Positions 1 through 64,000 of a DNA stretch of 64,000 nt are shown one piece after another. A program made the position numbers and the translations under genes. The DNA lies in contig VBKF01000097.1 of NCBI GenBank assembly GCA_005888095.1, forward strand, positions 1 to 64,000. The letters run 5' to 3'. Every line of letters starts with the position of its first letter. Position 1 is the first letter of the stretch. This stretch comes from Deltaproteobacteria bacterium (GTDB lineage Bacteria; Desulfobacterota; Binatia; DP-6). The notes under the pieces were generated by a model. That model had not been told where the DNA came from and did no database searches. It saw nothing but the letters and a program-made list of their open reading frames with translations.

Positions 1-438
1 CGCCCCGACCGTCGCCACCGCTAGCCGGCGCGCTCGGTGACTTCGCACATCCCGTGCGCTCCTCCCTCGGGCGAGGCTTCGGCGCTCTCGTGCACCGGCA
101 GACGGGTACACGTCTCGGCCCGCGCTTTGGTTCACGCCAGTCCTGCGGGGGGTCTGAATGAACTCTGGATGTCGGGTTGGCCCTGATGCGTCTATCCCGT
201 ACATAGATCATGGATCGCCTGGTCCCCGACGTCGCGGCGCCGGGAGTCTCCATCCTTCCATACGTGCTCGGCCTCACCGGGGTGAGCCGGCACAGGTTGC
301 CGGGCGAGAATCCGAAAGACGGCGTTGCGCCGATGTCCGATGGCGCCAGCGCGACCGGCGCGCGGATCGCGCGGGCAGCGGCGACCCGGGAGCGAAGCGG
401 TTGCCCGGCGTTGAGTAAAGGGCTACTGTGAAGTAGCT
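1..438. other. Leading stretch without a recognisable gene
   Basis: No frame in this stretch gives a protein I recognise. Short open frames of 70-90 codons exist, but they lack a convincing ribosome binding site and look like GC-rich noise. The last bases hold the inverted repeat described separately. The preceding gene probably lies outside the window. Confidence 0.5.
422..437. promoter_or_regulatory. Inverted repeat next to the antitoxin start (candidate operator)
   Basis: GCTACT-GTGA-AGTAGC is a perfect 6-bp inverted repeat with a 4-base spacer that ends one base before the antitoxin ATG. Phd/YefM antitoxins repress their own operons by binding short palindromes over the promoter or start. 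The position fits such an operator; binding is inferred. Confidence 0.5.
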
Positions 439-747
439 ATGAGAACGATGACCGCGAGGGAGCTGAAGAACCGCACCGGCGACGCTCTGCGCGCGGTGGG
501 GCAGGGTGAGCAGGTCTTGATTACGCGCAGGGGCAAGCCGTTTGCTCTCGTCGTTCCGGCGACCGCGGCGCCACGAGAGGCTGAAGACGATGCGCTGCTC
601 GAGACCCTTCGGGTCAACGCCCGCAGGCGCCCGTTGCCCTTCTCATCCTACGAGGAGTTCAGAGCATGGAGCCGCGGTTCGTCTTCATCGACTCGGGCCC
701 GTTCGTCATCGACCTCGCGTTCCCGCAAGACCCGCGCGCGGGACTGA
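439..747 (+). CDS. Type II antitoxin, Phd/YefM family
   Basis: A 102-residue protein whose first ~75 residues match the Phd/YefM antitoxin pattern: TARELKNRTGDALRAV forms the N-terminal strand-helix, followed by GEQVLITRRGKPFALVVP. Such proteins bind operator DNA as dimers through the N-terminal half and cover the toxin with the C-terminal tail. An ATG three codons in (448) is an alternative start. The last ~27 residues are a Ser/Arg/Thr-rich tail encoded inside the downstream toxin gene. With 75-85 residues usual for the family, this tail probably reflects loss of the original stop codon. The 82-base overlap with the toxin implies tight translational coupling. Confidence 0.8.
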   Translation: MRTMTARELKNRTGDALRAVGQGEQVLITRRGKPFALVVPATAAPREAEDDALLETLRVNARRRPLPFSSYEEFRAWSRGSSSSTRARSSSTSRSRKTRARD

Positions 748-1109
748 CGCGCCGCTTCTTGGAGCGTGTACGGACCTCGGGGAAGGGGGTGACAGCCGTC
801 GTTGCCGTGCTCGAGGTCGCTGGCGCGGTGTCGTTTCATTCCTCCGTGGAGGAGACGACGCGGCTCGCTCGTCGCTTCGGCGAGCTCTATGGGGTGCGGG
901 TGTGGCCGGAGACGCGACGCCTCTACTTCGAGGCAGACGACGTCACCGCTCGCCTGGCTCGGCGAATGAAGCTCGGGGACGCGCTGATGCTCACCGCCGC
1001 CGAGAGCTGCCGGCCGCGAGCGTCGACCTTCATCACCTGGAACCCCGCCGACTTTCGCGGCCGGACGGCGCTGAACGTGGTCACGCCGCAGCAGTTCCTG
1101 CGCGGCTGA
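666..1109 (+). CDS. PIN-domain ribonuclease toxin (VapC-like)
   Basis: A 147-residue PIN-fold protein. The first acidic residue lies in FVFIDSGPFVIDL. A central acidic site lies near AVVAVLEVAGAVSF, and the C-terminal site in KLGDALMLTAAESC, followed by the strand FITWNPADF. PIN toxins cleave RNA with a cluster of Asp/Glu residues that bind Mg2+. GAGGAG about seven bases upstream supports the ATG start. It overlaps the Phd-type antitoxin gene, the classical antitoxin-first order. Cognate pairing of Phd antitoxins with PIN toxins is common. RNA target unknown. Confidence 0.8.
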   Translation: MEPRFVFIDSGPFVIDLAFPQDPRAGLTRRFLERVRTSGKGVTAVVAVLEVAGAVSFHSSVEETTRLARRFGELYGVRVWPETRRLYFEADDVTARLARRMKLGDALMLTAAESCRPRASTFITWNPADFRGRTALNVVTPQQFLRG

Positions 1110-1742
1110 CCCGCGCGGGGCCGATGCCCCGCGCCTTGTGACTATGCCCCGCGGTTGTCCGAACGCCTCAGTAGAGTTCGGCGAACGGCAGCGCGACACT
1201 GAGCGACGTGAGCTGCACGAGCGCATCGAGGCGTGATCGCCTGCTTGAGGGGGTAGTCGAAGAAGGTCCAGGGGAATAGGCCGCCCTTGTGGTAACGTGG
1301 GGTAGCGGTGAAGTCGAGTTGAGCCGTGAGCGGCGCCTTGGGTGTGGACTCGGCGGCCGACCTTGTTCCACTCGTTGCCCTCGTCGTGGCGGGCTTTGTG
1401 GGGACTGCCCCGGGCCCTCGGCGTACGAGCGCGTGGCCGGTACGGAGCGACGAGTCGTGCTCACCGGCGAGCGAATTCGCTGCAGGCGGCCGGCCACGTG
1501 GAGGTGACCGGGTGGGGGAGGGCGCGCCGTACGCCGGCGTCCTCGCCCCGGACAGGCCGTCGTGCTCCGGCCCTGAGCTGTACGGACTCGCGCGGCGTCG
1601 TTCAGGCCGGCGTCAGGCGCTCGAACGTCCGCCAGATCGCGGCACCGTCGAAGAGGAACGGCTGACCGAGCCGATGATGGCGAGGCAATCGACCATCTGG
1701 TCCGTCACGGCCGTCACATTGCGAGGCCGCTCCAGCACTACT
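1110..1742. other. Long gene-free stretch with a possible gene tail
   Basis: No intact gene is supported over about 630 bases. On the minus strand, a short frame ending with a stop at 1602-1604 reads FLFDGAAIWRTFERL just before its end. A second minus frame next to it, around 1620-1745, also looks protein-like (RNVTAVTDQMVDCL). Together they may be the frameshifted C-terminus of a decayed gene. I cannot name the family. The stretch borders the lower-GC glycosyltransferase/sulfotransferase patch. Confidence 0.35.
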
Positions 1743-2690
1743 TCAGCTTGCAAGGTGATTACTGATGCGCTGGACCAGCTCGTTACCAAGCCTCGGGTAT
1801 GGATCCTCCCCCCAGTCGATCTCGATGTACCTAATCCCCAGCAGCTTTGCGAGCCCCCATGCCGGAGGCGCCGAGAGGTGAAACTTTCCCGCGTTGATGA
1901 CGATCACCTTACTCGTGGGGTTCATCCAGACGATATTCGCCAGTTCTGCACCTCTGATGGCGATGATTCCCTTGCAGTTTCGAAATGTCCGGATTTGCTC
2001 TGCCAGCGTGTGTCTCCCCGGCTCAAAGACGGCTACTCTGTGCGACTGCCGACTCAGGGCGACAGCGGCCTCTTCGATCCCCAGCAGGGACCGCCTGCTG
2101 GTTCCGTAGGTGCGCCGTTCCGCGCGCCCGCCTTCCGGCGCGTAGAAGGCCGGCTCCTCGGAACGCTTCAGGATATAGTAGCAGGGCGGATCGTCGCCGA
2201 ATGGCGTGGCCTCGTCTCGAGGAGGGACCTTTGCCAGGATGGTATGCCTCACATGCTGGATCTCCCGGACGACCCTTGGTTTGGACCAAAGGATGGGAGG
2301 TATGGATCTGTATTTGACCGCTTGCCGCAGCAACCTTAGCGTCGCAGCTCCGAGACGCAGCCTCGAGTACCCCGCGTAATCACAGATGAACGAATCCCAG
2401 CGTCGCACGACCAAGTTGGTCGTTCCCGGTTTCCTGGCCTCCCGCTCGTCCCGAACGATTGAGTATTCAACACCCAGGAAGCCGGCCATCTCAGCGGTCT
2501 TCGTGTCCATAACCGGTCCACACGAGACGAATATGAACTCATTCTCGAGGGGATGCGATAGGCAGTCGGATTGAAGCTCGATTATGTCATGGGCTGCCGG
2601 TAATAAATATCCCCACAGGAAATGGAAGAAGTGCTCGCGCACGCCTGTGCCCCTGCGTCCATCAAAAGCCAGGAGATAGTTGCGGCGCAT
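1743..2690 (-). CDS. Glycosyltransferase family 61 protein
   Basis: About 315 residues from the chosen start. The C-terminal half carries the GT61 (DUF563) signature GIIAIRGAELANIVWMNP, a Gly-Ala-Glu loop followed by a hydrophobic strand, then VIVINAGKFH. GT61 enzymes transfer sugars such as xylose or GlcNAc and occur in bacterial polysaccharide clusters; the bacterial donor and acceptor are not predictable here. The frame stays open upstream to 2813, but that extension is intergenic in character and holds a tandem repeat, so I prefer the ATG at 2690 (MRRNYLLAFDG). Base composition is less GC-rich than the flanks, suggesting horizontal transfer together with the neighbouring sulfotransferase. 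Confidence 0.75.
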   Translation of the reverse strand: MRRNYLLAFDGRRGTGVREHFFHFLWGYLLPAAHDIIELQSDCLSHPLENEFIFVSCGPVMDTKTAEMAGFLGVEYSIVRDEREARKPGTTNLVVRRWDSFICDYAGYSRLRLGAATLRLLRQAVKYRSIPPILWSKPRVVREIQHVRHTILAKVPPRDEATPFGDDPPCYYILKRSEEPAFYAPEGGRAERRTYGTSRRSLLGIEEAAVALSRQSHRVAVFEPGRHTLAEQIRTFRNCKGIIAIRGAELANIVWMNPTSKVIVINAGKFHLSAPPAWGLAKLLGIRYIEIDWGEDPYPRLGNELVQRISNHLAS

Positions 2691-3070
2691 AGCCTGATCA
2701 GATAACCACGGCGCCCATAGCAGGTGGCCTTGGCTTTCGGCAAGGTGTGATCGTGCGACTATGATCGTGCGACGGTCCTCGCGCGACCGCATGTCCCGCG
2801 GCGAACAGGTCAATAGACGGGTAAATCGGGATCAGGCGGCGTCTCGATCTTACCTCGATGCCGCGCGGCGTCTTCTCCCGCACTCTCTCCCTTCCTTCGC
2901 TTCCTGGGCATGCTGCGCCTCCTCTGGTTGAGGCAGCCGTGTCAGGCCATCAGCCAGCTGTCGCTGGGCGTCAGCCCGCCCCGCGTGCATCAAGAGCTGG
3001 AGATAGTTGCGGCGCATCAGATTGACCAGACAGCCCGTCGCGGGTACCGTGGCCATCAGCGACGTCTTCC
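2691..3070. other. Divergent intergenic region with a duplicated gene start
   Basis: This separates the GT61 gene from the divergent sulfotransferase gene and should hold both promoters; I cannot place them with confidence. It contains an imperfect tandem of TGATCGTGCGAC near 2748-2775. It also contains a second copy of the 19 bases at the GT61 start codon. Reading leftward from that second copy, a short frame begins MRRNYLQLLMHAGR and is open for about 55 codons, but I recognise no family in it. Confidence 0.45.
2999..3017 (-). repeat. Second copy of the 19-bp GT61 start sequence
   Basis: GGAGATAGTTGCGGCGCAT is identical at 2672-2690, where on the minus strand it encodes the initial MRRNYL of the GT61 protein, and at 2999-3017. 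Similarity continues about ten bases to the left (ATCAAAAGCC versus ATCAAGAGCT). This looks like a duplicated 5' gene end left by a rearrangement. Confidence 0.55.
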
Positions 3071-4063
3071 ATGCGTTTCACCCATCTTATTCGCGCGGCG
3101 TGGCGACGAACCGTTCCGATACGAGTCAGGCGCCGCCTCTTGAACCTGTGGAAATCCCCCGCGACGGAAGTGAGCGGGTATCTACGCGCTCTCAGGTGGA
3201 AGGCGATGAGTCAGCAAAAGCGGGTCAGGTGGTCGCGGGACTACAATGAGAGGACGACGGAGTTCTGGCTCTTCATTTTGGGATTGCACGGATCGGGAAC
3301 GACCTTGTTAAAGAGCATCCTGGAGCAGCACCCGAATATACGATCCATGCCCAGAGAGGGGCAATATTACACAAATGCGATCCCTCAGGTGGTGATGTAC
3401 GGGTTTGTACGCAAGTTTACGGCGCGTTTGGATCTTTTCCGGTTGACCGAAGCGGATTCGGCGATGGCTGCTCTGCGAGCGCAGTTCGATTGGTCATTCG
3501 TCTACCCAAGGGAAAAGGGTATCAAACTCGAGAAGAGCTCCACGAACCTCATTCGTGCGCGCTGGCTGCAGGCCCATTTTAAGCCGTCGCGGTTCATCAC
3601 GATTTTCCGTGACCCCTATTCCGTTTGCGCGAGTACGAGGCGCCGCTACCCCAAGTTTGCCATTGAGAATATCGCCCAGCAATGGAAAATCGCCCACGAC
3701 CTGCTGTTGGAGGACCTTCAGTACCTCGGGAGCAATTTGATCGTCTATTATGAGGACCTCTGCAGCCGCCTGGAGGAGCAGCTGCAGAAGCTCTCGGAGT
3801 TTTTGGAGTTCAACCCGAGGTTGACCCGGGCGATGCTCCCCTCGCGCATACCGACGGCCAAGAATGTATATTACCTCTACTTACCGGTGCAGAATCTCAA
3901 CGCAGAGAATAGAAATTGCCTGACGGCCGAGGAAATGCACACCATCAAGTGCATCGCGGGTGAAACGATATCGAGAGTGGGGTATCCGCCTGAAGCCGCA
4001 GACGGAGCAGATCCTGTGAATCGGCTAGGAGCCTGTCCGAGTAACGAGCGCGAAACGCCGTAA
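3071..4063 (+). CDS. Sulfotransferase family protein
   Basis: A 330-residue protein with the PAPS-dependent sulfotransferase fold. The phosphosulfate-binding loop is GLHGSGTTLLKSIL at about residues 71-84, and the 3'-phosphate-binding motif is FRDPYSVCAS at about 178-187. The family moves sulfate from PAPS onto sugars, lipids or peptides. Neighbouring GT61 and RmlC-like genes suggest a surface-glycan acceptor, but that is inference. An adenylylsulfate kinase (PAPS-forming) is encoded ten kilobases away. The basic N-terminal ~45 residues may be untranslated: an ATG at 3206 preceded by GGAAGG is an alternative start. Codon use is less GC-biased than in the flanking core genes, consistent with acquisition by transfer. 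Confidence 0.8.
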   Translation: MRFTHLIRAAWRRTVPIRVRRRLLNLWKSPATEVSGYLRALRWKAMSQQKRVRWSRDYNERTTEFWLFILGLHGSGTTLLKSILEQHPNIRSMPREGQYYTNAIPQVVMYGFVRKFTARLDLFRLTEADSAMAALRAQFDWSFVYPREKGIKLEKSSTNLIRARWLQAHFKPSRFITIFRDPYSVCASTRRRYPKFAIENIAQQWKIAHDLLLEDLQYLGSNLIVYYEDLCSRLEEQLQKLSEFLEFNPRLTRAMLPSRIPTAKNVYYLYLPVQNLNAENRNCLTAEEMHTIKCIAGETISRVGYPPEAADGADPVNRLGACPSNERETP

Positions 4064-4240
4064 CTGGTTGAAGTTGCTAGTCATGTACCAACATAGTGCA
4101 GTCAACAATTTCGGGGACTTACCGATTACTCGGACGGGCTCCTATAAGGCGGGCGACCTGTCCGGTCCTCGGGCGGTGGGGGGCAGAGAGCGTAGCCCCG
4201 TTTGGGGCAAGGGCGCCGATGGACGACAGTTTGGCCATGG

Positions 4241-4349
4241 GCAGATGGCGCCAGCGCGGATCGAGACCTCGATCTGCTGAGCTTCGACTGGGACTTCGGC
4301 GACGGAACGATGTCCGAAGGTCGCGACTTGTATACCGTGTCAACCGGGG
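4241..4349 (+). pseudogene. PKD-domain fragment
   Basis: One frame reads ADGASADRDLDLLSFDWDFG followed by DGTMSEG, the core of a PKD repeat (Ser-Ala-Asp spacing, then F-x-W-x-F-G-D-G). PKD domains are Ig-like modules of large secreted proteins. Only about 35 codons are recognisable. There is no start, no stop nearby and nothing similar on either side, so this is a stranded piece of a lost extracellular-protein gene. Its 3' end overlaps the rmlC-like gene on the other strand. Confidence 0.5.
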
Positions 4350-4885
4350 GCGGGGATGCGGAAGGAGGCCTGCCAGCGCTCGAGGGCGCGCATAGCCTCG
4401 GGGAAGGCGCCGGCGCGGCGGTCGTTGTCGGAGAGGATGGGGTCGCGGAAGGGCCAGGGTATGGCGAGCTGCGGATCGTCCCAGCGGCAGCGGATTTCCT
4501 CTGCCGGATCGTAGGTGTCGCTCTCGACGCTGACCAGGAGCGACTGGACCGGGAAGTACAGGCCGTGCAGCACGCCGGGGGGCACGATGAGCGCCTCGGG
4601 GCGCTGCGCGTCGAGCCCGACGAGCCACGTGCGGCCGAAGGCGGGGGATGCCCGCCGCAGGTCTTTGAGGCCGACGGTGGCGGCGCCAGAGGCGAGCACG
4701 AAGTAATCGGTGTGGCGGCCGTGGACGTGGCTGCCGCGCAGCACGCCGGGAGCGCTCGAGCTGACGTTCACCTGCGCGCCGGCGACGTCGGGTTCCCATT
4801 CGGCACGGAACGCCTCGAAGAGCCAGCCGCGCCGGTCCGCGTGCGCTGTCAGGCTTCGCAGCCGCGTGCCAGGCGGGAGGTTCAC
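4340..4885 (-). CDS. rmlC: dTDP-4-dehydrorhamnose 3,5-epimerase family protein (RmlC-like)
   Basis: A 181-residue cupin of the RmlC family. Visible landmarks are DRRGWLFEAF near residues 17-26, the strand QVNVSSSAPGVLRGSHVHGR with the catalytic-type His after RG, and PPGVLHGLYF near 102-111. It ends with DPQLAIPWPFRDPILSDNDR, the usual C-terminal signature. RmlC epimerises C3 and C5 of dTDP-4-keto-6-deoxyglucose in dTDP-rhamnose synthesis. The start is GTG, overlapping the TGA of the short upstream frame in a GTGA. No rmlA, B or D is present in the window, so the exact sugar substrate is open. It may belong to the same surface-glycan island as the GT61 and sulfotransferase genes. Confidence 0.8.
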   Translation of the reverse strand: MNLPPGTRLRSLTAHADRRGWLFEAFRAEWEPDVAGAQVNVSSSAPGVLRGSHVHGRHTDYFVLASGAATVGLKDLRRASPAFGRTWLVGLDAQRPEALIVPPGVLHGLYFPVQSLLVSVESDTYDPAEEIRCRWDDPQLAIPWPFRDPILSDNDRRAGAFPEAMRALERWQASFRIPAPG

Positions 4886-5087
4886 GGGGCGGCGGCTCCG
4901 ATGCGGCTGTAGGCAGGGTCGGCGCGTACTGGCGCGCGCGGCGCCTCGTCGAGCAGGTGCCGCTTTTGCAGGTTACCGGTCCCGAGCGCGCGCAGCACGG
5001 CCTATCAGATCACCATCACGTCCGGTACGAACGCCGAGTACTGCCTGGCGCGCAGAGCCGTGCGGAGGTGCGTCAGGACCATCGGTC

Positions 5088-5094
<7 letters not shown>
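4882..5094 (-). pseudogene. Gene fragment interrupted by two in-frame stops
   Basis: A single minus-strand frame reads protein-like on both sides of adjacent TGA and TAG codons: LTHLRTALRARQYSAFVPDV before them, and LRALGTGNLQKRHLLDEAP after. It ends in a TGA that overlaps the rmlC GTG. The second half could be a 38-codon gene starting from GTG at 4998. I cannot assign a family. The stop-codon overlap suggests that an ancestral longer gene was translationally coupled to rmlC. It begins inside the end of gltD. Confidence 0.35.
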
Positions 5095-6527
<1,433 letters not shown>

Positions 6528-6530
<3 letters not shown>

Positions 6531-6553
6531 GCTTCGTGCCCATGCTTCGTGCC
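6528..6553. repeat. 13-bp tandem duplication over the gltD start
   Basis: CATGCTTCGTGCC occurs twice head to tail between the gltB stop and gltD. On the minus strand each unit ends in ATG. Only the gltD-proximal ATG (6530) is in the gltD frame; the other, at 6543, is shifted by one base. The duplication therefore lengthens the intercistronic gap and adds a decoy start. Confidence 0.75.
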
Positions 6554-6554
6554 A

Positions 6555-11075
<4,521 letters not shown>

Positions 11076-11077
11076 GC

Positions 11078-11632
11078 TCACGCTCTCCGCAGGTTGGGGG
11101 TTCGTTCCCCGTTGCGCCGCGGTCGCTTGCCGGCCGGGGCGGGCTCGGCCTCGCTCGGGTTGAGCGCGAGCTGCACGCGCTCGGTGTGGGTCGAGAGGAC
11201 GACCATCGTCTCCGTGCGGGCCACGCCCGGCAGCGACCGGATCTCGCTGATCAGCCGCTCGAGCGACGACGTGTTCGCGGTCTTGGCCTTGAGCAGGAGC
11301 GTGTACCCCCCGGTCACGTGGTGGCACTCGAGCACGTCGTCGAGCGCCGCCACCTTGCGCTCGAAGTCGGCGATGCGGTCGGGATGGCTGATGATCACGC
11401 CGATGAAGGCCGTGATATCGAGGCCGAGGCGACGGGCGTCGAGCAGCGCGCGGTAGCCGAGAATGACGCCGGCCGCGTCGAGCTTCTTGATGCGCTCGAG
11501 GATGGCGGGAGCCGAGAGCCCCACCGCCTCCCCGATGCGCGCGAGCGGCGTCCGGCAGTCGTCCTGGAGGAGGCCCAGGATCTGAAGGTCCGTGTCGTCC
11601 AGCTCGGGATCCGCGTGTGTGCCGAATCTCAT
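11078..11632 (-). CDS. Lrp/AsnC family transcriptional regulator
   Basis: 184 residues. An N-terminal winged helix-turn-helix starts at [20 protein letters not shown] and continues through [15 protein letters not shown]. The C-terminal alphabeta ligand-binding (RAM) domain runs from about residue 70 to 150, with the typical [18 protein letters not shown] strand. A basic tail of ~30 residues follows. Lrp/AsnC proteins form octamers that sense amino acids and often autoregulate. This gene is the first of an operon with gltBD, and in enterobacteria gltBD is a classical Lrp target, so control of glutamate synthesis is likely. Effector not predictable. Confidence 0.9.
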
Positions 11633-11658
11633 AAGGTGTAACAGCTCATTTACGGAAC

Positions 11659-11687
11659 AAGTAACCGGAATGATGGGGTCTTGTCAA
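11659..11687 (-). promoter_or_regulatory. Candidate sigma70-type promoter for lrp-gltBD
   Basis: On the minus strand TTGACA (11682-11687) is followed after 17 bases by TTACTT (11659-11664), or after 16 by GTTACT. The -35 is perfect and the -10 weak. It lies about 30 bases before the lrp ATG. The surrounding AT-rich stretch contrasts with the region and may also hold the Lrp site. Confidence 0.5.
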
Positions 11688-11842
11688 TGGTTTGTTAAGG
11701 CCACGCCCCGCAAGGACCGAGGCGTCGTCCCGGGGACCGGGGGGCAGGCCCGCGAGTTTTTTACTTGCGATCCGGCATCCACCTGTGGTGAAAGACCCCG
11801 TTCCCCCGGGGCCCGCCCCCCCCAAATCGGAGGAGGAGTCGC

Positions 11843-14152
11843 ATGTCTCGACGTCTCGCCGTGGTCGCGTTCATCGCGCTCGCCATCGCCGGGTCCCGCC
11901 CGGCCGGCGCGCTCGTGAACCCCTGTCAGAACGCGATCGGTCGCGCGGTGGTGGGCTACTCGAAGGGCAGGATCAAGGTGATCTCGTCCTGCGAGGACAG
12001 GCGATCGAAGGGCACCGTGCCGGCCGCCACGATCTGCCGCCCGCAGTGCAGTGGCGGCTTGACGCCGCAAGCCCCGTGCCGGACCGACCTCGACTGCCCC
12101 GGAGGCGGCACGTGCCAGGCGGTGACGGACCCCGCGACCAGCTCACGGCTGAGCGGCTTGCAGAGCAGATTCACGGCGATGATCGTCCGCGGCTGCCCGG
12201 GGAGCCTTCCGCCCATCGGCCCCGCCTGCGACGACAGCGCGACCACCGCCTCGACCCTGGCGGGCTGCATCACGGCCCCGGTGCAGGATACCGACGTGGA
12301 GCCGATCAACCTCGACACCCTCGCCCGCACCATCTACGACTCGGATGCCCCGATCACTGACACCGGTCTCCGCAAGTGCCAGGCGGCGATCAGCCGGCAG
12401 ACGCGGAACTATCTCGGGCGGCGCATGAAGGCCGTCAAGAAGTGCGAGGACAGGCGGGCGCGCGCCGTGATCCCGGGTCCCTGTCCCGACGCCAGCGCCG
12501 ATGCCGCCATCGAAACCGCGCGACTCAAGATGGACGCCGGCATCCGGAAGTTCTGCTCGGAGGCTCAGCTGGCGAGCACCATGCCGGAGCTGAAGTTCGG
12601 CATCCCGTGCGAGAGCTACAAGCTCGTGACCTACAAGCGGGGCCCGATGAACGAGAACACGATCCCCGTGCAGGATCGCCTCATCCGCTGCGTCACCGAC
12701 GCGGCGGCCGGGGTCGTCGACCGCATGATCGACATCCCCTACGTCGATCCCGAAGCCGACTTCGGTTCCGGCGTCGCGGTGGGCGACGGGTCGCCGACCG
12801 GGGCCATCTTCTGGACGAGGCTGCCCGACTCCACGATGGGCGCGTTCCTCGACGTGGTGCTCGGCGCGGACTTCACCGGCCCGCTCGTCGGCGGCACTCC
12901 GGTGGCGGTGAGTGCGAACGTCGGCGACGATGGCGCCGTGAAGCACGAGGTGACGGGCCTCAGCCCCGCCACCGTGTACAGCTACCGCTTCCGCCAGGGC
13001 GCGAAGACGAGCCGCATCGGCCGTCTCGTCACGCCCCCCGCCCCGAGCACGCCGGCCCCGGTGCGGCTCGGCTGGAGCGGCGACGCCAACGCTTTCTTCC
13101 GGCCCTTCAGCGTCCTCGACCAGCTGCGGCTCCCGGCGGTCGACGCCTGGCTCTTCATCGGCGACACGATCTACGGCGACGACCCGCGCTCGAGCGGCCT
13201 CAACGCCATGACGCTGCAGGACTACTTCGCGAAGTACCGCGAGAACCGCGAGGACGCCGCGTTGCGCGACATCCTGGCGACCGCCGGCACGTACCTGCAA
13301 TGGGACGACCACGAGGTGCGGAACGACTTCGCGGGCGCGTCGCCCATCTGGATGATCTCGCCGCGGATGACGAACGGCAACAAGGCCTTCCGCGTCTACA
13401 ACCCCATCCGCGAGAGCATGACCGATCCGATGCAGCTCTATCGGAGCTTCCGGTGGGGCAGCCTCGCCGAGTTCTTCCTGATCGACGACCGGCAGTACCG
13501 CTCCCCGAAGTACACCTGTTGCAATACGGCGGCCGAGTCCGGCTTCGTGCTCACCGACGACGACACGACCTGCCACGTGAGCGGCGAGGCACTGGCGCCA
13601 TCTGCCGCCTGCAACACCGCGATGGCAGACTCCTCGCGCACGATCCTCGGCGCGGCGCAGAAGGCGTGGCTCGAGAGCGGCCTGATGAATTCGACCGCGA
13701 CCTTCAAGTTCATCATGAACGGCCCGCCGATCACCCAGCTCATCTTCGTCCCCTATGACCGCTGGGAGGCGTGGCCTGCGGAGCGCAACGAGATCCTGGA
13801 CTTCATCACGAACAACGGCATCAACAACGTCATCTGGCTGTCGACCGACCTGCACGGGATCGTCATCTCGCCCGAGCGCCTCGAGCCGTCGACGAGCTCG
13901 ACGCACCTCACGCCGGAGATCGTGGCCGGGGCGATCGGCATGGACCCGATCTTCCGCGAGCTGCCGCCCTCGGTCGTCGGTCTCCTGCCCGTCATCCCGA
14001 GCGCCCTCACCCAGGTCAGCGAGTTCGACCTCGACCGCTTCAACGTCGTGACCATCAACGTCGACCCCGGGGCGCCCGCCGTGGCGCGCTTCGACTTCCT
14101 CGACCGCACGGGCGCGACGATCCACTCGATCAGCTTCAACGCGGTCCCGTAG
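11843..14152 (+). CDS. Secreted PhoD-like phosphatase with Cys-rich N-terminal region
   Basis: 769 residues, with a signal peptide ending near PAGA. Residues ~25-300 hold paired-Cys helical segments (CQNAIGRAVV...SSCEDRRSKG and CQAAISRQTR...KKCEDRRARA). From about residue 310 it follows the PhoD/phosphodiesterase plan: an Ig-like N-domain (VAVGDGSPTGAIFWTRL), then metal motifs FIGDTIYGDD (near 441), WDDHEVRND (near 487-495) and LSTDLHG. PhoD enzymes hydrolyse phosphomonoesters or diesters in the periplasm using Ca/Fe. GGAGGAG before ATG supports the start. The Cys-rich front is not part of the usual PhoD family; similar paired-Cys segments occur in another secreted protein here (40881-42320). 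Confidence 0.8.
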   Translation: MSRRLAVVAFIALAIAGSRPAGALVNPCQNAIGRAVVGYSKGRIKVISSCEDRRSKGTVPAATICRPQCSGGLTPQAPCRTDLDCPGGGTCQAVTDPATSSRLSGLQSRFTAMIVRGCPGSLPPIGPACDDSATTASTLAGCITAPVQDTDVEPINLDTLARTIYDSDAPITDTGLRKCQAAISRQTRNYLGRRMKAVKKCEDRRARAVIPGPCPDASADAAIETARLKMDAGIRKFCSEAQLASTMPELKFGIPCESYKLVTYKRGPMNENTIPVQDRLIRCVTDAAAGVVDRMIDIPYVDPEADFGSGVAVGDGSPTGAIFWTRLPDSTMGAFLDVVLGADFTGPLVGGTPVAVSANVGDDGAVKHEVTGLSPATVYSYRFRQGAKTSRIGRLVTPPAPSTPAPVRLGWSGDANAFFRPFSVLDQLRLPAVDAWLFIGDTIYGDDPRSSGLNAMTLQDYFAKYRENREDAALRDILATAGTYLQWDDHEVRNDFAGASPIWMISPRMTNGNKAFRVYNPIRESMTDPMQLYRSFRWGSLAEFFLIDDRQYRSPKYTCCNTAAESGFVLTDDDTTCHVSGEALAPSAACNTAMADSSRTILGAAQKAWLESGLMNSTATFKFIMNGPPITQLIFVPYDRWEAWPAERNEILDFITNNGINNVIWLSTDLHGIVISPERLEPSTSSTHLTPEIVAGAIGMDPIFRELPPSVVGLLPVIPSALTQVSEFDLDRFNVVTINVDPGAPAVARFDFLDRTGATIHSISFNAVP

Positions 14153-14165
14153 GGACGGCGGTGCC

Positions 14166-14192
14166 GGCGGGCCTGCCGCGGGCAGGCCCGCC
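14166..14192. terminator. Bidirectional hairpin between convergent genes
   Basis: GGCGGGCCTGCC-GCG-GGCAGGCCCGCC is a perfect 12-bp stem with a three-base loop. It lies between the stops of the convergent PhoD-like gene and cysC. No U-tract follows on either strand, so it may act as an intrinsic-like or transcript-stabilising hairpin. Confidence 0.6.
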
Positions 14193-14202
14193 CCCCGCGC
14201 GC

Positions 14203-14817
14203 TCAGGCGCGCGGAATGCGGCCGCGCTCCTCGAGGCAGGCGAGGATCTGCCCGACGCTCGCCTCGACGCTCTGATCCCGCGTGCGGATCACGAGCTCCG
14301 GCGCGAGCGGCGGCTCGTACGGCGCCGAGACCCCCGTGAACTCCGGGATCTCGCCCGCCCGCGCCTTCTTGTAGAGGCCCTTCACGTCGCGCGCCTCGCA
14401 GGTTTCGACCGGGCAGTCGACGAAGACCTCGATGAAGTCGCCGGGCTGCATGATCGCCCGGACCTGATCGCGGTCGGCGCGGTAGGGCGAGATGAAGGCG
14501 GTGAGGGCCACCATGCCGGCATCGGTGAAGAGCTTGGCGACCTCGCCGATGCGCCGGATGTTCTCGGTGCGGTCGGTGGGCGAGAAGCCGAGGTTCTTGT
14601 TGAGGCCGTGGCGGATGTTGTCGCCGTCGAGGATGTAAGCCCGCACGTCGCGCGCCCAGAGCTCCTTCTCGAGGGCGACCGCGATCGTGGACTTCCCGGA
14701 GCCCGAGAGCCCGGTCAGCCACACGGTGCAGCCCCGATGCCCGTTCAGCTGCTCCCGGTCGGCGCGTGTGACCGCGCCGGGATGCCACACGATGTTGGTC
14801 GCTTTCTGCTTGGTCAT
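14203..14817 (-). CDS. cysC: Adenylylsulfate kinase (APS kinase)
   Basis: 204 residues, the usual size. P-loop GLSGSGKST at residues 36-44; APS-binding [20 protein letters not shown] near 64-83; [14 protein letters not shown] and the lid region [21 protein letters not shown] follow. The enzyme phosphorylates APS to PAPS, the sulfate donor for sulfotransferases and a step in sulfate assimilation. No cysD/N or cysH adjoins it. The PAPS product would serve the sulfotransferase at 3071-4063, which gives a plausible functional link within the window. Confidence 0.95.
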
Positions 14818-14939
14818 CGGGCGAGTCCTTTACCGGCCCGACGGCGGTGCGGCAAGCGCGCCGCCCGGCGGTGCGGCTCCGCGCGGACTTGACCCGCGGC
14901 CCGATCGGTGCGCATGCGGAGGCTACCGTCGAACACGTC

Positions 14940-15770
14940 ATGCGACCCGTCGACCCCGACGATCCGTCCTGCCGGGATCCGGAGTTCATCCGGACCTACG
15001 CCCTGCCGTTCTTCCGCTTCATCGGCGAACGGTACTTCCGAGCCGAGGCCGAGGGGGAGGAGCATTTCCCGCGCACCGGGCCCTTCATCGCCGTCGCGAA
15101 CCACAACGGTGGCCCGATGCTGCCCGACTGCTGGGTCATGGCGGCGTTCTGGTGGGCGTCGCTCGGCCCGGAGCGCCCGGCCTACGCCATGGTGCACGAC
15201 GCGGCGCTCGCCGTACCCGGGCTGCGCACCTTCCTCGTCAGGGTGGGCGGCCTGCGCGGCACGCGGGCGAACGCGGAGAAGGTCCTCCGCCTCGGCGCCC
15301 CGCTGCTGGTCTATCCCGGGGGCGAGCTCGACTGCCTGAAGAGCTTCTGGCGCCGTCACACGATCGATTTCCACGGCCGCACGGGCTTCATCGAGCTGGC
15401 CATGAGGACGGGCGCGCCCATCCTCCCCGTGGTGAACGTCGGGGGGCACGAGGTCTACCTCACCGTCTATTCGAGCCAGCGTCTGGCGCGGTGGACGGGG
15501 ATGGCGCGGCTCACGCGCGTCAAGACCCTGCCGGTGAACATCGGCCTGCCGTGGGGCGTCTGGCTGACGGGCTTCCTGCCGTACCTGCCGCTGCCCGCCA
15601 AGTTCGTCTACCGGATCGGTGAGCCGATTCATCTCGGACACGACGTCAGGCGGGCGCGCGACCGGCGCGCGGTGCAGGACGCCTACGCGCGGGTGACCGG
15701 TGTGATGCAGGACATGCTCGACGACCTGGCCCGCCGGCGCCGCCTGCCGGTGCTCGGGCTGGCCGCGTGA
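14940..15770 (+). CDS. PlsC-like lysophospholipid/phospholipid acyltransferase
   Basis: About 276 residues from the ATG at 14940. The frame is open further upstream, but that extension is Arg-rich noise and would overlap the cysC promoter. The acyltransferase block-I His motif appears as a variant, VANHNGGPM, where NH-x4-D is usual. The G-G-x-R block gives VGGLRGTRANA, and the Pro/Gly block gives LLVYPGGELD followed by RTGFIELAMRTGAPILPV. The family acylates lysophosphatidate or related alcohols at the membrane. This subfamily resembles diacylglycerol-acyltransferase/hemolysin-type proteins of unknown acceptor. The absence of the usual Asp after the His is notable. Confidence 0.7.
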   Translation: MRPVDPDDPSCRDPEFIRTYALPFFRFIGERYFRAEAEGEEHFPRTGPFIAVANHNGGPMLPDCWVMAAFWWASLGPERPAYAMVHDAALAVPGLRTFLVRVGGLRGTRANAEKVLRLGAPLLVYPGGELDCLKSFWRRHTIDFHGRTGFIELAMRTGAPILPVVNVGGHEVYLTVYSSQRLARWTGMARLTRVKTLPVNIGLPWGVWLTGFLPYLPLPAKFVYRIGEPIHLGHDVRRARDRRAVQDAYARVTGVMQDMLDDLARRRRLPVLGLAA

Positions 15771-15774
15771 CCGC

Positions 15775-16437
15775 CTAGCGTCGCGCGCCCCAGGCGTTCC
15801 AGTGCGTGAACTGGCGCGCCGGAAGCCGGGCGGCGGGCTTGAAGTCCGCGCCCTTGACGTGCGCGACGGGGAGCAGGGCCGCCTGCGTCACGTGCTCGGG
15901 AATGCCGATCAGCTCCGCCACCTCGCGCTCGTACATGATGTGCAGCGTCGTCCAGGCCGAGCCGAGGCCACGGGCGCGGAGCGCCAGCATCAGCGACCAC
16001 ACCGCCGGCAGGATCGACCCGTAGTGCGACGCCTGCGCGAGCGCCCCGGCGTTCTCCACACGGCCTTCGATGCAGGCGATCACCAGCACGGGCACCTCGT
16101 GCAGGTGGTTGGCCAGGTAGGTCGCCGAGTCGATGATCCGCGGCAGCTGCCGTGCGCGCGGATCGTCAGGCGCGAGCGTGTCGCGAAACGCGTTCGGCAT
16201 GTTCGCGTACGCCTCGAAGGCCCGGCGATAGAGCGCGCCGATCCGCGCGCGCTTCTCGGCGTCGGTCACGACGACGAAGTGCCAGCCCTGCGAGTTCGAT
16301 CCCGTCGGCGCCTGGAGCGCGATCTCGATCGCGCGCTCGAGGAGCGCGGGGTCGACGGGACGCGCGAGGTCGAGGCGCTTGCGGACCGAGCGGGTGGTGG
16401 AGAGCAGCCGGTCGGCGGTGGCGAGGTCGATGTCCAT
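15775..16437 (-). CDS. Nitroreductase family protein
   Basis: 220 residues. The FMN-dependent nitroreductase fold is recognised from TTRSVRKRLDLARPVD at the N-terminus, ALQAPTGSNSQGWHFVVV (FMN phosphate and ring contacts), LALRARGLGSAWTT and IGIPEHVTQAALLPVAH. Such flavoproteins reduce nitroaromatics, quinones or enones with NAD(P)H; the physiological substrate is unknown. It starts 11 bases downstream of the acyl-CoA ligase stop on the same strand, so the two are probably co-transcribed. Related oxidoreductases are often carried next to fatty-acid degradation genes. Confidence 0.85.
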   Translation of the reverse strand: MDIDLATADRLLSTTRSVRKRLDLARPVDPALLERAIEIALQAPTGSNSQGWHFVVVTDAEKRARIGALYRRAFEAYANMPNAFRDTLAPDDPRARQLPRIIDSATYLANHLHEVPVLVIACIEGRVENAGALAQASHYGSILPAVWSLMLALRARGLGSAWTTLHIMYEREVAELIGIPEHVTQAALLPVAHVKGADFKPAARLPARQFTHWNAWGARR

Positions 16438-16448
16438 GGGATCCTCCC

Positions 16449-18047
16449 TCAGTGGATGCGCTTGTCGTGACCGGCCCACTCGCGCTCGCGGAGCACGTAC
16501 TTCTGAACCTTCCCGGTCGACGTCTTGGGCAGGGGGCCGAACGCGACGGCCTTGGGGCACTTGAAGTGGGCGAGCAGTCCCCGGCAGTGCGCGATGACCT
16601 CGTCCGCCGTCGGCTGGCGGCCCTCCTTGGGCACGACGAACGCCTTCGGGACCTCGCCCCACTTCTCGTCGGGGACGGCGATGACGGCCACCTCGAGCAC
16701 GTCGGGGTGCCGGGCGATCGCCTGCTCCACCTCGATGGTGGAGATGTTCTCGCCGCCCGAGATGATGATGTCCTTCTTGCGGTCGCGGAGCTCGATGTAG
16801 CCGTCGGCGTGCATGACGGCGACGTCTCCCGAATGGAACCAGCCGCCGCGGAACGCCTGCGCCGTCGCCTCCGGGTCGTGGAAGTAGCCCGCCATGACGT
16901 TGTTGCCCCGCATCACCACCTCGCCCATCGTGGCGGCGTCGGCGGGCACGTCGCGCATCTCGGCGTCGACGACGCGGAGCTCGCAGGCCACCAGGTTGGC
17001 CACACCCTGCCGCGCCCGGAGGCGCGCGCGCGTCTCGGCGTCGAGCGCGTGCCACTCGGGGTGCCAGTCGCAGTGGGTGTGGGGCCCGTAGGTCTCCGTG
17101 AGGCCGTAGATGTGGGTGATCTCGGCTCCGATGCGCTCCCACTGCGCGAGGAGCGTCGGGGAGGGAGGCGCGCCACCCGTGGCGATACGAAGTGGATGGG
17201 CGAGGCGCCCTCGAGGCGCCTCACTGTCATTGATCAGCATGATCAGCACCGTCGGGGCGCCGTTGAAGTGCGTGACCCCCTCCTCGGCGACGAGTCGCCA
17301 GACGAGCGGCGGGTCCACCTTGCGGAGGAGCACGTGGCGGCTGCCTGCGCCCGTGAGGGCCCACGGGAAGCACCATCCGTTGCAGTGGAAGAGCGGCAGC
17401 GTCCAGAGGAAGACGGACGACGACTCGAGGCGCTGGACGACGATCTCGGAAAGCGCGTTCAGGTACGAGCCGCGGTGGGTGTACATGACGCCCTTCGGGC
17501 GTCCGGTGGTGCCCGAGGTGTAGTTGATCGAGTAGAGGTCGTCCTCGGCCGGCATACCGCAGGCGAGCGACTCGTCCGGCGGCACGTCGATGAAGGCCTC
17601 GTACTCGGGGCCGCCGAACGTCGGCGGTGCGCCGGGCGCGAACTCCGGATCGTCGATCGTGATCGTCCGCGCGCCCGTCGCGAGCGCGCCGAGCCCGGCC
17701 CCGAGCTCCGCGTCGACGAAGAAGAAGCGCGCCCCGGAGTGGCCGAGGATGTAGCCGACCTCGTCGGCGTTGAGCCGGGTGTTGATGGCGACGAGGACCC
17801 CGCCGGCGAGCGCCACCCCGAAGTGCGCCTCGAGCAGCGCGGGCACGTTCGGGGCGAGGAAGGCCACCCGGTCGCCGCGCTCGAGCCCCGCCCGCCGGAG
17901 CGCGGTCGCCAGCCGGCGGGCGCGCCCGCCGAACTCCCCGTACGTGAAGCGACGGCGGCCGTACACGACGGCGGCGCGCCCCGCGTACACGCGGGCGGCG
18001 CGCTCGAGGAAGAGGAGCGGCGTCAGCTCGGTCCGGTTCACCTGCAC
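16449..18047 (-). CDS. AMP-dependent acyl-CoA synthetase
   Basis: 532 residues of the ANL superfamily. Motifs in order: A3 SINYTSGTTGRPKGVMYTHR near residue 170, A5 IYGLTETYGPHTHCDW near 300, A7 FHSGDVAVMHADGYIELRDR near 390, and A10 KTSTGKVQK with the catalytic Lys near the C-terminus. It makes an acyl-adenylate and then the CoA thioester. Sequence character suits medium- or long-chain fatty acids or aromatic-type acids; the substrate cannot be read directly. GTG start with GGAGGA six bases upstream. Followed closely by the nitroreductase gene. Confidence 0.9.
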   Translation of the reverse strand: MQVNRTELTPLLFLERAARVYAGRAAVVYGRRRFTYGEFGGRARRLATALRRAGLERGDRVAFLAPNVPALLEAHFGVALAGGVLVAINTRLNADEVGYILGHSGARFFFVDAELGAGLGALATGARTITIDDPEFAPGAPPTFGGPEYEAFIDVPPDESLACGMPAEDDLYSINYTSGTTGRPKGVMYTHRGSYLNALSEIVVQRLESSSVFLWTLPLFHCNGWCFPWALTGAGSRHVLLRKVDPPLVWRLVAEEGVTHFNGAPTVLIMLINDSEAPRGRLAHPLRIATGGAPPSPTLLAQWERIGAEITHIYGLTETYGPHTHCDWHPEWHALDAETRARLRARQGVANLVACELRVVDAEMRDVPADAATMGEVVMRGNNVMAGYFHDPEATAQAFRGGWFHSGDVAVMHADGYIELRDRKKDIIISGGENISTIEVEQAIARHPDVLEVAVIAVPDEKWGEVPKAFVVPKEGRQPTADEVIAHCRGLLAHFKCPKAVAFGPLPKTSTGKVQKYVLREREWAGHDKRIH

Positions 18048-18171
18048 GGGCGGTTCCTCCGGCCCTCGAGGCTAGGTCACTCCCCCCTGCTGGGGCAAGC
18101 CGGGAAGGCCCCCATCTCTTTTTCACCTCGTGCGTTGACCCCGCGAACGTCCCGCAGGTAGAAGAGCCGCC

Positions 18172-18627
18172 ATGCGATCAACTCTTTTGCTCTCCGCTGC
18201 TCTCCTGCTCACCCTGCCGGGCGGAGCCTTCGCGCAGGCCGAGCGGCCCGACTGCGAGGCCGAGCGCTGCGCGGCCCAGGCAGCCATCAGCCAGGACTGT
18301 CCGGCCTGCAGCGAGGCGTCGAACCACGGCCGCTACGTGAGCTGCGTCGCGCACGTCGTCAAGCGCACCGTCTCGCCGGGCTGCCGCGGCAAGGCGATCC
18401 GCTGCGCCGCCCGCTCGACGTGCGGCAAGCCCGGGTTCGTCACCTGCGAGAGGCCGACCGACACGTGCGATCTCTCGACGGGCACCTGCGCGGGGAACCC
18501 GACCCAGACCTGCGCGACCGACTTCGACTGCGGCACGCGGTGCAGCATCAAGAGCTCCGCGGACCGGTGCACGGCCGCCGGCGGTCAGGTCGGCGCGAGC
18601 AGCAGCTGCTGTCCGGGCTGCGGCTGA
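18172..18627 (+). CDS. Secreted Cys-rich protein of unknown function
   Basis: 151 residues with a signal peptide (LLLSAALLLTLPGGAFAQ). The mature part carries about 20 cysteines in CxxC, CxxxC and CSTG-type spacings, for example CPACSEASNHGRYVSCVAHV and CATDFDCGTRCS, ending CCPGCG. There is no CxxCH haem motif and no recognised domain. Spacing suggests multiple disulphides in the envelope or outside the cell. The segment with THC-type spacing (GTCAGNPTQTCATDFDCG) resembles short Cys-loops found in other secreted proteins of this genome, such as CRTDLDCPGGGTC in the PhoD-like protein. It precedes hemQ by 50 bases. Confidence 0.7.
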   Translation: MRSTLLLSAALLLTLPGGAFAQAERPDCEAERCAAQAAISQDCPACSEASNHGRYVSCVAHVVKRTVSPGCRGKAIRCAARSTCGKPGFVTCERPTDTCDLSTGTCAGNPTQTCATDFDCGTRCSIKSSADRCTAAGGQVGASSSCCPGCG

Positions 18628-18678
18628 CCGGGGCGTCGCGCTTCAAATGCCGCCGTGGCCGGGCTATCGTAGACGGCC

Positions 18679-19491
18679 ATGAGCGGCGCGCCGATGACGC
18701 TGGAGGGTTGGTACGCCCTCCACGACTTCTACGCCGTCGACTGGCCGCGGTGGAACGCGCTCGCGGTCGCGGATCAGGAGGCGATCCTCCTCGAGGCGAC
18801 CACGCTGCTCGAGAGGCAGACGCATCCGCCCGACGGCCACAGCGCCTGCTGGACGCTGCTCACGCAGAAGGGCGACCTCGCCTTCCTGCACTGGCGCCGC
18901 CAGCTCGAAGCGCTGCGCGGCGAGGAAACGGCGCTCAGCCGGGCGCGGCTGCGCGCGTACCTCCGGCCGACCTACTCCTACCTGTCGGTGATCGAGCTCG
19001 GCACCTACGAGCTCGCGGGGCACGCGGCGGCGATGCTGGAGCGGAAAGGCATCCGGGCCGGCAGCCCGGGCTACGACGACGCGCTCAAGGCCGAGCTCGA
19101 GCGTCTGGCACGGCCGCGCCTCTTCCCCGAGGTCCCTCCGGGTCGTTACGTGTGCTTCTACCCGATGTCGAAGCGGCGGGGCGAGCAGGTCAACTGGTTC
19201 GACCTGCCTGCCGAGGAGCGCGCCGAGCTGATGCGCGGTCACGGGGCGATCGGCCGCAAGTACGCCGGCCAGGTGGTGCAGGTGATCTCGGGCTCGGTCG
19301 GCCTCGACGACTGGGAGTGGGGCGTGACGCTCTTCACCGACGATCCGCTCGTCTTCAAGAAGCTCGTCTACGAGATGCGCTTCGATCCCGCGAGCTCGCG
19401 CTACGCGCTCTTCGGGCCGTTCTACGTCGGCATCCGCTTCGCCCCCGCGGCGCTCGCCGACGTCATGCGCGGCGCGGTCGCGGCGCCCTGA
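18679..19491 (+). CDS. hemQ: Coproheme decarboxylase (HemQ), chlorite dismutase family
   Basis: 270 residues. The C-terminal ferredoxin-like half is typical of HemQ: CFYPMSKRRGEQVNWFDLP, with Tyr161 at the position of the catalytic Tyr, then ELMRGHGAIGRKYAGQV and SVGLDDWEWGVTLFTDDP, followed by KLVYEMRFD and YALFGPFYVGIRF. HemQ converts coproheme III to protoheme with peroxide, the last step of the coproporphyrin-dependent pathway. The first ~80 residues form the non-haem-binding half of the chlorite dismutase fold. That route was first described in Gram-positive bacteria but occurs in some diderms. No other haem gene adjoins it. Confidence 0.88.
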   Translation: MSGAPMTLEGWYALHDFYAVDWPRWNALAVADQEAILLEATTLLERQTHPPDGHSACWTLLTQKGDLAFLHWRRQLEALRGEETALSRARLRAYLRPTYSYLSVIELGTYELAGHAAAMLERKGIRAGSPGYDDALKAELERLARPRLFPEVPPGRYVCFYPMSKRRGEQVNWFDLPAEERAELMRGHGAIGRKYAGQVVQVISGSVGLDDWEWGVTLFTDDPLVFKKLVYEMRFDPASSRYALFGPFYVGIRFAPAALADVMRGAVAAP

Positions 19492-19497
19492 CGCCCG

Positions 19498-20874
19498 TCA
19501 CTCCGCCCAGCGCACCTCGTGCAGCCGGAAACGGTGCGGGAAGCCCTTGAGCGCCACGCGGCCGCGATTGGAGAAGGCGAAGCCCTTCCCGGCGGCGAGC
19601 TGCCGGACGACGTCGGCGACCAGGATCTGACCCGGCCGGGCATACGCGGTGATCCGCGCGGCCGCCTGGACCGCGCTGCCGAAGAGGTCCTGGCCCTCCG
19701 CGACCGGTTCGCCTGCATTGAGGCCGATGCGGACGCGGATCGCGCCGTCGGGCTCGTCCGCGTTGTGGGCGGCGATCGCCTTCTGCACGGCGATGGCGCA
19801 CTCGATGGCGCCCGAAGCCGACCCGAACGATGCCATGACGCCGTCGCCCGTGTGCTTGATCTTCGTGCCGCCGTGCTGGCGAAGCGCGTCGCGGATGATC
19901 GCATCGTGGACGCGCAGCAGCTCCTGCGCGCGGGCGTCGCCCAGCTGGTGGGTGAGCGCGGTCGAGCCCGACATGTCGGTGAAGAGGATGATCTGCAGGC
20001 CGGACGCGGCCTCGGGTGCGGCCGGGCGCGGCGGCGCGGTCGCCTCCACTGCGCCCGCGGGATCGCCGAGGAAGGCCCTCAGGGCCGCGAGGAGGGCCTT
20101 GGTGTCGCCCTGCCAGGGCAGGTGCTGATCGCCGGGCAAGGGGACGAGCTGGGCGTTCGGCAGGAGCGCGGCCAGCTCCCGGCCGCACTCGAACGGCACG
20201 GCCGGATCCCCGCGGCGGTGGGCGACGACCGCCGGCATCGTGAGCCGGGGCAGGTACTCCCGGACGTCGATCCGGAACAGGCTCTCCTCCATGATGGCGG
20301 CCGCCGTCTCGGACGACGCCGCCTCCTTCTGATAGGCGCTGATCGCGTCGGTCGTCGCCTTGTCGGCGCCGGGCGCGATGAAGTCGACGATCGCCCGCGA
20401 GCCGAGGCCCCACTCGGCGCGGATCAGGTCGACGAAGGCGCGGCCGAGGGCGTCGCGGCCGGGAGCCATGATGTAGCGCGCGAAGGCCGCGTAGCAGACG
20501 AGCCGGCTCACCCGCTCGGGATGCGTGGCGGCATAGATGATGCCCGCCGGGCTGTTCAGGGACCAGATGAGGAGCGTGACGCTCTCGAGCCGGAGGTGAT
20601 CGACGACCGCCTCGATGTCCCGCGCGCGCGCCGCGGCCGCGACGTCCGGGACGTCGCGGTCCGAGAGCCCGGTGCCGCGCCCGTCGTACCGGATGACGGT
20701 TCGATGGGTGCCGAGCTGGTCGTAGAAGGACGGGAGGAGATCGAGCAGCTGCAGGTCGAGGTCGAGGTGGGACACCCAGGGCGGCGTCACCACGATCGGC
20801 GGCCCCTGGCCGCTGGCGCGATAGGCGATCACCACGCCGTCCGAGGCACGGGCGAACTGGATGCGCTGCTGCAT
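19498..20874 (-). CDS. Alpha/beta hydrolase fused to a class III adenylate/guanylate cyclase domain
   Basis: 458 residues. Residues 1-265 show an alphabeta-hydrolase fold (VTPPWVSHLDLDLQLLDLLP; RYDGRGTGLSD). The nucleophile elbow reads IWSLNSPAGIIYAATHPERV, so the usual G-x-S-x-G is replaced by L-N-S-P-A; the family Asp and His remain in RRGDPAVPFE and PGDQHLPW. Residues ~295-458 form a class III cyclase domain with metal Asp in FTDMSGSTALTH, TKIKHTGDGVMASFGS, and the GLNAGEP and AARITAYA elements. Such fusions would make a cyclic nucleotide under control of the hydrolase-like module. It starts two bases after the ilvD stop. Confidence 0.85.
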   Translation of the reverse strand: MQQRIQFARASDGVVIAYRASGQGPPIVVTPPWVSHLDLDLQLLDLLPSFYDQLGTHRTVIRYDGRGTGLSDRDVPDVAAAARARDIEAVVDHLRLESVTLLIWSLNSPAGIIYAATHPERVSRLVCYAAFARYIMAPGRDALGRAFVDLIRAEWGLGSRAIVDFIAPGADKATTDAISAYQKEAASSETAAAIMEESLFRIDVREYLPRLTMPAVVAHRRGDPAVPFECGRELAALLPNAQLVPLPGDQHLPWQGDTKALLAALRAFLGDPAGAVEATAPPRPAAPEAASGLQIILFTDMSGSTALTHQLGDARAQELLRVHDAIIRDALRQHGGTKIKHTGDGVMASFGSASGAIECAIAVQKAIAAHNADEPDGAIRVRIGLNAGEPVAEGQDLFGSAVQAAARITAYARPGQILVADVVRQLAAGKGFAFSNRGRVALKGFPHRFRLHEVRWAE

Positions 20875-20876
20875 GC

Positions 20877-22559
20877 TCAGCGTGGACGCGTGACCGCTCC
20901 CTCCGCCGCCGAGGAGACGAGCGCGACGTACTTGGCGAAGACGCCGCTCGTGTAGCGCGGGGCGGGCGCGCGCCAGCGGGCCAGGCGTTCACGAAGCGTC
21001 GCCTCGGACACCTCGAGGTCGAGCCGGCGCTGCTCGACGTCGAAGCTGATCGGGTCGCCCTCCTCGACGGCCGCGATCGGCCCGCCCACCGCGGCCTCGG
21101 GGGCGACGTGTCCCGCCATCAGACCGCGCGTCGCGCCGCTGAAGCGCCCGTCGGTGAGCAGCGCCACCTGCTCGCCGAGCCCCTCGCCGACGAGCGCCGC
21201 CGTCACGCCGAGCATCTCGCGCATGCCCGGCCCCCCGCGCGGTCCCTCGTACCGGATGACGACGACGTCGCCGGCGCGGATCTCGCGCCGCGTCACCGCC
21301 GCCATCGCATCCTCCTCGCGCTCGAAGACGCGCGCGGGGCCCCGGTGCCGCAGCCGCTCGTGGCCGGCCATCTTCACCACGCAGCCTTCGGGCGCCAGGT
21401 TGCCGCGCAGGATGACGAGGCCGCCGGTCGGCTTGAGCGGCTGCTCGAGGGGCCGCACGACCTCCTGCCCGGCGCGCTCGACCGCGCGCGCCGCCTCCTC
21501 GGCGAAGGTGCGGCCCGTCGCGGTCACGGCAGCGCCGTCGGCGAGGCCGGCGGCGACCAGCCGCCGGGCGACCACGCCGCTGCCGCCTGCATGGCCGAGA
21601 TCGACCGCCGTGAACCGGCCGCCGGGCTTCAGGTCCGCCCAGAGCGGGGTCCTGCGGCTGACGCGGTCGAAGTCGTCGATCGTCAGCGGCACGCCGACCT
21701 CGCGCGCGAGCGCCAGCAGGTGCAGGACGGCGTTGGTCGAGCCGCCGCTCGCGGCCACGCCGGCGATCGCGTTCTCGAAGGCCGCGCGCGTGACGACGTC
21801 GCGGGGGTGAAGGCCGCGGCGCAGCACGTCCATCACGAGCCTTCCGGTCTCGAAGCCGACCGTGTCCTTGGCCGGGTCGGTCGCCGCGACGCTCGCCGTG
21901 CCCATCGGCGAGAGGCCGAGGAACTCGAGCGCCATCGCCATCGTGTTGGCGGTGAACTGCCCCCCGCAGGCGCCCGCGCCGGGGCAGACGCTGTCCTCCA
22001 GCTCCCCGAGGTCGCGGTCGCTCATCCGCCCGGCGGCGTTCGCGCCCACCGCCTCGAACAGGTCCTGGATGGTCACGTCCCGTCCCTGGAAGCGGCCGGG
22101 CTGGATCGAGCCGCCGTAGAGGACCACGCCCGGCACGTCGAGGCGCAGCAGAGCCATCGCGCCGCCCGGGATCGTCTTGTCGCAGCCGACCAGCACGACC
22201 ATGGCGTCGAACATGTGGCCGCGCCCCACGAGCTCGATCGAGTCGGCGATGACCTCGCGGCTCACCAGCGACGTCTTCATGCCCTCGGTGCCCATGGTGA
22301 CGCCGTCGCTGATGGCGATCGTGTTGAACTCCATCGGCGTGCCCTCCGCCTCGCGGACGCCGCGCTTCACGTGCTCGGCCAGGCGGCGGAGGTTGAAGTT
22401 GCAGGGCATCGTCTCGGTCCAGGTGTTGGCGATGCCGACGATGGGCCGGGCGATGTCCTCGTCGGTGAAGCCGATCGCCTTCAGATAGGATCGCGCGGGG
22501 GCGCGGGCGCGGCCTTCGTAGAGGGTGCGGCTGCGGTGTCGCGGGTCGAGCATGGCCAT
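20877..22559 (-). CDS. ilvD: Dihydroxy-acid dehydratase
   Basis: 560 residues from an ATG with GGGAG six bases upstream; the frame is open for 16 further codons, but this start suits the family. Fe-S and Mg-binding motifs are visible: [31 protein letters not shown] and [20 protein letters not shown]. The C-terminal swivelling domain has [20 protein letters not shown]. The enzyme dehydrates 2,3-dihydroxyisovalerate and the methylvalerate analogue in valine and isoleucine synthesis, and the product also feeds pantothenate and leucine. No other ilv gene is in the window. The gene is followed immediately by the hydrolase-cyclase fusion, an unexpected partner. Confidence 0.95.
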
Positions 22560-22710
22560 GCGGGTCTCCCGGCGTCGCAGATTGACCCGCTCGGCGTTGG
22601 CGCGCAAGGCGCCATGGGCGGCGTGCTCACCCGTGACGGGTGCCGGACCTATTGCCCCGGCAATTCGCCGCGGCTACAAACCGGCCACCGGCGGTCGGAA
22701 GGAGGACGAC

Positions 22711-23196
22711 ATGGCGATCAAGGCTGGCGACACGCTGCCCCTCGACCTGAAGCTCAAGGAGATGGGCGACGGCGGACCGAAGGACGTGACCGTGGGCGAC
22801 GTCTTCAAGGGCAAGCGGGTGGTGCTCTTCGCCGTCCCCGGCGCGTTCACGCCCACCTGCTCCCTGAAGCACCTGCCGGGCTTCCTCGAGCAGGCCCGAG
22901 CGATCAGGGCCAAGGGGGTCGACGAGATCGTCTGCCTCTCGGTCAACGACGCCTTCGTCATGGGCGCGTGGGGGAAGGCCAACGATTCGGCGGGCAAGGT
23001 GCGCATGGTCGCCGACGGCAACGGCGAGTTCACCAGGGCGGTCGGACTCGCGCTCGATGCGAGCGGCTTCGGCATGGGCGCCCGCTCGCAGCGCTACGCG
23101 ATGATCGTGAAGGACGGCCGCGTGGAGCACCTGGCCGTGGAGCCCGGTCCGGGGCTCAACGTGTCGAGCGCGGAGTCGATCCTGGCGAAGCTGTGA
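22711..23196 (+). CDS. Peroxiredoxin, Prx5 (AhpE/thioredoxin-like) type
   Basis: 161 residues. The Prx5 peroxidatic motif is VPGAFTPTCSLKHLPGF with catalytic Cys50. CLSVNDAFVMGAWGKAN and the C-terminal VEPGPGLNVSSAESIL are also characteristic. It reduces hydrogen peroxide and organic peroxides with thiol donors such as glutaredoxin or thioredoxin, in the cytoplasm; no signal peptide is present. AAGGAGG six bases before ATG is a strong ribosome binding site. A longer in-frame extension upstream is dismissed because it overlaps the ilvD start region. Divergent from ilvD. Confidence 0.93.
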   Translation: MAIKAGDTLPLDLKLKEMGDGGPKDVTVGDVFKGKRVVLFAVPGAFTPTCSLKHLPGFLEQARAIRAKGVDEIVCLSVNDAFVMGAWGKANDSAGKVRMVADGNGEFTRAVGLALDASGFGMGARSQRYAMIVKDGRVEHLAVEPGPGLNVSSAESILAKL

Positions 23197-23225
23197 GCCG
23201 CGCGGCCGCACCCTACGCCGCGTAG

Positions 23226-23407
23226 AGCGATCATCCGCGGCTCTACGGGATCGATCCGCGCGCCCGCCGCTGCACGGTCGACGGGATCGACCGGATGCGC
23301 GCCGAGCAGCGGGGCTTCCGCGCCGGGCGCAGCCTGCGGGTGTACGGGCCGGGACGCGGCGCGAGTTCCTCGCGCTGCTCGCGCACGGGGCGCGGCCGGG
23401 CGGCTAG
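23226..23407 (+). pseudogene. Frameshifted fragment of an unrecognised small gene
   Basis: Just after the peroxiredoxin stop, one plus frame reads RLYGIDPRARRCTVDGIDRM and then RAEQRGFRAGRSLRVYG. A neighbouring frame continues REFLALLAHGARPGG and stops at 23405-23407. Both halves look like real protein and join naturally after a one-base shift, but there is no start codon: a TAG precedes the first half. I read this as the 3' remnant of a decayed gene of about 60 codons. No family is recognised. Confidence 0.4.
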
Positions 23408-23518
23408 CACGCGATCGCGGCAGGGGTCCAGCCCGGGTTGTGGGATTCCCGCAGGCGTGTCGGGGAAAACCCGCAGGTGCTGCCTCTACGTCGGTGGCAT
23501 TCCGAGACGAAAGTCCTA

Positions 23519-23547
23519 TTGACTTCCACCTAGACGCACGCGTAGTT
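23519..23547 (+). promoter_or_regulatory. Candidate sigma70-type promoter
   Basis: TTGACT (23519-23524), a 17-base spacer and TAGTTT (23542-23547) lie about 58 bases before the ATG of the secreted repeat protein at 23606. The AT-rich -10 stands out in this GC-rich region. The roughly 200 bases before it (23408-23518) show nothing recognisable. Confidence 0.45.
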
Positions 23548-23605
23548 TTGCTCTCCCCAGCGAACACCTCGCGCCGGCCGGCGCGAGTGAGAGGAGATAG
23601 AAAAC

Positions 23606-24520
23606 ATGCATCGGCGACATTGGACGAAGCGGAGCCGGACGACGGGCACCGTCCTCGCGATCGTTGGGGTGACGCTGCTCGCCGTGGATGCGGGCGCGGG
23701 CGTGCACATCAAGCGCGCGCTGCAGCCGACCGGCGTGGACGCGGACGCCAGGGGTCAGGCCGTCGTGGTGATCAATCACAACGGAGGACACGGCAGGCTC
23801 GTGGTGCGCGGCATCAGGCTCGCCCCGCAATCGACGTTCGGCATCATGCTCGGCGGCGTGCGCATCGGGTCGCTCGCGACCAACGCGCGAGGCAAAGGCC
23901 GCGCGCGCTTCAGCAGCCGGCCCGGGGCGAACGAGCAGACGCTCGGCACGGACCCGCGCGGCAAGCACCTCGAGGTCGCCGACGACCATGGCGAGGACGT
24001 GCTCGACGACGACATCCCGGACGACACCGTCGAGCCGGACGAGGTGGCGTGCTGCCTGTCCGATCACGACGAGACCGAGTGCGAGGATCGAACGCCCGAC
24101 GAGTGCGGGGCCGAGGGCGGGACGATGCCCGGCCCCGCGTCATGCATGCCGAACCCCTGCGCGACGACCCCTCCGGAGGAGGAAGAGGCCGGCTGCTGCA
24201 TCGCCGAGGACGACGAGGGGGAGTGCGAGCGGACCACGGCGTCGGAATGCGCTGCGCGCCACGGCGTCAAGGTCGACACGTGCGACCCGAACCCGTGCGC
24301 GCCGAGCGCGCCGGGCGTCGTCCGCTGCTGCATCCCCGAGCACGGGAGCGGCGGCGGCTCGGGGTCGGGCAGCGGAGGCGCGGATCCCGGCGGGTCCGAC
24401 GAGACGGAGAACGAGCGGCCGGAATGCGAGCAGCTGACGTCCGACCACTGCATGCAGGAGGGTGGCACCCCCATGGACGCCGGCTCGTGCGAGCCGAACC
24501 CGTGCCCGGCGTCGCCGTGA
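23606..24520 (+). CDS. Secreted protein with three Cys-rich repeats
   Basis: 304 residues. The N-terminus is basic, then LAIVGVTLLAVDAGAGVH acts as signal peptide or anchor. Residues ~35-125 are a beta-rich domain (QAVVVINHNGGHGRLVVRGI, TFGIMLGGVRIG). An acidic linker is followed by three repeats starting at about residues 149, 197 and 241. The repeat pattern is CC-[LI]-x-[DE/E]...E-C-x-x-[RL]-T-x-x-[ED/H]-C...C-x-PNPC. Repeat 3 carries a Gly/Ser-rich insertion. No known domain is recognised; six cysteines per repeat suggest a disulphide-locked extracellular module. GAGAGGAG upstream supports the start. Confidence 0.7.
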   Translation: MHRRHWTKRSRTTGTVLAIVGVTLLAVDAGAGVHIKRALQPTGVDADARGQAVVVINHNGGHGRLVVRGIRLAPQSTFGIMLGGVRIGSLATNARGKGRARFSSRPGANEQTLGTDPRGKHLEVADDHGEDVLDDDIPDDTVEPDEVACCLSDHDETECEDRTPDECGAEGGTMPGPASCMPNPCATTPPEEEEAGCCIAEDDEGECERTTASECAARHGVKVDTCDPNPCAPSAPGVVRCCIPEHGSGGGSGSGSGGADPGGSDETENERPECEQLTSDHCMQEGGTPMDAGSCEPNPCPASP

Positions 24521-24601
24521 TGCGCGTCTAGATCGCGCGGGCCGCGCGTCCGGGGGCGCGGACCTTGACGGACGCGCGGCGGCCGAGGGATGTTCCGGGC
24601 C

Positions 24602-25084
24602 ATGACAACACAGGCCCTGATCGCACTCGTGTGCGTGCTGCCCGCCGTGGCGCTCGCGGACCTCGCGGGCGACGTGAAGGCTCACGAGGAAGCCTTCGCC
24701 CGCGCCTGCGTCGCGGGGGACGTGGCGGCCGTCGTCGCGCTCTACGCCGACGACGCGCGGCTCGTCTGGCCGGGCGCCGGGGAGGAGGGCAGGGGCAAGG
24801 CCGACGTCGAGCGGATGGTCACGACCTTCTGCAAGAACACGAAGGACCTGAAGCTGACCCTGACCGGCGTAGACGCGGTCCCGCTCGACGACGCGCATGT
24901 CGCCACCGTGGCGCACTGGGAGAGCTCGGCCACCGCGCCGGGCGGCACGCGCGTCTCCGCCAAGGTGCGGAGCACCGAGGTGCTGGTGAAGAGCGGCGGC
25001 GCCTGGCGTTACCTCGTCGACCACGCCTCGGTCGGGCAGCCGCCGCCGCGCCCCGCGCCGCGCCGGGCACGGAAGGCGCCATGA
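24602..25084 (+). CDS. Secreted SnoaL/DUF4440-like (NTF2 fold) protein
   Basis: About 160 residues. A signal peptide (LIALVCVLPAVALAD) precedes an NTF2-like cone fold: VKAHEEAFARACVAGDVAAV, VALYADDARLVWPG, KADVERMVTTFC, VATVAHWESSATAPGG and VRSTEVLVKSGGAWRYLVDH. These are the hallmarks of DUF4440/SnoaL-type proteins, which bind small ligands or act as isomerases; the role here is unknown. The ATG at 24602 is preferred because GAGGG lies at a workable distance; an ATG at 24590 is possible. Its TGA overlaps the ATG of the flavin monooxygenase remnant, so the two were an operon. Confidence 0.75.
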   Translation: MTTQALIALVCVLPAVALADLAGDVKAHEEAFARACVAGDVAAVVALYADDARLVWPGAGEEGRGKADVERMVTTFCKNTKDLKLTLTGVDAVPLDDAHVATVAHWESSATAPGGTRVSAKVRSTEVLVKSGGAWRYLVDHASVGQPPPRPAPRRARKAP

Positions 25085-25782
25085 GACGGCCGCGCTTCGG
25101 CATCCAGCTGCCGTGGTGTCCCTTCGCCGAGATGCGCGAGCTCGCGGAGCGTGCCGAGGCGGCCGGGTACGACTCGATCGCCGCGGCCGACCACTTCTTC
25201 ATGCGCAGCCCCATGGAATCGCCCGACGACCCGCTGCTCGAGTGCTTTTCGCTGCTCGCCGCGCTCGCCATGATCACGCGGCGGGTCAAGCTCGCCCAGC
25301 TCGTCGCCTGCAACTCGTTCCGCCATCCGGCGCTCACCGCCAAGGCGGCGACGACCCTCGACCACGTGAGCGGCGGCCGTCTCGAGCTCGGCCTCGGCGC
25401 GGGCTGGTTCCTCGAGGACCATCATCGCCCCCCGCCGAGCATCCGGCCGATGCCCCAGCCCACCACCGCCGAGCCGAGCGCGATGGCCGCGAACTCCACG
25501 CCGGAACGGAGGAGCGGCTGGCGGGTGAGGACGCCCTTGAAGACGCCGACGCCGAGCAGCGTCGCGACCGACACCCCCCACACCGCCGGGAGCGTGGCCG
25601 TGCCCAGGGGCAAGAGGAACGGCACGACGGGGATGAGCGCGCCGATCACGAACGAGGCGAACATCACGAAGCCCGCCTTGAGCGGCTGCGAGAGATCGAC
25701 GGTCGAGAGGCCGAGCACCTTCTCCTGGACGGTGCGCAGGAGGAGGTCCTCGCGCCGGCTGAGGGTCGCGACCACTCGGTAG
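25081..25782 (+). pseudogene. Truncated luciferase-like (LLM class) flavin-dependent monooxygenase
   Basis: The first ~115 codons match LLM oxidoreductases of the F420/FMN type: RFGIQLPWCPFAEMRELAER, GYDSIAAADHFFMRSPM, FSLLAALAMITRRVKLAQLV and HVSGGRLELGLGAGWFLEDH. Where the family continues with the EEH-x-x-x-G-I-P region, homology stops at about 25425, and the frame runs as antisense of the VIT gene to 25782. About 200 residues of the TIM barrel are missing, so no active enzyme is expected. The break coincides with the VIT stop codon, pointing to a rearrangement junction. Confidence 0.75.
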
Positions 25783-26123
25783 GCGGAGGGGCGGTCGAGC
25801 CCGTCCGCGGTCAGGGACTCGAGCAACGCCTCCTGCGCGAGGTACGGCTCGCTGGCGGCCAGCCGCTCCTGGTCGCGGAACTCGCGTTCGAAGATGTCAC
25901 GTTCGGTCCGTGCCGCGAGATAGGATCCGGTCGCCATGGAGATGCCGCCCGTCACCCCGGCCGCCACGCCGGTGATCACGATGACCCTACGGTCCTGCGT
26001 CGCGACCGACACGCCGCTCAGGAGACCGACCGTGCTGAGCAGCCCGTCCTGGATGCCGAAGACGAGCTCGCGCGCGCGGATGCGACGCTGGAGAGCTTCC
26101 TTCTTCGCGCCGAGGACGGCCAT
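25422..26123 (-). CDS. VIT1/CCC1 family (rubrerythrin-linked type) membrane transporter
   Basis: 233 residues. VFGIQDGLLSTVGLLSGV begins the first membrane segment and is the VIT-family signature; ITGVAAGVTGGISMATGSYL is the second. A cytoplasmic amphipathic domain (AARTERDIFEREFRDQERLA) follows with the acidic residues that bind metal in the family. Three further hydrophobic segments end with VVGWGIGRML. VIT/CCC1 proteins export Fe2+ or Mn2+ from the cytoplasm. It starts 17 bases after the 2-Cys peroxiredoxin stop on the same strand, so iron and peroxide defence may be co-expressed. Its stop codon lies exactly at the truncation point of the opposing monooxygenase. Confidence 0.85.
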   Translation of the reverse strand: MAVLGAKKEALQRRIRARELVFGIQDGLLSTVGLLSGVSVATQDRRVIVITGVAAGVTGGISMATGSYLAARTERDIFEREFRDQERLAASEPYLAQEALLESLTADGLDRPSAYRVVATLSRREDLLLRTVQEKVLGLSTVDLSQPLKAGFVMFASFVIGALIPVVPFLLPLGTATLPAVWGVSVATLLGVGVFKGVLTRQPLLRSGVEFAAIALGSAVVGWGIGRMLGGGR

Positions 26124-26140
26124 CGAGCCGCGCGCGACGG

Positions 26141-26668
26141 TCAGTAGCGCAGGTCGGGATCGAGCGTCGGCTGGCCGGGCTGCCAGTCGGCCGGGCAGAG
26201 GCGCCCGGTGGCGAGCGCGCCGAGCACGCGGAGCGTCTCCTCGACGCTCCGGCCGACGTTCATCGGGCTCACGACCTGGTACGCGATCTTCCCCTCGGGT
26301 GACACGACGATCGTGGCGCGCCAGGCGCGCTGCTCGGCCGGGTTCAGGACCTCGTAGGCGCGGCAGACCTCGCGGGCGGTGTCGCTGAGCAGCGGGAAGG
26401 CGACGCCGCCGAGCTCGGCCGCCCAGGCGCGGTGCGTCTCGACGTCGTCGACGCTGATGCCCAGCACCTGTGCCGCCGACGCCTCGAACTCCTCGAGCCG
26501 CTTGCTGAACCCGACCACCTCGGTCGGGCAGACGAAGGTGAAGTCGGCGGGATAGAAGAACAGGATGACCCACTTCTGGCGGAAGTCGGCGAGCGAGAAG
26601 CGGCGCACCCTGCCTTCGTGCGCGCCCTCGAGCGTGAAGGGCGGCGCCGGCGCATTCAGGTCGAGCAT
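26141..26668 (-). CDS. 2-Cys peroxiredoxin (AhpC/Prx1 type)
   Basis: 175 residues. Peroxidatic Cys47 lies in YPADFTFVCPTEVVGFS and the resolving Cys in GRLCPADWQPGQP near residue 160, the Prx1/AhpC arrangement. LGISVDDVETHRAWA and FPLLSDTAREVCRAYEV are family strands. The enzyme reduces peroxides with AhpF or thioredoxin as reductant; none is encoded nearby. The start ATG has no strong Shine-Dalgarno. It is followed by the VIT transporter gene. Confidence 0.93.
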   Translation of the reverse strand: MLDLNAPAPPFTLEGAHEGRVRRFSLADFRQKWVILFFYPADFTFVCPTEVVGFSKRLEEFEASAAQVLGISVDDVETHRAWAAELGGVAFPLLSDTAREVCRAYEVLNPAEQRAWRATIVVSPEGKIAYQVVSPMNVGRSVEETLRVLGALATGRLCPADWQPGQPTLDPDLRY

Positions 26669-26778
26669 CCGGTGAGTGTAGCCGGTCCGCGCCTAGCGCC
26701 GGAAGGCCTCGACCATGGCGGCGGTGTCGTTGTCGATTTGCAAGCCGTCCCGCACCCCGCTAGACGAGCCGCAGCCCC

Positions 26779-29364
26779 ATGCCGAAGACCGAGCGGCCTT
26801 CTCGCTTCCGCCTTTCCCCCGATGTCCGCCCGCACGAGTACGACATCCACCTCGAGCCCGATCTCGACGCCGGCCGCTTTCGCGGCGAGGTACGGATCGC
26901 CGTCGGCCTCGACCGTGCGCGCCGAGAGGTCGTGCTGCACGCGGCCGAGCTCAGGGTCGAGCGCGCCGCGGCGAGCCTCGACGGCGACGAGGTGGCGGCC
27001 CGCGTGCGCGCCGACGCCGCCGACCAGACCGTCACGCTTCGGTTCCCGCGCGCGCTGCCGGCGGGCGAGGTGCGGCTCGTCCTCGGCTTCGCCGGACGCC
27101 TCAACCAGCACCTCCGCGGCCTCTACGCGGCCAGCGCCGACGGCCGTCACTACGCCTTCAGCCAGTGCGAGGCGGCCGACGCGCGCCGCATCTTCCCCTG
27201 CTTCGACGAACCCGCCTTCAAGGCGCGCTTCCGGCTGGCGGTCACCGTGCCGCGCGGGCTGCGGGCCGTCTCCAACAGCCCGATCGAGCGGGAGGAGGAC
27301 GCGCCCGGGGGGCGCGTCGTCCACTTCGCCCCGACGCCGCCGCTCTCGACCTATCTCTTCGCCCTCGCCGTCGGCGCGCTCGAGGCGTCGGCCGAGCGGC
27401 TCCTCGGCACGGTCCCGATCCGCATCTGGCACGTGCCGGGCAAAGGCCATCTCACCGAGCTCGGCCTCGAGGCGGCGGCCGAGGCGCTCCGGCGTCTCGA
27501 GGACTACTTCGACATCCCGTACCCCTACGGCAAGCTCGACCTCGTCGCCGTGCCCGACTTCGAGGCCGGGGCGATGGAGAACGCGGGCGCGGTGTTCTTC
27601 CGCGAGACGCTCCTCCTCCTCGATCCAGCGACCGCGTCGCTCAACGAGCGCAAGCGAGCCGCCGAGGTGATCGCCCACGAGCTGGCGCACATGTGGTACG
27701 GCGACCTCGTCACCATGGCGTGGTGGGACGATCTCTGGCTGAACGAGGCGTTCGCCACCTGGATGGCCTACCGCGTGGTCGACGACTGGCGGCCGGAGTG
27801 GCGGCTCTGGCACGGGTTCGAGCACGACCGGGCTGGCGCGCTCGCGCTCGACGCGCTCGCCAACACACATCCGATCTATGCCGAGGTGCGCAGCGTCGCC
27901 GAGGCCACCCAGAACTTCGACGCGATCACCTACGAGAAGGGCGCCGCCGTCGTGCGCATGATCGAGCACTTCCTCGGACCCGAGAACTTCCGCGCCGGCG
28001 TGCGCCTCTACATGCGCCGCCATCGCGAGGGCAACGCGGTGGCCGCCGACCTCTGGCGGGCGCTCGAGGAGGCGTCGGGACGCGAGGTGGCACGCGTCGC
28101 GCAGGCGTGGATCGAGAAGGCGGGCTTCCCGCTCGTCACCTTCGGCCCGGCGAAGGGCGACGCCGACCGCGCGCTGCGGGTCCGCCAGGAGCGCTTCTTC
28201 GCCGACCCGAAGATCCCCCCGGCGCGCCGGCGGGGGCGCTGGCCGCTGCCGCTGGTCGTCCGGTGGCGCACGACGGAGGGTGCCACGGGGGTCGACCGGC
28301 TGCTCGTCGACCGGGCGGCGGACGGCGTGAGGCTCGGCGCCGAGACGCGGCTACGCTGGTACTTCGGCAACGCCGAGGCGGGCGGGTTCTACCGGGCGCT
28401 GCACGACCCCGCGGACCGGAGCGCGCTGCTCGGGGACCTGGCGGCGCTCACGGCGGTCGAGCGCCTCGCCCTCGCGGGCGACCAGTGGGCGCTGGTGCGC
28501 TCCGCGAAGGCACCCATCGAGACCTTCCTCGCCGTCGCCGAGGCGCTCGGCGACGAGACCGACTACGATGTGCTCGACGGCCTCGCCGGGCCGCTCGCGC
28601 TCGTCGACGAGCAGGTCGTCGAGCCGGGCAGCGTCGAGCAGGCGCGGCTCCGAGGCTGGATCGCCCGCCGCTTCGGGCCGGCGCTGGCACGCCTCGGGTG
28701 GAGACCGGCGCCGGACGAGGACGATCCCACGCGGCTGCGCCGCGCGGCCCTCCTGCGCCTGGTCGGCGGCGTCGCCGAGGCTCCGTCCGTGCTGGCCGAG
28801 GCGCGCGAGCGGCTCGACGCGTATCTCCGCGACCGTGGCGCGCTCGACCCGAACCTGGCCGACCCCGTGGTCGGACTCGCCGCCCGCGTGGGCGACCAGG
28901 CGCTCTACGACGGCTACCGCGGCCTCGTCGCCGAGGCGCGCACGCCGCAGGAGCGGCGCCGGTTCCTCCTCGGGCTAGCCGCATTCCGCACGCCGGAGAC
29001 GATCCGCCGCACGCTCGCCGCGACGCTGTCGCCCGACATTCCCACGCAGGACGTGGCCTTCATCTTCATGCGGCTGCTCGGCAACCCGGCCGGCCGGAGC
29101 CACGCGTGGAAGTTCCTCACCCGCCGCTGGTCGGCGCTCCGCCGCCGCATTCCGCCGCTGATGATCTCGCGCCTGGTCGAGGCCCTACCGGCGCTCCGCG
29201 AGCCGCGCGCGGCGCGCGAGGTGCGGGCCTTCTTCGCCGCGCACCCAGTGCCGGAGGCCTCGCGCGCCTTGAAGCAGACGCTCGAGGTCTTCCGCCTGAA
29301 CGCCGAGCTCAGGCGCCGGACGGCACCGGGGCTCGCGCGCTGGCTCGCCGAACGCACGGCCTAG
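26779..29364 (+). CDS. M1 family aminopeptidase with ERAP1-like C-terminal domain
   Basis: 861 residues. An N-terminal beta-saddle domain (YDIHLEPDLDAGRFRGEV) is followed by the substrate motif GAMEN (264-268) and zinc site HELAHMWYG (from residue 300) with the third ligand Glu323 in LNEAF. YEKGAAVVRMIEHFLG is also typical. The C-terminal ~330 residues form the helical ERAP1-like domain (YDVLDGLAGPL, FLLGLAAFRTPETIRRTL, AFIFMRLLGNPAGR). Such enzymes remove N-terminal residues from peptides in the cytoplasm. No signal peptide is visible. Followed after six bases by lhgO. Confidence 0.95.
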   Translation: MPKTERPSRFRLSPDVRPHEYDIHLEPDLDAGRFRGEVRIAVGLDRARREVVLHAAELRVERAAASLDGDEVAARVRADAADQTVTLRFPRALPAGEVRLVLGFAGRLNQHLRGLYAASADGRHYAFSQCEAADARRIFPCFDEPAFKARFRLAVTVPRGLRAVSNSPIEREEDAPGGRVVHFAPTPPLSTYLFALAVGALEASAERLLGTVPIRIWHVPGKGHLTELGLEAAAEALRRLEDYFDIPYPYGKLDLVAVPDFEAGAMENAGAVFFRETLLLLDPATASLNERKRAAEVIAHELAHMWYGDLVTMAWWDDLWLNEAFATWMAYRVVDDWRPEWRLWHGFEHDRAGALALDALANTHPIYAEVRSVAEATQNFDAITYEKGAAVVRMIEHFLGPENFRAGVRLYMRRHREGNAVAADLWRALEEASGREVARVAQAWIEKAGFPLVTFGPAKGDADRALRVRQERFFADPKIPPARRRGRWPLPLVVRWRTTEGATGVDRLLVDRAADGVRLGAETRLRWYFGNAEAGGFYRALHDPADRSALLGDLAALTAVERLALAGDQWALVRSAKAPIETFLAVAEALGDETDYDVLDGLAGPLALVDEQVVEPGSVEQARLRGWIARRFGPALARLGWRPAPDEDDPTRLRRAALLRLVGGVAEAPSVLAEARERLDAYLRDRGALDPNLADPVVGLAARVGDQALYDGYRGLVAEARTPQERRRFLLGLAAFRTPETIRRTLAATLSPDIPTQDVAFIFMRLLGNPAGRSHAWKFLTRRWSALRRRIPPLMISRLVEALPALREPRAAREVRAFFAAHPVPEASRALKQTLEVFRLNAELRRRTAPGLARWLAERTA

Positions 29365-29370
29365 AACGCG

Positions 29371-30579
29371 GTGTCCTCACCCGCGTACGACGCCGCCGTC
29401 ATCGGCGGCGGCATCGTCGGCCTGGCGACGGCCATGGCGCTGGCGGCCGAGCGCCGGCTGTCCGTGGTCGTGCTCGAGGCCGAGAGCCGGCTCGCGGCGC
29501 ATCAGAGCGGCAACAACAGCGGCGTCATCCACGCCGGGCTCTACTACAAGCCGGGCTCGCTCAAGGCACGCAACTGCGTCGAGGGCCGCGAGGCGATGTA
29601 TCGCTTCTGCGACGAGCACGGCATCCGCGCCGAGCGCTGCGGCAAGCTCGTGGTCGCGACGGAGGAGCGCGAGCTGCCGCGCCTCGACGAGCTCGAGCGC
29701 CGCGGCCGGGCCAATGGCCTCGAGGGGCTCGAGCGGCTCGGGCCCGAGGGCATCCGGGAGCGCGAGCCGCACGCGGCGGGGATCGCGGGGCTCTGGGTCC
29801 CGCAGACCGGGGTCGTCGACTTCGGCGAGGTGACGCGCGCCATGGCGGGCGTCGTCCGCGAGGCGGGCGGCGAGATCCTGACCGGCGCGCGCGTGCACGG
29901 CTGCCGCCCGCTCGCCGACGGTCTTCTCCTCGAGTCCGTCCGCGGCGAGACCTTCTGCCGCGCGCTCGTCAACTGCGCCGGTCTCCAGTCCGATCGCGTC
30001 GCGCGCCGCTGCGGCGCCGACCCCGGGGTGGCGATCGTGCCCTTCCGCGGCGAGTACCACGAGCTGGCTCCCGACCGGCGCGCGCTCGTCCGGAGCCTCA
30101 TCTATCCGGTGCCCGACCCCGCGTTTCCGTTCCTCGGCGTCCACTTCACGCGCACGCCCAGCGGCACGGTCGAGGCCGGGCCGAACGCCGTGCTGGCGCT
30201 CAAGCGCGAGGGCTACAGCGCCGCGGACGTCCGCCTCCGCGACCTCGTCGAGATGGGCCTCTACCCCGGATTCTGGTGGATGTGCGGGCAGCACTGGCGG
30301 ACGGGGCTCGCGGAGATGTACCGCTCGATCAGCAGGCACGCCTTCGTGAAAGCGCTCCAGAAGCTCGTCCCCGCGCTGGGACCCGACGACGTCCGCTACC
30401 TGCGCGCCGGGGTCCGCGCCCAGGCGGTCGGCCCGGGCGGCGCCCTCCTCGACGACTTCCACCTGGTCGAGGCCGCGCGTTCGGTCCACGTGCTGAACGC
30501 GCCGTCGCCCGCGGCGACGGCGTCGATCACGATCGGGCGCACGATCGCGGGCATGGTGGCGAGACAGCTCGGCAGGTGA
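29371..30579 (+). CDS. lhgO: L-2-hydroxyglutarate oxidase/dehydrogenase
   Basis: 402 residues of the DAO flavoprotein family. Rossmann FAD loop AAVIGGGIVGLATAMALA is at the N-terminus. The LhgO-type signature SGNNSGVIHAGLYYKPGSLK follows, then VPQTGVVDFGEVTRAM. IVPFRGEYHELAPD and the C-terminal RYLRAGVRAQAVGPGGALLDD are also diagnostic. It oxidises L-2-hydroxyglutarate to 2-oxoglutarate, passing electrons to oxygen or the quinone pool, and so repairs a by-product of dehydrogenase side reactions. GTG start, six bases after the aminopeptidase stop. Confidence 0.92.
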   Translation: MSSPAYDAAVIGGGIVGLATAMALAAERRLSVVVLEAESRLAAHQSGNNSGVIHAGLYYKPGSLKARNCVEGREAMYRFCDEHGIRAERCGKLVVATEERELPRLDELERRGRANGLEGLERLGPEGIREREPHAAGIAGLWVPQTGVVDFGEVTRAMAGVVREAGGEILTGARVHGCRPLADGLLLESVRGETFCRALVNCAGLQSDRVARRCGADPGVAIVPFRGEYHELAPDRRALVRSLIYPVPDPAFPFLGVHFTRTPSGTVEAGPNAVLALKREGYSAADVRLRDLVEMGLYPGFWWMCGQHWRTGLAEMYRSISRHAFVKALQKLVPALGPDDVRYLRAGVRAQAVGPGGALLDDFHLVEAARSVHVLNAPSPAATASITIGRTIAGMVARQLGR

Positions 30580-30597
30580 GGCAAGGCGGCGCCGCGA

Positions 30598-33102
30598 TCA
30601 GCTCAGGGCTCGCGTCGGCTCGTCCGGCCTGCCCGCGATCCTGCCCAGCAGCTCCGCGAGGACGTCGAGGTCGGGCGGCTTCACGAGATGATGGTCGAAG
30701 CCGGCGTCGAGCGCGCGGCACTTGTCCTCCTCTCGCCCGTACCCCGACAGCGCCACCAGGACGGCGTCTTGGAGACCGGGGCGCTGGCGCAGCCGCCGCG
30801 CGAGCTCGTAGCCGTCCATCCCGGGGAGCCCGAGGTCGGAGAGGACGACGTCGGGCTCGCGGCGCGCCACCAGCTCGAGCGCGGCGAGGCCGTCGGAGGC
30901 CGTCTCCACCGCGTGCCCCCAGAGTTCGAGCATCATGGCGAGGCTTTCGGCCGCATCCTGGTTGTCCTCCACGATGAGGACCCTCAGGCGGTTCCCGGCG
31001 CTCGCGTGCGGCTGCCGGACTCGTGCCGGTCTCCGCTCGGGGGCCGCATCCTGCGCCACGGGCAGCTGGACGACGAACTCGCTTCCCTGCCCGAGCCCGG
31101 CGCTCCGTGCCTCCACGCGCCCACCGTGCATCTCGACGAGGCTCCGCACGATGGTGAGCCCGATCCCCAGTCCTCCGCGCGCGCGGTCGAGCGACGCATC
31201 GCCCTGGACGAAGAGGTCGAAGACGTGCGGGAGGAAGTCCGGCGCGATGCCGATGCCCGTGTCCCTGATCCGGACGGCGACCTCGCCGCCCGTCCGCTCG
31301 GCCGTGAGCCAGATCGAGCCGCCGCGCGGCGTGTACTTGGTGGCATTGCTCAGGAGGTTGCCGACGACCTGGGCGAGGCGCGCCGGGTCGGCGTCCAGCC
31401 GGATGGGCTCGGGGGGGAGCGAGACCGTGAAGGCGTGCGCGCGGGAGTCGATGCTGGCGCGGATGATCTCGACCGCCTGCTCGACGACCGCGGAGAGCAG
31501 CACGGGCTCTCTGCGGAGGGTGATCTTGCCCTGCGTGATGCGTGAGACGTCGAGCAGGTCGTCCACCAGCCGGGCGAGGTGCCGCACCTGGCGGTCCGCC
31601 ATCTGCACGAGGCCGTCGCGGCCGGGCACGTCGAGCTGGAGCAGGTGGAGCGAGGTGCTGAGCGGGGCAAGGGGGTTGCGGAGCTCGTGCGCCAGCATCG
31701 CGAGGAACTCGTCCTTTCGCCGACCGGCGTCCGCGAGCTCGGCCGCGCGCTGCTCGAGCTCGTCGGCCAGGCGCTTGCGCTCGGTCACGTCCGTGCCGAC
31801 GCCGATCATCCGTGCCACGCGGCCGGCGGCGTCGCGCACGACGCGGCCCTTGGCGGCCACCCAGCGGATGCTCCCGTCGGGCCGGACGGTACGGAACTCG
31901 ACCTCGTAGCCCGGGCCCTCCTCCGCGGCGCGGCTGATGGCGCGGTTCACGAGGTCGCGGTCGTCCGGATGGACGAGCGCGCGAAACGCCGCGTATGTGC
32001 CTCCGAAGCTGCCGGGCGGCAGGCCGTGGATGGCTTCCAGGTTCTCGGACCACTCGATCTCTCCGCTGAGAAGGTCCCAGTCCCACGCGCCCATGCGGCC
32101 CCCTTCGAGCGCCAGACGGAGCCGTCCTTCGCTGACCTGCAGCCGGACGTAGTCCGCGGCGCCGCGGCCTTCGGCGCTGTCGCGCTCGGCGATGGCCGCG
32201 CCGAGCAGCAGGGCGCTGACGGCCACCACCGCGTTGAAGAACTGCAGCGCGACCAGGTTCTCGTGGGGTGTGCCCATCGAGAAGGGGCCCCAGCCCTGCA
32301 CCGAGCTCAGCACGGCCAGGCTCGAGGCGACGAACGTCACCGTCACCGCACCGCGCTGGCCGAAGCGGAGGGCTCCCCAGATGACGAAGGGAAAGACCTT
32401 GTACGGCAGCGCGTCCCGCATGAGCCGCGCACCGGCCGGCTCGATGAAAACGAGCAGGCCGACGGCGAGGAGCCCGCCGAGGAGCACCAGGGCTTCTCCG
32501 ACCCGGCGCGGTCGCCATCCCGTCCGCGGCGCGCGCGCCCAGACGAGGAGGACGGGAGCCATGACGAGGTCGCCCATCGCGTCGCCGATCCACCACACCC
32601 ACCAGATCGATGCGAAGGCGTCCCAGGGCTGAACGCCCCCGACGCAGAGGCTCGTGACGCCGACCGTCGCGCTGACGAGCGTGCTCCCGAGGGCGGCGAG
32701 GACCACGAGGGCGAGGACGTCCTTCAGGCGTTCGAGTCTGCTGTCGAACCCGACGCGGCGCAGCAGCCAGGCGCCGGCCACGGCTTCCAGCGTGTTGCCG
32801 GCGGCGATGCCGCACGCGGTGCCGAGCGGCTCGTGGTGCGTGGCGTTGGCGAGGAACGCCCCCAGCGCGATCCCCGGCCAGGCGCGGCTGCCGAACACCA
32901 AGAGCGCGGCGAGGGAGATTCCCGTCGGCGGCCAGACGAGCGTCACCTGCTCGGCGACGAAGGCGAGACGAAGCCCCAGGGTTGCCGCCACGAAGTAGAT
33001 GGCGGCGGTGCACACGACGACGGCGGCAGGGGCCAGGAGCTGCCGCCACGCCGCGGACTCGCTCACCCGTGGCTCGGCCTCTGTCCGGCTCTTCGCCAGC
33101 AT
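30598..33102 (-). CDS. MASE1 hybrid sensor histidine kinase/response regulator
   Basis: 834 residues. Residues ~20-310 are a MASE1 membrane sensor of about eight helices (TLVWPPTGISLAALLVFGSR). A PAS/PAC domain spans ~330-455 (FRTVRPDGSIRWVAAKGRVV). HisKA has EFLAMLAHELRNPLAPLSTS with the phospho-His. HATPase_c has NLLSNATKYTPRGG, DTGIGIAPDF and GGLGIGLTIV. A C-terminal receiver (~710-830) has LIVEDNQDAAES, phospho-acceptor SDLGLPGMDGYE and LVKPPD. No output domain is attached, so a separate regulator is expected. The sigma54-dependent regulator one gene away is a candidate partner but not proven. Confidence 0.95.
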   Translation of the reverse strand: MLAKSRTEAEPRVSESAAWRQLLAPAAVVVCTAAIYFVAATLGLRLAFVAEQVTLVWPPTGISLAALLVFGSRAWPGIALGAFLANATHHEPLGTACGIAAGNTLEAVAGAWLLRRVGFDSRLERLKDVLALVVLAALGSTLVSATVGVTSLCVGGVQPWDAFASIWWVWWIGDAMGDLVMAPVLLVWARAPRTGWRPRRVGEALVLLGGLLAVGLLVFIEPAGARLMRDALPYKVFPFVIWGALRFGQRGAVTVTFVASSLAVLSSVQGWGPFSMGTPHENLVALQFFNAVVAVSALLLGAAIAERDSAEGRGAADYVRLQVSEGRLRLALEGGRMGAWDWDLLSGEIEWSENLEAIHGLPPGSFGGTYAAFRALVHPDDRDLVNRAISRAAEEGPGYEVEFRTVRPDGSIRWVAAKGRVVRDAAGRVARMIGVGTDVTERKRLADELEQRAAELADAGRRKDEFLAMLAHELRNPLAPLSTSLHLLQLDVPGRDGLVQMADRQVRHLARLVDDLLDVSRITQGKITLRREPVLLSAVVEQAVEIIRASIDSRAHAFTVSLPPEPIRLDADPARLAQVVGNLLSNATKYTPRGGSIWLTAERTGGEVAVRIRDTGIGIAPDFLPHVFDLFVQGDASLDRARGGLGIGLTIVRSLVEMHGGRVEARSAGLGQGSEFVVQLPVAQDAAPERRPARVRQPHASAGNRLRVLIVEDNQDAAESLAMMLELWGHAVETASDGLAALELVARREPDVVLSDLGLPGMDGYELARRLRQRPGLQDAVLVALSGYGREEDKCRALDAGFDHHLVKPPDLDVLAELLGRIAGRPDEPTRALS

Positions 33103-33222
33103 GATTCCGCAATGCGCGAGCCGAGGTTCCGTCGGCCGGCAGCCCCGCTCGGGCTACCACCCCGAATATTGAGGGTCAAACGCCACTTCCATCCGGTGGC
33201 CGCCCGGCGCAAGATTGGCGCG

Positions 33223-34491
33223 ATGCTCGTCGCCGGCGTGGCCGCGGCGCTCCTGCTCGTGGGATCCGCGGCGGACGTGCCGCCGGCCGCGCCCGCCGCG
33301 CTCCGCCGCGCGCTGCATGCGGCGAGCGTCCAGATCGATCCGCCGGGCTGCTCCGGGGTGCTCGCCGAGAACGACCAGATCGTGGTGACCGCCCGGCACT
33401 GCATCGACCCCGGTGTCGAGCAGCTCAGGGTCCGCTTCACGAACGGGGTGACGCGCACGGGCTGGGTGGTGGCCACTGACGCCGCCGCCGATCAGGCGGT
33501 GCTCTTCCTCGAGGACCCGGTGGACATCGAGCCGCTGCCGATCGTGCGCCGCCGGCAGATCCCCGGGACCGTGCTCTACTTCGAGGGGAACCCGTCGCGG
33601 CCGCGCTTCCAGAGCGCGCGGCTCGACAAGATCGACCGCTGCCCCTCGCTCCCCGACCTTCCGAACGCGCTCTTCACGAGCATCGCCGGCGTGCCGGGCG
33701 ACTCGGGAGCGCCCCTCGTCGACGTGGTCGCGGAGGTGGTCGGGCTCGTGCACGGCGGGGCGCGCTGCCATATCGCCACGCCCGCCGACACGCTCGTGCG
33801 ACTGGTCGACCGCGTGCTCGAGCGGGACGACGTCCGGATAGCGGCACGCTCGCATTCACGCGGATCGAACTCCGCTGACGGGTCGTGCCTCGCGGGTCGT
33901 CATGCCGAGGCGGCGCATCTTCGCGTAGAGCGCCTCACGGGTGATCCCGAGGCTGCGGGCGGCGGCGGTCTTGGTGGGCTTCTCCTGCAGGCGCTGGCGG
34001 ATGAGCGCGATCTCGACGCGCTCGAGGAGCCGGGAGAGCGGCTCGTCGTGGGCCGCGGGATCGGCCTCGCGAATCCGCCGGGCCAGATGCTGGCGGCGGA
34101 TGCGCTGCCCCTGCGCCAGGCAGAGGACGAGCCGGTGAATCTCGTTCTCGAGCTCGCGCACGTTGCCCGGCCACGGGTACGCCTGGAGGACGCGCAGGGC
34201 GTCGCCGTCGAAGCCGCCGGTCTCGCGGCCTTCCCTCGCTTCGAAACGGCCGAGGAAGTGCCCGATCAAGCCGGGGATCTCGGCCGAGCGATGCCGCAGG
34301 GGCGGGACGCGGAGGGGCAGGACGGCGAGACGGTAATAGAGATCCAGTCGAAAGCGCCCTGCCCGCGCTTCGGCTTCGAGCGGCCGGTTCGTCGCCGCGA
34401 CGATGCGGGCGCGGACGTGACGCACCCTGTCGGCGCCGACGGCCTTCACCTCCTCGTGTTGCAGGACGCGCAGGAGCTTGGCCTGGACTGA
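33223..34491 (+). CDS. Trypsin-like serine protease with a run-on C-terminus
   Basis: The protease part is about 210 residues from ATG 33223, where MLVAGVAAALLLVGSAADVP forms a signal peptide; an in-frame ATG at 33112 is possible. The catalytic triad is His in VVTARHCIDPG, Asp in DAAADQAVLFLEDP and Ser in IAGVPGDSGAPLVD. A second hydrophobic strand, VVGLVHGGARC, closes the fold near 33770. From about 33850 no stop appears, and the frame continues for more than 600 bases antisense to the sigma54 regulator, giving no recognisable sequence. A TAG lies one frame away at about 33837, so a single-base change may have removed the true end. Likely periplasmic. Confidence 0.7.
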   Translation: MLVAGVAAALLLVGSAADVPPAAPAALRRALHAASVQIDPPGCSGVLAENDQIVVTARHCIDPGVEQLRVRFTNGVTRTGWVVATDAAADQAVLFLEDPVDIEPLPIVRRRQIPGTVLYFEGNPSRPRFQSARLDKIDRCPSLPDLPNALFTSIAGVPGDSGAPLVDVVAEVVGLVHGGARCHIATPADTLVRLVDRVLERDDVRIAARSHSRGSNSADGSCLAGRHAEAAHLRVERLTGDPEAAGGGGLGGLLLQALADERDLDALEEPGERLVVGRGIGLANPPGQMLAADALPLRQAEDEPVNLVLELAHVARPRVRLEDAQGVAVEAAGLAAFPRFETAEEVPDQAGDLGRAMPQGRDAEGQDGETVIEIQSKAPCPRFGFERPVRRRDDAGADVTHPVGADGLHLLVLQDAQELGLD

Positions 34492-35277
34492 CGGCGGTGC
34501 CTCGCCGACCTCGTCGAGAAAGACCGTGCCGTCGCCCGCCTCCTCGAACAGGCCGCGCCGGTCGCGGTCGGCGCCGGTGAAGGCGCCGCGCACGTGTCCG
34601 AACAGCTCGCTCTCGAGCAGCGACTCCGAGATCGCGGCGCAGTTCTGGACGAGAAACGGCGCCTCGCGCCGCGGGCCGCGGCGGTGGATGGCGCGGGCGA
34701 TCAGCTCCTTCCCGGTGCCGGTCTCGCCCTCGACGAGCACCGGTACGGCGCTCCTGGCCGCGCGCTCGACGAGGCCCATGACCGCGCGCATGCCGGCCGT
34801 GGTCGCGATCAGCGATTGCTCGTCGATGCCGCCCCCGGCCAGCGGCGGCGCGTCGGTGCCCGCGGCATCGACGCCGGCGAGGACCGAGCGGCCGAGCGCC
34901 TCGCGGACGAGGAGCGGGAGCTGCTCGACGTAGCGCGGATGCTTGCTCAGGTAGTCGGCGGCCCCGAGCTTCATGGCGGCGACGGCGAGCTCCTCCGAGC
35001 CGGTGCCGGTCGCGACGATGATGGGGACCTCCCGCCGCGCCGCGCGCAGCGCGCCGACGATCCGATCGTCCGCGGCGTCGGGCAGGCGGAGATCCGTCAC
35101 CACGCACCCGATCGCCGGATCCCGGAGCGCCACCAGCGCACGGCCCAGGCGGTCGACGGTCGTCACCCGCACGCCCGGCTCCATTCGCATCAGCGCCTGC
35201 CGCATGGACGCCGCGTGGTGAGGGTCGTCCTCGACGACGAGAATATGCAGCTGAGGCCAGTCCGGGTGCCCGTCCAT
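33856..35277 (-). CDS. Sigma54-dependent response regulator (NtrC family)
   Basis: 473 residues from ATG 35277; the frame is open upstream, but this start directly precedes the receiver domain. The receiver (about 8-125) has ILVVEDDPHHAAS and phospho-Asp in VVTDLRLPDAADD. The AAA+ domain (about 165-395) has Walker A EGETGTGKELIARAIH, the sigma54-contacting loop VRGAFTGADRDRRGLF, Walker B GTVFLDEVGE and LYYRLAVLPLRVPPLR. A Fis-type helix-turn-helix ends the protein (TKTAAARSLGITREALYAKM). It activates sigma54 promoters after phosphorylation. The kinase at 30598-33102 is the nearest candidate partner; the target set is unknown. Confidence 0.94.
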   Translation of the reverse strand: MDGHPDWPQLHILVVEDDPHHAASMRQALMRMEPGVRVTTVDRLGRALVALRDPAIGCVVTDLRLPDAADDRIVGALRAARREVPIIVATGTGSEELAVAAMKLGAADYLSKHPRYVEQLPLLVREALGRSVLAGVDAAGTDAPPLAGGGIDEQSLIATTAGMRAVMGLVERAARSAVPVLVEGETGTGKELIARAIHRRGPRREAPFLVQNCAAISESLLESELFGHVRGAFTGADRDRRGLFEEAGDGTVFLDEVGEAPPSVQAKLLRVLQHEEVKAVGADRVRHVRARIVAATNRPLEAEARAGRFRLDLYYRLAVLPLRVPPLRHRSAEIPGLIGHFLGRFEAREGRETGGFDGDALRVLQAYPWPGNVRELENEIHRLVLCLAQGQRIRRQHLARRIREADPAAHDEPLSRLLERVEIALIRQRLQEKPTKTAAARSLGITREALYAKMRRLGMTTREARPVSGVRSA

Positions 35278-35319
35278 CACGTCGATCCCCCCTTTCCGTC
35301 CGGCCGCGGGCAGGAGGTT

Positions 35320-35348
35320 TCTGTAAGACGATAGGTGAGCCGAGTCAA
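35320..35348 (-). promoter_or_regulatory. Candidate sigma70-type promoter for the sigma54 regulator gene
   Basis: On the minus strand TTGACT (35343-35348) and TACAGA (35320-35325) are separated by 17 bases, about 43 bases before the regulator ATG. The rest of the 178-base gap shows nothing else recognisable. Confidence 0.5.
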
Positions 35349-35455
35349 TGTCTACAAAACTTCTAGCTCGCGGATGACGCCGGCTTCTGCATGCTGCGGT
35401 GCAGCGTGGATCGCTCCGACGACGCAATGCATGCGTCAGGGGCAGGTTGTTCGCG

Positions 35456-35854
35456 TCACTCCGGCGCGAGCCGCATCGTCAGCGGGTGATCCATGTGCCG
35501 GACGAGCACGTCGCTCCAGTACTTGTCCGCCATCGCGTGCGCCACGCGCTCGACGGACTCCGGCGCCGCCACCGCCTTGATGCGATCGAACTGCTGCCCG
35601 GCCACGCGCACGCCGACGTAGGGCTTGGTCGTGTTCCGCTCGATCCGCCCCGCCGCCCGCGTCCCCAGCCGCACGTACACCTGGTCGTCGATGACGACGA
35701 GCCAGACCGGGAACCAGTGATCGCCTTCCCCCGGGGCCGTCGTGCGGAGCTCGAGCGTGCTTTCCGAGGCGTACGCGCCCGGCTTCCACTCGGCTGCCAG
35801 GGTTGGCGCCGTGACGACGGCGATGAAGGCGGCGACGGCTAGGGACCTCAGCAT
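35456..35854 (-). CDS. Secreted small protein, DUF2255/PNPOx-like split barrel
   Basis: 132 residues. Signal peptide MLRSLAVAAFIAVVTAPTLA, then a beta-barrel-like sequence: STLELRTTAPGEGDHWFPVW, LVVIDDQVYVRLGTRAAGRI and YVGVRVAGQQFDRIKAVA, with the helix AHAMADKYWSDVLVRHMDHP. The pattern of 'pvW-hhh-D-hY-h' strands and a terminal K-Y-W helix matches DUF2255 and pyridoxamine-phosphate-oxidase-like proteins. Those bind flavin or F420 in the cytoplasm, so an exported version is odd. A second exported split-barrel protein is encoded at 39094-39543. Function unknown. Confidence 0.6.
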   Translation of the reverse strand: MLRSLAVAAFIAVVTAPTLAAEWKPGAYASESTLELRTTAPGEGDHWFPVWLVVIDDQVYVRLGTRAAGRIERNTTKPYVGVRVAGQQFDRIKAVAAPESVERVAHAMADKYWSDVLVRHMDHPLTMRLAPE

Positions 35855-35948
35855 GGCCCGCGGCTATAGCCGACTCGCCGTCGGGCGACCAGACCTGGGT
35901 TCACAGGGACGCCGTCCTCGGGGTAAGGTCCGGCCGGGAGGGACGGCC

Positions 35949-36551
35949 ATGCACGAGATCGTCGACGGCATCGTCATGTGGTCCTGGCTCTCCGAGCCGC
36001 ACGGCTACAACTTCAACGGCTACTTCGTCCGCCACCGCGCCGGGAACCTCTGCATCGACCCCGTCGAGCCGGGGGACGACGTCCTCGCCCTCCTCCGCCG
36101 TGAGGGTGTGGCCCGCATCCTGATCACCAACCGGAACCACGTCCGGAAGGCCAACCTCGTGCGCGAGCAAACGGGCGCGCCCGTCGCGATCCACCCGGCC
36201 GACGCCGCCTACGCCCGGGGCCAGGGCGCCGTCATCGATGCCGAGCTCCGCGCCGGCGAGCGCGTCGGCCCCTTCGCCGTCGTCGGGGTGCCGGGCAAGT
36301 CGCCGGGCGAGGTGGCGCTGTACGACGCGGCTCGCCGCCTCCTCGTCGTCGGCGACGCCGTCATCGGCAACCCGCCCGGCCGCCTCTCGCTGCTGCGCGA
36401 GAAGGTGATGGACGACCCGCCGCGGCTGCGCGAGAGCGTGGAAGCGCTCACCAGCCTGGAGATCGACACGCTCCTCGTGGGCGACGGCGAGCCCATCCTC
36501 CACGAGGCGGGCTCGCGGCTGCGCGAGCTCGTCGCCACGTTCCCCGCCTAG
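35949..36551 (+). CDS. Metallo-beta-lactamase-fold protein lacking metal ligands
   Basis: 200 residues from an ATG with GGGAGGGA upstream. The fold order is intact: FNGYFVRHRAGNLCIDPVEP, ILITNRNHVRKANLVREQTG, VAIHPADAAYA, VVGVPGKSPGEVALYDAARR and LLVVGDAVIGNPPGRLSLL. Where active enzymes have T-H-x-H-x-D-H, this protein has T-N-R-N-H-V-R, and the P-G-H-x-x-G His is replaced by Lys. Only the second-strand His and the GD Asp remain. It is therefore probably not a normal two-zinc hydrolase; it may be a binding protein or use other chemistry. Transcribed toward the 125-bp repeat. Confidence 0.7.
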   Translation: MHEIVDGIVMWSWLSEPHGYNFNGYFVRHRAGNLCIDPVEPGDDVLALLRREGVARILITNRNHVRKANLVREQTGAPVAIHPADAAYARGQGAVIDAELRAGERVGPFAVVGVPGKSPGEVALYDAARRLLVVGDAVIGNPPGRLSLLREKVMDDPPRLRESVEALTSLEIDTLLVGDGEPILHEAGSRLRELVATFPA

Positions 36552-36553
36552 GA

Positions 36554-36678
36554 GCTCGACTCGAGATGGAATCTCCGCGCGCGCCGCGCGCGCGGCCGAG
36601 CGCAGCGAGCGAGGAGTGAGGACCCGGCGGGCTCCGCCCGACGGGGCGAGGGGCGGGGAGCCCCTCGCTGATCTAGCT
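36554..36678 (-). repeat. 125-bp interspersed repeat, copy A
   Basis: The reverse complement of this segment matches 63418-63542 over its full 125 bases with about six mismatches by eye. It holds two GC-rich hairpins (GCGAGGGG/CCCCTCGC and a GGCGGGC-type stem) and a CG-alternating palindrome. The element begins with AGCTAG, which provides the final Ser codon and TAG stop of the acyl-CoA dehydrogenase. It may also terminate transcription between the convergent genes here. Confidence 0.85.
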
Positions 36679-37833
36679 CCCGCGCGGCAGGCCGAGCACC
36701 TGCATCGCGATGATGCCGCGCATGATCTCCGACGTCCCCGATGCGATGCTCGCCGCCGGCGATCCGAGATATCCCTTCTGCACCCACTGCGCGGGGCTCG
36801 CGGTCCCGTCGTAGCGCAGCCCCTCGGGCCCGAGGATCTCCATGCCGATCCGCGGCATCGCCTGCGTGAGCTCTGTCCAGTGGAGCTTGATGATCGAGGC
36901 CTCGGGGCCCGGCATCTCCATGCGCAGCAGCTTGTCGAGCGTCCGCTGGCAGTTCATGCGGAAGATCTCCGTGCCGAGGTGGACGGCGGCGAGCGCCTGG
37001 CGCCGCACGGGGTCGCGCCCGGCGCCGCGCTCGCGTGCCAGCGCGAACAGGCGGTCGCGCGCCCCGGAGAGCAGGATCTGCATGCCGACCACGTAGAGGA
37101 TGCCGCGCTCGTTCTGGAGCGCCGAGACGGCGATCTGCCAGCCGCCATGCAGCTCGCCGAGGAGGTTCTCGCGCGGCACGCGGACGGACTCGAAGAAGAC
37201 CTCGTTGAACTCCGCCTCGCCCGTCATCTGGCGGAGCGGGCGGACCGTGATGCCCGGGCTCTGCATGTCGACGAGCAGGCAGGAGATGCCCTCGCGGCGG
37301 CGGGTCTCGGGGTCGGTCCGGCAGAGGAGCATGCACCAGTCGGCGTGCTGCGCGAGCGTCGTCCACACCTTCTGGCCGGTCACCTCGAAGTGGTCGTCCT
37401 TGGGAAGCGCGGCCGTGCGCAGCGACGCCAGGTCGGAGCCGGCGCCGGGCTCGGAGAAGCCGAAGCACCAGAGGTCCTCGGCGGTCAGGATGCGGCGGAG
37501 GAAGCGGCGCTTCTGCGCCTCGTCGCCGTAGGCCATGATGGGCGGGCCGGCGATGCCGATCCCGAGCTGGCCGATCACCTCCGGCGCCCGCGCGCGCGCC
37601 ATCTCCTCGGTGTAGGCGATCTGCTCCGGGATGGTTGCCGCGCGGCCGCCGAACTCCCGCGGCCACGTGATGCCGACCCAGCGCGCGTCGGCGAGCTTCT
37701 TCTGCCAGGCGCGGAGGCGCCGGACGCGCTCGGCCTCCGGCAGCAGGGCGGCGTTCTCGCCTCGGAGGTCGTCGGTGACGTTCTCGGCGAGCCAGCTCCT
37801 CAGCTCGGCGCGGAACGTCTCGAGATCTGCCAT
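36673..37833 (-). CDS. Acyl-CoA dehydrogenase
   Basis: 386 residues. The N-terminal helical domain is followed by the FAD-binding strand FGFSEPGAGSDLASLRTAAL (near residues 124-143) and KVWTTLAQHADWCMLLCRTD. The C-terminal helices end with QKGYLGSPAASIASGTSEIM (near 360), which contacts FAD. The typical catalytic Glu region is not obvious by eye. Family members introduce a 2,3-double bond into acyl-CoAs and pass electrons to ETF. This type (GITWPREFGGRAATIPEQIA) resembles FadE-like enzymes for unusual or branched substrates. Its last codon and stop are supplied by the 125-bp repeat. Confidence 0.9.
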   Translation of the reverse strand: MADLETFRAELRSWLAENVTDDLRGENAALLPEAERVRRLRAWQKKLADARWVGITWPREFGGRAATIPEQIAYTEEMARARAPEVIGQLGIGIAGPPIMAYGDEAQKRRFLRRILTAEDLWCFGFSEPGAGSDLASLRTAALPKDDHFEVTGQKVWTTLAQHADWCMLLCRTDPETRRREGISCLLVDMQSPGITVRPLRQMTGEAEFNEVFFESVRVPRENLLGELHGGWQIAVSALQNERGILYVVGMQILLSGARDRLFALARERGAGRDPVRRQALAAVHLGTEIFRMNCQRTLDKLLRMEMPGPEASIIKLHWTELTQAMPRIGMEILGPEGLRYDGTASPAQWVQKGYLGSPAASIASGTSEIMRGIIAMQVLGLPRGS

Positions 37834-37919
37834 GGTGCCCCGATAGCAGGAACGCCCGGCCGCCGTCGAGGCACGAGCTTGCGGGCGGGCAGCGGCCGGG
37901 GTACCTGAGACCTCCGACG

Positions 37920-39116
37920 GTGCAGACGCCCCGGGTGGTCACGACATCGCACGCGCTCGACGCGCTCGCCGCCGAGGTCCGTGCGGCCGGGCGCCTCGCG
38001 CTCGACACCGAGTTCGTGTGGGAGCGGACGTACCGGCCGAAGCTCGGCGTCGTGCAGGTCGCCACCGAGGCGGGCGCCGCCGTGATCGATGCCGTCGAGC
38101 TGCGCGACCTCTCGCCGTTCTTCCCCGTCCTCCGCGACCCGCGCGTTCCCGTAGTGCTGCACGGTGGCACGCAGGACCTCGAGATCTTCGCCTCGCTCAT
38201 GGGCGAGACGGTGCGGGGCGTCGTCGACACGCAGATCGAGGGCGCGTTCCTCGGCTACGGGCTCCAGGTGGGGCTCTCGACGCTCCTCGAGCGGGTGCTC
38301 AAGGTCCACATCAAGAAGGACCAGACCTACACCCACTGGGACCGCCGGCCGCTGCGGCGCGAGCAGCTCGCCTACGCGGCGGAGGACGTCCTCCACCTCC
38401 TCCCGCTGCATGATCGGCTGCGCGCCGAGCTCGAGGCGCGCGGCCGCGTCGAGTGGGCGGAGGAGGAGATGCGGGCGCTCGAGGACCCCGAGCGCTACAC
38501 CCCGGTGCCGCCCGAGGAGCGCTACCAGTGGGTCAAGGGATGGCAGCGGCTCGGCGGGCGCGAGCTGGCGGTCCTGCGCGAGCTCGCCGCCTGGCGCGAG
38601 CGGGCCGCCGAGCGGGCCGACATCCGCCCCAACTTCGTCGCCAACGACATCGTTCTCACCTCGCTCGCGGCCCGCCCCGTGGAGACCATGGAGGAGCTGC
38701 GACACGTCCGCGGCCTCGCCTCGGGCGCGGTCGACCGGCACGGCCGCGCCGTCCTGGCCGCGATCCGGGCCGGCGTCGCGTGCCCGTCCGAGCGCTGGCC
38801 CGAGCGGCCGCCGCGCGTGCGCGGCAAGACACCCCCGCCCGGGCTCGCCGCTCTGCTGCGCGCCGCCGTGCAGGCGGTGGCGGAGCGCGAGGACATCGCG
38901 CCCGAGGTGATCGCGAGCGGCCGGGAGATCGAGGCGCTGGCGAGCCATGGCGGCCAGGGCGAGGTGCTCGACGGCCTCGGCGTCGTGCGTGGCTGGCGCC
39001 GGGGGCTCGTCGGCGAGACGCTCCTCGCCATCGCGCGCGGCGAGCTGGCGATCGCCTACGATCCCGAGCGGCGTGAGGTCGTGGCGCGCGGCATCAATCC
39101 GTCGACGTCACCTTGA
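37920..39116 (+). CDS. rnd: Ribonuclease D
   Basis: 398 residues with a GTG start. The DEDD exonuclease domain shows LALDTEFVWERTYRPKLGVV (Exo I), HGGTQDLEIFASLMG (Exo II) and LAYAAEDVLHLLPLHDRL (Exo III, Y-x3-D). Two HRDC-type helical domains follow (AWRERAAERADIRPNFVAND and a second after residue 310). RNase D trims the 3' ends of tRNA and other small RNAs. Its stop overlaps by 23 bases the end of the convergent split-barrel gene. Confidence 0.93.
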   Translation: MQTPRVVTTSHALDALAAEVRAAGRLALDTEFVWERTYRPKLGVVQVATEAGAAVIDAVELRDLSPFFPVLRDPRVPVVLHGGTQDLEIFASLMGETVRGVVDTQIEGAFLGYGLQVGLSTLLERVLKVHIKKDQTYTHWDRRPLRREQLAYAAEDVLHLLPLHDRLRAELEARGRVEWAEEEMRALEDPERYTPVPPEERYQWVKGWQRLGGRELAVLRELAAWRERAAERADIRPNFVANDIVLTSLAARPVETMEELRHVRGLASGAVDRHGRAVLAAIRAGVACPSERWPERPPRVRGKTPPPGLAALLRAAVQAVAEREDIAPEVIASGREIEALASHGGQGEVLDGLGVVRGWRRGLVGETLLAIARGELAIAYDPERREVVARGINPSTSP

Positions 39117-39543
39117 CGATCACCGTCTTCCCGGCCCGCACGCGCTCGGGGTTCGGGCGGAAGAGGCCCAGCCAGGCGATCCAGTACTTCCGGCTGTACA
39201 CCGGTGCCATGCGCGCCGCGACTTCGGGGTCGCGCACCAGCTCGGCCTGCCCGACGAAGTGCGGTCCGCTCGTGCTGCCCACCCAGACGAGGAGCGGGCT
39301 GCCGCGCGCGACGCGCCGCGCCTTGTGGCTGTCCGGTCCGGTGGTGAAGTAGATGGCGTCGCCGTCGAACATGAACCAGACGGGGACCACCTTGCTCTCG
39401 GTGCCGTCGGCGCGTCGCGTGGCGACGTAGATCTGCTTCGAGGTCGCGAGCGCCGCGGCGGCGTCGGGCTGAAAGCTCGCGGCCACCGCAGCTGCAGCGA
39501 GCAACGCGAAGACGACGGAGAGGACCCCGGTCATGGCGGGCAC
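39094..39543 (-). CDS. Exported pyridoxamine-phosphate-oxidase-like protein
   Basis: 149 residues. Signal peptide (GVLSVVFALLAAAAVAA), then a split-barrel domain: YVATRRADGTESKVVPVWFM, FDGDAIYFTTGPDSHKARRV and PLLVWVGSTSGPHFVGQAEL, with the terminal helix APVYSRKYWIAWLG. Cytoplasmic relatives bind FMN or F420; how an exported one is loaded is unclear. The start overlaps the stop of the upstream modular secreted protein by 13 bases, so the two are translationally coupled. Compare the exported DUF2255-like protein at 35456-35854. Confidence 0.7.
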   Translation of the reverse strand: MPAMTGVLSVVFALLAAAAVAASFQPDAAAALATSKQIYVATRRADGTESKVVPVWFMFDGDAIYFTTGPDSHKARRVARGSPLLVWVGSTSGPHFVGQAELVRDPEVAARMAPVYSRKYWIAWLGLFRPNPERVRAGKTVIVKVTSTD

Positions 39544-40808
39544 GCGGGCGGTGCCGGTGACTTGGCCGTGAAGAAGCTCTTACCCGGCTTGAACGTCTGG
39601 ACGCCGTCGAAGGTCATGCAGTACCGCTTTATCCCCGTGGTGAGGACGACGTCCACCGGCCGCGGGCTGCCCGCGAGCGAGTGCGTGAGCTCAGCGCCGG
39701 CTCCCATCGCCTTCAGCTGATGAGGCTTGGCGTTCTTCAGGACCACGACCCTGATCGGCCCGTTCGCCTGCGTGGGGTCGCGGTACCGATACCCCTTGTC
39801 CGGACGCTTCCCGACCCGCCTCCACGCAGACGCCGGAAGGCTGTACGTGCTGTCGCACGGGGTCAACCCGCTCGGGCCGCAGCCGCCGCCCGTGCGCACG
39901 CGGAGGCTGCCCCCGCCGAGCGTGGGGTCGTCGGGGCTCCCGTTGCCGGGGCCGAGCTCGATCGCCGCGTCGATGGAGAGGACCATCAGCTTCCGCCTGG
40001 CGGGGTTCGACGGGTTGTCCTTGAGCACGAGCTTCTTCCCCGACAGCGGGCGATCGGTCCCGGCCGGGACCGTGGTGGTCGTGGTGGTCGCGCGCGGCCG
40101 GGTCGTCGTCGTCGCCCGGAGCGTGGTCGTTGTGGTCGGTTCGGTGCACGCCCCGAAGCTGCCGGTCACCTCGGCCCCCTCGAGCGGCCCGTTGTTGGTG
40201 GGCGTGGGGCAGGCGAGGGCGAAGTCGTTGCTCGCGTTCGTCTGTCGCACGAGGCTGTGGACGCCCTCTCCGGGCGTGGCGGTCGCCGGCGAGTCCGCGT
40301 CCGTCTTCTGTGGACCCGCATACGGGCCGTAGGCGACGCAGTCGACGTACTCGTTGGGATCCGTGGCGTCCCACGTGGTCGGGTCCTTGGAGAAGCTGGT
40401 CACCGGGTCCACCGGCCCGCCCCAGCACACCATGCCGCACGCGGCCGGGATGCCGGGCGGGAAGGTGAAGTCGGGCGTCACCGACGGCGTCGTCTTCGTG
40501 GCGAGGCTCGACGTCCCCATGATCCAGTGCCGGCCCGCGCCCTGGTTCGGCACGTCCCCGCCCGAGATGGTCGGCGGCGGGATCGTGAGCAGGACGGTCG
40601 CGGTCGTGCCGGCGCAGTCGAACACCGTGAGGCGGGTGTTGCCGACCATTTTCTGGAAGTCGAAGTCCATGCGGATCTCGACGTACTGCACGCTCGGGTC
40701 GCCCGCGACGCCGGACATGACCTCGCTGATGTGCGCGAGGTGGTAGCTCGCTTCGGAGCGGGCCGGGCCGAGCAGGAGGAGCGCGATGGCGGCGGCAGGG
40801 CGCGACAT
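39531..40808 (-). CDS. Modular secreted protein A (shared N-module, Thr linker, beta-rich C-module)
   Basis: 425 residues. Signal peptide, then an N-module of ~200 residues shared with the next upstream gene. Shared blocks are HLAHISEVMSGVAGDPSVQY followed by VEIRM, IPAACGMVCWGGPVDP, TTWDATDPNEYVDCVAYGPY and FALACPTPTNNG. A Thr-rich linker (TEPTTTTTLRATTTTRPRAT and onward) leads to a beta-rich module from ~265 (KLVLKDNPSNPARRKLMVLS, YSLPASAWRRVGKR, RYCMTFDGVQTF). The N-module resembles lamin-tail-like extracellular domains (V-Q-Y-V-E-I-R), but I am not certain. The Thr linker is probably glycosylated or extended. Co-transcribed with the exported split-barrel gene. Confidence 0.7.
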   Translation of the reverse strand: MSRPAAAIALLLLGPARSEASYHLAHISEVMSGVAGDPSVQYVEIRMDFDFQKMVGNTRLTVFDCAGTTATVLLTIPPPTISGGDVPNQGAGRHWIMGTSSLATKTTPSVTPDFTFPPGIPAACGMVCWGGPVDPVTSFSKDPTTWDATDPNEYVDCVAYGPYAGPQKTDADSPATATPGEGVHSLVRQTNASNDFALACPTPTNNGPLEGAEVTGSFGACTEPTTTTTLRATTTTRPRATTTTTTVPAGTDRPLSGKKLVLKDNPSNPARRKLMVLSIDAAIELGPGNGSPDDPTLGGGSLRVRTGGGCGPSGLTPCDSTYSLPASAWRRVGKRPDKGYRYRDPTQANGPIRVVVLKNAKPHQLKAMGAGAELTHSLAGSPRPVDVVLTTGIKRYCMTFDGVQTFKPGKSFFTAKSPAPPACPP

Positions 40809-40820
40809 GAGCTGTCGGAG

Positions 40821-40856
40821 AAAAAAAGAGGGGCGGGATAGCTTCCCGCCCCCCTC
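40821..40856 (-). terminator. Rho-independent terminator
   Basis: On the minus strand a GC-rich hairpin (TCCCGCCCC-type arms around AGCTA) is followed by seven T residues (the A run at 40821-40827). It lies just downstream of modular protein B at 40881. This is the clearest intrinsic terminator in the window and separates genes B and A. Confidence 0.85.
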
Positions 40857-40880
40857 GGGCTGCTTACGGACCCAGTCTGT

Positions 40881-42320
40881 CTACGGGCATGGATAAGCGA
40901 CCTCGTTGGCCGCCTCGATCTGGCTGATGACGTTCGCCGCGAGCATGTCACGGCTGGTCCGCGACAGGCACGTCTGGGTGCAGGTGCCCTTGAGATCGAG
41001 CTTGTCCATGGCCGCGCTGTACTTCTCGTGCGCGGCCTTGTGCTTGACCGGGTCCGTCTCCTCGCACGCCTCCTCGTCGAAGGGCTTGAACGCGAACCTG
41101 GCGTCGGCCGCCTTCTGGTGGCACTTGATGACCGCGGCGGCGAGCTTGCCGAGCTCCGCGCCGACCGTGTCGGCGCACTTGAGCCGGTTCTTCGCGTCCG
41201 CCGCCGCCATGTCGACCGTGCCCGCATCGTCGCCGCTCGCGTCGATCGAGGTCGTGCCGTCGCAGTAGACGTTCCCGTTCTGCGCGTCGAGCGAGGCAGG
41301 GTTCGTCTTGGAGGCGAAGAGGGTCGTCTCCTCGGCCGTGGCGCCGCTCAGCTGCTGCCCGCTGCAGAGGGGCGAGAGCTTGGCGATCGCCGCGTCGAGC
41401 TTCTCCTTCGCGGCCTTTCCGGTGCCGGTCCCCTCCTCGCAGGCTTCGTCGTCGGCGGGCGGACCGGCGAAGGCGGCGTGGGCCTGCTTCTGGTGGCACT
41501 TGATGACCGCCCGGATCGCCTTGCCGAAGGCCTTGCCGAGACCGTCGCCGCACTTCAAGTGACCCTTCGTGTCGGGCACGCAGCCGGTGTCGTCGCCGCC
41601 GAAGGCCAGGGTCGTGGAGGTCGTGGTGCTCGTCGTGCTCGTGCTGGTGGTGGTCGGCGGGGTACACGAGCCGAAGGTACCCATCATGTTCGCGTTGTTC
41701 GTCGGGCTGGGACAGTCGAGCGTGAAGTTGTTGCTGAACATGAGGTCGTCGGCCCGCCGCAAGCTGAAGGTCGGGTCACCCGGCGTGGCGCCCGCGGGCG
41801 GGTTGCCGGCCGGCTCGGGCGCCCCGTCGTAGGTCCCGTACGCGACGCAGTCGGTGTAGTTCGCCGGGTTGGTGGCGTCCCAGGTGGGAGGATTCGGCGG
41901 GACGGTGCTGCTCGGTGCCCCCCAGCAGACCATGCCGCACGCGGTCGGGATGCTGCCGATCACGGTGGCGTCCCAGGTGAAGTCGGGCGTGATTCCGGAC
42001 TGCGCGAGGAAGACGGCAGCGCTCGGGCTGGCCATGATCCAGCGTAGGTTCGGCCCGCCGTTGGGAACATTCGCCGGGAGATCGGCGATGAGGACCGCGG
42101 ATCCACCCCCGTCCCCGCTGCACTTGAAGACGGTGAGCCGCGAGTGGGCGACGAGCGTCTGATTCGCCGAGAGCATGCGGATCTCCACATACTGAATGCT
42201 CGGGTTCCCGTTGGCGCCGGACTTCACCTCATCGATCACGGCCAGGTGGAAGAGCGCCTGAGTCTCGTGGGGCGTCAGCAGGGCGAACAGGGTGGCGAGG
42301 GTGGCTACGAACCGCGACAT
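40881..42320 (-). CDS. Modular secreted protein B (shared N-module, Thr/Ser linker, paired-Cys helical C-module)
   Basis: 479 residues. After the signal peptide (LATLFALLTPHETQA), residues ~22-215 repeat the N-module of protein A: LAVIDEVKSGANGNPSIQYV then EIRM, IPTACGMVCWGAP, PTWDATNPANYTDCVAYG and FTLDCPSPTNN. The linker is Thr/Ser-rich (TTTSTSTTSTTTSTT). The C-module differs: two helical repeats of ~110 residues, each with KC-x5-G-[KA]...KCHQK (HLKCGDGLGKAF...VIKCHQKQAHAAF; RLKCADTVGAELG...VIKCHQKAADARF) and a later EACEE. No CxxCH is present. GGAGGAGG upstream supports the start. Function unknown. Confidence 0.7.
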   Translation of the reverse strand: MSRFVATLATLFALLTPHETQALFHLAVIDEVKSGANGNPSIQYVEIRMLSANQTLVAHSRLTVFKCSGDGGGSAVLIADLPANVPNGGPNLRWIMASPSAAVFLAQSGITPDFTWDATVIGSIPTACGMVCWGAPSSTVPPNPPTWDATNPANYTDCVAYGTYDGAPEPAGNPPAGATPGDPTFSLRRADDLMFSNNFTLDCPSPTNNANMMGTFGSCTPPTTTSTSTTSTTTSTTLAFGGDDTGCVPDTKGHLKCGDGLGKAFGKAIRAVIKCHQKQAHAAFAGPPADDEACEEGTGTGKAAKEKLDAAIAKLSPLCSGQQLSGATAEETTLFASKTNPASLDAQNGNVYCDGTTSIDASGDDAGTVDMAAADAKNRLKCADTVGAELGKLAAAVIKCHQKAADARFAFKPFDEEACEETDPVKHKAAHEKYSAAMDKLDLKGTCTQTCLSRTSRDMLAANVISQIEAANEVAYPCP

Positions 42321-43980
42321 GTCTGACCTCCTCCGAGGAAACCAACCCTATTCTCGGCGCTTCGCCGCCGTCAACCACCTTTCTCGCGATTCGGTCCTCG
42401 AGGCTCCACACGGCAACCCGCCCATCGCCGTCGCCGGAGAGGAGGGTTTCTCCGGCCCAGGCCAGACCCCATACCGGCGCCCGGTGCCAGGCGAGCTCCT
42501 CGACGAGCGCGCCGCTCGCGAGGTCGATGAGGCGGATCTTCCGGTCGAGGCCGCCAACCGCCGCAAGCTCTCCCCGAGGCGCCATCGCGGCACGGTGGAG
42601 GCTGGTGGGGAACTGGTGGCGAGCGAGCACGGTGCCGCTCGCTGCGTCCCACACGCGAATGATGCCATCGGCGCTCGCCGAGAGGAGTCGGTCGCCCGCG
42701 AACGCGAGCGCCTCCACAGCCCGCTCGGAGTCGGTGAAGAGACGCGGTGCGACCTCACTGTCGAGGTCGAAGATCGCGATGGGTCCCGCATCGCTCGCGA
42801 CGGCCGCCCGCCTGCCGTCGGGGGAAAAGGCAACGGCCGCGCCCTCGCGCTCCACCACGAGACGCCGGACCTCGCGTCCGTCGCCGGCCGCGAGGAGGTG
42901 CCCGCTGGGGTCGTAGAATACCGTGACGAGGAGCCGCGCGGCAGCAGGCGACCAGGCAAGGGCGCGCACGACGCCGGGATAGGCGGGCAGCTCGCGCAGG
43001 AGGCGACCGCCCGCCGTCGCGTAGACGAGGACACGGTTCTCCACCGCCACCGCCGCCTCGGCCCCATCGGGACTCACCGCGATGGCGTTGGCCGCCTCGG
43101 GGTGTGGCACCTCCGTCACGGGCACGGCGATCGGCGGAGGCGGTGCGAAACCCTCCAGGAACTGCACGCCCGGCATGCGCCACGCGCTCACGCCCGTGCC
43201 GAGGACGCCGACGAACGCCGTCGAGCCGTCGGGCGACGCAGCGATGAACGTCACCGTGCGGGGGAAGGCGAGCACGCAGCGGGGCAGGCGCTGCCCGTCG
43301 TCCGGGCGCCGATCGGGCGGGACGCAGCCCTCGGGTGGAATTCCCGCTGCGCCCGTCATGCCCGTGCCGAGGGGCACGACGAAATGGGATTCGAGGAGCT
43401 CCCCCGCCTGCACGACGCGCACGTGCGCCGCGACCGCGTCGCCCGCGAGCGGCGGCCCGCTCCCCTCGAGGGCGCCGTCGTGCGCGGCGAGCGGGATCTC
43501 CCGGCGCCCTTCCGGCAGGTCCACCGTGACCGTGCCGGTCGCCCCGGCGAGCGGGAGCGGCCGCCGCCAGACGTCGGTCAGGTAGACGCGGACGCTCCCG
43601 TCGCGCGCCGCGACGGCTTCGAGATGGCGCATGCCCACCATCGCGACCACGCCGCCGTGGTGCGGCGTGTGGTCGTGGATGCCGGGGCGGCCCGCCGCGG
43701 CCGTACCGAGCGCGACGAGTCGGGTCACGATCAGGTCGTGGCCGGCGCGCACGAGCTCGAAGCGGACGCGCGTGCCCGGCGCGATGCCGGCGAGGACGTC
43801 CGCCGAGCGCACGGGGAACGCCATGGTCATCGCGCCCATGAGGCCCGGGATGTCGTCGTGGCTGATCGTCACCCGGAGCGCGGCCGGGTCGACGGCCGTG
43901 ACGTCGCCGGTGGCGGTGTAGGTCGAGCGCCCGCAGCCGAGGGCGAGCGTCAGGACGACGACGGGCGCGAGCCACCGCAT
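42229..43980 (-). CDS. Putative lipoprotein with CusF-like, YtkA-like and WD40 domains
   Basis: 583 residues. LTLALGC is a probable lipobox with Cys16. Residues ~22-92 resemble CusF copper-binding domains: GDVTAVDPAALRVTISHDDI, MGAMTMAFPV with the Met-Thr-Met pair, and RVRFELVRAGHDLIVTRL. A His-rich segment (IHDHTPHHGG) and an Ig-like domain (~108-205) follow. From ~240 there is a seven-bladed-type WD40 propeller (TFIAASPDGSTAFVGVLG, ALAWSPAAARLLVTVFYD, LLSASADGIIRVWDAASG). The last ~30 residues run through the ribosome binding site and first 92 bases of modular protein B, so the original stop seems lost. A periplasmic metal-linked role is inference. Confidence 0.75.
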   Translation of the reverse strand: MRWLAPVVVLTLALGCGRSTYTATGDVTAVDPAALRVTISHDDIPGLMGAMTMAFPVRSADVLAGIAPGTRVRFELVRAGHDLIVTRLVALGTAAAGRPGIHDHTPHHGGVVAMVGMRHLEAVAARDGSVRVYLTDVWRRPLPLAGATGTVTVDLPEGRREIPLAAHDGALEGSGPPLAGDAVAAHVRVVQAGELLESHFVVPLGTGMTGAAGIPPEGCVPPDRRPDDGQRLPRCVLAFPRTVTFIAASPDGSTAFVGVLGTGVSAWRMPGVQFLEGFAPPPPIAVPVTEVPHPEAANAIAVSPDGAEAAVAVENRVLVYATAGGRLLRELPAYPGVVRALAWSPAAARLLVTVFYDPSGHLLAAGDGREVRRLVVEREGAAVAFSPDGRRAAVASDAGPIAIFDLDSEVAPRLFTDSERAVEALAFAGDRLLSASADGIIRVWDAASGTVLARHQFPTSLHRAAMAPRGELAAVGGLDRKIRLIDLASGALVEELAWHRAPVWGLAWAGETLLSGDGDGRVAVWSLEDRIARKVVDGGEAPRIGLVSSEEVRHVAVRSHPRHPVRPADAPRDSGALPPGRDR

Positions 43981-44022
43981 CTCCGGACTTCTGGAGCGCG
44001 GCGGGTCTTTTTTCCAGCCCCG

Positions 44023-44292
44023 CTAGGAGGCCGACCCAAGACTTCGTCTTGGGTCGCAAAGCGAGGATGTGCGCCGCGTGAGCACGCGACCGTCATGCCG
44101 CGGCCGGCGAAGCCGGCGCGGCAAAACGAGCCGGACACGTCAACGACCCGAAGCCCCAGGCCAAGACGGGGGAAGCGCGTGTCAGTTTGCCGCGCTGGCT
44201 TCGCCAGCCGCGGCACGACGGCGGCGCGTGATACCGACGCCCCATGCTCGCGTCCGTTTCGCGACCCAAGAAGTCTTGGGTCGCGCTCCTAG
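44023..44292. mobile_element. 270-bp MITE-like element with nested inverted repeats
   Basis: The ends are ~45-bp imperfect terminal inverted repeats starting CTAGGAG. Each contains its own hairpin (GACCCAAGAC-TTC-GTCTTGGGTC at the left, CGACCCAAGA-AG-TCTTGGGTCG at the right). Inside, a second pair of ~35-bp arms (44090-44125 and 44186-44221) also hold hairpins around GCGAAGC. No protein is encoded. The right terminus supplies the TAG stop of the histidine kinase. Size and structure suit a non-autonomous element or a complex transcription-terminating repeat; no target-site duplication is obvious. Confidence 0.6.
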
Positions 44293-46187
44293 GCTGCCGT
44301 CGAGGCGTCGGCCGGCAGGCCGTCGCCCCGGACTGGTGCCGACCGGAGGCTCGGCGCGACGTACGGCAGCGTCACCGTGAAGCGGGTACCGACGCCGACC
44401 TGGCTCGAGACGCGAACCGAGCCGCCGAGCACCTGCACGAAGCGTTGCACGATGTGTAGCCCGAGGCCGACGCCGCCCCCGCCCGACCCCGGCACCTGGC
44501 GGAACATCTCGAAGACGTAGCGCACGGCCTCGGGCGGGATGCCGCGGCCGCTGTCGGCGACCGTGACCTCGACGCCGCCGCCGGGGGTCGTCTGCGCCGA
44601 GAGGGTGACGTGGCCCTGCTCGGTGAACTTGAGCGCGTTGTGGATCAGGTTGCGGACCACGGTCTTCACCTTGTGCGCGTCCGTCTCGATCACCGGCAGG
44701 TCGGCGGCGACGTCGAGCCGCAGCTCCACCTCCGCTCGTCCCCAGTTCTCGGGCAGCTGCTGGAAGACGGTGCGCAGCAGCTCCGTCATCGCCACGGGGG
44801 TGCGGTGCACGGGCAGCCGGCCGGCCTCGAGGCGGTTCAGGTCGAGGAGCGCCGTGATCAGCTCGAGCAGCTCGATCGACTGCCGGCGAGAGCGGCGGAG
44901 CGCGTCGTCAAGCTCGGGGGCGATGTCACCCAGCCCCCCGTCGAGCGCCATCTCGAGGTAGCCGAGGATGACGTTCAGCGGCGAGCGCAGCTCGTGCGAG
45001 ATGGCGCCGACGAACTCGGACTTGAGCGCGCTGGCCTGCTTCACCTCCTCGAGGAGGCGGGCGTTGTGCATGACGATGGTCGCGTGGTCGGCGATGCCGG
45101 CGAGGAGTCTGAGCGCCCATTCGCTCGACTCGACGAGCAACTCCGTATAGCCGACCGCCACGAAGCCGACCATGGCCCCGTGGTTGTGGAGCGCCGCCAG
45201 CAGGACCGTCGCGAGCTTGCGGTCGCCGGTGAAGACGGCGGGCGTGCACTCGGCCAGCCTGCCGTTGAGCACCACCACGCGATGGATGGAGAGACGGCCG
45301 ACGGCCGACCAGCTGGAGAGCGGGAACTCGATGCGGCTCAGCTCGCTCGACGAGAGCTGCGAATCGGTGGCGGCGGCCAGGTGGAAGGTGTTCCGCTCCA
45401 GGTCGACGAGGAACGTGGCGCCCCAGTCGGCGCAGAGCTGCTCGCGCGTCGTGCGCGTCAGATGGTCGAACAGCTCGGGCGCCTCGACGCTGGCGCTGAG
45501 CGTCTGCGCCGCGTCCACCAGCGCCGCCGACAGCCGGCCCTCGGCCGCGAGGCTCTGGCGGCTCTCCTTCAGCCGCTCGGCGAGGCCGGTGAGGACGCGG
45601 TTCTTCTCGTGCAGATGGGAGCCGTAGAAGGCCGTCTGGTGGGCGATGAGGAAGAAGAGGAACACGGGCACGAGCGACTCGACGCCGACGAACGCGCCGG
45701 GCGCGAAGCCGTGCTCGATGCCGACCAGCAGCTCGTGGCCGATCGTCGCCACGGTGGCCGCCATGAAGCCCGCGGGCGAGGAGAAGAGGCTCGCCGGCAC
45801 GATGACGAGCGCGTAGATGAGGTGGAACAGGCCGACCGACTGGCCCGACGCCGAGAAGCCGATGCCGAACGTGATGGCGAGCAGATCGATGGCCGTCTGG
45901 GCATAGAAGAACGGGATCGGCAGGAGGCGGAGGGGGCGGACGGCGAGCCCGACGAGCGAGGTGAGCGCCAGGCTCCCGCAGACGGCGAAGACGCCGATCA
46001 GATTGATCGACGCGAGCCCGAGCGGCGCGATGACGGTCGCGAAAGCCGCGACGGCGGCGGCGGCCCGCAGGCGCGTGAGGCAGAGCCAGCGGTTGAACGC
46101 CGCGAGGTCGCTCGTGCTGGATTCGCCCGCAGCAGGGCCGTCGCTGGGCGTCCCCATCGTCGCCGGGTACAGCAACGACGATGCCAT
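44289..46187 (-). CDS. Membrane sensor histidine kinase with GAF domain
   Basis: 632 residues. Six or so membrane helices occupy ~38-190 (AAAAVAAFATVIAPLGLASI through VPVFLFFLIAHQTAFYG). A short coiled segment (KNRVLTGLAERLKESRQSL) leads to a GAF-like domain (~215-375). HisKA has EFVGAISHELRSPLNVILGY with the phospho-His. HATPase_c has NLIHNALKFTEQG, DSGRGIPPEAV and GGGVGLGLHIVQRF. The partner regulator is not adjacent. Its stop TAG lies inside the terminal repeat of the MITE-like element, so insertion may have trimmed or replaced the last codons. Confidence 0.93.
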   Translation of the reverse strand: MASSLLYPATMGTPSDGPAAGESSTSDLAAFNRWLCLTRLRAAAAVAAFATVIAPLGLASINLIGVFAVCGSLALTSLVGLAVRPLRLLPIPFFYAQTAIDLLAITFGIGFSASGQSVGLFHLIYALVIVPASLFSSPAGFMAATVATIGHELLVGIEHGFAPGAFVGVESLVPVFLFFLIAHQTAFYGSHLHEKNRVLTGLAERLKESRQSLAAEGRLSAALVDAAQTLSASVEAPELFDHLTRTTREQLCADWGATFLVDLERNTFHLAAATDSQLSSSELSRIEFPLSSWSAVGRLSIHRVVVLNGRLAECTPAVFTGDRKLATVLLAALHNHGAMVGFVAVGYTELLVESSEWALRLLAGIADHATIVMHNARLLEEVKQASALKSEFVGAISHELRSPLNVILGYLEMALDGGLGDIAPELDDALRRSRRQSIELLELITALLDLNRLEAGRLPVHRTPVAMTELLRTVFQQLPENWGRAEVELRLDVAADLPVIETDAHKVKTVVRNLIHNALKFTEQGHVTLSAQTTPGGGVEVTVADSGRGIPPEAVRYVFEMFRQVPGSGGGGVGLGLHIVQRFVQVLGGSVRVSSQVGVGTRFTVTLPYVAPSLRSAPVRGDGLPADASTAA

Positions 46188-46318
46188 GGCCTACGGCTTT
46201 TCATGCAGCCGTTACGCGGGAGCAGAGCGTCGAAAATCTGCCGGGTGACGCAGGGGCACCAGGCGTTTGCCTTGCGAAGCTGCATCCGGTGGGCCGACGT
46301 GATATGGGGGGGCCTTCC

Positions 46319-47449
46319 GTGACGCCTCCGAAGAAGCCCGGTCGCTCGCGCCGCGCGCGCACTGCCCGCGCCCGAAAGACACGGGCGCCAGCGGTGACCG
46401 CCGCCGAGGCGGCCCCGGCGGCCGAGGAGCCCGCGTCCGAGCCACCGGCGAGCACCGCCGTCGAGCCGATATTCGCGGCGCGGGTGCCGCCGCCGCGAGC
46501 ACCGGCACCGCTCCCGAGCCCCCGCCGCGCCGTGTTCTTCGACGTCGAGAACACCAGCCGCGCCGAGCACATCACCCGCGTGCTCGCGCACCTCGAGCTC
46601 GACTGGATGCACCATGCCACCGAGCTGGTCGCGGTCGGCAACTGGCGCGTCATCGGGCACGACACCGCGCGTCTCCTGGCCAGCCGCGGCGCACACCTCG
46701 TGCACAGCGCGCCATCGGTCGGCGTGCGCGACTGGAGCGACCTTCGCATCGCGGTGGCGGCCGGCGCGTGGCTCGCCGCGGCCCGGCCCGGCGACCTGCT
46801 CGAGATCGTGACCGACGACCAGGCGTTCGACGCGGTGGGCGACGTGGCGGCGAGCCTCGGGGTCACGTTCCGGCGGCTCTCGTACCGGGCGCTCGCGGGC
46901 ATGGGGGAGGTGCCGCGCGTAGAGCCTGCGCGCGAGCGGCCGTCGCGGCGGCGGCGCCGCGGCAGCCGGCGTGGCGGTGGGCCGCGCCCGGCGGCCGTGC
47001 CGGTCGAGGCGCCCGGACCGAACGGCGGCGCTCCCGCCGAGCCGCATACGGCGCCGCACGACGAGCTCCTCGCCGTCGCCCGCGAGCTCGTCGCCGCCTC
47101 GCCCGAGCGGGCGGTGAGCATCGACGCCCTCTCCAACGCCCTCAAGGAGCGCGGCTTCCGCCGCACGCCCGGCTCGCCGCGTCTGGTGACGCGTCTGCGG
47201 CGGATCAAGGAGCTCGAGGTCAACCGCCAGGGCACCGTCCGTCTCCTCGAGGCGGGTGCCGAGGAGCCCGCTGCCGCGGAACCATCAGGCTCGGCGCCGC
47301 ACGCCGCGCAGCCCGAGCACGCCGCGGAAGGAGCCCCGACCGAGGGCGAGGCGGCCGCCGCTCCCGCGCGCCGCCGTCGTCGCCGCCGTGGCGGGCGCCG
47401 CCGCCGCGGCCGCGGCAGCGCTCAACCCGCCGCCACAACTCCCGAGTAG
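46319..47449 (+). CDS. NYN (PIN-like nuclease) domain protein with OST-HTH domain
   Basis: About 376 residues from GTG 46319, preceded by a G-rich Shine-Dalgarno; ATG 46304 is an alternative. A basic, Ala/Arg-rich N-terminus leads to a NYN domain at ~60-185, with acidic residues in AVFFDVENTSRAEHITRVL, SVGVRDWSDLRIAVAA and EIVTDDQAFDAVGDVAASLG. After an Arg-rich stretch an OST-HTH/LOTUS-type domain follows (ELVAASPERAVSIDALSNAL, RLVTRLRRIKELEVNRQGTV). The C-terminus is Glu/Ala then Arg/Gly rich. This architecture binds, and possibly cuts, RNA. Bacterial versions are poorly characterised. Divergent from the kinase gene. Confidence 0.8.
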   Translation: MTPPKKPGRSRRARTARARKTRAPAVTAAEAAPAAEEPASEPPASTAVEPIFAARVPPPRAPAPLPSPRRAVFFDVENTSRAEHITRVLAHLELDWMHHATELVAVGNWRVIGHDTARLLASRGAHLVHSAPSVGVRDWSDLRIAVAAGAWLAAARPGDLLEIVTDDQAFDAVGDVAASLGVTFRRLSYRALAGMGEVPRVEPARERPSRRRRRGSRRGGGPRPAAVPVEAPGPNGGAPAEPHTAPHDELLAVARELVAASPERAVSIDALSNALKERGFRRTPGSPRLVTRLRRIKELEVNRQGTVRLLEAGAEEPAAAEPSGSAPHAAQPEHAAEGAPTEGEAAAAPARRRRRRRGGRRRRGRGSAQPAATTPE

Positions 47450-47469
47450 GAGGCTCCCCGCAAGCCGCG

Positions 47470-48009
47470 CTACGCCATCCCCAGCCGCTCGCGACCCTCC
47501 GGCGAGATCATTTGCGGATTCCACGGCGGATCCCAGACGATCTCGACGTCGGCCTCCTCCACCCCGGGCAGGGCGAGCAGCTTCTGCCGGGCGTCGGCAC
47601 CGATGAAGTTGCCCATGCCGCAGCCCGGCGCGGTGAGCGTCATGCGCACGTCCACCCGGTTGCCGCCCGAGGCGCTCGGCGTGACCCGCATGTCGTACAC
47701 GAGCCCGAGGTCGACGATGTTCACCGGGATCTCCGGGTCGTAGCAGGTCCTCAGGACGTCCCAGACCTGGTGCTCGAGGTCGGGCGCGTCCGCGGCCGCT
47801 TCGGCCGGCGCCGCCACGGGCTCCTTGCCGAGCGCGTCGGCGTCCTCGCCCGCGATGCGGAAGAGGCCGCCGTAGGCGGCGGCCTGCACCGTGTACGATC
47901 CGCCGAGCGACTGCGTGATCACCACGTCCGTGCCCTTCTCGAGCGTCACCGTGTGGCCGAAGGGAATCTGTACGGCCTCGCAGTCACGCGCGAGCTCGAT
48001 TCGCTCCAT
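47470..48009 (-). CDS. sufT: Putative Fe-S assembly protein SufT
   Basis: 179 residues. The N-terminal ~65 residues (VQIPFGHTVTLEKGTDVVIT, SLGGSYTVQAAAYGGLFRI) are the SufT-specific extension. The C-terminal MIP18/DUF59 domain has TCYDPEIPVNIVDLGLVYDM and LTAPGCGMGNFIGADARQKL with the conserved Cys, and ends VWDPPWNPQMISPEGRERLG. SufT helps mature [4Fe-4S] proteins under high demand, which suits a genome rich in Fe-S enzymes such as GltBD, IlvD and NasC. No other suf gene is present in the window. Confidence 0.92.
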   Translation of the reverse strand: MERIELARDCEAVQIPFGHTVTLEKGTDVVITQSLGGSYTVQAAAYGGLFRIAGEDADALGKEPVAAPAEAAADAPDLEHQVWDVLRTCYDPEIPVNIVDLGLVYDMRVTPSASGGNRVDVRMTLTAPGCGMGNFIGADARQKLLALPGVEEADVEIVWDPPWNPQMISPEGRERLGMA

Positions 48010-48139
48010 GTGGACTCCTCCCGTCGCATTGTGGAACGATGCTCCAAGCAGCGCAAGGCGAAGGCGGGCGCGCTCCCTCGAGGCTCCAGGTGAAGCTTCT
48101 TGTACGCCGCCGCAGCCTTGATAGACACTGGCGGCGCGC

Positions 48140-49072
48140 ATGACCGTGCCCGTGGCGCTGGCCGTGGTCGGCATCTGCCTCGCGGCGCTCGCCCTCCTGA
48201 CGGCTCCGCAAGCCTCGAGACTCCTCCGCCCCGGCACCCCGCCGCCGAGACCGCGTCGCGTCTGGGTGACCCTTCTCGCCGCGCGCGAGATCGGGACGGG
48301 CGGCGCCGCGGCGGCGGCCGCGTGGGCGGCGCTGGCCAGCGGCAGGATGCCGGCATGGGCCGCGGCGGCGGCCGCCGGGGCGGCCGCCTACCTCGTCGCC
48401 GAGACGGTCGCGCCGGCGCTCGGACTCGCCATGCCCGCCGGGCTCGCCGACTGGCTTGGCGACGGCATCGACCGCCTGCTCGCCCCCCTTCGCCGGCCGC
48501 TCGAGCGCCCCGCCGTCCTGCTCGCGACCTGGCTCGCCGGCGAGCGCGGGCTCGCGCCCGCGAGCGTGCTCCGCTTCGCGGCGGACGGCGCGGTGGAGGA
48601 AGACGAGGAAGCGGCGCTCGACGCTCTCGGCCGCGAGCTGCTCGGCCGCCTGCGCGACTTCCAGCAGCGCCCCGTGCGCGCCGTCATGACGCCGCGGCTC
48701 CGCATCGTCGCCCTGCCGGTCGACCTGCCCGGGCCCGCGCTCCTCGCCACGCTGTACGAGCACCGCTTCTCGCGTCTGCCCGTATACCGCGGCGACCGCG
48801 ACAACGTGATCGGCGTGCTCTACGCCAAGGACCTCTGCGGGCTCGACGTCAAGGCGCCCGGCTTTCGTCTGGAGCCGCTCCTCCGCCCGCCTACCTTCGT
48901 GCCGGTCAGCATGCGGGCGGGTGACGTCTTCCGCGAGCTCCGCCGGAAGGTGCATCTCGCGCTGGTGGTCGACGAGTACGGGGGGATCGCGGGCCTGGTC
49001 ACCATGGAGGATCTCCTCGGCGAGCTCTTCGGCGACGTCGCCGACGAGTACCGGGAAGCCCGCGCGCGATGA
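48140..49072 (+). CDS. CBS-domain protein of the CNNM/HlyC-CorC type, first copy
   Basis: 310 residues. Two to three N-terminal hydrophobic segments (VALAVVGICLAALALLTAPQ; AAAAAAWAALASGRMPAWAA) stand in for a full DUF21 domain. A tandem CBS module occupies ~185-305: QRPVRAVMTPRLRIVALPVD, HRFSRLPVYRGDRDNVIGVL and HLALVVDEYGGIAGLVTMED, ending FGDVADEYRE. The C-terminal CorC/HlyC transporter-associated domain is missing. Full-length relatives are linked to Mg2+/Co2+ homeostasis. ATGA overlap with the second copy indicates that the two make a complementary pair. Confidence 0.8.
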   Translation: MTVPVALAVVGICLAALALLTAPQASRLLRPGTPPPRPRRVWVTLLAAREIGTGGAAAAAAWAALASGRMPAWAAAAAAGAAAYLVAETVAPALGLAMPAGLADWLGDGIDRLLAPLRRPLERPAVLLATWLAGERGLAPASVLRFAADGAVEEDEEAALDALGRELLGRLRDFQQRPVRAVMTPRLRIVALPVDLPGPALLATLYEHRFSRLPVYRGDRDNVIGVLYAKDLCGLDVKAPGFRLEPLLRPPTFVPVSMRAGDVFRELRRKVHLALVVDEYGGIAGLVTMEDLLGELFGDVADEYREARAR

Positions 49073-50229
49073 CCGCCCTCCTGGTCGCCCTCCCGTCCTT
49101 GCTCGCCGTGCGCGCGCTGGCCGCGGCGGGCGAGGTCCTCGTGGCGAGCGGGCCGCGCCGCCCGTCGCCGGTCGGCGACGCGACGCTCGCCTCGGCCGCC
49201 CGCGCCGTCGCATCCGTGGCCGGTGGCGCGGCCGTCGGAATCGCCGCGGCGCTCGTCTGGGCCTATGCCCGCCGCGGCGCCGTGCCGGTGGCGCTGGCGC
49301 TCTTCGTGCCGGCGGCGCTCGTCCTCTCCGATCTCCTGCCGCGGGGCCTCGCGCCGGGCCTGCCCGCCCACTGGCAGCGCCGCACGGAGCGCACGCTCGC
49401 CGCCCTCGCCGTCGTCCTCTGGCCGCTCGTCATCCTCCAGCGCGCGCTGGGCGCGCTCCTCGTCGGAGCCGGCCCCGGCGGACCGCTCGTGATGCTGCGG
49501 CAGCTCGGTGCCTGGCTGGCGGTGCGTCCCCAGCGCGGGGCGCTCGACGTCTCGGAGGCAGGCCTGGTGGCGCGCATCGCCCGCTTCGCCGCCAAGACCG
49601 TGCGCGACGCGCTCGTGCCGCACGTCGACGTCTGCGCCGTGCCCGACACGGCCCGCGTCGGCGACGTCGTGGCGCTCGTGCGCGAGCGCGGCTTCTCGCG
49701 CCTGCCCGTCTTCCACGAGCGGCTGTTCAACACGATCGGCACCGTGTCGAGCTTCGACCTGCTCGGCGTCGATCCGGCGCTGCCGGTCACGGCGGTGATG
49801 CACGAGCCCTTCTTCGTGCCGGAGACGAAGCCGCTCCCCGAGCTGCTGGCGACGTTGCAGGCCGAACGGCGCCACCTCGCGCTCGTCGTCGACGAGTACG
49901 GCGGCTTCGTCGGACTGGTCACGGTCGAGGACCTGGTCGAGGAGATTGTCGGCGAGATCGAGGACGAATATGATGTGCGTCGCGAGCTCTACCGGCGAGT
50001 GGCGCCGGGCGTCTTCGTGGTGAGCGCGCGCGCTCCGGTGGCCGACCTGAACGAGCGTTTCGGCTGGAACCTGCCCGTCGGCGACTACGAGACCGTCGGC
50101 GGGCTGCTCCTCGACCGCCTCGGGCGTGTGCCGAAGCCGGGCGACGGGGTGCGCGCCGGGCGCGTCCGCCTCGAGGTCACGCGGGCGAGCGCGCGTGCCG
50201 TGCTCGAGCTGCGGGTGGCGGTCGGCTGA
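49069..50229 (+). CDS. CBS-domain protein of the CNNM/HlyC-CorC type, second copy
   Basis: 386 residues. The N-terminal region has several hydrophobic helices (AVASVAGGAAVGIAAALVWA; PVALALFVPAALVLSDLLPR). A CBS pair at ~175-295 has VRDALVPHVDVCAVPDTARV, RGFSRLPVFHERLFNTIGTV and HLALVVDEYGGFVGLVTVED. The C-terminal CorC_HlyC domain has VFVVSARAPVADLNERFGW, GDYETVGGLLLDRLGRVPKP. It is the more complete of the two paralogues and is translationally coupled to the first. Metal efflux is the family expectation; larB follows directly. Confidence 0.85.
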   Translation: MTALLVALPSLLAVRALAAAGEVLVASGPRRPSPVGDATLASAARAVASVAGGAAVGIAAALVWAYARRGAVPVALALFVPAALVLSDLLPRGLAPGLPAHWQRRTERTLAALAVVLWPLVILQRALGALLVGAGPGGPLVMLRQLGAWLAVRPQRGALDVSEAGLVARIARFAAKTVRDALVPHVDVCAVPDTARVGDVVALVRERGFSRLPVFHERLFNTIGTVSSFDLLGVDPALPVTAVMHEPFFVPETKPLPELLATLQAERRHLALVVDEYGGFVGLVTVEDLVEEIVGEIEDEYDVRRELYRRVAPGVFVVSARAPVADLNERFGWNLPVGDYETVGGLLLDRLGRVPKPGDGVRAGRVRLEVTRASARAVLELRVAVG

Positions 50230-50230
50230 C

Positions 50231-50986
50231 ATGGAGCGGAGGCAGCTCGCCGACCTGCTCACCGCCGTGCGGGCGGGGGACACCTCGGTGGACGAGGCGC
50301 TCGCCCGGCTGCGCGAGCTGCCCTACGAGGATCTCGGGTTCGCGCGCGTCGACCACCACCGCGGCCTGCGCAACGGGTTCGCGGAGGCGATCCTCGGCGA
50401 GGGGAAGACGCCCGAGCAGGTGATCGCGATCGCCGAGCGCATGGTCGCGGCGGGGACCAACGTGCTGGTGACACGCCTCGAGCCCGACCCGGCCGCGCGC
50501 CTGCGCACCGCGCTCCCGGGCTTCGAGTACCACTCGCTGCCGCGGCTCGCCGTGCATCGCACGCGAGCCGTGGAGCCCGAGGGGGGCACCGTGCTCGTGG
50601 TCACGGCGGGGACGGCGGACCTGCCGGTGGCGGAGGAGGCGGCGATCACCGCGGAGCTGATGGGGAACCGCGTCGAGCGGCTCTACGATGCCGGCGTGGC
50701 CGGCATCCATCGCCTGCTCGACCGCCGGGTGCGGCTGTGGGAGGCGGCGGTGCTGATCGTCGTCGCGGGCATGGAGGGCGCGCTCCCGAGCGTCGTCGGC
50801 GGCCTCGTCGACCGCCCGGTCATCGCCGTGCCCACGAGCGTCGGCTACGGCGCGCACCTCGGCGGACTCGCCGCGCTCCTCGGCATGCTGAACACGTGTG
50901 CCGCGGGCGTCGTCGTCGTGAACATCGACAACGGGTTCGGCGCGGCCGCGGCGGCGACGCGTATCAACAGAAGAGACGCGCCGTAG
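50231..50986 (+). CDS. larB: Nickel-pincer cofactor biosynthesis protein LarB family
   Basis: 251 residues. LarB signatures: DLGFARVDHHRGLRNGFAEA near residues 36-55, EAILGEGKTPEQVIAIAERM, VVTAGTADLPVAEEAAITAE near 125, PVIAVPTSVGYGAHLGGLAA near 200, and VVNIDNGFGAAAAATRIN at the C-terminus. LarB carboxylates and hydrolyses nicotinate adenine dinucleotide at the start of nickel-pincer synthesis for LarA-type enzymes. The PurE-like fold is clear. larC, larE and larA are not in the window. It starts one base after the second CBS gene stop, so it belongs to that operon. Confidence 0.9.
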   Translation: MERRQLADLLTAVRAGDTSVDEALARLRELPYEDLGFARVDHHRGLRNGFAEAILGEGKTPEQVIAIAERMVAAGTNVLVTRLEPDPAARLRTALPGFEYHSLPRLAVHRTRAVEPEGGTVLVVTAGTADLPVAEEAAITAELMGNRVERLYDAGVAGIHRLLDRRVRLWEAAVLIVVAGMEGALPSVVGGLVDRPVIAVPTSVGYGAHLGGLAALLGMLNTCAAGVVVVNIDNGFGAAAAATRINRRDAP

Positions 50987-51006
50987 CGGCGCGTCGGTCC
51001 TCTCCC

Positions 51007-52326
51007 GTGGCCGACATCACCTCCGGGCGCACGCGCCGCATGCTGTCGGTCGGGCGGCTCACGACCTCGGTCGGCGGCAGCTACCTCTGGCAGGCGATCA
51101 AGCGCCCGTTCCAGTCGGCGTCGCGCCACGAGCGGACCCTGCTCGAGACGCACATCCGGAACGCCCAGCGGGTGGTCGCCCGCTCGAAGGAGCTGCGCGG
51201 CGCCTTCATGAAGCTCGCGCAGATGCTGAGCATGCGGAGCGACCTCCTACCGGCAGAGGCGCTCGAGGTCCTGTCCGTGGTCCAATCGTCGGTGCCGCCG
51301 ATGCCCTGGGCCCGCATCCGCAGGGTGCTGGCTGCCGAGCTCGGCGCCCCACCCGAAGAACGCTTCCGCCGCTTCGAGCGCGAGGCGTTCGCGGCCGCGT
51401 CGCTCGGCCAGGTGCACCGTGCGGAGCTCGCACGCGGGCAGCGGGTCGCGGTCAAGGTGCAGTATCCCGGCGTCGCCGCCACCGTGCAGCAGGATCTCAA
51501 GAACGTGAAGGCGCTCCTGCGGGTCTTCACCGCCATGGCGCGCGACCTCGCGCGCCAGGACGTCGACACCGGCGAGGTCGCCGCGGAGCTCGAGGCGCGG
51601 CTCCGCGAGGAGCTGGACTACCTGAACGAGGCGGCGAATCTCGAGCGCTTCCGCCGCCTGCTCGCCGACGACCCCGAGGTGGTGATCCCGCGCGTCCACC
51701 CGAAGCTCACCACCCGGCGGGTGCTGACGATGGAGTACCTCGAGGGCTACCCGATCCAGGACATCATGGCGCCGGGCGTGGACCAGGCCCTCAAGGACTG
51801 GGTGGCCGAGAAGCTCTTCCGGCTCCTCTGGCGCCAGGTCCTCGAGCTCGGGGCGCTGCACACCGACCCGCATCCGGGGAACTACCTCGTCACCCACCAT
51901 CCCCGTCTCGGCCTCCTCGACTTCGGCAGCGTGCGGCTGTTTGAGCCGGACATCCGCAGCGGCTACCTCCGCCTGGCCGAGGCCCTCCTCGCGCACGACG
52001 ACGCCGGGATCGCCGCCGCCTGCGCGGCGCTCGGCTTCATCGGCCCGCACGACGATCCGGGCCCGATGGTGAAGATCATGCACGTCGCGTGCGAGCCGCT
52101 CGAGCGCGACCTGCGCTTCGATCCGCGCGACTACGACCTCCTCGCGCGGGGTGCGCAGATGGCGGAGATCGCGCTCGCGCATCGCATCTTCCGCGCTCCC
52201 GGACACCGCGTCTTCCTCCTGCGCGCGCTCGTCGGCCTCGACGCCTATCTCAAGGCGTTCGGCACGGTACGCAACTGGCACCGGCTCTTCCGGGAGATCG
52301 TCGAGCGTGCTAACGGACACGCATGA
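51007..52326 (+). CDS. AarF/ABC1/UbiB family atypical kinase
   Basis: About 439 residues from GTG 51007; ATG 51040 is an alternative. The ABC1 signature KxGQ appears as FMKLAQMLSMRSDLLPAEAL near residue 75. FAAASLGQVHRAELARGQRV and AVKVQYPG follow, with the nucleotide-binding Lys. The catalytic loop is LGALHTDPHPGNYLV and the metal Asp is in LGLLDFGSVRLF. Family members support ubiquinone synthesis or other isoprenoid-lipid functions as ATPases. The Gly-to-Ala change in KxGQ (KLAQ) is a common bacterial variant. Its stop is part of the 17-bp stop-SD string, coupling it to the ACT-domain gene. Confidence 0.88.
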   Translation: MADITSGRTRRMLSVGRLTTSVGGSYLWQAIKRPFQSASRHERTLLETHIRNAQRVVARSKELRGAFMKLAQMLSMRSDLLPAEALEVLSVVQSSVPPMPWARIRRVLAAELGAPPEERFRRFEREAFAAASLGQVHRAELARGQRVAVKVQYPGVAATVQQDLKNVKALLRVFTAMARDLARQDVDTGEVAAELEARLREELDYLNEAANLERFRRLLADDPEVVIPRVHPKLTTRRVLTMEYLEGYPIQDIMAPGVDQALKDWVAEKLFRLLWRQVLELGALHTDPHPGNYLVTHHPRLGLLDFGSVRLFEPDIRSGYLRLAEALLAHDDAGIAAACAALGFIGPHDDPGPMVKIMHVACEPLERDLRFDPRDYDLLARGAQMAEIALAHRIFRAPGHRVFLLRALVGLDAYLKAFGTVRNWHRLFREIVERANGHA

Positions 52327-52340
52327 GCGTGAGCGAAGGA
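52324..52340. repeat. 17-bp stop-Shine-Dalgarno string, copy 1
   Basis: TGAGCGTGAGCGAAGGA gives the TGA stop of the AarF-like gene and an AAGGA five bases before the ACT-domain ATG. The same 17 bases occur twice on the minus strand at the nasC/ferredoxin junction (55487-55534). Confidence 0.7.
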
Positions 52341-52345
52341 TACTG

Positions 52346-52894
52346 ATGAGGCGCTGGTTCGCGCTCTCGGCCATCGGCCGCGACCGCCCGGGCATCGTCG
52401 CCGACCTCGCCGAGCTGATCTACGAGTGCGACTGCAACCTCGAGGACTCGAGCATGACCATCCTCGGGTCCGAGTTCGCGGTGCTGCTGCTCCTCTCGTG
52501 CGAGGGGGAGGACGTCGAGCGGCGGCTCACCGCCGGCTGCAAGCGGCTCGAGTGGGAGAGGCGGCTCACCGTCTTCTTCCGCCCGCTCGAGGGCGACGGC
52601 CCGCCGCGCCCGGCCGGGGTGCCCGGCAGCCCGATGGAGTGCGCCGTGACGGGCGTCGACAAGGCAGGGATCGTGGCCCGCGTCGCTCGGGTGCTGGCGG
52701 GCCACGGTGTCAACATCACGGCGCTCAACACCCAGTCCCGGCCCGAGCCGGAGACGGGGACGCCGATCTACACGATGCGCATCCAGATGATCGTGCCGCG
52801 CGCCGTCGACCGCCAGGCGCTGCGCGCGGAGCTCGAGCGCGTGGCCGCCGACCTGCGCGTCGAGCTGACGCTCGCCGAGACCGCAGCGGGGTAG
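52346..52894 (+). CDS. Tandem ACT-domain protein, GcvR-like
   Basis: 182 residues with two ACT domains: ALSAIGRDRPGIVADLAELI (residues ~6-80) and CAVTGVDKAGIVARVARVLA (~98-175). The GcvR/PurU-like subfamily shows exactly this tandem and the QSRPEPETGTPIYTMRIQMI strand. GcvR interacts with the glycine-cleavage regulator; others bind amino acids as allosteric modules. No gcv genes are nearby, so the target is unknown. AAGGA five bases before the ATG is supplied by the 17-bp repeat. Confidence 0.85.
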   Translation: MRRWFALSAIGRDRPGIVADLAELIYECDCNLEDSSMTILGSEFAVLLLLSCEGEDVERRLTAGCKRLEWERRLTVFFRPLEGDGPPRPAGVPGSPMECAVTGVDKAGIVARVARVLAGHGVNITALNTQSRPEPETGTPIYTMRIQMIVPRAVDRQALRAELERVAADLRVELTLAETAAG

Positions 52895-52946
52895 CGTAGC
52901 CGGTCGGCGCCGCGTCCCGGGCGCCGCCGAGCCGGCGGGTTTCGCT

Positions 52947-53180
52947 TCAGTAGCGGAGCACCAACTCGAGGTCGCCGTAGTTCGCGTCGGCCCCGCTTCA
53001 CCACCCCCCTGCCCGAAAGCATGCCCGTAGTGCGCGTACGCCGTCAGCCGCGTGAGCAGCGTCGCGCTCGCCGAGGGTCAAGGCGATCCGGTCGCGCCAC
53101 CCGCTGGCGTCGTCTGCGCCGCGGGCGACGCCCGCCGCGAAAAGACCGAGGCCCAGTACGCGGGCGATTCCTCCTCGCAT
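52947..53180 (-). pseudogene. Remnant of an alginate-export-like outer-membrane beta-barrel gene
   Basis: Three minus frames carry successive pieces of one protein. First a start and signal peptide (ARVLGLGLFAAGVARGADDA then WRDRIALTLGER). Next, one frame over, TAYAHYGHAFGQGGGEAG. Finally ADANYGDLELVLRY with a TGA at 52947-52949, the aromatic C-terminus of an outer-membrane barrel. More than 350 internal residues are missing. It lies immediately after narK on the same strand, so it was probably the last gene of the nitrate operon and may have been a nitrate-permeable porin. Confidence 0.65.
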
Positions 53181-54458
53181 TCAGCGCTGGACAACGACCG
53201 GCAGCGGGGAGTCTCGCTGCATCGGTCGGGGTCCGGTCCGGACCGCCGACCGCACGAGCCGCGCCCGCCCGCCGTCGCCCGCCCAGGTGAGCCCCCAGCC
53301 CCTGCTCACCGCCAGCACGAGCGTCATGCCCCATACGCAGACGGCCGAGAGCGCCAGGAGGCCGGTCGCATAGGTACCCGTGATGTCCTTGAGCATGCCC
53401 AGGATGGACGGGAGGAGGAAGCCCCCGAGGCCTCCTGCGGCGCCGACCAAGCCGGTGATCACCCCGATCTCCCTTTGAAAGCGCAGCGGCACGAGCTGGA
53501 AGACGGAACCGTTGCCCGCGCCGAGCAGAGCGAGCGCGGCGAAGAAGAGCGCCGTCGCGAGCCAGAGGGGAGGCAGGCTCGCAACGCCGAGGAGAAGCAG
53601 GGCCACGGCAGCGTAGAGTACCGTCAGCACGCGGATGCCGCCCTGGCGGTCGGCGAGCAGCCCGCCGATCGGCCGCATGAAGCTGCCCGCGAACACGCAG
53701 AGCGCGGTGAGGTCGCCAGCGGCGACCTTGCCCACCCCGTACTGGTCGTGGAAGAAGATGCCGAGAAAGCTCGCCAGGCCGACGAAGCCGCCGAAGGTGA
53801 TGCCGTAGAAGAGGCAGAACCAGAGCGTGTCGAGCTCCCTCAGCAGGGCGGCGTAGTCGCGGAAGCGCCTCGGCGCCGGCTGGCTCGAGCTGTCCCGGGC
53901 GCAGAGGAAGAAGACGACGGCCGCGACCGCCATCGGCACCGTCGCGAGCCCCATCGCCGCGCGCCAACCGAACGCCGCGGCCAGCCGCGGCATGAAGAGC
54001 GCGGCGAGCACGGTGCCCGAGTTCCCCGCACCCGCGATCCCCATGGCGAGGCCCTGGTGCTCCGGCGGATACCAGCGTGAGACGAGCGGCAGCGCAACGG
54101 CGAAGCTCGCGCCCGGCACGCCGAGCAGCACGGCGACCGTGAAGAGACGCCCGAGGGAATCGGCGAAGAGCCAGCCGAGGAGCAGCGGCACGAAGGTCAG
54201 GGCGATGCCGACGAGCCCCGTGCGGCGCGGGCCGAGGTGGTCGGTGAGCCCGCCCATCACGACGCGAAAGATCGACCCCCCGAGCAGCGGGGTCGCGACC
54301 AGGATGCCCTTCCACGTCGCGTCGAGCCTGAAGTCCTCGGCGATGAAGTTGCCGAGCGGCCCGAGTAGCGACCAGACGCAGAAGCTCAGGTCGAAGTAGA
54401 GGAAGGCGGCGACGAGCGTGGGCCAGTGACCGGCCTGCTTGAACGCCCTCAAGCTCAT
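53181..54458 (-). CDS. narK: Nitrate/nitrite MFS transporter (NarK/NasA, NNP family)
   Basis: 425 residues, about 12 membrane helices. The first helix has AFLYFDLSFCVWSLLGPLGN. NNP signatures with nitrate-binding glycines appear as AMGIAGAGNSGTVLAALFMP (helix 5) and ALLGAGNGSVFQLVPLRFQR (helix 11); Arg in FRVVMGGLTDHLGPR and GSFMRPIGGLLADR are the usual anion-contacting residues. It imports nitrate (or exchanges it for nitrite) across the inner membrane. The ATG overlaps the Rieske gene stop (ATGA), tying import to the reductase operon. The C-terminal ~35 residues are hydrophilic. Confidence 0.93.
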   Translation of the reverse strand: MSLRAFKQAGHWPTLVAAFLYFDLSFCVWSLLGPLGNFIAEDFRLDATWKGILVATPLLGGSIFRVVMGGLTDHLGPRRTGLVGIALTFVPLLLGWLFADSLGRLFTVAVLLGVPGASFAVALPLVSRWYPPEHQGLAMGIAGAGNSGTVLAALFMPRLAAAFGWRAAMGLATVPMAVAAVVFFLCARDSSSQPAPRRFRDYAALLRELDTLWFCLFYGITFGGFVGLASFLGIFFHDQYGVGKVAAGDLTALCVFAGSFMRPIGGLLADRQGGIRVLTVLYAAVALLLLGVASLPPLWLATALFFAALALLGAGNGSVFQLVPLRFQREIGVITGLVGAAGGLGGFLLPSILGMLKDITGTYATGLLALSAVCVWGMTLVLAVSRGWGLTWAGDGGRARLVRSAVRTGPRPMQRDSPLPVVVQR

Positions 54459-54889
54459 GACGCCGCCACTCGCACGGCCGTGAGACCCCGCCGCGGCGGG
54501 CCGAACAGCACCCGGCCGGTCCGCGCGTCGAAGGCCGCGCGGTGACAGGGGCACTCGAAGCGCGCGCGCTCGGCCGACCAGAGCACGGGGCAGCCGAGGT
54601 GGGGGCAGCGCCGGTCGAACGCCACCACGGAGCGGGGATCGAGCCGGACCACGAGGATCTCGCGCCGATCGTCGGAGGACCCTAGCGTGCGGGCCTCGCC
54701 CGGAGGCAGCTCGACACCGTCAGGGAGATGGATCGCCTCGAGCGGCCCGGGCTCGGAGAGCCGCTGCCCGATCCATTCGCCGCCCAGGGCGAGCACTGCG
54801 GTTGCCCCGGCGGCTTTGAGGAAGCGCCGGCGATCGAGGCGACGCTCGTCCGCCAGCGCAACGGGGAAAGGGTCTCGCTTCTTCAACAC
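54455..54889 (-). CDS. TAT-exported Rieske [2Fe-2S] protein
   Basis: About 144 residues with GTG start (GAGGAGG upstream); TTG one codon on is an alternative. The N-terminus [20 protein letters not shown] is a twin-arginine signal or anchor. The Rieske cluster site is [13 protein letters not shown] (C-x-H) and [11 protein letters not shown] (C-x2-H). It therefore sits on the outer side of the membrane, unlike the soluble NasG-type Rieske ferredoxins of assimilatory systems. It lies between the ferredoxin gene (7-base overlap) and narK (4-base overlap). With the NarI-like subunit it may form a quinol-oxidising module for nitrate reduction. Confidence 0.9.
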
Positions 54890-55509
54890 AGCGCCTCCTC
54901 GAGATGCTGCTCGGCGGGCGTGCGCGGCGGCCGCTCCGTCGGGGTGACCGCGAGTACCCGGGTGTGGGCGGGTACCATCAGGTGGTTCTTCGTGCGCACG
55001 ACCTCGTCGCCGAACTCGAAGACGTTGAGCGACCGCGCCGAGCGCAGGTCCTCGACCTCTTCGCGGGTGCCGAAGAACAGCGCGCCCGACGGGCAGACGG
55101 TGGCGCACATGGGCTTCAAGTCCACGGAGGTCCGGTCGTAGCAGAGGTCGCACTTCATCATGAGGTCGCGCGCGGCGTGGAGCTCCGGCACGCCGAAGGG
55201 GCAGGCGAGCACGCAGTTGCCGCACCCGATGCACCGCTCGGCCATCGCCGTGAGGACGACGCCGTCGGGGTCGACCTTGATGGCGTCGGCCGGGCAGACG
55301 CTCGCGCACGCCGGGTCCTCGCAGTGCATGCACACCGTGGGCGCGGTCTGCACCGACGTCGCGCGCTCGAGGAAGTCGAGGTGGATCATGGTGTGGCCAC
55401 CGTGGCCGGGGCACTCGCTGCACGCCTCCTCGCAGGCCCGGCAGCCGATGCAGCGGTTCGGGTCGATGAAGAGCTCGCCGGTCAATCGATGTCCTTCGCT
55501 CACGCTCAC
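54883..55509 (-). CDS. Four-cluster ferredoxin subunit (DmsB/PsrB/NrfC-like)
   Basis: About 208 residues. Four Cys groups: [53 protein letters not shown] and [10 protein letters not shown]...[10 protein letters not shown], the pattern of electron-transfer subunits of membrane molybdoenzymes (four [4Fe-4S]). No signal peptide, so cytoplasmic, like the NasC partner. The start is ambiguous: a 24-bp tandem repeat carries two AAGGA sites, serving GTG 55509 (MSVSEGHRL...) or TTG 55485 (MTGELFIDP). It should bridge NasC and the membrane subunit. Confidence 0.93.
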
Positions 55510-55534
55510 GCGATGTCCTTCGCTCACGCTCACG
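55487..55534. repeat. 24-bp tandem duplication containing stop-SD strings, copies 2 and 3
   Basis: CGATGTCCTTCGCTCACGCTCACG occurs twice exactly head to tail. On the minus strand each unit contains TGAGCGTGAGCGAAGGA. The first copy closes nasC with its TGA, and each copy offers an AAGGA for a ferredoxin start (GTG 55509 or TTG 55485). Confidence 0.85.
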
Positions 55535-57701
55535 CGGGCAGCCTTTCGATCCGCACGGCGGCCACCTTGAACTCGGGGATGCCCGCGATCGGGTCGTAGG
55601 CGCGGAGCGTCAGGCGGTTGGCCGAGCGCTCGCCCGGCCAGTGGTAGGGGATGAAGACCGTGTCGGGGCGGATCGTCGCCACGACGTGCGCCGCGAGGTC
55701 GAGATGACCGCGCCGGCTCGAGACGCGGACCCGGTCGCCGTCGCACACGCCGAGCCGCCCGGCGAGCTTCGGGTGCAACTCGACCTTCGGCTCGGGGTAC
55801 TGGTCAACGAGCGGCCCGATGCGTCGGGTCTGCGTGCCGGAGAGAAACTGAGAGACCACGCGACCCGTGGTGAGGATGATCGGATAGTCGGCGTCGACGT
55901 CCTCGGCCGGCGGGCGGTACTCGACGGCGTGGAAGCGGGCGCGGCCGTCGGGATGGTGGAAGCGCCCCCCTTCAAAGAGGCGCGGCGTCCCAGGGTGGTC
56001 GGCGTCCGGGCAGGGCCAGAAGACGCCCATCTGCCGCTCGATCTTCTCGTAGGTGATGCCGGAGTAGTCGGCCACGCCGCCGCGCGACACCCGGGTGAGC
56101 TCGGCGAAGATGTGGGAGGGCGAGTGGAAGTCGAACTGATGGCCCTTTCCGAGCCTGCGGGCCAGGTCGCAGATGATCCGCCAGTCGGCGCGGGCCTCCC
56201 CGGGCGGGTCGACCGCCTTGCGGATGCGGATCACTCGCCCCTCGGTGCTCGTGACAGTGCCCTCGTCCTCCTCGTGCAGCGAGCCCGGGAGGACCAGGTC
56301 CGCGTGGCGCGCCGTCTCCGAGAGGAAGAAGTCGATGGCGACGAAGAAGTCGAGCCGCTCGAGGGCCTCCTGCGTGAACGTGGCGTCCGGCAGGGAGACC
56401 AGCGGGTTGAAGCAGATGGAGACGAGGCCGCGGATCTCCCCGCGGTGGATCATCTCCACGATCTCGGGGGCGGTCGCCCCCTTGCCGGGCAGCGCGCTCT
56501 CGGCGACGCTCCAGGCCGCGGCCACCTCGGCCCGGTGCGCCGGGTTCTCGATGTCGCGCGCCCCCGGGAGCTGATTGCAGCGCTGGCCCTGCTCGCGTGC
56601 CCCCTGGCCGTTGCCCTGCCCGGTGATCGTCGCGTAGCCCGAGCCCGGCTTGCCGATCTTGCCGGTGGCGAGCACGAGGTTGATGCAGGCCAGCACGTTC
56701 TCGACGCCCTTGGTGTGGTGCTCGATGCCGCGCGCGTGGAGCAGCATGGTGCGCGGCGCCTGCACCCACAGCTCGGCCGCCTCGACGATGCGTCGCGCGG
56801 GGATGCCCACCAGCTGCTCCACGGTCTCGGGCGCGTAGCGTTCGACGAGGGCTCGCACCTCGTCGAAGCCCGTCGTGTGCCGCTCGACGAAGTCGTGGTC
56901 CACGCCGCCGAGCCGGATGACCGCGTGCAGGATGGCGTTCATCAGCGCCGAGTCTCGCCCGGGGCGCACCGGCAGGTAGAGGTCGGCGGTGCGGGCGATG
57001 GGGGTGAGGCGCGGGTCGACGACGACGAGCTTCGCGCCCCGGTCGCGCGCCCGCCAGATGTAGTCGGTGGTGATGGGGCTGCACTCCGAGACGTTCGAGC
57101 CGAGCACCATCACGAGGTCGGTGCTCACGATGTCGGCCCACGGGTTGGCCGCACGGTCGATGCCGAAGGCCCGCAGGTTGCCGGCCCCCGCGGCGACCAT
57201 GCAGAGGCGCCCGTTGTAGTCGATGTGCCGCGTGCCGACCGCGAGGCGCGCGAACTTGCCCATCAGGTACGCCTTCTCGTTGGTGAGCGACGCACCGGAG
57301 AGCACGGCGACGCTGTCCCGCCCGTAGCGGGCCTGGAGGCGCCCGACGCGCTCGGCGACGAGGTCGAGGGCCTCGTCCCACGGGATGCGGCCGAAGCCGC
57401 GGCCGGTGCGCACGAGCGGGTGGAGCAGGCGGTCGGGGTGGTTGTTCTGGAGATAGCGCTTGATGCCCTTCGGGCAGAGCTTCCCCTGGTTGAACGGGAA
57501 CTCCTCCCAGGGCTCGATGCCGACCACGCGCTCGTCCTTCACGAGCAGCGTGACGCCGCACTGCTGACCGCAGAAGCAGCAGTGCGTGTTGACCTTCCTG
57601 TCGGGCGCGGCACGGGCGGCGAAGCCGCCGGGTGGCTCGTAGCTGAGGTGGGGGCCGAAGGCGTCGGCGAGCGCCTCGGCCGGAGCGGGGAGACGCGCCA
57701 T
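55530..57701 (-). CDS. nasC: Nitrate reductase catalytic subunit, NasC/NarB type (molybdopterin oxidoreductase)
   Basis: 723 residues. The N-terminal [4Fe-4S] site is [20 protein letters not shown] with the fourth Cys in [12 protein letters not shown]. Molybdopterin domains follow: [80 protein letters not shown] and [20 protein letters not shown]. It ends with [20 protein letters not shown] and a C-terminal beta-barrel. There is no TAT signal, so it is cytoplasmic. Sequence and the adjacent nirA favour assimilatory nitrate reductase; formate dehydrogenase-like activity cannot be excluded by eye. The [2Fe-2S] tail of Klebsiella NasA is absent. Confidence 0.9.
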
Positions 57702-57703
57702 CC

Positions 57704-58732
57704 CTACGCCGCCTCCGGGCGGGCCGCCGACGCCGCGGGCCGCGGCTGGAACTGCGCGCCGAGGAGCTCGGCCTGTGCGGTCGCCACCTGGCGGCGCCGG
57801 CAGGCCGGGCACCGGCGCTGATGGCGGGCGAAGCGGAAGCCGCGCGCAGCCAGGAGCCGCTCGACGGCATCGCGCTGGGCGACGGGCGCCAGCGGCGCGC
57901 CGCAGCCGATGCAGCCCGCCCGGAGAGCTCCCGGTGCGCGTACGAGCTGTGCGCCCACGTGAAGCGGGCGGATCAGGAGGTGCGCGAGCTTCGTGAACGG
58001 GAGCGCCAGGAGGAGCGCGACGACCGAGACCTCGTGCACGAGCGCGGCGGCCCGGAAGAGCCCGGGCAAGCCGCTCCGGCCGGCGGCGGGCAACGCGAGT
58101 CCGCTGAGGGCCACTGCTAGGAGGAGGAGCAACGGGGCCAGGTGGAAGCCGGCGGTCTCGTGCGCCCCGCCGCGCGCCCGCAGGCGGACCAGGAGGAAGT
58201 ACGTCGCTCCGAGTGCGACGGCGACCGCCGCCAGGGAGAGCCCGTGAAACACGAGCCAGCCTACGACCCCTTCGGGGGCGAAGCGGACGACCGGTACGGC
58301 GACCAGGATCGCGCGGTAGGAGCGGCCGCCGTCGGCCTCGAAGCGGAGCCAGCCCCAGACGAGCGGCAGCGTGATCGCGAAGCTGACGAGCGTGCCGACA
58401 GAGAGGAGCAGGTGGGCGAGCCAACGTACCCGGGAGCGCCGGGCGATGAAGCGTTGCGCCGCGAGGTCGCGTCCCGCCGCGCCGAGCAGCCGGCGGAGCT
58501 CGCGCGGGCGGCGTACGGCCTCGAGCAGCGCCCGGGCGTAGAAGGCCGACGGCGGGCGGCGCCAGAAGGCGCTCGTCCGGTAAACGGTCACGAAGCAGGC
58601 GGCCACGGTGGCCGCGAGGTAGCCGAGCAGGGCCGCGTCGAGATGTGCGAGGCCGGACGAGCCGCCGTAGACGGCCGCGAGGAGCAGCGCCGTGGCCAGG
58701 GCCGCGTCCCGAAGCGGAAGCCAGCGGCTCAC
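57704..58732 (-). CDS. NarI/DsrM-like membrane subunit with C-terminal zinc-ribbon
   Basis: 342 residues with a GTG start inside the nirA stop (GTGA). About six membrane helices carry His at spacings suited to b-type haem: [40 protein letters not shown], and [20 protein letters not shown] followed by HLL. This resembles the cytochrome b subunits NarI and DsrM/HdrE. After residue ~270 a soluble tail has CIGCG and CPACRRR, a likely zinc-ribbon or rubredoxin-like site not usual in NarI. It would pass electrons from quinol to the cytoplasmic ferredoxin and NasC. Two bases separate it from nasC. Confidence 0.75.
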
Positions 58733-60225
58733 TGCGTCCTCGCGCGCGCGACCCGCTGCTTTGGAAAGAAGCGGGCGAGGTACTCGAGGACCTCCGGCAG
58801 GTCCGAGAGCGGCACGTTCTCCATGATCCGCTGCCCGGGACGGGGCTCGGGGCCGCTCCGCCCGCCGACCCACACGTCCACCGCCTCCACCACCTTGTTG
58901 TTCACGCGCACCTTTGTGCCCTCGAAGCCGATATCGGCGAGCTGATGGTTCCCGCAGCCGGCGGGACACCCCGACCAGTGCATGCGCAGCGGCTCCTTGC
59001 GATCCGCGAGCCTGGCGGCCAGCGCACGGGTCATGGGCAGCGCCCGCGCCTTCGTGTCGATGAGCGCGAGATCGCAGAAGTCGATGCCCGTGCAGACCAC
59101 GAACCCCCGCAGGATCTCCGGCGGGTTGTAGGGCAGCTCCTTGAGGAGCGGCTCCTGCGTGAGCTCGCGCAGGCCTGGGTCACTGATGTTCGGGATGATC
59201 AGGTTCTGCTCCGTGGTGAAGCGCACCTCACCGCTGCCGTAGGTCTCCGCGAGGCGGGCCACCTCGGCGAGCTGCACCGCGGTCACGCGCCCGCCGGGGA
59301 CGACCACGCCGACGAAGCTGCGCCCGTCCTTCTGCCGGTAGATGCCGACGTGGTCGGTCCGGTTCGGGCCGCGCGCGTCCTCGCCGGCGGGCTCGAGCGA
59401 CCGCCCGCAGGCCTCCTCGACGGCCGCCCGCACGCGTGCGACCCCCCAATCGTCGACCAGGAACGCGAAGCGGCTGCGGTTCCGCGCCTCGCGCGGGCCC
59501 TGGTCCCGGAACACCCGGACGATGGCCGCCGCAACCTCCGCCGCGGCCGCGGGCTCGACGAAGACGTCGAGCGGGTCGGCGCGGCGATAGCCGCCCGAGC
59601 CCATCTTCCCGCCCACGAGCACGTTCAGGCCGACCCGCTCGCCCTTCCGCGCGGGCACCATGGCGACGTCCTGGCTCTCCGCGCCGACGCAGTTCTCGGG
59701 GCAGCCCGTGATGGCAACGTTGAACTTGCGGGGGAGGTTCGTGTAGGCACGGCTCCCGACGAAGAGCCGGGTGAACTCGCGCGCTGCCGGCGACGCGTCG
59801 AACAGCTCGCGCGGCGTGAGGCCGGCCACCGGGCAGCCGATCACGTTGCGAACGTTGTCCATGCCGGTCTGGAGGGAGGTCAAGCCGACGGCCTCGAGCT
59901 GCGCGAACACCGCGGGGATTCCGTCGATGCGGACGCTGCGGAGCTGGACCTGCTGGCGGGTGGTGATGTCCGCGAAGCCGGCGCCCAGCTCCTGCGTGAT
60001 CTCCGCCAGCGTGTGCACCTGCTGTGCAGTCGCGATCCCGTTCGTGATGCGGATGCGCATCATGAAGAAGCCGGGCGTGTGCTTGCGGAAGAAGACGCCG
60101 TACCACTTCATGAGCGCCTTGTCCCGCTCGCTGATCGAGTCGGGGCCCTCCCGGCTGTAGCGCTCGATCTCGGGCAGGACGTCGAGCCCGTCCTTCTCCC
60201 GCTTGAAGTCCTCGATACGGTTCAT
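58729..60225 (-). CDS. nirA: Ferredoxin-dependent nitrite reductase
   Basis: 498 residues. The duplicated nitrite/sulfite reductase fold is visible. The N-terminal half has [20 protein letters not shown] and [20 protein letters not shown]. The C-terminal siroheme/[4Fe-4S] site has [16 protein letters not shown] and [20 protein letters not shown], supplying four Cys with one bridging siroheme. It reduces nitrite to ammonium with six electrons, usually from ferredoxin. Position next to NasC and NarK favours nitrite over sulfite. It heads the operon, about 80 bases after a sigma54-type promoter. Confidence 0.93.
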
Positions 60226-60316
60226 CGTCCCGTCCCTGCCTTCGGCATCGCACGTGCTTCTGGGAGGTCGCGAGATCGCTGATGGCGTGCTCGCGCCGAC
60301 CCCCGAGAGAGGAAAA

Positions 60317-60331
60317 AGCAACGTGAGTGCC
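60317..60331 (-). promoter_or_regulatory. Sigma54-type promoter upstream of nirA
   Basis: On the minus strand GGCAC-TCACG-TTGCT places the invariant GG and GC ten bases apart, exactly as in -24/-12 promoters, and is followed by a T run. Expected transcription start is near 60305, leaving ~80 bases of leader before nirA. Nitrogen assimilation is the classical sigma54 regulon. The rest of the 281-base nirA/LysR gap holds an imperfect dyad (CGCCGTATCCGGCG, near 60355-60371) that might be a regulator site. Confidence 0.65.
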
Positions 60332-60506
60332 CGCAGGGCCGAGCCCCAATCGCCGTCGCCGTATCCGGCGTGCCAAATCTCCGACATCGTCGTGATGCTC
60401 AAGAGCGGAGCAGCGGGCTGCTCGCTCAGGCGGCACGCGGCGCGGCCGCTTCGTATTCGTTCCGGCAATGCTACGCGTGGCAGTTCGTAATGGGAGGAGT
60501 TCGCGC

Positions 60507-61409
60507 ATGCTCGAGACAAGGCCGCTGCTCATCTTCAAGACCATCGTCGACGTCGGCAGCTTCACGCGTGCCGGGGTGCGGCTCGGCCTGAGCCAGCCGG
60601 CGATCAGCCAGCACATCCGGGCGCTCGAGCGGGAGGTCGGGGCGCCGCTCCTCGTGCGGCTCGGAAAGAGCGCCAAGCCGACGCCGCAGGGCGAGATGCT
60701 GCTCCACTACGCCCGCCACGTGCTCGGCAAGATCGAGGAGGTCGAGCGCCTGCTCGCCGAGGCGGCCGACGGCCGGACGGGCGTGCTGCGCATCGGCGCC
60801 GGCGGCGCCGCGTGCCAGCATCTCTTGCCGGGCGTGCTGCGCGAGTTCCGCAGCCGGTTCCCGAAGGTCGACCTGCACGTCCGCAGCGGCTACACCCAGC
60901 TCACCCTCGGCCGGGTGCTCGACGGCGACCTCGATGTCGGGCTGGTGACGCTGCCGCTCAGGGCCCCGCAGGTACGCGTCACCGAGGTGGGCCGGGACGA
61001 GCTGGTCGTCATCGTGCCCCCCCAACACCCGTGGGCGGCCCGGCGGCGGGTCCCGGCCGGCGAACTTGCCGGAAAGCCGCTCGTGCTCTACGAGCGGCAG
61101 AGCCAGGCGACCGACCTGATCATGCGCGCGCTGCTCGAGCAGGGCGTCTTTCCGCGCATCACGATGGAGATCGATCAGATGGACGCCGTGAAGGAGATGG
61201 TGCGGCTCGGGCTCGGCTTGGCCGTGGTCCCGGAGTGGGCCGTGCGGCGCGAGGTGGGCGCCGGCGCGCTCCATGCCGTGTCGCTGGGTAAGGCGGGGCT
61301 GTGGCGCGCGTGGGGCCTCGCCTGCCTGGAGCAGCTGCTGCCGTCCCCGTCGCTGCGCGCGTTCGTCCGTCTTTGCACCGAGCACCTGCCGCGCGCACTG
61401 GCGGCGTGA
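60507..61409 (+). CDS. LysR family transcriptional regulator
   Basis: 300 residues. The N-terminal winged helix-turn-helix has LLIFKTIVDVGSFTRAGVRL and LSQPAISQHIRALEREVGAP. The effector domain starts near residue 90 (GVLRIGAGGAACQHLLPGVL) and continues with VGLVTLPLRAPQVRVTEVGR and LGLGLAVVPEWAVRRE. GGGAGGAG before the ATG confirms the start. Divergent from the nirA operon, the usual arrangement for LysR proteins and their targets. It probably senses a nitrogen metabolite such as nitrite or 2-oxoglutarate, by analogy with NtcB and Nac; the ligand is inference. Confidence 0.93.
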   Translation: MLETRPLLIFKTIVDVGSFTRAGVRLGLSQPAISQHIRALEREVGAPLLVRLGKSAKPTPQGEMLLHYARHVLGKIEEVERLLAEAADGRTGVLRIGAGGAACQHLLPGVLREFRSRFPKVDLHVRSGYTQLTLGRVLDGDLDVGLVTLPLRAPQVRVTEVGRDELVVIVPPQHPWAARRRVPAGELAGKPLVLYERQSQATDLIMRALLEQGVFPRITMEIDQMDAVKEMVRLGLGLAVVPEWAVRREVGAGALHAVSLGKAGLWRAWGLACLEQLLPSPSLRAFVRLCTEHLPRALAA

Positions 61410-61506
61410 CCGCGTCCGCCCGCACGGCTTAGCAGACTTTCCGCTTGACGCCGCGATCGGCTCGCCAGTAGTGAGCGGGCGAAAGGGAGGCCTCGCTCGA
61501 GCTCGC

Positions 61507-63417
61507 ATGACCGTCCTCGTCCTCTTCTGGCTCAACGTCCTCCTGCTCTCGTTCTTCGCCTCCCTGACGCTGCAGCCCCGGCTGCTCGGCTTCGCCAAGG
61601 GCGGGAAGTGGTACCTCACCTGGTTCGCCGTCGGCCTGATCACGCTGATGGACGAGCTGACGTCGGTGTTCTACGCCCCCGCCGAGGCGCACCGCTTCAT
61701 CGGCACGCAGGCCATCTTCTTCATCGCGGCCACGTCGCTGCTCATGCGCGTGCTCTCGACCCGCATGGTCGAGATCGCGCAGATCCTCGAGCTGCACGAC
61801 ATCCGTGGCGGGGGCGTCTACTCGTTCTCCTACTTCGTGCTCGGGCCCGTCGCCTCGTTCGTCGCGGTCGCGTCGATCATGGTGTCCTACATCCTGACGG
61901 CGTGCATCTCGACGGTGAGCGCCGTGATCAACGGCACCGCGTTCCTCCCGCTCGGGCCCGCGACCGAGTACGGGCTCATCCTGGGCGTCATCTGGGCCAT
62001 CGCCGGCCTCAACATCCTCGGCATCCGCGAGAATGCGCGCGTGACCTTCGGCATCTTCGTGGTCGCGGCCTTCGTGCTCGTGAACCTGATCGCGCTCGGC
62101 TTCCTGCACCTCGCGCCCGGGAGCCCGCCGATCATGCTCGGCAGCGCGCAGAACGTGATCGGCTCGGTGACGGGGGCGGGGCTGCCCCACGCCGTCGCGG
62201 TGGTCACCGTGGGCGTGGCGAGCTGCATCCTCGCGTACTCCGGCATCGAGTCGGTCATCCAGACCGCCGGTCTGGTCGACAGCTGGCGTGACGTCGCCCG
62301 GGCGTACTGGTTCCTCGCGCTGACCGTCGGCATCGCGACGCCGCTCATGTCGGCCCTGGCGCTGTCGGCACCGATCGACCTCGCGGCCCACGAGGGCGAC
62401 CTCATCACCTACTGGGCGACAGTCGTCGGCAACGTGCCCTTCGGCGTGGTGGTGGGGCTGGTGGGCAGCGTGATCCTCGTCATGGCGGTGAACACCGCCT
62501 ACGTCGCTTCGAGCGAGCTCCTGGAGCGCGTCGGGCACCGCTATCGCTTCGGCTGGCTCATCGCCACCAACCGCCGGGCGTCACTCTACCGCATCCACAT
62601 CCTGAACGGCGCGCTCTACACGAGCATCATCCTGCTGACCGAGGGCTCGCAGGCGATCCTCGCCGAGATGTACGCCGTCAGCCTGCTCGCGAGCTTCTGC
62701 ATCAACATCGGCTGCCTGCTCATCTACCGCTACTTCCAGGGGACGAAGGAGATCCGCGCCTACCACACGTCGCGCACCGGGACGCTGCTCCTCGAGCTCG
62801 TGCTTCTCGCCTGCTTCGTCTACCTCGCGGCGCACCGGCCGTACGGGACGGGCCTGTGGGCGGCCGTCGTGGGCGTCCTGCTCGCGGCCGGCATCCCGTT
62901 CTCGCGCCGCTACGGTCCCGAGGCGCAGGAGATCCGGCGCAGCGACTACCCGATGGAGATGCTGCTCGCGCTCGGCGAGGCCGACGGGCCGCTGCACGTC
63001 TGGTTCCGCCGTCCGGGAGAGGTGGACGCCGGGCAGCACGGGGCGGGGGCCGTCTTCGTCACGTTCTTCTCGCCGCGCCACACGATCCCGCCGAAGGTCG
63101 GGCCGAACCACTACCGCTTCCCCATCCAGGGCGGCAGCGTCTACCGGAGCATCACGGTGCTGCTGGCGCTCCTCGAGGAGGAGCTCGAGGGCTGCGACGT
63201 GACGGTGCACTTCGGCTGGCCGACCGCGTCCTGGCTCGACCGCATGGCGACCGGCGTGTTCGTCGCGAATCTCATGCGGCTCCCCCGCCTCTTCCCGACG
63301 CTCCGGTTCGCCATCGACTACCTGCCACCGTCGGGGACGCACCGCGACCGCCGGCAGACGATCTCCTCGCGGATTCTCCCCTTCGGGCCACGCCTCGGGA
63401 TCCGGATGCGTCGCGGC

Positions 63418-63423
<6 letters not shown>
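61507..63423 (+). CDS. APC-superfamily permease with soluble C-terminal domain
   Basis: 638 residues. About 12 membrane helices span residues 1-470; the helix with GVASCILAYSGIESVIQTAG corresponds to the APC substrate-binding region. The N-terminus departs from the usual G-x-G-I-F-x-x-x-G helix 1. The last ~165 residues are soluble (LLALGEADGPLHVWFRRPGE, VFVTFFSPRHTIPPKVGPNH, VTVHFGWPTASWLDRMATGV) and unrecognised; they may sense or regulate. ATG 61507 lacks a strong Shine-Dalgarno; GTG 61471 is in frame. Position between LysR and PII suggests uptake of an organic nitrogen source. The last Ser codon and TAG come from the 125-bp repeat. Confidence 0.8.

Positions 63424-64000
<577 letters not shown>

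Follow-up and report, generated by a model that had tools for sequence, protein, structure and literature searches.

Two neighbouring genes on the minus strand of a 64,000-nucleotide window of Deltaproteobacteria contig VBKF01000097.1 encode proteins A and B, which are strongly supported, from their sequences, as modular proteins that are exported and in which no enzyme domain is recognised. In each, a signal peptide assigned by pattern would be followed by a lamin-tail/DUF4876-like domain (the N-module), a Thr-rich linker and one of several unrelated C-modules. In our preferred reading, which we hold with even confidence, the N-module would be one cargo, and the C-modules would be common retention modules.

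Protein A (39531..40808, 425 aa) comprises a signal peptide (40749..40808; residues 1-20, ending in SEA), the N-module (40146..40748), the linker (40062..40145) and a beta-rich C-module that is shared class-wide and has no Pfam family (39534..40061). Protein B (40881..42320, 479 aa) is laid out similarly, with a signal peptide (42255..42320; residues 1-22, ending in TQA), an N-module (41664..42254), a linker (41595..41663) and a Cys-helical C-module with a KCHxK pattern (40884..41594). The signal peptides were assigned from sequence pattern and hydrophobicity, that of A including the hydrophobic stretch preceding the N-module, and the linkers from sequence; the N-module of A was delimited using alignments A1 and A4, the structural model and fold searches. 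Both reading frames lie exactly where the original prediction placed them, and the Thr-rich linkers that it described were located.

BLASTP revealed a single significant alignment between A and B (45% identity, 233 columns, E 1e-51), which ended at residues 221 and 219, respectively, and the C-halves of the two proteins did not align with each other. The predicted sharing of an N-module of ~200 residues was therefore evident, the two copies being 49% identical, and the motifs attributed to it are present in both proteins, except that B reads PTWDAT where A reads TTWDAT. Profile-profile comparison of the C-modules (P 0.56) agreed with the claim that they are unrelated and ruled out that they are degenerate copies of each other. 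A hydrophobic stretch (10-residue Kyte-Doolittle peak of at least 2.0) directly precedes the N-module in all 28 N-module proteins tested, and an A-x-A-like end of the predicted signal peptide was matched in 27 of the 28. The proposal of a secreted modular family, in which a conserved N-module is joined to exchangeable C-modules, was borne out in the 35 proteins examined.

The AlphaFold2 model of the N-module was confident (pLDDT 91.3, pTM 0.90) and strongly supports an all-beta domain, which has two invariant cysteines and is predicted to sit at the mature N-terminus. The model matched the fold of the Bacteroides DUF4876 protein (PF16215; BT_1938, PDB 4q1z), which was the nearest fold found, with a VIA Z-score of 11.6 and an rmsd of 3.5 over 178 of 201 residues. 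The two differ in that the 4q1z chain, at 389 residues, is nearly twice as long as the N-module, with only 11% identity and no sequence-model match. Lamin tail domains (PF00932; Ig-like, found in lamins and in bacterial ExeM) occupied the next VIA ranks, 2-13, with Z-scores from 7.7 to 5.3 against 4.7 for the first unrelated chain, and they provided the five best Foldseek matches (best probability 0.99, E 0.019); all of these lamin tail Z-scores are below 8, and no Foldseek match had E < 0.001. Compared with lamin tail domains, the N-module has two invariant cysteines, spans ~200 residues rather than the 109 positions of the Pfam model and has no Pfam match.

Sequence searches gave little sign of either family. 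PF00932 had no match in the genome itself at E 0.01 or in the 29 members of alignment A4 at E 1, while PF16215 was absent from the matches of the A4 members at E 1 and matched none of 395 genomes of the phylum. PDB searches with the N-module profile returned only a chance-level telomerase match (E 1.8 and 0.86). HHalign comparison of the N-module with 12 lamin tail domains from the phylum gave a weak signal (probability 5.8%, P 0.0065), in which the motifs, in the order I-x-E, VEI, stayed in register across 49 columns; for unrelated controls, the P values were 0.55 and 0.95. Given that no Pfam family matched and that the model lies nearest to DUF4876 and lamin tail domains, the N-module represents a new sequence family whose predicted fold is lamin-tail-like. 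Thus, the earlier statement that the family had not been described holds for the sequence family, which is absent from Pfam and NCBIfam, but not for the fold. No recognised Pfam or NCBIfam family matched protein A or B, and the idea that the N-module is a known catalytic domain was rejected on the lack of such a match; neither this nor the degenerate C-regions that the original prediction had named as contrary outcomes was found. The N-module occurs in 16 of 58 related genomes.

The beta-module of A was more widespread, being present in 33 of the 58 genomes, with as many as 33 matches in a single genome, and its partners include dehydrogenases (GSDH), a subtilase, and FG-GAP and PQQ proteins. 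It occurs at either protein end or stands alone. Among 37 full beta-modules (41 rows in the fetched loci, with four partial ones set aside), 23 were C-terminal, 10 were N-terminal after a signal peptide, three formed standalone proteins behind a signal peptide (L131, L132 and L134) and one was internal. In this count, L136 was reassigned from internal to N-terminal owing to a likely start codon other than ATG. The architecture count left out genes repeated between overlapping loci, as well as L061 (at a contig end), L067 (a fragment) and L098 (weak). A C-terminal sorting domain, such as a type IX CTD, was rejected as an identity for the beta-module on the 10 N-terminal and three standalone cases. 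The model of the beta-module in A (pLDDT 95) backed the predicted beta-rich character. PDB fold searches found no solved structure that was convincingly related (best VIA Z 5.8), so the module might serve adhesion, substrate binding or folding alike; this result does not imply a novel fold. A carbohydrate-binding module was considered as a candidate identity, for which the observation is a beta-rich model with no close solved relative.

The C-module of B is putatively helical, a label taken from the original prediction, and its cysteine pattern reflects an internal duplication, as the two halves are 53% identical over 78 aa (E 2e-19). This module was found in 14 of the 58 genomes and is also carried by secreted proteins other than B, including fusions to a phosphoesterase, an Lcl_C domain and a plastocyanin-like domain. 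Neither the beta-module nor the Cys-helical module had a convincing Pfam family.

Exchange of modules, as originally proposed, was visible at one locus, where B was compared with its counterpart in the congener G001. The C-modules of the two proteins are 86% identical over 237 aa, in contrast to 48% for the N-modules; at the DNA level, identity is 42-70% over the signal peptide and N-module only, and 79-91% over the linker and C-module. In the N-module tree, the B module of the window is sister to that of the beta-module-bearing L047 (support 95/92). AU tests rejected the grouping of window B with G001 B (p 0.0009), a single clade of Cys-helical bearers (p 0.0027) and a clade of three beta bearers (p 2e-5), the last test naming three rows and leaving out L050, which has a weak beta-module match. 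The fewest C-type changes on the tree amounted to 17 for 28 labelled rows, a figure that depends on labels assigned by eye. A reading without exchange, in which the N-module of the window lineage simply diverged fast under selection, could draw on the long branches of window B and L047 (0.53 and 0.56), which are able to attract each other. We consider it very improbable, as the drop in identity is confined to the signal peptide and N-module, the AU test separates window B from G001 B, and the B gene of G002, a genome of the same genus, likewise adjoining a CusF gene, carries an N-module of the G001 type. The comparisons thus strongly support that module combinations were exchanged and that in B the signal peptide and N-module were replaced.

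A terminator-like hairpin (40826..40856, minus strand) lies between B and A, 17 nt ahead of the ATG of A. Where the strong terminator was predicted, the sequence can form a stem of 13 pairs accompanied by a T run. The terminator scan found two sites against 1.6 expected in shuffles, and the scan alone is therefore no evidence. The folding energy of the stretch was -30.8 kcal/mol (z -2.37), with 5 of 200 shuffles equally good. The hairpin is retained in G001, where the T run is weaker. No sigma-70-like promoter site was found in 39000-42800.

The original prediction described a display system in which the N-module would serve as the shared surface scaffold or anchor, with variable functional heads supplied by the C-modules. 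The exchangeable modules agree with this description, but one scaffold with many heads is only partly supported as stated, because both C-modules are themselves shared. The many different C-regions that follow the N-module, which invariably occupies the mature N-terminus, mean that it too might be the carrier; in L054, it precedes a dehydrogenase-like domain (GSDH E 8e-5, under Pfam's cut-off). Published work has suggested that bacterial lamin tail domains direct proteins to membranes, and in ExeM the lamin tail domain directly follows the signal sequence, as the N-module does here. Nevertheless, we regard the display reading as rather doubtful. The C-module of A exceeds the N-module in both frequency (33/58 versus 16/58) and promiscuity and also occurs with no partner behind a signal peptide, and several N-module proteins have other attachment-like ends that a self-anchoring scaffold would not need, such as dockerin-like ends or, in L059, a C-terminal hydrophobic stretch with basic residues. 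With A's C-module commoner and B's C-module shared with other secreted proteins, the role of common carrier seems to suit the C-modules better. In the preferred reading of cargo and retention modules, the C-modules would be general retention or adhesion modules for the cell surface, matrix or substrate, placed N- or C-terminally on many secreted enzymes, and the N-module would be a non-catalytic ligand- or partner-binding cargo coupled to differing retention modules; the polarity would thus be reversed relative to a common scaffold carrying heads. We infer the retention role from promiscuity alone.

A gene for a CusF-type copper-binding domain with a WD40 propeller (42229..43980, minus strand, 583 aa) shares 92 bp with the start of B, and such CusF/beta-propeller genes stand next to N-module genes in several genera. 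They adjoin the N-module gene in G000, G001 and G002, and also in G005 (convergent) and G025 (divergent); in G009, the neighbour in the same direction has the propeller part only. The N-module proteins might accordingly belong to an extracellular metal-handling set and work with the CusF/propeller protein. The only two CusF-WD40 matches among 98 control loci were both this same locus, although the comparison is rough, as the control loci were shorter and from other genes, and one report (PMC10434189) places DUF4876 genes beside those for TonB receptors, within gene sets of Bacteroidetes that depend on iron. We find this metal-handling role unlikely: 17 of 20 further N-module regions have no CusF-WD40 neighbour, and no metal site was identified. 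Neighbourhood clustering of the 20 regions gave, besides N-module genes, only small groups, one of which was CusF-WD40.

Secreted enzymes that carry dockerins or carbohydrate-binding modules are a known modular kind. They resemble the present proteins in their Thr-rich linkers and in accessory modules common to many secreted enzymes, at either end, and some N-module proteins likewise end in dockerin-like repeats; they differ in that the beta- and Cys-helical modules lack a convincing Pfam match. A word-based literature search, which would miss other names, found no paper on the N-, beta- or Cys-helical modules. None of these three sequence families has a Pfam model, and together they organise part of the secretome in a lineage of uncultured soil bacteria. 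At the B locus, a clean module replacement can be seen within one genus, which makes it a place to study how domains are shuffled in secreted proteins of bacteria. To find what the secreted enzymes of this lineage attach to, the beta-module, matched dozens of times per genome, would be a good starting point. Tentatively, and with less than even confidence, the beta-module, and in this genus also the Cys-helical module, might be an undescribed lineage-wide attachment module that is recombined at module borders and mounts much of the secretome on one shared receptor or polymer outside the cell. If true, this would be a cellulosome-like logic with different parts, in which fusions to either end of unrelated secreted enzymes are often made via Thr-rich linkers.

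Proteins A (39531-40808, minus strand, 425 residues) and B (40881-42320, minus strand, 479 residues) lay where the original prediction, which read them as a common scaffold with different heads, had placed them. BLASTP revealed a single significant alignment between the two (45% over 233 columns, E 1e-51), which covered the common N-terminal part and stopped at the linker, and their C-modules were unrelated by profile comparison (P 0.56). The predicted arrangement was confirmed, and its interpretation as modular display was partly supported. The listed reading frame of a pyridoxamine-phosphate-oxidase-like gene (39094-39543, minus strand; PNPOx_N, E 2e-13) shares 13 bp with the 3' end of A, and ARAGORN reported a single tRNA-like gene of undefined type with a four-base anticodon (18303-18390, minus strand). 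Between B and A, a hairpin with a T run (40826-40856), first read as a strong terminator, had a folding z of -2.37, with 5 of 200 shuffles equally good; the promoter/terminator scan gave 2 terminator-like sites versus 1.6 in shuffles. The congener G001 retained the hairpin with a weaker T run. Since its 3' edge lies 17 nt before the ATG of A, the hairpin could equally be an attenuator within the leader of A.

The genome contained five copies of the N-module, each with a different C-region, and a sixth, weak match (C136). The five-copy profile found the module in 16 of 58 related genomes. With 23 candidates scored in each genome, the 29-row profile detected it in at least 23 of 148 genomes from the class. 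A phylum sample of 395 genomes, with 8 candidates scored in each, gave at least 6 carriers, all within the class, and the module was also present in two Planctomycetota MAGs. No Pfam family matched more than one of 29 members (best E 0.11). The AlphaFold2 model from 29 sequences was nearly all beta (pLDDT 91.3, pTM 0.90), and Foldseek placed lamin tail domains at ranks 1-5 (best E 0.019, prob 0.99). With VIA, the top match was 4q1z (DUF4876; Z 11.6, 178 residues), followed by twelve lamin rows (Z 7.7-5.3), with unrelated chains starting at 4.7. Profile comparison with 12 true lamin tail domains of the phylum gave a weak, in-register similarity (P 0.0065, against 0.55 and 0.95 for the controls). 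Because of these results, we call the N-module a new sequence family with a predicted lamin-tail/DUF4876-like fold, outside PF00932 and PF16215 membership. Two cysteines were invariant in 29 of 29 rows and probably form a disulphide. Distant, shorter N-module-like domains followed by very Cys-rich repeats were seen in L092, L093 and L098, with X in some stretches.

Among 35 N-module proteins (sets of 28 and 7), five carried the beta-module of A and three the Cys-helical module of B (profile, E 0.01). A hydrophobic stretch preceded the N-module in 28 of 28 proteins, with an A-x-A-like end in 27, a pattern that shows putative export signals. Neither C-module was present in the remaining 27, which included dockerin-like ends (Dockerin_1, E 2.5e-3, 2.7e-4 and 5.4e-3, each below the curated cut-off). 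Within the same group, protein L054 had a Cys-rich myxo repeat above cut-off and a GSDH-like domain below it, and L169 a cytochrome P460-like C-terminal domain with a CxxCH motif, below cut-off. The C-terminus of L059 had arginines and a hydrophobic stretch, and none of the sorting models matched it. A duplicated 'TPDE..LVNKDVG..RWTITRN' module was observed on L049, L169 and L175.

Each of the two C-modules also forms a module by itself. Profile A2 of the beta-module gave 16 matches in its own genome (E 0.001), some being pieces of one module. Of 58 relatives, 33 carried the beta-module, with as many as 33 matches per genome, and so did at least 6 of 297 phylum genomes, all within the class (12 candidates scored per genome). 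Its model had pLDDT 95.0 and pTM 0.91; fold searches found no convincing solved relative, and no Pfam family matched more than one of 35 members (best E 0.01). Of 41 rows, four partial ones were excluded; the 37 full modules were C-terminal (23), directly after the signal peptide (10, with L136 reassigned here by the author), alone (3) or internal (1). Nine partner proteins were scanned; Pfam supported GSDH (twice), Peptidase_S8, FG-GAP and PQQ_2, and four had no family at E 1e-4. Profile A3 found the Cys-helical module, which is composed of two similar halves, in 14 of 58 relatives, mostly of the window's genus (18, 11 and 12 matches). The five partners scanned for this module included Phosphoesterase, Lcl_C and Copper-bind; for L016 no family matched, and for L015 a Dicty_CTDC repeat was the sole match.

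G001 retained A and B in the same order. The two B proteins shared 86% identity in the C-module (237 residues), but only 48% in the N-module. In 90-base bins, DNA identity was 66-92% where the upstream CusF-WD40 gene aligned, dropped to 42-70% between about 42270 and 41730, and was 79-91% from the N-module end through the linker and C-module. In the tree of 29 N-modules, the sister of the window's B was L047 from G005, a beta-module bearer (95/92), and the G001 B clustered with the G002 B and a dockerin-like-repeat protein (98/99). Single clades of the three Cys-helical bearers (p 0.0027) and of three beta bearers (p 2e-5), and a grouping of the window's B with the G001 B (p 0.0009), were rejected. 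The CusF-WD40 gene also lies upstream of B in G002 (70%). Together, these results indicate that the signal peptide and N-module of the window's B appear to have been replaced, with the long branches of this protein and L047 as a caveat. We have shown module sharing and exchange in these proteins.

The protein encoded before B (42229-43980, minus strand, 583 residues) combined CusF (E 7e-21) with WD40. The start codon of B (42320) sits 92 bp within the 3' end of this gene in a different frame, and the overlap may reflect translational coupling. Homologues adjoined N-module genes in five genomes (G001, G002, G005, G025 and G009) in three orientations; in the latter three, each of another genus, the neighbours were CusF-WD40 or propeller homologues (L189, L192 and L198). 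CusF-WD40 occurred in 3 of 20 further N-module regions and in 2 of 98 control loci, both the same locus as the window's, the controls being shorter and unmatched. Taken together, these neighbours and the iron-dependent context described for DUF4876 in Bacteroidetes (PMC10434189) suggest a metal link, which we rate as a rival and not as the main reading.

The opposite polarity, with the N-module as scaffold and the C-modules as heads, holds about a quarter of our belief. Membrane targeting has been suggested for bacterial lamin tail domains, their role being unsettled (PMC6085458), and these remarks fit either polarity. We prefer the C-modules as retention modules and the N-module as cargo, given that the beta-module is more common, shows greater promiscuity and does not depend on position: the C-modules would keep their carriers at a surface, in a matrix or on a polymer, with the N-module acting as the binding cargo.

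What the first reader, a model, noticed from the sequence alone, without database searches (positions are those of the whole stretch)
53181..60225. Assimilatory nitrate reductase wired to the membrane quinone pool?
Six coupled genes: nirA, a NarI/DsrM-like b-type subunit with a zinc-ribbon tail, a cytoplasmic NasC-type molybdoenzyme, a four-cluster DmsB-like ferredoxin, a TAT-exported Rieske protein and NarK. Known assimilatory NasC/NarB enzymes take electrons from NADH flavoproteins or soluble ferredoxins. Here neither a NasB-type flavoprotein nor a soluble donor is encoded; instead the set looks like a quinol-oxidising chain (periplasmic Rieske, membrane haem b, cytoplasmic Fe-S, Mo site). 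This would be a hybrid of respiratory and assimilatory design. The established part is the family identities; the electron path is inference.
Basis: partly seen in the sequence, partly recalled or inferred. Interest (0 to 1): 0.78.

Follow-up and report, generated by a model that had tools for sequence, protein, structure and literature searches.

The report
Membrane-linked NasC-type nitrate reductase cassette
A soil bacterium carries nitrate-to-ammonium genes in which the usual soluble nitrate reductase is joined, in a gene set found across many bacterial phyla, to membrane and periplasmic electron carriers, so that it probably draws electrons from the respiratory membrane; this partnership seems not to have been described.

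Summary
At 53181-60225 (-) lie six tightly coupled genes: nirA, a NarI-like membrane protein, a NasC-type Mo enzyme, a four-cluster ferredoxin, a twin-arginine Rieske protein and narK. The Mo enzyme carries nitrate-reductase motifs ([16 protein letters not shown]) and is excluded from formate dehydrogenases (100/100). The membrane protein folds like NarI (pLDDT 92; NarI chains are Foldseek ranks 1-8).

The core NarI-NasC-FeS-Rieske is complete in 52 of 53 adequately long loci from about nine phyla. Its NasC subunits form one clade (100/99), sister to ordinary NirBD-linked NasC. A 2020 survey states that NasA/NasC/NapA/AioA never pair with such electron-transfer or anchor subunits; this clade does.

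'Assimilatory' holds for the window's lineage: NirA or NirB lies nearby in 11 of 13 loci there, in 0 of 44 elsewhere. Elsewhere neighbours are NarK, RIC, Rrf2, Crp and YwiC, 16 of 44 genomes lack any siroheme reductase, and Herpetosiphon and Pyrinomonas carry a separate ordinary nas operon. There the cassette is probably respiratory.

I read it as a NasC-derived, quinol-linked nitrate reductase, used in the window for assimilation. Quinol as donor, haem number and complex formation are inferred.

The parts
58729..60225 (-). nirA: siroheme ferredoxin-type nitrite reductase, 498 aa
   Evidence: NF007125 533 bits; PF01077 and PF03460 twice; stop overlaps the next start by 4 bp
57704..58732 (-). 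NarI-like membrane subunit, 342 aa: additional N-terminal helix, NarI-like helices with H107, H163, H233, H251, and a C-terminal four-Cys domain (C274, C277, C308, C311)
   Evidence: invariant residues; AlphaFold2 pLDDT 92; NarI and EtfD as best folds; H233/H251 aligned with NarI H187/H205
55530..57701 (-). NasC-type Mo-bisPGD catalytic subunit, 723 aa, no signal peptide seen, N-terminal [4Fe-4S] motif CxxCxxxC, Cys167 as likely Mo ligand followed by Met
54883..55533 (-). four-[4Fe-4S] ferredoxin subunit (FdnH/DmsB/HybA type), up to 216 aa; the start may be TTG at 55485
   Evidence: 17 Cys invariant in 82 sequences, enough for four clusters
54455..54889 (-). Rieske [2Fe-2S] protein with twin-arginine signal/anchor helix, 144 aa; CPHLGC...CPCH with the extra Cys pair typical of exported Rieske proteins
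   Evidence: C95, H97, C100, C113, C115, H116 invariant; bc1/b6f and AioB Rieske folds
53181..54458 (-). narK: nitrate/nitrite MFS transporter, 425 aa
   Evidence: TIGR00886 283 bits
60468..61409 (+). divergent LysR-family regulator, probably of the operon
   Evidence: a LysR gene is also divergent from the nitrite reductase gene in L032, L034 and L037

Best explanation
The four genes narI-like, nasC, FeS and Rieske encode one membrane-bound nitrate reductase whose catalytic subunit was recruited from the cytoplasmic NasC lineage. Quinol is oxidised at the membrane, with the exported Rieske protein and the b-type NarI-like subunit as first acceptors. Electrons then cross to the cytoplasmic four-cluster ferredoxin, go through the [4Fe-4S] cluster of NasC to Mo-bisPGD, and reduce nitrate to nitrite in the cytoplasm. 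In the window the cassette is coupled to NarK uptake and NirA and so serves nitrate assimilation. In most other phyla the same cassette probably serves nitrate respiration or redox disposal. Shown here: gene content and order, conservation across phyla, subunit families, nitrate-reductase motifs, single origin of the NasC clade, predicted folds of the NarI-like and Rieske subunits. Inferred: complex formation, haem content, quinol as donor, direction of electron flow, nitrate as substrate, respiratory role elsewhere.
For: NasC directly follows the NarI-like gene in 87 of 93 loci, and the core of four is complete in 52 of 53 loci with enough flank, across Binatia-type 'Deltaproteobacteria', Acidobacteria, Planctomycetes, Armatimonadetes, Chloroflexi (Herpetosiphon), Melainabacteria, Actinobacteria (Catellatospora), Myxococcota and Deinococcus. 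Distance matrices of the four proteins correlate (r 0.69-0.93, none of 500 permutations as high), as for a unit inherited together. NarI-linked NasC is one clade (100/99, in all 200 bootstrap trees) next to NirBD-linked NasC; formate dehydrogenases are outside at 100/100. Active-site motifs are RLCM and GQxNGQGGREHG, as in Nas and Nap, not RLCH and GQNNVQGAxDxG. The NarI-like model matches E. coli NarI best in Foldseek (prob 0.98-1.00) and EtfD/NarI in VIA-align (Z 10.7 and 9.8). H107, H233 and H251 are invariant, and H163 is nearly so. The Rieske protein has the fold of quinol-oxidising bc1/b6f Rieske proteins and of AioB. The window's genome has no other NasC-type, NarG or NapA enzyme among its Molybdopterin-family proteins and no NirB, so an NADH flavoprotein donor of NirB type is not available.
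Against: No complex was modelled and no haem or quinone site was shown. One of the two His of NarI helix II has no clear counterpart; H163 on the next helix may replace it, but it is Asn in some relatives, so the second haem is uncertain. A NarGHI-type chain needs no Rieske protein, and the acceptor of the Rieske electron is unexplained. Ten of 13 window-lineage loci carry NADH-dependent NirB, which in Paracoccus feeds NasC through NasG (PMC3475470). The Foldseek E-values for NarI are weak (0.03 at best). NasC scores below the curated cut-off of its NCBI model. A ferredoxin donor for NasC cannot be excluded by gene content.
Confidence: 0.7

Rival explanations
1. The complex is real, but the donor is a periplasmic high-potential carrier (cytochrome c or cupredoxin, reduced by bc1 or alternative complex III), not quinol. 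The Rieske protein takes electrons from it and passes them through the haem b subunit inwards.
For: The Rieske is exported and is the feature that NarGHI lacks; its nearest folds include AioB, which exchanges electrons with cytochrome c. Nitrate/nitrite lies at about +430 mV (PMC10100899), so a high-potential donor would do.
Against: The NarI-like fold is that of a quinol-oxidising subunit, and bc1/b6f Rieske proteins oxidise quinol themselves.
Confidence: 0.14
2. NasC works with a soluble ferredoxin or NADH-flavoprotein donor as usual; the NarI-like, FeS and Rieske proteins form another electron route that merely shares the operon (for example one supplying NirA with electrons).
For: NirB, which can feed NasC in Paracoccus (PMC3475470), is adjacent in most window-lineage relatives. 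NirA needs reduced ferredoxin (established knowledge).
Against: Where the cassette occurs without any nitrite reductase nearby (0 of 44 loci) and even without any siroheme reductase in the genome (16 of 44), the four genes still stay together. The window's genome has no NirB. Herpetosiphon and Pyrinomonas keep a separate ordinary NasC/NasA without these partners.
Confidence: 0.12
3. The Mo enzyme is a formate dehydrogenase of FdnGHI-like design feeding the quinone pool.
For: The FeS subunit scores best with HybA, FdnH and DmsB models; the solved structures most similar in sequence to the catalytic subunit are formate dehydrogenases.
Against: Met instead of His or Gln after the Cys ligand, and GREHG instead of GAxDxG; tree 100/100; association with NarK, Nrt, NirA and NirB.
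Confidence: 0.02
4. The enzyme runs in reverse, oxidising nitrite to nitrate and feeding electrons outwards.
For: A cytoplasmic Mo site plus a periplasmic Rieske could run either way on paper.
Against: Nitrite would have to reduce quinone or Rieske uphill; the neighbours are nitrate uptake and nitrite reductase genes in the window's lineage, and RIC and Rrf2 genes elsewhere.
Confidence: 0.02

Closest known systems
Assimilatory NasC/NasA/NarB nitrate reductases (Bacillus NasC, Paracoccus NasC, cyanobacterial NarB)
   Same: Catalytic subunit: same family, Cys-Met active site, GQxN...GRE motif, N-terminal [4Fe-4S], cytoplasmic; nearest relatives outside the clade are NirBD-linked NasC of Pyrinomonas and Deinococcus actinosclerus. 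In the window also the pathway: NarK, NasC, NirA.
   Different: Known forms use NADH flavoproteins or soluble ferredoxin; here NasC has a dedicated four-cluster ferredoxin, a NarI-like anchor and an exported Rieske. It falls below the NF047855 cut-off (791 of 1100 bits).
NarGHI respiratory nitrate reductase
   Same: Design: cytoplasmic Mo subunit, four-cluster ferredoxin, NarI-fold membrane subunit with two His on the last helices at the same 18-residue spacing.
   Different: Catalytic subunit is of the NasC lineage with Cys ligand, not NarG; no NarJ in the operon; extra Rieske; the NarI-like subunit has an additional N-terminal helix and a four-Cys tail, and one NarI haem ligand is not conserved in place.
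Arsenite/iodate oxidoreductases (AioAB, IdrAB)
   Same: Mo enzyme related to the NasC-AioA branch with a TAT Rieske partner; the Rieske folds are similar.
   Different: The Mo subunit here has a Cys ligand and no export signal, and there is a membrane subunit and a four-cluster ferredoxin.
QmoC, DsrM, HdrE and EtfD membrane haem b proteins
   Same: NarI-type fold; EtfD is the best VIA-align match (Z 10.7); weak QmoC profile match.
   Different: Those partner Hdr- or Etf-type proteins, not a Mo-bisPGD nitrate reductase; the C-terminal four-Cys domain differs.

Membership tests
NasC assimilatory nitrate reductase (NF047855) | Score over the curated equivalog cut-off (1100 bits) | tested here: not met
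   791 bits, the best of all NCBIfam models for this protein
NasC/NasA/NarB lineage | Phylogenetic position inside nitrate reductases, outside formate dehydrogenases | tested here: met
   100/100 against FDHs; sister to NirBD-linked NasC
NasC/NasA/NarB lineage | Cys ligand followed by Met or Thr, and GQxN..GRE motif | tested here: met
   Cys167-Met; [12 protein letters not shown]
NasC/NasA/NarB lineage | No canonical four-cluster or membrane-anchor partner (as stated in PMC7331816) | tested here: not met
   Such partners are in the same operon in 52 of 53 loci
NasC assimilatory system | Function limited to nitrogen assimilation | tested here: inconclusive
   Nitrite reductase nearby in 11 of 13 window-lineage loci, 0 of 44 elsewhere; activity not testable
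NarGHI | NarG catalytic subunit | tested here: not met
   TIGR01580 72 bits against cut-off 1084
NarGHI | NarI-fold membrane subunit with helix-V His pair | tested here: met
NarGHI | Bis-His coordination of two haems b by helices II and V | tested here: inconclusive
   H107, H233, H251 invariant; fourth ligand (H163, next helix) not universal; model coordinates not available
Formate dehydrogenase (FdhF/FdnG) | Cys/Sec followed by His (Gln in ForC) | tested here: not met
   Met at that place in the window and all listed relatives
bc1/b6f/Aio-type exported Rieske | CxHxxC...CPCH with disulfide Cys pair and export signal | tested here: met
   Cys residues and first His invariant, last His in at least 90% of 78 sequences; RR motif in 71 of 78; TAT model match; fold
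Quinol:nitrate oxidoreductase | Quinol-dependent nitrate reduction by membranes | not testable with these tools
   Needs biochemistry

The most novel reading that the evidence does not exclude
A widespread class of quinol-linked nitrate reductase that arose independently of NarGHI and NapABC: the NasC subunit was captured once by a NarI-like, four-cluster ferredoxin and periplasmic Rieske module, acts as a respiratory enzyme in many phyla, and in the Binatia-like lineage was combined with NirA or NirB so that nitrate assimilation draws on the quinone pool.
Probability: 0.55. Interest if true: 0.85.

Novelty: new variant of a known kind. Interest (0 to 1): 0.72.

Why it matters
If right, many Acidobacteria, Planctomycetes, Armatimonadetes, Chloroflexi and Deinococcus genomes hold an unrecorded membrane nitrate reductase that annotation pipelines call 'molybdopterin oxidoreductase' or 'assimilatory nitrate reductase' (NasC/NasA-type sequences are 18.6% of MopB hits in PMC10100899). 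Nitrate respiration in soils would be undercounted and assimilation overcounted. It contradicts the published statement that the NasC/NapA/AioA branch never pairs with such electron-transfer and anchor subunits (PMC7331816), and would show a second origin of the NarGHI design. Cultured hosts exist (Herpetosiphon, Pyrinomonas, Deinococcus), so it is directly testable.

Tried and rejected
Formate dehydrogenase reading: rejected by motifs and tree. Solved-structure search with the NarI-like protein: no sequence match even at E 1. Relatives on viral contigs: none. NarI-like protein in a phylum-wide sample: 4 weak remote matches besides itself, without a NasC partner, because the cassette is patchy; the class-level sample gave 18 of 78. 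Copper nitrite reductase as a test of denitrification: only 2 of 44 genomes over the cut-off, so denitrification through NirK is not general. NarG in the same genomes: 12 of 44, so the cassette is mostly not a companion of NarG. Literature searches for this arrangement, for DUF6755 and for a quinol-linked Nas found nothing in the held library; the library lacks most subscription journals, and the phrase search returned nothing for any phrase, so absence there is weak evidence.
Full report
WHAT IS THERE. The window (contig C97 of a 5.46-Mb, 271-contig genome, estimated 100% complete) carries on the - strand, in order of transcription, nirA (60225-58729), a NarI-like gene (58732-57704), nasC (57701-55530), a four-cluster ferredoxin gene (55533-54883), a Rieske gene (54889-54455) and narK (54458-53181). 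Junctions overlap by 4, 4, 7 and 4 bp and one is a 2-bp gap, as in a single operon. A LysR-type regulator is divergent (60468-61409). Close relatives of the host are titled 'Deltaproteobacteria bacterium' or 'Candidatus Binatia bacterium' (G335 of the same class has a 4359-bp contig like JAIEPK010000534.1), so the host is probably a Binatia-type bacterium (inference).

FAMILIES. NirA scores 533 bits with the ferredoxin-nitrite reductase model and 194 with the best sulfite reductase model. NasC scores 791 bits with NasC NF047855 and 625 with FDH-alpha; both are under their cut-offs. The ferredoxin subunit is of the FdnH/DmsB/HybA type; 17 Cys are invariant in 82 sequences. The Rieske protein has both Cys-x-His motifs with the extra Cys pair, and a twin-arginine motif in 71 of 78 relatives. 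NarK is TIGR00886. The membrane protein has no Pfam family.

THE MEMBRANE SUBUNIT. AlphaFold2 with 57 relatives gives pLDDT 92. Foldseek ranks E. coli NarI chains 1-8 (prob 0.98-1.00, though E-values only 0.03-0.14); VIA-align gives EtfD Z 10.7 and NarI Z 9.6-9.8, the next rows being 8.1 and lower. Such Z values alone could reflect common helix packing, but profile alignment independently puts H233 and H251 on NarI H187 and H205, which are haem ligands in NarI (established knowledge). H107, H233, H251 and four Cys are invariant; H163 is nearly so but is Asn in some relatives. At least one haem b is therefore likely, and two are possible.

THE RIESKE SUBUNIT. The model (pLDDT 87.7, one anchor helix 20-44) matches Chlorobaculum Rieske, AioB and b6f/bc1 Rieske proteins. 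It is thus of the exported, high-potential kind, not the NirD kind (inference from fold and Cys pair).

IS IT A NITRATE REDUCTASE? The position after the Mo-ligand Cys is Met, and the downstream motif is [12 protein letters not shown], matching Nas and NapA references; FDH references have His or Gln and GAxDxG or close variants. In a careful maximum-likelihood tree of 35 proteins the NarI-linked enzymes form one clade (100/99; 100% of bootstrap trees), sister to a pair of NirBD-linked NasC proteins (pair 99/94; join 100/100), with FDHs outside at 100/100; a 72-row quick tree agrees.

CONSERVATION. A NarI-like alignment found 543 candidate loci in one scan of 84,980 species genomes, of which 80 were kept, in Acidobacteria, Phycisphaerae, Armatimonadetes, Herpetosiphon, Melainabacteria, Catellatospora, Myxococcota and others. 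Deinococcus plasmids carry it too, annotated there as 'MFS transporter', 'molybdopterin oxidoreductase', '4Fe-4S dicluster', 'Rieske' and 'DUF6755'. NasC follows the NarI-like gene in 87 of 93 loci; the four-gene core is complete in 52 of 53 with enough flank. Pairwise distances of the four proteins correlate at r 0.69-0.93.

TWO SETTINGS. In the window's class and nearest kin, NirA or NirB lies within 9 kb in 11 of 13 loci with at least 4 kb on each side, often with Nrt or NarK. Among 44 such loci elsewhere none has NirA or NirB; instead there are NarK (33), DUF6755 (27), RIC (15), Rrf2 (8), TehA (8), Crp (7) and YwiC (7) (DUF6755 identity, the others named from my reading of representative sequences). 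Of 44 genomes outside the class, 16 have no siroheme nitrite or sulfite reductase at all (completeness of these genomes is not told), and 32 have no NarG. Herpetosiphon genomes carry, apart from the cassette, nirA-nasA-nrtA-nrtB, and Pyrinomonas carries narK-nasC-nirB-like-nirB-nirD. In those organisms the cassette is not the only nitrate reductase available for assimilation, and nitrate respiration or redox disposal is the simpler reading. One Binatia-class genome (G335) has two cassettes, one of the window type and one grouping with Deinococcus and standing without a nitrite reductase.

IN THIS GENOME. The other Molybdopterin-family proteins are YdeP-like, FDH/Phs/Qrc-like and a NuoFG fusion; no NarG, NapA or second Nas was seen. 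Only two siroheme reductases exist, NirA of the window and a more distant one. So nitrate-to-ammonium here rests on this operon, and no NirB-type NADH donor for NasC exists.

MECHANISM. Most likely quinol is oxidised by the NarI-like/Rieske pair, electrons pass inward through haem b, then the four clusters, then the NasC cluster to Mo. The NarI-like and FeS steps follow the NarGHI design (established); the Rieske step is new to nitrate reductases as far as I know and could instead accept electrons from cytochrome c. Quinol oxidation with nitrate is strongly downhill (nitrate/nitrite about +430 mV, PMC10100899). None of these steps was measured.

NOVELTY. A phylogenetic survey of the enzyme family states that none of the clade holding NasA/NasC, AioA, NapA and one FDH lineage is associated with canonical four-cluster or membrane-anchor subunits, and that NasA/NasC function exclusively in assimilation (PMC7331816). 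The cassette is a clear exception by gene content. I found no description of it in the open library, which is incomplete. Each part is of a known kind; the combination is a new variant.

Noticed in passing
window 55486-55533 (-): A tandem 24-bp repeat (GTGAGCGTGAGCGAAGGACATCGC, second copy ending in A) at the nasC/ferredoxin junction offers several in-frame starts; relatives begin at the equivalent of TTG 55485.
   Followed up: partly
L187:5337-9950 (own genome, contig C177): A 954-aa NuoF-NuoG fusion ORF lies next to a second, NirA-like siroheme reductase (555 aa), a possible NADH-linked sulfite or nitrite reductase arrangement.
   Followed up: partly
L131:13458-13799 and 37 of 71 non-class loci: A small membrane protein (DUF6755, PF20540) is a frequent fifth member of the cassette outside the window's class and was not detected in the class loci by this search; its function is unknown.
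   Followed up: partly
L036 and L041 (both genome G335): One genome carries two cassettes of different subclades, one window-type and one Deinococcus-type, suggesting two roles in one cell.
   Followed up: partly
L173:1755-9537 (Pyrinomonas methylaliphatogenes): A conventional nas operon with a separate NirB-type flavoprotein between nasC and nirBD, beside the cassette elsewhere in the genome; its NasC is a nearest sister of the NarI-linked clade.
   Followed up: partly
L068, L071, L081: Upstream of the RIC and Rrf2 genes near the cassette lies another NasC-like Mo-enzyme match on the opposite strand, not examined.
   Followed up: no
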